Shown here in pieces: positions 1-9,139 of a stretch of 9,139 nt of DNA. Every line of letters begins with the position of its first letter. The stretch's first letter is position 1. Origin of the DNA: Saprospiraceae bacterium (GTDB taxonomy: Bacteria; Bacteroidota; Bacteroidia; Chitinophagales; Saprospiraceae); contig SLKL01000461.1 in NCBI GenBank assembly GCA_007134625.1, forward strand, positions 1 through 9,139, read 5' to 3'. The notes below the pieces were generated by a model. The model searched no databases. It was not told where the DNA came from and was given only the letters and a program-made list of their open reading frames with translations. The translations under genes and the position numbers were made by a program.

Positions 1-1
1 T

Positions 2-100
2 ATGAACCCGGGTGATCAGATTGTTGTTCAGGGGGTGTGCACAGGATTTTTAAACGATGTAATTATCAATCGATGTGTTGTCATTGAGATCAAAAACTAA
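2..100 (+). CDS. C-terminal end of an OB-fold (tRNA_anti-like) small protein, partial
   Basis: The frame is open from the window edge to a TAA at 98-100 and gives about 32 residues ending CVVIEIKN. The segment VVQGVCTGFLNDVIINRCVVIE resembles the last strands of the small Bacteroidota OB-fold proteins called tRNA_anti-like, which typically end with a 'KGxCTGxLxDVxLxxCVI' pattern. Members usually carry an N-terminal export signal or membrane segment; that part lies outside the window, so the true start is not seen and the ATG at 2-4 is probably internal. The stop lies 5 bases before the next gene, which suggests co-transcription with the YceI-family gene. The family assignment rests on a short motif recalled from memory and is moderate. 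The molecular function is unknown. Confidence 0.55.
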   Translation: MNPGDQIVVQGVCTGFLNDVIINRCVVIEIKN

Positions 101-105
101 TTATT

Positions 106-666
106 ATGATGAAGTATCTTTGTTTAATTGGAGTTATAGTTGCATTACTCGGGATAGAGCTGAATGCTCAGGACATATACTTTAGCCGTGAGGGCAGAAT
201 CAGCTTTTTCTCTGAGGCTCCTTTGGAGGATATAGAAGCGCATAATAACAGGGGTAGCACGGTATATAATACCTCAACAGGAGAGATGGAATTCTCCGTT
301 TTGATTCGGGGTTTTATTTTTGAAAAAAGTCTGATGCAGGAGCACTTTAATGAAAATTTTATGGAGTCTCACCTGCATCCAAGAGCCAATTTTGTCGGAA
401 AAATCAGAGACCATGAAAAAATTGATTTTACCACTGATGGTAAGTATCCATTTGTAGTGGAGGGAGAAATGGAGATCAGATCAATTAAACAGCCTGTAGT
501 CGCAGAAGGAAAATTTGTAGTCAAAGATGGAAAAATAAATGGTGAATCAGTTTTTGAACTAACCGTTGCTGATTTTGATATTACCATTCCAAGTGTTGTC
601 CGGGATAATATAGCCCGTGTGGTAGAAGTTCGGGTAAGAGCAGATTACCGAAAACTAGAACGTTGA
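106..666 (+). CDS. YceI-family secreted protein (lipid-binding-like lipocalin fold)
   Basis: This encodes 186 residues. Residues 1-21 form a signal peptide (hydrophobic core CLIGVIVALLGI, probable cleavage after LNA), so the mature protein should be periplasmic. The YceI signature is clear: an early strand with FFSEAPLEDIEA (about 34-45), the core segment with EHFNENFMES, a conserved Pro and FVGKI (79-100), and the C-terminal FDITIPSVVRDN (157-168) followed by a basic beta strand. YceI proteins form a lipocalin-like barrel that binds polyisoprenoid or amphiphilic ligands; the ligand here cannot be read. There is no Shine-Dalgarno sequence. ATG codons at 106 and 109 are both possible, and the first was chosen. 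The 5-base gap after the preceding stop suggests translation coupled to the OB-fold gene. The gene ends 5 bases before a convergent gene. Confidence 0.88.
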   Translation: MMKYLCLIGVIVALLGIELNAQDIYFSREGRISFFSEAPLEDIEAHNNRGSTVYNTSTGEMEFSVLIRGFIFEKSLMQEHFNENFMESHLHPRANFVGKIRDHEKIDFTTDGKYPFVVEGEMEIRSIKQPVVAEGKFVVKDGKINGESVFELTVADFDITIPSVVRDNIARVVEVRVRADYRKLER

Positions 667-671
667 TCTGA

Positions 672-1184
672 TTATACCTCTAATGCATTCAAAACTTTTT
701 GAAGCTCCTCAGCTTTCTGAGTACCTATCAGTAATTTTTGGGTCCTACCCCCCTGATCAATTTTTAGCTGTAAGCCCATATTACCTTTGACATTGTAAGC
801 TGTACCTTTATGTGAAAAGCGAAGTCCCCAACCACCATATTCCATCATTGGTGAATACTTCCTTACATAAGCTTCCTCAATCCTATTCCAGGGATACTCA
901 AGAAATGTCCTGTGAATTGGGAAAAACCGGACCTTGACCCCTTCCTTATCAATTCGCGTTTCAAGTCTGAGTACCTTTAAAAAGATTATTGATGCTGCTA
1001 TCAGTACAAAAATCAGGATAAAAACCCATTCTTTAGCTCTCATAGAAGCTCCAAAATTGAAACTATCCCAATCCCGAATCAAAAGAATCAAGAGAAAAGT
1101 CGGGGTAATCAGTATGATTGCCCAGACCCACCATTGATCAAATCGCTGCGTTTCGCTGAAAGTAGGAGTTGTCTTCATAACCAT
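672..1184 (-). CDS. Small membrane protein with two transmembrane helices and a PH-like C-terminal domain (possibly DUF6141)
   Basis: This is a 170-residue protein starting at ATG 1184. A TTG one codon upstream (1187) is in frame, but the AGGAGA at 1198-1193 is better spaced (8 bases) for the ATG. Two hydrophobic segments (roughly 18-38 and 53-71 of the protein) are followed by a soluble domain containing EYPWNRIEEAYVRKY, then YGGWGLR, AYNVKGNMGLQL and KLLIGTQKAEEL. This order (basic strand, YGGWG, 'NxGxQL', 'IGTQkxeEL') is typical of short bacterial membrane proteins with a PH-like fold. I recall it as the uncharacterised family DUF6141 but cannot verify that. The function is unknown. The gene is convergent with the YceI gene, with only 5 bases between stop codons, so transcripts from the two sides probably overlap. 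It lies downstream of the importer operon on the same strand but is separated by a 250-base spacer. Confidence 0.75.
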   Translation of the reverse strand: MVMKTTPTFSETQRFDQWWVWAIILITPTFLLILLIRDWDSFNFGASMRAKEWVFILIFVLIAASIIFLKVLRLETRIDKEGVKVRFFPIHRTFLEYPWNRIEEAYVRKYSPMMEYGGWGLRFSHKGTAYNVKGNMGLQLKIDQGGRTQKLLIGTQKAEELQKVLNALEV

Positions 1185-1192
1185 CAAAATTT

Positions 1193-1198
1193 TCTCCT
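1193..1198 (-). promoter_or_regulatory. Shine-Dalgarno sequence for the small membrane protein gene
   Basis: On the minus strand this reads AGGAGA, 8 bases before the ATG at 1184. It is the only clear ribosome binding site in the window and decides the start between TTG 1187, ATG 1184 and ATG 1178. The other genes here lack one, as is usual in Bacteroidota. Confidence 0.6.
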
Positions 1199-1247
1199 AA
1201 ATTATTACATTTCGTAAATATGAGAATGTATTTTTAGATAAGCAGAT

Positions 1248-1255
1248 CAAAACTA
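1248..1255 (-). promoter_or_regulatory. Weak candidate -7 promoter box for the small membrane protein gene
   Basis: On the minus strand this reads TAGTTTTG, matching the Bacteroidota -7 consensus TAnnTTTG, about 63 bases before the start codon. No convincing TTG (-33) element lies 19-21 bases upstream, so this is only a candidate. The box suggests the gene is transcribed separately from the importer operon. Confidence 0.28.
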
Positions 1256-1270
1256 TAGATATAAGCGGCT

Positions 1271-1438
1271 TTTGGCAGCTGGCGACTGGCAGCTGGTCTT
1301 TGGCTTCCAGACTATTCAGGGTGAAAGTTTATATTTTCTCGCTGATACTAAAATGCTAGAAAAACCTGGAGTCGTAGGTATATACTTCGCCCATTAACCT
1401 TTCTCCAATAGCCAGTCGCAAGAAGCTAGAAGCTAAAA
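1271..1438. repeat. Spacer with degenerate GCTGG / GAAGCTA word repeats and an inverted repeat
   Basis: The 255-base spacer between the OppC-like gene and the small membrane protein gene has no coding sequence I can support. GGCAGCTGG occurs twice (1274-1282 and 1288-1296), followed by GGCTTCCAG. GCGACTGGC at 1282-1290 is matched by its exact reverse complement GCCAGTCGC at 1411-1419. AGAAGCTAGAAGCTA (1421-1435) runs up to the stop codon of the OppC-like gene. Similar self-repeating word strings are common in Bacteroidota spacers; their role is unknown. Confidence 0.5.
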
Positions 1439-1439
1439 C

Positions 1440-2675
1440 TCATCTTACCTTATCCCCAAGTGAATTCAAAGCATAAATGATGATAAAAATAGCAAGACCT
1501 GGAAAAACAGCCATCCACCATGCAGGGAAATATCTTCTAGCTTCACTGAGCATGCTGCCCCAGCTTACCTGATCGATTCCGAGACCAAGACCGAGAAAGG
1601 AGAGGGTGGATTCGGCGAGTATGGCAGCACTGATACCGAATGCAGAGATGACGATTAGTGGTGCTTTAGCATTGGGCAAAATATCAGTAAAAATGATGCG
1701 GAAATCATTTTTTCTGAATAAGCGGGCAGCACTGACAAATTCTTTTTCTCTGAGACTTAAAAACTCAGCGCGGGTATATCGCGCGAAGGTAGGCCACATC
1801 AGCAGTGCCAGAATGAGTGCTATGGTCGTCATACCTGTTTGTCCGAAAACGGCGAGAAGCGCAAGCAATATAAACAAGTTGGGCAGGGAACGGAAAATTT
1901 CGATCAGACGAAGCAATATCAAATCGAGTGGAATGGGGAAAGAACGCGAAAGGAAGCCGGGAAGTTTGTTGACTAATGCACCCAATTGAGACTTTTTTAG
2001 TAAAAAGGGCAGAAAAACTGCCAACAGGAATGGCAACCAAACAATAAATCCTGAAACCGCCGCACCCATCATTTGCAAATAAAATAAATACATCCACATC
2101 AGGAAAAGAAAAGTCATCAGCAACAGTGCCAGCCCGCTTAGGAAAATACCCCTATCTCCGTAATACCCTGCGGCAGCCCCGAGTGGAACGCCTATGATAA
2201 ATGCAAAAAACACCGCTAACATACCCACCACAAAAGCCACTCTCGCACCGTGAACCATTCCCGCCATAATGTCCCGACCGAGTCGATCAGTTCCCAGCCA
2301 GTGTCTCTGTCTCCAGTCAGTGATATTCTGGTTTTCAAAAGGGCTCACAAAGCCGGTATTGTTGCGATCTATAGTCTGCGGGCTGTAAGGAATCGGAGTC
2401 CTGACTATGGATTCCATGCGATCGGCTTTCCCCCGGTATTTCAGACGCACAGAAGCATCTCCTCTGATTTTTGCAATGCTTTCAGCTATCGCAGGAAAAT
2501 GTCTTTCACCGTCAATTTTGCAAGTAAGCGGCAATTCATTTGCCAATTGATCTGCAAAAACAGCCGCAAACACCCATATCAGCAGCACCAGCCGGATCCA
2601 TAGCGGAATGCTTTTTAGCGAAAAGACAGAAATATCAGTCTTTCGGAAGTTTTTTGTTTTTATTGCCTCAATCAT
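1440..2675 (-). CDS. OppC/DppC-like ABC importer permease with extra membrane segment insertion
   Basis: This inner-membrane permease has 411 residues, against about 300 for typical OppC/DppC. It should pair with the OppB-like permease to form the channel of a peptide/nickel-type importer. TM1 lies at about 25-42. HWLGTDRLGRDIMAG (125-139) is the classic OppC entry motif. The EAA-type ATPase contact loop, containing EFVSAARLFRKND and then ILPNAKAPLIV, lies at about 312-343, followed by SFLGLGLG and a C-terminal TM helix. Two insertions stand out: a periplasmic loop at about 45-120 containing IPYSPQTIDRNN, and about 75 residues between YYGDRG (171-176) and DLILLRLIEIFRSLPNL. The second adds two hydrophobic stretches (about 179-202 and 208-226). 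The start ATG overlaps the end of the OppB-like gene by 8 bases (ATGATTGA), indicating translational coupling. The substrate is unknown. Confidence 0.9.
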   Translation of the reverse strand: MIEAIKTKNFRKTDISVFSLKSIPLWIRLVLLIWVFAAVFADQLANELPLTCKIDGERHFPAIAESIAKIRGDASVRLKYRGKADRMESIVRTPIPYSPQTIDRNNTGFVSPFENQNITDWRQRHWLGTDRLGRDIMAGMVHGARVAFVVGMLAVFFAFIIGVPLGAAAGYYGDRGIFLSGLALLLMTFLFLMWMYLFYLQMMGAAVSGFIVWLPFLLAVFLPFLLKKSQLGALVNKLPGFLSRSFPIPLDLILLRLIEIFRSLPNLFILLALLAVFGQTGMTTIALILALLMWPTFARYTRAEFLSLREKEFVSAARLFRKNDFRIIFTDILPNAKAPLIVISAFGISAAILAESTLSFLGLGLGIDQVSWGSMLSEARRYFPAWWMAVFPGLAIFIIIYALNSLGDKVR

Positions 2676-4074
2676 ATTTCACCCGCGGATCAGCTTTTTT
2701 ATAAAAAATATCAGCAAGCAACTGACCGAGCATGGTCAGAAATCCCCCAAGCAAAAGTATAGCCATGAGTGTATTCCAGTCCTGCGCAAAAATGGAATCC
2801 CACAACAGCCGACCCATACCGGGTATATTAAAAATCACCTCTATAACTACTGAGCCGGAAATGAGTGATGGTAAAACCGCAGCAGAAAGTGTTATCAGAG
2901 GAAATAAGGCGTTTGGCAACCAATGTTTAAAAATAGTCCTCAGGCTTGAATTGCCCTTCAGGGAGGACATGCTCAGGTAAGCCTTGTATTTTTCCCGTAA
3001 AGCGGATTCCTCCATCTGTCTTGCCACAAAAGCAGCACCGCTGAGTGCCATACAAAGCACCGGCAACAACAAATACCCCAATGTGGTAAATGACAACCAA
3101 TGACCTGTAGTAGTCTGAATCATAATTTGCGTAGAAGATGGAAAAATATTGGTCCAGCTGCCGTATTCATTGGTGGTAAAAAATATGATCGCCAGAGTCG
3201 CCATCCAGAATAAAGGCATGGCATACAAAGCATACAGAAAGTTTCTGATTAGCCTTTTGGTAAACTTTTTTTCTGTTACCGCTAAATACATACCGGCAGG
3301 AATCCCAATCAGAAAGGTGAGCAGAATACTCCAAACCGACAAGACCAAGGTGTATTTCAGAGCGGGAATAATCTTTTTCCCTACTTCCTGACCATCTCTC
3401 ATGGACCTGCCCCAGTCACCGGAAAAAACCGAACTGATCCACTGGTGATAGCGGTTTTGCGTACCATTCCAGTAAAAAACGGGCCTCAGTAAACCCCTTT
3501 CTTTTTCAACTTCTAAAAGTCCATTCACCGAGTTCAAAAGCTGATCGAATTCTAGTCTCAGATCGCAATCCTCTGAAATATGCATCTCACTTAATAATTC
3601 TCTTAAACGGCTAAGGTCTTTAGTATGACTCGTATTTTCTAACTGCCGCAATAGTACATTTAACTCAGTTGAGCCGGGACAATCTGCGCCCTGACTTTTA
3701 GCTGTAGCAAGACTGAATTCAGAGGAAATGCGATGAAAAGCTATTATTTTTTCGGCATGCCCTTTTTCCAGCATAAGTAATCGCAGCCTTTTTCTGTCTC
3801 TTTCAAGAGGAATTTCCCTTAACCCGGGGCTTACAGCAGCCGGCAGAACAGAAAAATAAAACACCGGAAGGTTCAAGCCCAACTGATTCCTCGTCTGTCG
3901 ATATTGCTCTAATTGGCGATGGTGCTGTTCAGCACCGGTAAAGTCCTCTACTTGTCCTGCAAGGCGTTCTACCGGATCACCGGGCATGATTTGCCCCAAT
4001 CCGAACACCAGCAAACTGATAATCAACAGTGCAGGAATGAAAAGTAGTATTCGCCTTAGTAGGTAGGACTTCAT
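2668..4074 (-). CDS. OppB/DppB-like ABC importer permease with large periplasmic insertion
   Basis: This permease has 468 residues; usual family members have about 305-340. TM1 (about 8-29) is followed by the family signature MPGDPVERLAG (30-40) and a 'LGLNLPVFYF' segment. About 115-130 extra residues (roughly 78-205) then separate this from the conserved FSGDWGRSMRDGQEV (217-231). The insertion is charged, rich in Leu, Glu, Arg and Lys, contains cysteines at 132 and 170, and may be helical; it should lie on the periplasmic side. The transport domain continues with TM segments at about 240-265, 277-300 and 331-350, the EAA-type loop with REKYKAYLSMSSLKG (360-374) and HWLPNALFPL, and the ending VIEVIFNIPGMGRLLWDSI. 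It starts 11 bases after the binding-protein stop and overlaps the OppC-like gene, so it is the middle gene of one operon. The substrate cannot be inferred. Confidence 0.91.
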   Translation of the reverse strand: MKSYLLRRILLFIPALLIISLLVFGLGQIMPGDPVERLAGQVEDFTGAEQHHRQLEQYRQTRNQLGLNLPVFYFSVLPAAVSPGLREIPLERDRKRLRLLMLEKGHAEKIIAFHRISSEFSLATAKSQGADCPGSTELNVLLRQLENTSHTKDLSRLRELLSEMHISEDCDLRLEFDQLLNSVNGLLEVEKERGLLRPVFYWNGTQNRYHQWISSVFSGDWGRSMRDGQEVGKKIIPALKYTLVLSVWSILLTFLIGIPAGMYLAVTEKKFTKRLIRNFLYALYAMPLFWMATLAIIFFTTNEYGSWTNIFPSSTQIMIQTTTGHWLSFTTLGYLLLPVLCMALSGAAFVARQMEESALREKYKAYLSMSSLKGNSSLRTIFKHWLPNALFPLITLSAAVLPSLISGSVVIEVIFNIPGMGRLLWDSIFAQDWNTLMAILLLGGFLTMLGQLLADIFYKKADPRVKYD

Positions 4075-4085
4075 AAGCTGCTGTT

Positions 4086-5831
4086 TTACCCGGCTTTCCG
4101 CGCCGTATGCAAAATATAGCCCGGACGCACAGCACTTATCAGTATATCAAATTGATTGTTGACGACCAGTCTTTCTTTAGGCGCCATCATCAAAATGACC
4201 GGTTGCTCTTCGTAAATGATTTCCTGAATTTGGTGATACATCTCCCTTAATGCATCATCGTCCTCCGTCCTGCGAATTTGCATAATAAGTTCATCCACTT
4301 CGGGATGAGAAAAGCCCGATACATTATTTCCACCGGGTCGTGCTGCATCGCTGTGCCAGTTTTGAAATAGATCAGTTTTGTAGGTGTTTTGTCTGAGCAC
4401 CAAAGGGGTAATGTGGAAGTTTCTGTTGGATAGGTCTTGCCTGATTAGTCTGAATTCCCGTTGATTGATATCCACTTTAATTCCGGTTTTCTCAGCAGCT
4501 TCCTGAAAGACCAAAGCAGTTTGCCTGCCGATTTCACCACCTGAAATATCAATAGTGATATGCAAATCCATTTTTTCGCCATCGATTTCTTTATCTCTTA
4601 TACCGTCCCCATCACTATCCGTCCATCCGGCAAGAGTAAGCAGACTGTCAGCTGCTCTCAAATTCATTTTTATTGGCTCTAAACCGGAGTGGTAGTATGG
4701 ATTTGAGGGATGCAAAATGGTACTCAATGGTTCAGCATAGCCCTCCATCAACTCTTTAATCAAAAATTCAGTATCCAGGAGCTTAGCTATTGCTCTTCGG
4801 CTATTTTTATCCGAAAAAAACGGGTGATCGTTATTCATCGCCAGATAATACAATTCCAGTAATGGCGGAGTATGGAAGTTAAATTGCGCTGAAGTACTCG
4901 CATCCTCTTTTAAATCTCTGAAATAGGTGGGTGAAACTTCCGACATAAGGTGAATACTACCCTCTTTAAGAGCAGAGAGTGCTGTAGCCTCATCCGGTAT
5001 AATGAAAAAATGTATGCTTTCAGGCCCTGGCTGCAGTACATCCTCCCCCCACCAATTTTCTTTTTTGGAAAGACTGATCGTCTGACCGGTTTCATACATT
5101 ATGAGTTGATAAGGTCCCGACCCGCTAATCTGCTCCACATTTAATCTCGCAGAACCAAAAGCATCAGCAAGCAGCTTAAGGGCTTCTTCCTGCTCCTCGG
5201 TAAAATCACCCTCCTCATAATTTTTTAAAGCTTCATAATCAAAGTCCCGCATGATGCCGTTCGGATCGTAGTGATATTCCGGATAGATGGAGAAAGTTCC
5301 ACTGATTTCCATAGAGAGGATAAAATCACTGTCCACATAAGCTGTCAGTTTACGATCATTATCCGGGTGCAACTCAATTTTGTGTAAAAAGCTAAGGAAG
5401 TTTTTCCAGCTCGCAGCGGGCACATATGGATTGAGTGCCAGCTTTTTGGTAAAAAGATAATCCTGCGCTGTTACGCTGCTACCATCCTCCCATGTCACAT
5501 CTTCCCGGATGACATAGGTATATGCAGTCAATTCTTTTCCATCCATCTCAATACCCGTTTCGATTTCCGGCAAACTTTCCGCAAGCATAGGTTCAATCTC
5601 CAGGCTGTAGGGGTTTTGGTAAAGCAAACCACTAAAAATCAACTCCTCAATCTGAGTGGCATATCCACTGCGGGAAAGCATGGGATTAAGTCGTTCAGGA
5701 TCAGCAGGTATGCGCACATGAATACGTTCAGGAAAAATATCAGTAGTATCTGTTTGGCACGACTGAAAAATAATGCCGCTGCTAATGAAAAGAAGTAAAG
5801 CGAAAAAATAGAATATTGGAGAACGGGACAT
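4086..5831 (-). CDS. Family 5 extracellular solute-binding lipoprotein (OppA/DppA-like)
   Basis: This 581-residue protein is the first gene of the importer operon. Residues 1-24 are a lipoprotein signal with a hydrophobic core and lipobox-like end FQSC, placing the lipidated Cys at 25; the mature protein begins CQTDTTD. SBP_bac_5 features include ADPERLNPMLSRSGYATQIEELIFSGLLY (43-71), the 'AESLPEI' strand, VTWEDGSSVTAQDYLFT (112-128), SGSGPYQL (236-243), NNDHPFFSDKNSRRAIAKLLD (333-353) and NVSGFSHPEVDELI (503-516). A short acidic DSDGDGIRD (405-413) resembles a Ca-binding loop and is common in this family. The protein should capture an oligopeptide-like or other ligand and pass it to the two permeases downstream. 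No ATPase genes (OppD/OppF type) are adjacent, so these must come from elsewhere. The start ATG is preceded by a TATATTTG box only 10 bases away and no Shine-Dalgarno sequence. Confidence 0.92.
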   Translation of the reverse strand: MSRSPIFYFFALLLFISSGIIFQSCQTDTTDIFPERIHVRIPADPERLNPMLSRSGYATQIEELIFSGLLYQNPYSLEIEPMLAESLPEIETGIEMDGKELTAYTYVIREDVTWEDGSSVTAQDYLFTKKLALNPYVPAASWKNFLSFLHKIELHPDNDRKLTAYVDSDFILSMEISGTFSIYPEYHYDPNGIMRDFDYEALKNYEEGDFTEEQEEALKLLADAFGSARLNVEQISGSGPYQLIMYETGQTISLSKKENWWGEDVLQPGPESIHFFIIPDEATALSALKEGSIHLMSEVSPTYFRDLKEDASTSAQFNFHTPPLLELYYLAMNNDHPFFSDKNSRRAIAKLLDTEFLIKELMEGYAEPLSTILHPSNPYYHSGLEPIKMNLRAADSLLTLAGWTDSDGDGIRDKEIDGEKMDLHITIDISGGEIGRQTALVFQEAAEKTGIKVDINQREFRLIRQDLSNRNFHITPLVLRQNTYKTDLFQNWHSDAARPGGNNVSGFSHPEVDELIMQIRRTEDDDALREMYHQIQEIIYEEQPVILMMAPKERLVVNNQFDILISAVRPGYILHTARKAG

Positions 5832-5841
5832 GATTTTTTTA

Positions 5842-5849
5842 CAAATATA
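5842..5849 (-). promoter_or_regulatory. Bacteroidota-type -7 promoter box for the importer operon
   Basis: On the minus strand this reads TATATTTG, a full match to TAnnTTTG, ending 10 bases before the ATG at 5831. No clear TTG at the -33 position is visible. If transcription starts a few bases after the box, the mRNA leader would be only about 5 bases long. Confidence 0.5.
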
Positions 5850-5921
5850 ATGAATTCACGCTTGGATGACCATTATCGCCTCATAAAATGATTTTTACAG
5901 TAAGGGAAAGTCTGAGGAATT

Positions 5922-5975
5922 GAGGTTGGAAAGTTGGAAAGTATTCATAATTGATAATGTAGAATTGAAAATTGT
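5922..5975. repeat. Degenerate GTTGGAAA / AATTGATAAT word repeat
   Basis: GTTGGAAA is repeated in tandem at 5925-5932 and 5933-5940, followed by AATTGATAATGTAGAATTGAAAATTG at 5949-5974, which is itself built from repeated AATTG-type words. It lies between the importer promoter and the left inverted repeat of the Uma2 island. No coding potential is seen. Confidence 0.5.
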
Positions 5976-5996
5976 GGGGAGTGGGCCTGTCTCGTA
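5976..5996. repeat. Left imperfect inverted repeat of the Uma2 island
   Basis: The core GGCCTGTCTCGTA (5984-5996) matches the reverse complement of 7130-7142 at 12 of 13 positions; over 21 bases the match is 17 of 21. The sequence resembles the GGGCTGTCTC-type ends I recall for some Bacteroidota insertion sequences, but no transposase lies between the copies. No clean flanking target-site duplication is visible. Confidence 0.4.
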
Positions 5997-6060
5997 AGGA
6001 AATGAAATGGACTGACGAGAAAAATTGATTGCATTGTTAATGATAAATTTTTAATCGGAT

Positions 6061-6150
6061 AAAACCCCAATAGGAATGGCATAATTGTAGAAAAAAATAA
6101 AGGCCAATTGCAACAAAGCCTGAAGGACTGATATGATAATTTTTTATAGG
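6061..6150. repeat. Two diverged copies of a CCCC-AATAGG / CCTGAAGG repeat unit
   Basis: Unit 1 (6061-6097) contains CCCCAATAGGAATGGCATAA and then TTGTAGAAAA. Unit 2 (6117-6150) contains GCCTGAAGGACTGATATGAT and then a T-run and TATAGG. Both fit a pattern of CC, a purine-rich AGG, TGRYAT and a TATAGAAA-like tail. I recall this kind of unit as a scattered intergenic repeat in Bacteroidota genomes, but this cannot be checked here. The 524-base spacer 5832-6356 otherwise holds no gene that I can support. Confidence 0.35.
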
Positions 6151-6222
6151 TTTTGAGATTTTGAAAAACTACCTGTGGATCTGAATTTTGGAAATAGATC
6201 TAAAACAAAAACACTTCTGAAG

Positions 6223-6246
6223 TCGCCACGTCTAAGGACGAGGCGA
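6223..6246. repeat. Hairpin in the Uma2 island
   Basis: TCGCC-A-CGTC, loop TAAG, GACG-A-GGCGA folds into a 9-pair stem with one A-A mismatch and a 4-base loop. No T-run follows in either direction, so it is not a standard intrinsic terminator. CGAGGC (6239-6244) could instead pair with GCCTCG at 6265-6270, so two structures may compete. It lies downstream of the Uma2 gene. Confidence 0.5.
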
Positions 6247-6298
6247 GCAAATTAATCGATGCCTGCCTCGGGACAGCATGTAACGAGGTTCGGTGTTC

Positions 6299-6356
6299 AA
6301 CTTTTCCACTTTTAAACCTAATAACTTTATGAACTTTCTAACTTTGTAACTCTCTT
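6299..6356. repeat. Degenerate AACTTT-type word repeat abutting the Uma2 stop codon
   Basis: A string of related words (CAACTTTTCC, ACTTTTAAAC, ATAACTTTATG, AACTTTCTAACTTTGTAACTC) runs directly into the Uma2 stop codon at 6357. On the minus strand it reads as GTTACAAAGTTAGAAAGTT-like stutters and is similar in type to the GTTGGAAA repeat at 5925-5940. There is no hairpin and no coding potential. Confidence 0.5.
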
Positions 6357-6965
6357 CTACTCCTCACTAAAAATGGTTTTTAAGGGGATTTTCAGATCAG
6401 GAAAGAGGTTGCCTTCTACTTCGGTGATGCCTTCTCTTTCGCTATATATCCCCAAAGATTCGTATTTATCGTTAATAAGGCTAAAAATTTCAATGCTTTT
6501 GTTAGCGGGGTCGGCTATCCAGTATTCTTTTACGCCGTTTTCTTCGTAGAGGTTGAACTTTTCATTATAATCTTTCTTGGCAGTGCTTTCTGACAAAACC
6601 TCAACTATCAAATCGGGTGCACCCAAGCATCCTGCATCATCGAGTTTGCTTTTGTCGCAAATCACACAAATATCGGGTTGTACAACGGTGTCAATTTGGT
6701 CATCTTTAGCTTTGTTTCTTTTGAGGCGAACGTCAAAAGGGGATTGATAGACCTCGCATTGGCTATTTTCGAAATAATTCCACATCTTGGCATGCAAATT
6801 ACCTTCAATTTTTTGATGGGTTCGTTTAGGTGCAGGACTCATTTTATACAACCATCCTTTGATGAGTTCTAAGCGTTCGTTAAACCTCCAATTCAGATAA
6901 TCTGCATAGGTATATTGCTTACTGAAATCTAACTCATTGATGTCGGTGATATATTTGCGTTTCAT
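6357..6965 (-). CDS. Uma2-family putative endonuclease (DUF820, PD-(D/E)XK-like)
   Basis: The 202-residue length is normal for the family. Features in order: the N-terminal helix YTYADYLNW, then ERLELIKGWLYKMSPAP (30-46), whose Glu and Gly are typical of the first family block; HQKIEGNLHAKMWNYF (50-65); QPDICVICD (96-104); APDLIVEVLSEST (116-128); and NLYEENGVKEYWIADP (138-153). The putative metal site is made of Asp98 and the Asp118/Glu122 pair, with a lysine near 136. Uma2 proteins share the restriction-endonuclease fold, but their physiological role is unproven. The gene stands alone, has its own TATCTTTG box 15 bases upstream, and lies inside an island of repeats bounded by imperfect inverted repeats. 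This suggests it arrived by transfer, an inference only. Confidence 0.9.
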   Translation of the reverse strand: MKRKYITDINELDFSKQYTYADYLNWRFNERLELIKGWLYKMSPAPKRTHQKIEGNLHAKMWNYFENSQCEVYQSPFDVRLKRNKAKDDQIDTVVQPDICVICDKSKLDDAGCLGAPDLIVEVLSESTAKKDYNEKFNLYEENGVKEYWIADPANKSIEIFSLINDKYESLGIYSEREGITEVEGNLFPDLKIPLKTIFSEE

Positions 6966-6980
6966 AAGCTCACTTTTTTA

Positions 6981-6988
6981 CAAAGATA
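6981..6988 (-). promoter_or_regulatory. Bacteroidota-type -7 promoter box for the Uma2 gene
   Basis: On the minus strand this reads TATCTTTG, a full TAnnTTTG match, 15 bases before the ATG at 6965. No clear TTG is found 19-21 bases further upstream. The predicted leader is short, about 10 bases, with no Shine-Dalgarno sequence. Confidence 0.5.
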
Positions 6989-6992
6989 GGAT

Positions 6993-7043
6993 TTTTAATG
7001 GATAATTGATAATGGAGAATTTGTTAATGGTTAAATGGTTCTT
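6993..7043. repeat. Degenerate ATTGATAATGG / TTAATGGTTAAATGGTT word repeat
   Basis: The stretch is made of ATGGATAATTGATAATGGAG followed by TTGTTAATGGTTAAATGGTT. It resembles the AATTGATAAT words at 5949-5974 on the other side of the Uma2 gene. It covers the expected -33 region of the Uma2 promoter. Confidence 0.45.
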
Positions 7044-7129
7044 ATAAATATTTATTTATTGACAAAAGAAAATATCTACCTGCTTCTTCCATCTTTCTTT
7101 TCAATCACCTCAACTAAAATCCGTGTGTG

Positions 7130-7150
7130 TACGAGACAGACCTACTTCCA
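7130..7150. repeat. Right imperfect inverted repeat of the Uma2 island
   Basis: TACGAGACAGACC (7130-7142) is the partner of 5984-5996 with one mismatch, and weaker matching continues to 7150. Together the two copies enclose about 1.17 kb holding the Uma2 gene, the hairpin and three repeat tracts. Confidence 0.4.
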
Positions 7151-7352
7151 AATTCTTTACAACAAAACCTAAAATAGTTTGAAATCCCTCAATAAAGTTG
7201 TGTGCTTCTAATCATGTAAACACAAATTTAGTCTATTTTGGTATCTAAACTTGACCGTAATTCTTAATATAAAATCTTCCTTAAAATTTTAGTAAAATTA
7301 AAAATTCCCATTACCTTGCGTCATTATAATGTAAGAACACAAAGCCCTAAAT
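7151..7352. other. AT-rich upstream region of the peptidase-exporter gene
   Basis: I see no convincing gene here and in particular no open frame ending in a Gly-Gly leader. ATTACCTTGCG at 7310-7320 looks like a Bacteroidota -7 region (TAnnTTTG) shortened by one base, 33 bases before the GTG start; no clear -33 TTG accompanies it. No Shine-Dalgarno sequence precedes the GTG. Confidence 0.3.
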
Positions 7353-7625
7353 GTGAAATTCCCGTTTTACAAACAACTGGATTCTATGGACTGCGGGCCC
7401 ACCGCTCTCAGGATGATTGCCAAGTATCATGGCAAGTCCTACTCCTTGCCATTCCTTAGAGAAAAATGCTATATCGATCGGGCAGGTGTAAGCCTAAAGG
7501 GGATTAGCGAAGCAGCTGAGGCAATTGGCTTCCGCTCATTGGCAGTTAAAGTACCGCTTTCTACCCCCCCCCCCATGACAAAATGGCAGTCCCGACCCTG
7601 TCCGATGCTCCACTACCATGTATAG
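7353..7625 (+). CDS. N-terminal fragment of a C39 peptidase-containing ABC exporter, cut off by a frameshift at a C11 tract
   Basis: This frame encodes the first part of the cysteine-protease domain that trims double-glycine leaders before export. It starts at GTG 7353; an in-frame TAA at 7332 leaves no better upstream start, and the first ATG (codon 12) would remove conserved residues. YKQLDSMDCGPTALRMIAKYHGKSY holds the oxyanion-hole Gln8 and catalytic Cys14 with the usual 6-residue spacing; GVSLKGISEAAEAIGFRSLAVKV (about 46-68) is also typical. The homology stops at Thr71, where C11 (7564-7574) begins. After it the frame yields PPP and a non-homologous tail that ends at 7625. The homologous continuation lies in another frame and would be joined if the run held 9 or 12 Cs. 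The gene may be phase-variable, a true pseudogene, or whole apart from a sequencing error. Confidence 0.85.
   Translation: MKFPFYKQLDSMDCGPTALRMIAKYHGKSYSLPFLREKCYIDRAGVSLKGISEAAEAIGFRSLAVKVPLSTPPPMTKWQSRPCPMLHYHV
7564..7574 (+). repeat. Homopolymer C11 tract at the frameshift point (candidate contingency locus)
   Basis: There are eleven consecutive C residues in an otherwise AT-rich gene; the longest other C runs I noted in the window are 6 (748-753 and 5045-5050). The two homologous halves of the exporter join in frame only when the tract length is a multiple of 3. The tract encodes a Pro run in a loop between the Cys and His parts of the C39 domain, a place where length change should be tolerated. 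Confidence 0.9.
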
Positions 7626-9139
7626 TCCATTGGAATCAGAATCACTTTGTGGTGGTTTACAAAATATCCAGAAAGAATGTGTGGATAGCAGACCCAGGAG
7701 CCGGAAAAATCAAGCTAACTCATGCAGAATTCAATAAATCGTATAAGAGTGATGGCGACAACGGAGTAGCACTCTTGTTAGAGACCAGCCCGGATTTTTA
7801 CAGGGACGATCTGGATGATTTTTCCAAAAGGGGGTTTTGGTTTATTTTTGATTATCTGCGACCGCATACAAGGCTGCTATGGCAGGTGGTAATAGGGTTG
7901 ATGCTGGGAATGGTATTTCAGTTGATATTTCCCTTCCTTACTCAAAGTCTGGTTGATATAGGGATTGACACCCAAAATCTTGGGTTTATCTACATAGTAT
8001 TGGCGGGACAATTGATGCTTTTTGTCGGGCAAATATCAGTCCGCTTTATTCAAAGTTGGATAATACTCCATATATCCGTGCGCATCAATGTACACCTCAT
8101 TGCCGATTTTCTCATAAAACTGATGAAACTTCCACTCGGGTTCTTTGATTCCAAAAATATTGGAGATTTGCTACAGCGTATTGGTGACCATAAGAGAGTT
8201 GAGAGTTTTTTGACCCAATCCATATTGAGTTTTATTCTCTCGATAGCCACTCTTATTGTCTTTGGCTTTGTTTTGGCTATATACTCCACTACCATTGTTG
8301 CCATTTTTTTGATTGCAGCTTTTCTGTACATAGGCTGGATTTATATTTTTCTAAAAAAGCGTAAAGAAGTCGATTACAAAGCCTTTCAGGAACTGTCAGA
8401 TACACAGGACTCGCTTATTGAAATAATTCAAGGGATGCCGGAGATAAAATTACAAGGCAGTCAATTGAAAAGGCGGTGGAAATGGGCGATTATCCAAGCC
8501 AAATTGTTCCGGACTCAGATGCGCGGGCTCGCCATAAGCCAATATCAGGATGCCGGTGCTTTGTCTATAACACAATTAAAAGACATCATCATTACTTTTA
8601 TCGCTGCTAAAGCGGTATTGGATGGGCACATGACCTTGGGTATGATGTTAGCCATACAATATATCATCGGTCAGTTGAATGCTCCCCTCAATCAGTTGGT
8701 GGGTTTTATTCGTGCAGCTCAGGATGCATCCATAAGTCTGGAAAGGCTGGGAGAAATCCATGGAAATCCTGAGGAAGAGGACAGTAAAGTTACCAAAATA
8801 GCGGATGTGCCTGATGGTGACATCATTATTGATGATGTTTCTTTTAGATACACACCCGTAGGTGATGAGGTATTGAAAAAAGTAAATATTCGGATACCGA
8901 GAGGAAAAACCACCGCCATCGTAGGCACAAGTGGAAGTGGCAAGACCACACTTATAAAATTGTTACTCGGCTTTTATCCGCCTGTTAGTGGAAAAATAAG
9001 CATTGGTCAGGTGGGGCTTGATGCGCTTTATCAAAAATCCTGGAGAAAACAATGTGGTGTAGTTATGCAGGACGGATACATTTTTTCTGATACCATCGCC
9101 AACAATATAGCCGAAAGCGATGATGAGACCAATTACCAA
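7583..9139 (+). CDS. C39 peptidase-containing ABC exporter, main part (rest of peptidase, membrane and ATPase domains), partial at window end
   Basis: The frame is open from the C tract to the window end, 521 codons counted from 7577; the first internal ATG is 7583. It continues the C39 domain with LPCIVHWNQNHFVVVYK and VWIADPGAG, giving the catalytic His (NHF) and Asp (ADP) 16 residues apart, as in the family. Next comes an exporter membrane domain with six hydrophobic segments (about 7874-7936, 7979-8041, 8219-8353 as a pair, 8582-8690 as a pair), then the ATPase: a DVSFRYTP strand, Walker A GTSGSGKT (8924-8947) and the Q-loop VMQDGYIFSDTIANNI (from 9062). The signature motif and Walker B lie beyond the edge. 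With the N-terminal part, the full protein would be about 730 residues, normal for the family. Translated alone from 7583 it would lack catalytic Cys14 and could not cleave leaders. Confidence 0.9.
   Translation, partial: MAVPTLSDAPLPCIVHWNQNHFVVVYKISRKNVWIADPGAGKIKLTHAEFNKSYKSDGDNGVALLLETSPDFYRDDLDDFSKRGFWFIFDYLRPHTRLLWQVVIGLMLGMVFQLIFPFLTQSLVDIGIDTQNLGFIYIVLAGQLMLFVGQISVRFIQSWIILHISVRINVHLIADFLIKLMKLPLGFFDSKNIGDLLQRIGDHKRVESFLTQSILSFILSIATLIVFGFVLAIYSTTIVAIFLIAAFLYIGWIYIFLKKRKEVDYKAFQELSDTQDSLIEIIQGMPEIKLQGSQLKRRWKWAIIQAKLFRTQMRGLAISQYQDAGALSITQLKDIIITFIAAKAVLDGHMTLGMMLAIQYIIGQLNAPLNQLVGFIRAAQDASISLERLGEIHGNPEEEDSKVTKIADVPDGDIIIDDVSFRYTPVGDEVLKKVNIRIPRGKTTAIVGTSGSGKTTLIKLLLGFYPPVSGKISIGQVGLDALYQKSWRKQCGVVMQDGYIFSDTIANNIAESDDETNYQ

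Follow-up and report, generated by a model that had tools for sequence, protein, structure and literature searches.

The stretch of DNA analysed here, referred to as the window, comprises 9,139 nucleotides and corresponds to one contig (C296) of a draft genome (G000) of 2.55 Mb, assembled in 479 contigs and estimated as 74.6% complete. Towards the end of the window lies the gene of an ABC exporter containing a C39 peptidase, which a homopolymer of eleven cytosines (C11) splits between the cysteine and histidine codons of the peptidase domain. The features of this gene are the following.

7353..7625, plus strand: upstream ORF with a GTG start at 7353, encoding the first half of the C39 domain with its cysteine (PF03412)
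7392..7394, plus strand: codon of the C39 cysteine, in the DCGPT motif (aligned with C39 domains of the PDB)
7564..7574, plus strand: C11 homopolymer and frame break (read from the window sequence)
7583..9139, plus strand: downstream ORF from an ATG (MAVP), encoding the second half of the C39 domain, the transmembrane region and the start of the ATPase (Pfam)
7643..7645, plus strand: codon of the C39 histidine, in the NHF motif (PDB alignment), on the opposite side of C11 from the cysteine
7691..7693, plus strand: codon of the C39 aspartate, in the ADP motif (PDB alignment), on the same side of C11 as the histidine
8924..8950, plus strand: GTSGSGKTT, the Walker A motif of the ATPase domain (Pfam and sequence)

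The cysteine, histidine and aspartate of the C39 domain, presumably the catalytic residues of the family, are encoded in two different reading frames. The upstream frame extends over 70 codons to position 7562, continues through C11 and reaches a stop codon at 7623–7625, this piece matching positions 2–70 of the Pfam profile PF03412 (Peptidase_C39) with an E value of 7.4e-17. The downstream frame, shifted relative to the upstream one and open up to the contig end at 9139, takes up the same profile at positions 70–122 and continues with PF00664 and PF00005. An initial annotation of the window had placed the cytosine tract inside the protease domain of an otherwise intact exporter, and both statements were borne out, as the frames differ across the run, the Pfam domain is cut in two and the 589 exporter codons within the window contain no additional stop or loss of frame. 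With no other lesion found, it is the length of C11 that sets whether both halves of the exporter share one frame. The same annotation had described the catalytic and ATPase motifs as preserved, which holds for the cysteine, histidine, aspartate and Walker A; the window ends inside the ATPase domain, and the later ATPase motifs lie beyond it.

The DCGPT, NHF and ADP motifs could be aligned with those of PDB entries 6mpz, 3k8u and 4ry2 by way of a full-length relative (P0010). Judged from the two pieces, from P0010 and from the copy of a sister species (G003), the exporter has the layout of a PCAT, a C39 domain with cysteine, histidine and aspartate followed by ABC transmembrane and ATPase domains, with those three residues aligned as in the PCAT1, ComA and AMS-type transporters (PDB 4ry2, 8hf4, 3k8u, 6mpz). 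In the solved PCAT structures, however, the C39 domain forms one chain, whereas here the gene is broken inside it. Scoring against the corresponding family models covered the two separate pieces, of which the downstream one gives 234.6 and 267.6 bits against cut-offs of 523.85 and 853.3 for TIGR01193 and TIGR03796, respectively.

At the base composition of the window, 0.12 C or G runs of at least 11 would be expected in 2.55 Mb. C11 is the longest C/G run of this genome, in which runs of at least 8 number 12 against 13.5 expected, with no excess of shorter runs. Throughout the family, C10 runs were found in 232 of 398 genomes, with a very uneven spread. Some family genomes contain C10 windows by the hundreds, as is the case of G151 (288+359), G416 (229+205) and G243 (114+117), most members lying far lower. 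Since shorter runs are not in excess and C10 is common in the family, what rises above chance is the place and the conservation of C11 rather than its existence. C11 is unusual in a genome otherwise not enriched in runs, and its chance occurrence was rejected on position and conservation.

The run and the split gene in relatives

A sister species of the same genus (G003) encodes this exporter as well, at 93% identity across 519 residues, with C11 at the same spot, surrounded by different flanks and with the wrong-frame offset opposite to that of the window. Its contig starts 48 bases before C11 and includes the complete 3' part of the gene, the comparison covering the downstream half. Over this part 481 of 518 residues are identical, with a dN of 0.05 and a dS that is saturated and not computable, while the second half of the C39 domain retains 66 of 75 residues with a dN of 0.08. 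Fourfold sites differ at 113 of 174 positions, and since G003 still has C11 in spite of these changes, the C run has survived heavy silent change. The persistence of such a run in a gene apparently under purifying selection would be hard to explain by neutral decay. Among the other six genomes of the genus, drafts 67 to 98% complete, no ortholog at the level of G003 was found, the best matches having E values of 1e-26 to 1e-30 and none reaching 1e-180.

At the homologous spot of other relatives, the exporter is in frame at 115 of 117 distinct places, the window included, and the two exceptions are the window itself and G219; G003 is left out of this count because its upstream part is cut off. 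The window is alone among the 117 places in having a C/G run of at least 7 at the homologous segment. The segment ranges from 58 to 88 bases in 28 relatives, which indicates that indels are tolerated there, and in a low-confidence model of P0007 (mean pLDDT 67, pTM 0.37) the matching segment is predicted as a coil between two strands. The initial annotation had named in-frame relatives lacking the tract, together with a fixed C11 and further inactivating changes in this strain, as a finding that would speak against the switch. The former is what the 115 places show; the window, however, displays no further decay and its nearest relative shares the run. As for G219 (L188, G219:C407), its exporter also loses the frame within the C39 domain, and, the C run being absent, it was rejected as a case of this switch in another genus. 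Its broken frame without a run means that other causes of frame breaks in the C39 domain are possible.

Split copies extend beyond these two species. Protein searches were carried out, two of which cover the best 120 of 8,000 scored candidates each, with in-frame members possible lower down. The matches listed for the 519-residue downstream half include P0001–P0003, of 655 residues and 99% identical, which start at the ATG after the run, as well as the G003 copy P0004 and the similarly cut P0006, P0012 and P0030 at 76%, 75% and 72% identity. Those listed for the 90-residue upstream half include short C39 pieces (P0121, P0127, P0128, P0131, P0133, P0135, P0137 and P0142) whose homology closes with TPP or TPPP, followed by a stop or by loss of the frame. 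Several of these pieces could be paired with a downstream half: the tail of P0121 can be obtained by reading 35 residues of P0006 in a shifted frame (60 shuffles gave at most 6), and P0131 and P0012 are both on contigs of 14,533, with 6 dual-coding residues against 5 in shuffles. The halves of P0142/P0030, P0133/P0241 and P0137/P0242 were matched by contigs of 2,624, 14,389 and 3,882, respectively, in both members of the pair.

Altogether, at least seven lineages have the downstream half split at this spot, namely the species of the window (counted once, with P0001–P0003), G003, P0006, P0012, P0030, P0241 and P0242; P0005 was left out, as the start of its 2,589-base contig may just coincide with this spot. 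None of the seven is in frame among the matches listed, which would have a chance of 0.06 were one third of them on; nor do these matches include an in-frame allele with the run retained. The class of wrong frame could be read in six lineages, in the window and G003 from DNA and in four from protein tails, and falls four one way (window, P0121/P0006, P0131/P0012 and P0137/P0242) and two the other (G003 and P0135). P0135, with 7 dual-coding residues against 5 in shuffles and no downstream half among the matches listed, was counted in the frame classes only and not among the seven split lineages, while P0128 and the unreadable tails of P0133, P0142 and P0127 stand outside the frame-class count. 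The DNA of the run was read in G000 and G003, and elsewhere the run is deduced from endings in PP or PPP followed by a broken frame. The position of the run is kept while the frame state varies, as seen both in the other wrong frame of G003 and in the two wrong frames present among the six lineages.

A tree built from the downstream parts of 130 listed proteins (FastTree, midpoint root) places all split members together in a single group of 11 leaves. The node uniting them has a weak support of 0.499, and the branch containing P0006, P0007, P0030 and P0242 has 0.744. The sole full-length member of this group is P0007, 88% identical to P0006, which has at the spot a short APP without the long proline stretch. 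Another protein, P0122 (63 aa, 100% identical over its length), ends in STPPP and fits either a shorter run or a contig end; it was not taken to demonstrate a shorter allele, because truncation at a contig end would produce an identical protein. P0123, P0124 and P0198 consist of the N-terminal C39 part followed by a match to the C-terminal ~30 residues encoded by the gene that follows the G003 exporter (28–33 residues, 64–89% identical, L050:3302–3400). To judge from these matches they are deletion relics, and in P0123 and P0124 the deletion begins near the run.

C and G runs across the genus

The eight genomes of the genus contain 62 C/G runs of at least 9. We examined 37 of them, comprising all those of at least 10 except the exporter run of G003 (27 runs) and 10 of the 34 of exactly 9. 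Thirteen of the 37 follow an ATG at a distance of 13–67 nt and immediately precede a frame of 900 nt or more with a hydrophobic, signal-peptide-like start, or 12 of 37 when L218, which has Met codons behind the run and may start there, is not counted. Controls were drawn from the same 37 loci at positions at least 400 nt away from the run, and such a frame with an ATG was present at 383 of 19,994 positions per strand (1.9%), hydrophobicity not being required in the controls; for 13 of 74 strand positions, the binomial probability is 1.6e-9. Regarding their phases, two of the 13 runs are in frame, whereas six and five are in the two wrong frames. For one gene, the G002 copy (L197) is in frame and the G004 copy (L205) is not, the two being 80% identical.

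Ten of the 13 long frames were scanned, revealing subtilases (L201 and L209), NosD/beta-helix proteins (L196, L205 and L221) and a sub-threshold metallopeptidase match (L202); in the remaining scanned frames no family scored above its cut-off. At eight loci (L193, L198, L199, L207, L208, L212, L224 and L227) the run is placed inside a frame open on both sides, with at least 400 nt before it, so that many runs of the genus break nothing. Nevertheless, given the 13 runs in switch position, the exporter run is no isolated oddity and looks like one of a set, its location inside a domain being unlike the leader position of the other genus runs. When the eight exporter lineages (P0007 counted as on) and the 13 genus runs are taken together, the on state is found in 3 of 21, with a chance of 0.046.

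At L218 (G000:C140, minus strand), a G9 run with an ATG leader precedes a signal-like frame and is out of frame with it. This leader is nearly identical to that of L215 (G006:C183) while the genes behind differ, as if leader and run had recombined onto another gene.

Probable phase variation and its alternatives

The persistence of the run, the variation of its phase and the intact readable halves jointly favour phase variation, and it is likely that C11 works as a phase-variation switch of the full-length exporter, operated by slipped-strand changes of run length. Slipped-strand copying would lengthen or shorten the C run, whose length would thus vary within populations. One phase of three would give the whole exporter, whereas in the other two translation would end soon after the run, leaving half a protease without histidine and aspartate and probably abolishing both leader cleavage and export. 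The candidate on/off switch put forward in the initial annotation is supported by the C11 of G003 in the other wrong frame, by the further split lineages, by the conserved halves and by the runs of the genus. The exporter is probably phase-variable and part of a genus-wide set of homopolymer switches. A more far-reaching version would be that the run is old and selectively kept, that a clade of Saprospirales exporters is off by default in DNA with only rare slipped cells or transcripts secreting, and that the run is one member of a homopolymer phasome for secreted proteins spanning the genus, a proposal we regard as tentative and as possible rather than probable. The absence of in-frame copies among the seven split lineages and the low share of on states (3 of 21) speak against the switch unless natural conditions favour the off state, as for gonococcal napC, described in excerpts of PMC11798529 as mainly off (86%); otherwise recoding makes the full protein.

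Recoding would mean that the DNA is off-frame and that slippage of RNA polymerase or ribosomal frameshifting yields some full-length exporter in every cell; according to excerpts of PMC3711429, frame transitions in ABC transporters were classed as translational coupling. It remains a rival because no split lineage is in frame among the matches listed, yet the halves are conserved, and both wrong frames could be corrected by slippage on a run of Cs. Both wrong frames are nevertheless represented, by four and two lineages, instead of one conserved direction, the genus runs elsewhere occur in all three phases and, with reference to a 1990 paper, excerpts of PMC5084427 allege that transcriptional slippage is caused by A/T more than by G/C repeats, all of which makes recoding an unlikely source of the full-length exporter. 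A fixed frameshift in a dying exporter would agree with the off-frame copies of G003 and of the window's species (the window, and P0001–P0003 by their called starts) and with the operon deletion relics P0123, P0124 and P0198. Such a pseudogene is, however, very improbable in view of the dN of 0.05 and the saturated dS of the downstream half, which takes in part of the C39 domain, the lack of any other stop or frameshift in 589 codons and the same split in seven lineages.

Still less credit can be given to an arrangement of two proteins, an N-terminal C39 piece and an exporter started separately from the ATG at 7583. G000 and G003 share the position of that ATG, and the database entries P0001–P0004, P0006 and P0030 are called from the ATG after the run, but the cut falls inside a single domain, between cysteine and histidine, the gene is one frame at 115 of 117 places, P0241 and P0242 are called from further in and P0012 starts with V. 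The explanation to which we attach the lowest probability is an error of sequencing or assembly in the length of the homopolymer, the main alternative raised by the initial annotation and disfavoured by our data. G000 and G003 are indeed draft metagenome assemblies, and some contig ends of the genus fall within or close to such runs (G003:C85, G004:C29 and G004:C37). The C run is nonetheless also present in G003, on a contig of stated coverage 32, the split copies originate from several sources (ncbi, ena, jgi and lgn), and an error of this kind offers no explanation for a run here in this clade and at no other of the 117 places.

Known systems, consequences and cargo

Bacteroidota are known mainly for switching by DNA inversion, and homopolymer phase variation has been studied mainly in pathogens. 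We found no paper in the open-licence literature that treats Saprospiraceae together with phase variation, and among the open-licence literature matches listed no title concerned a run inside a C39 exporter. The exporter switch would work like the contingency loci of Campylobacter and Neisseria, its new aspects being the phylum and the target, the protease domain of the exporter. Excerpts of the PhasomeIt study (PMC6321876) describe phase-variable poly-G/C genes of Campylobacter as having C/G runs inside ORFs, with lengths that peak at 9–10 and several per genome. The run analysed here is likewise a C run inside an ORF, whereas the host is an uncultured member of Saprospirales, in the Bacteroidota. 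Closer in function is the nap island of Neisseria, to which the excerpted text of PMC11798529 ascribes GG-motif peptides, the C39 peptidase NapP and likely homopolymer phase variation. The runs given there are in napR, a regulator, and napC, a peptide, whereas here the run is in the exporter itself and would gate all cargo. In meningococci, deep sequencing revealed genes with length-variable coding runs, G/C runs being frequent among the strong candidates (PMC5084427, in excerpt); that variation was observed between strains and in reads, and the one reported here between species only. Additional background was provided by portions of PMC2831843, PMC12699852 and PMC1088944.

If this reading is true, a switch in the exporter would gate all cargo at once and divide a clonal population into secretors and non-secretors, and a homopolymer phasome in uncultured Saprospirales would extend the mechanism to environmental Bacteroidota. 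Gene callers cut such genes in two, and the database copies appear as 655-aa transporters and stray C39 fragments.

The window contig ends inside the exporter, and the evidence on cargo comes from a single relative, in which an exporter, an HlyD-family gene (PF13437, E 2.6e-8), a small gene whose HTH match stays below threshold and an ORF of 71 aa that carries a GG motif but matches no Pfam family follow one another in a row (L053:5770–9893). This row is the likely arrangement of the cargo. Behind the exporter of G003 there is a 440-aa gene, by eye an HlyD-type partner. The gene order in L053 and G003 suggests that the switch would likely act on the secretion of GG-leader peptides, and the cargo would be a peptide of this kind, with a candidate in the operon of L053. 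In the window, the exporter is adjoined by a Uma2-family gene (6357–6965, minus strand; Pfam), and a peptide-type ABC importer with a solute-binding protein of family 5 and two permeases occupies positions 1440–5831 of the same minus strand (Pfam).
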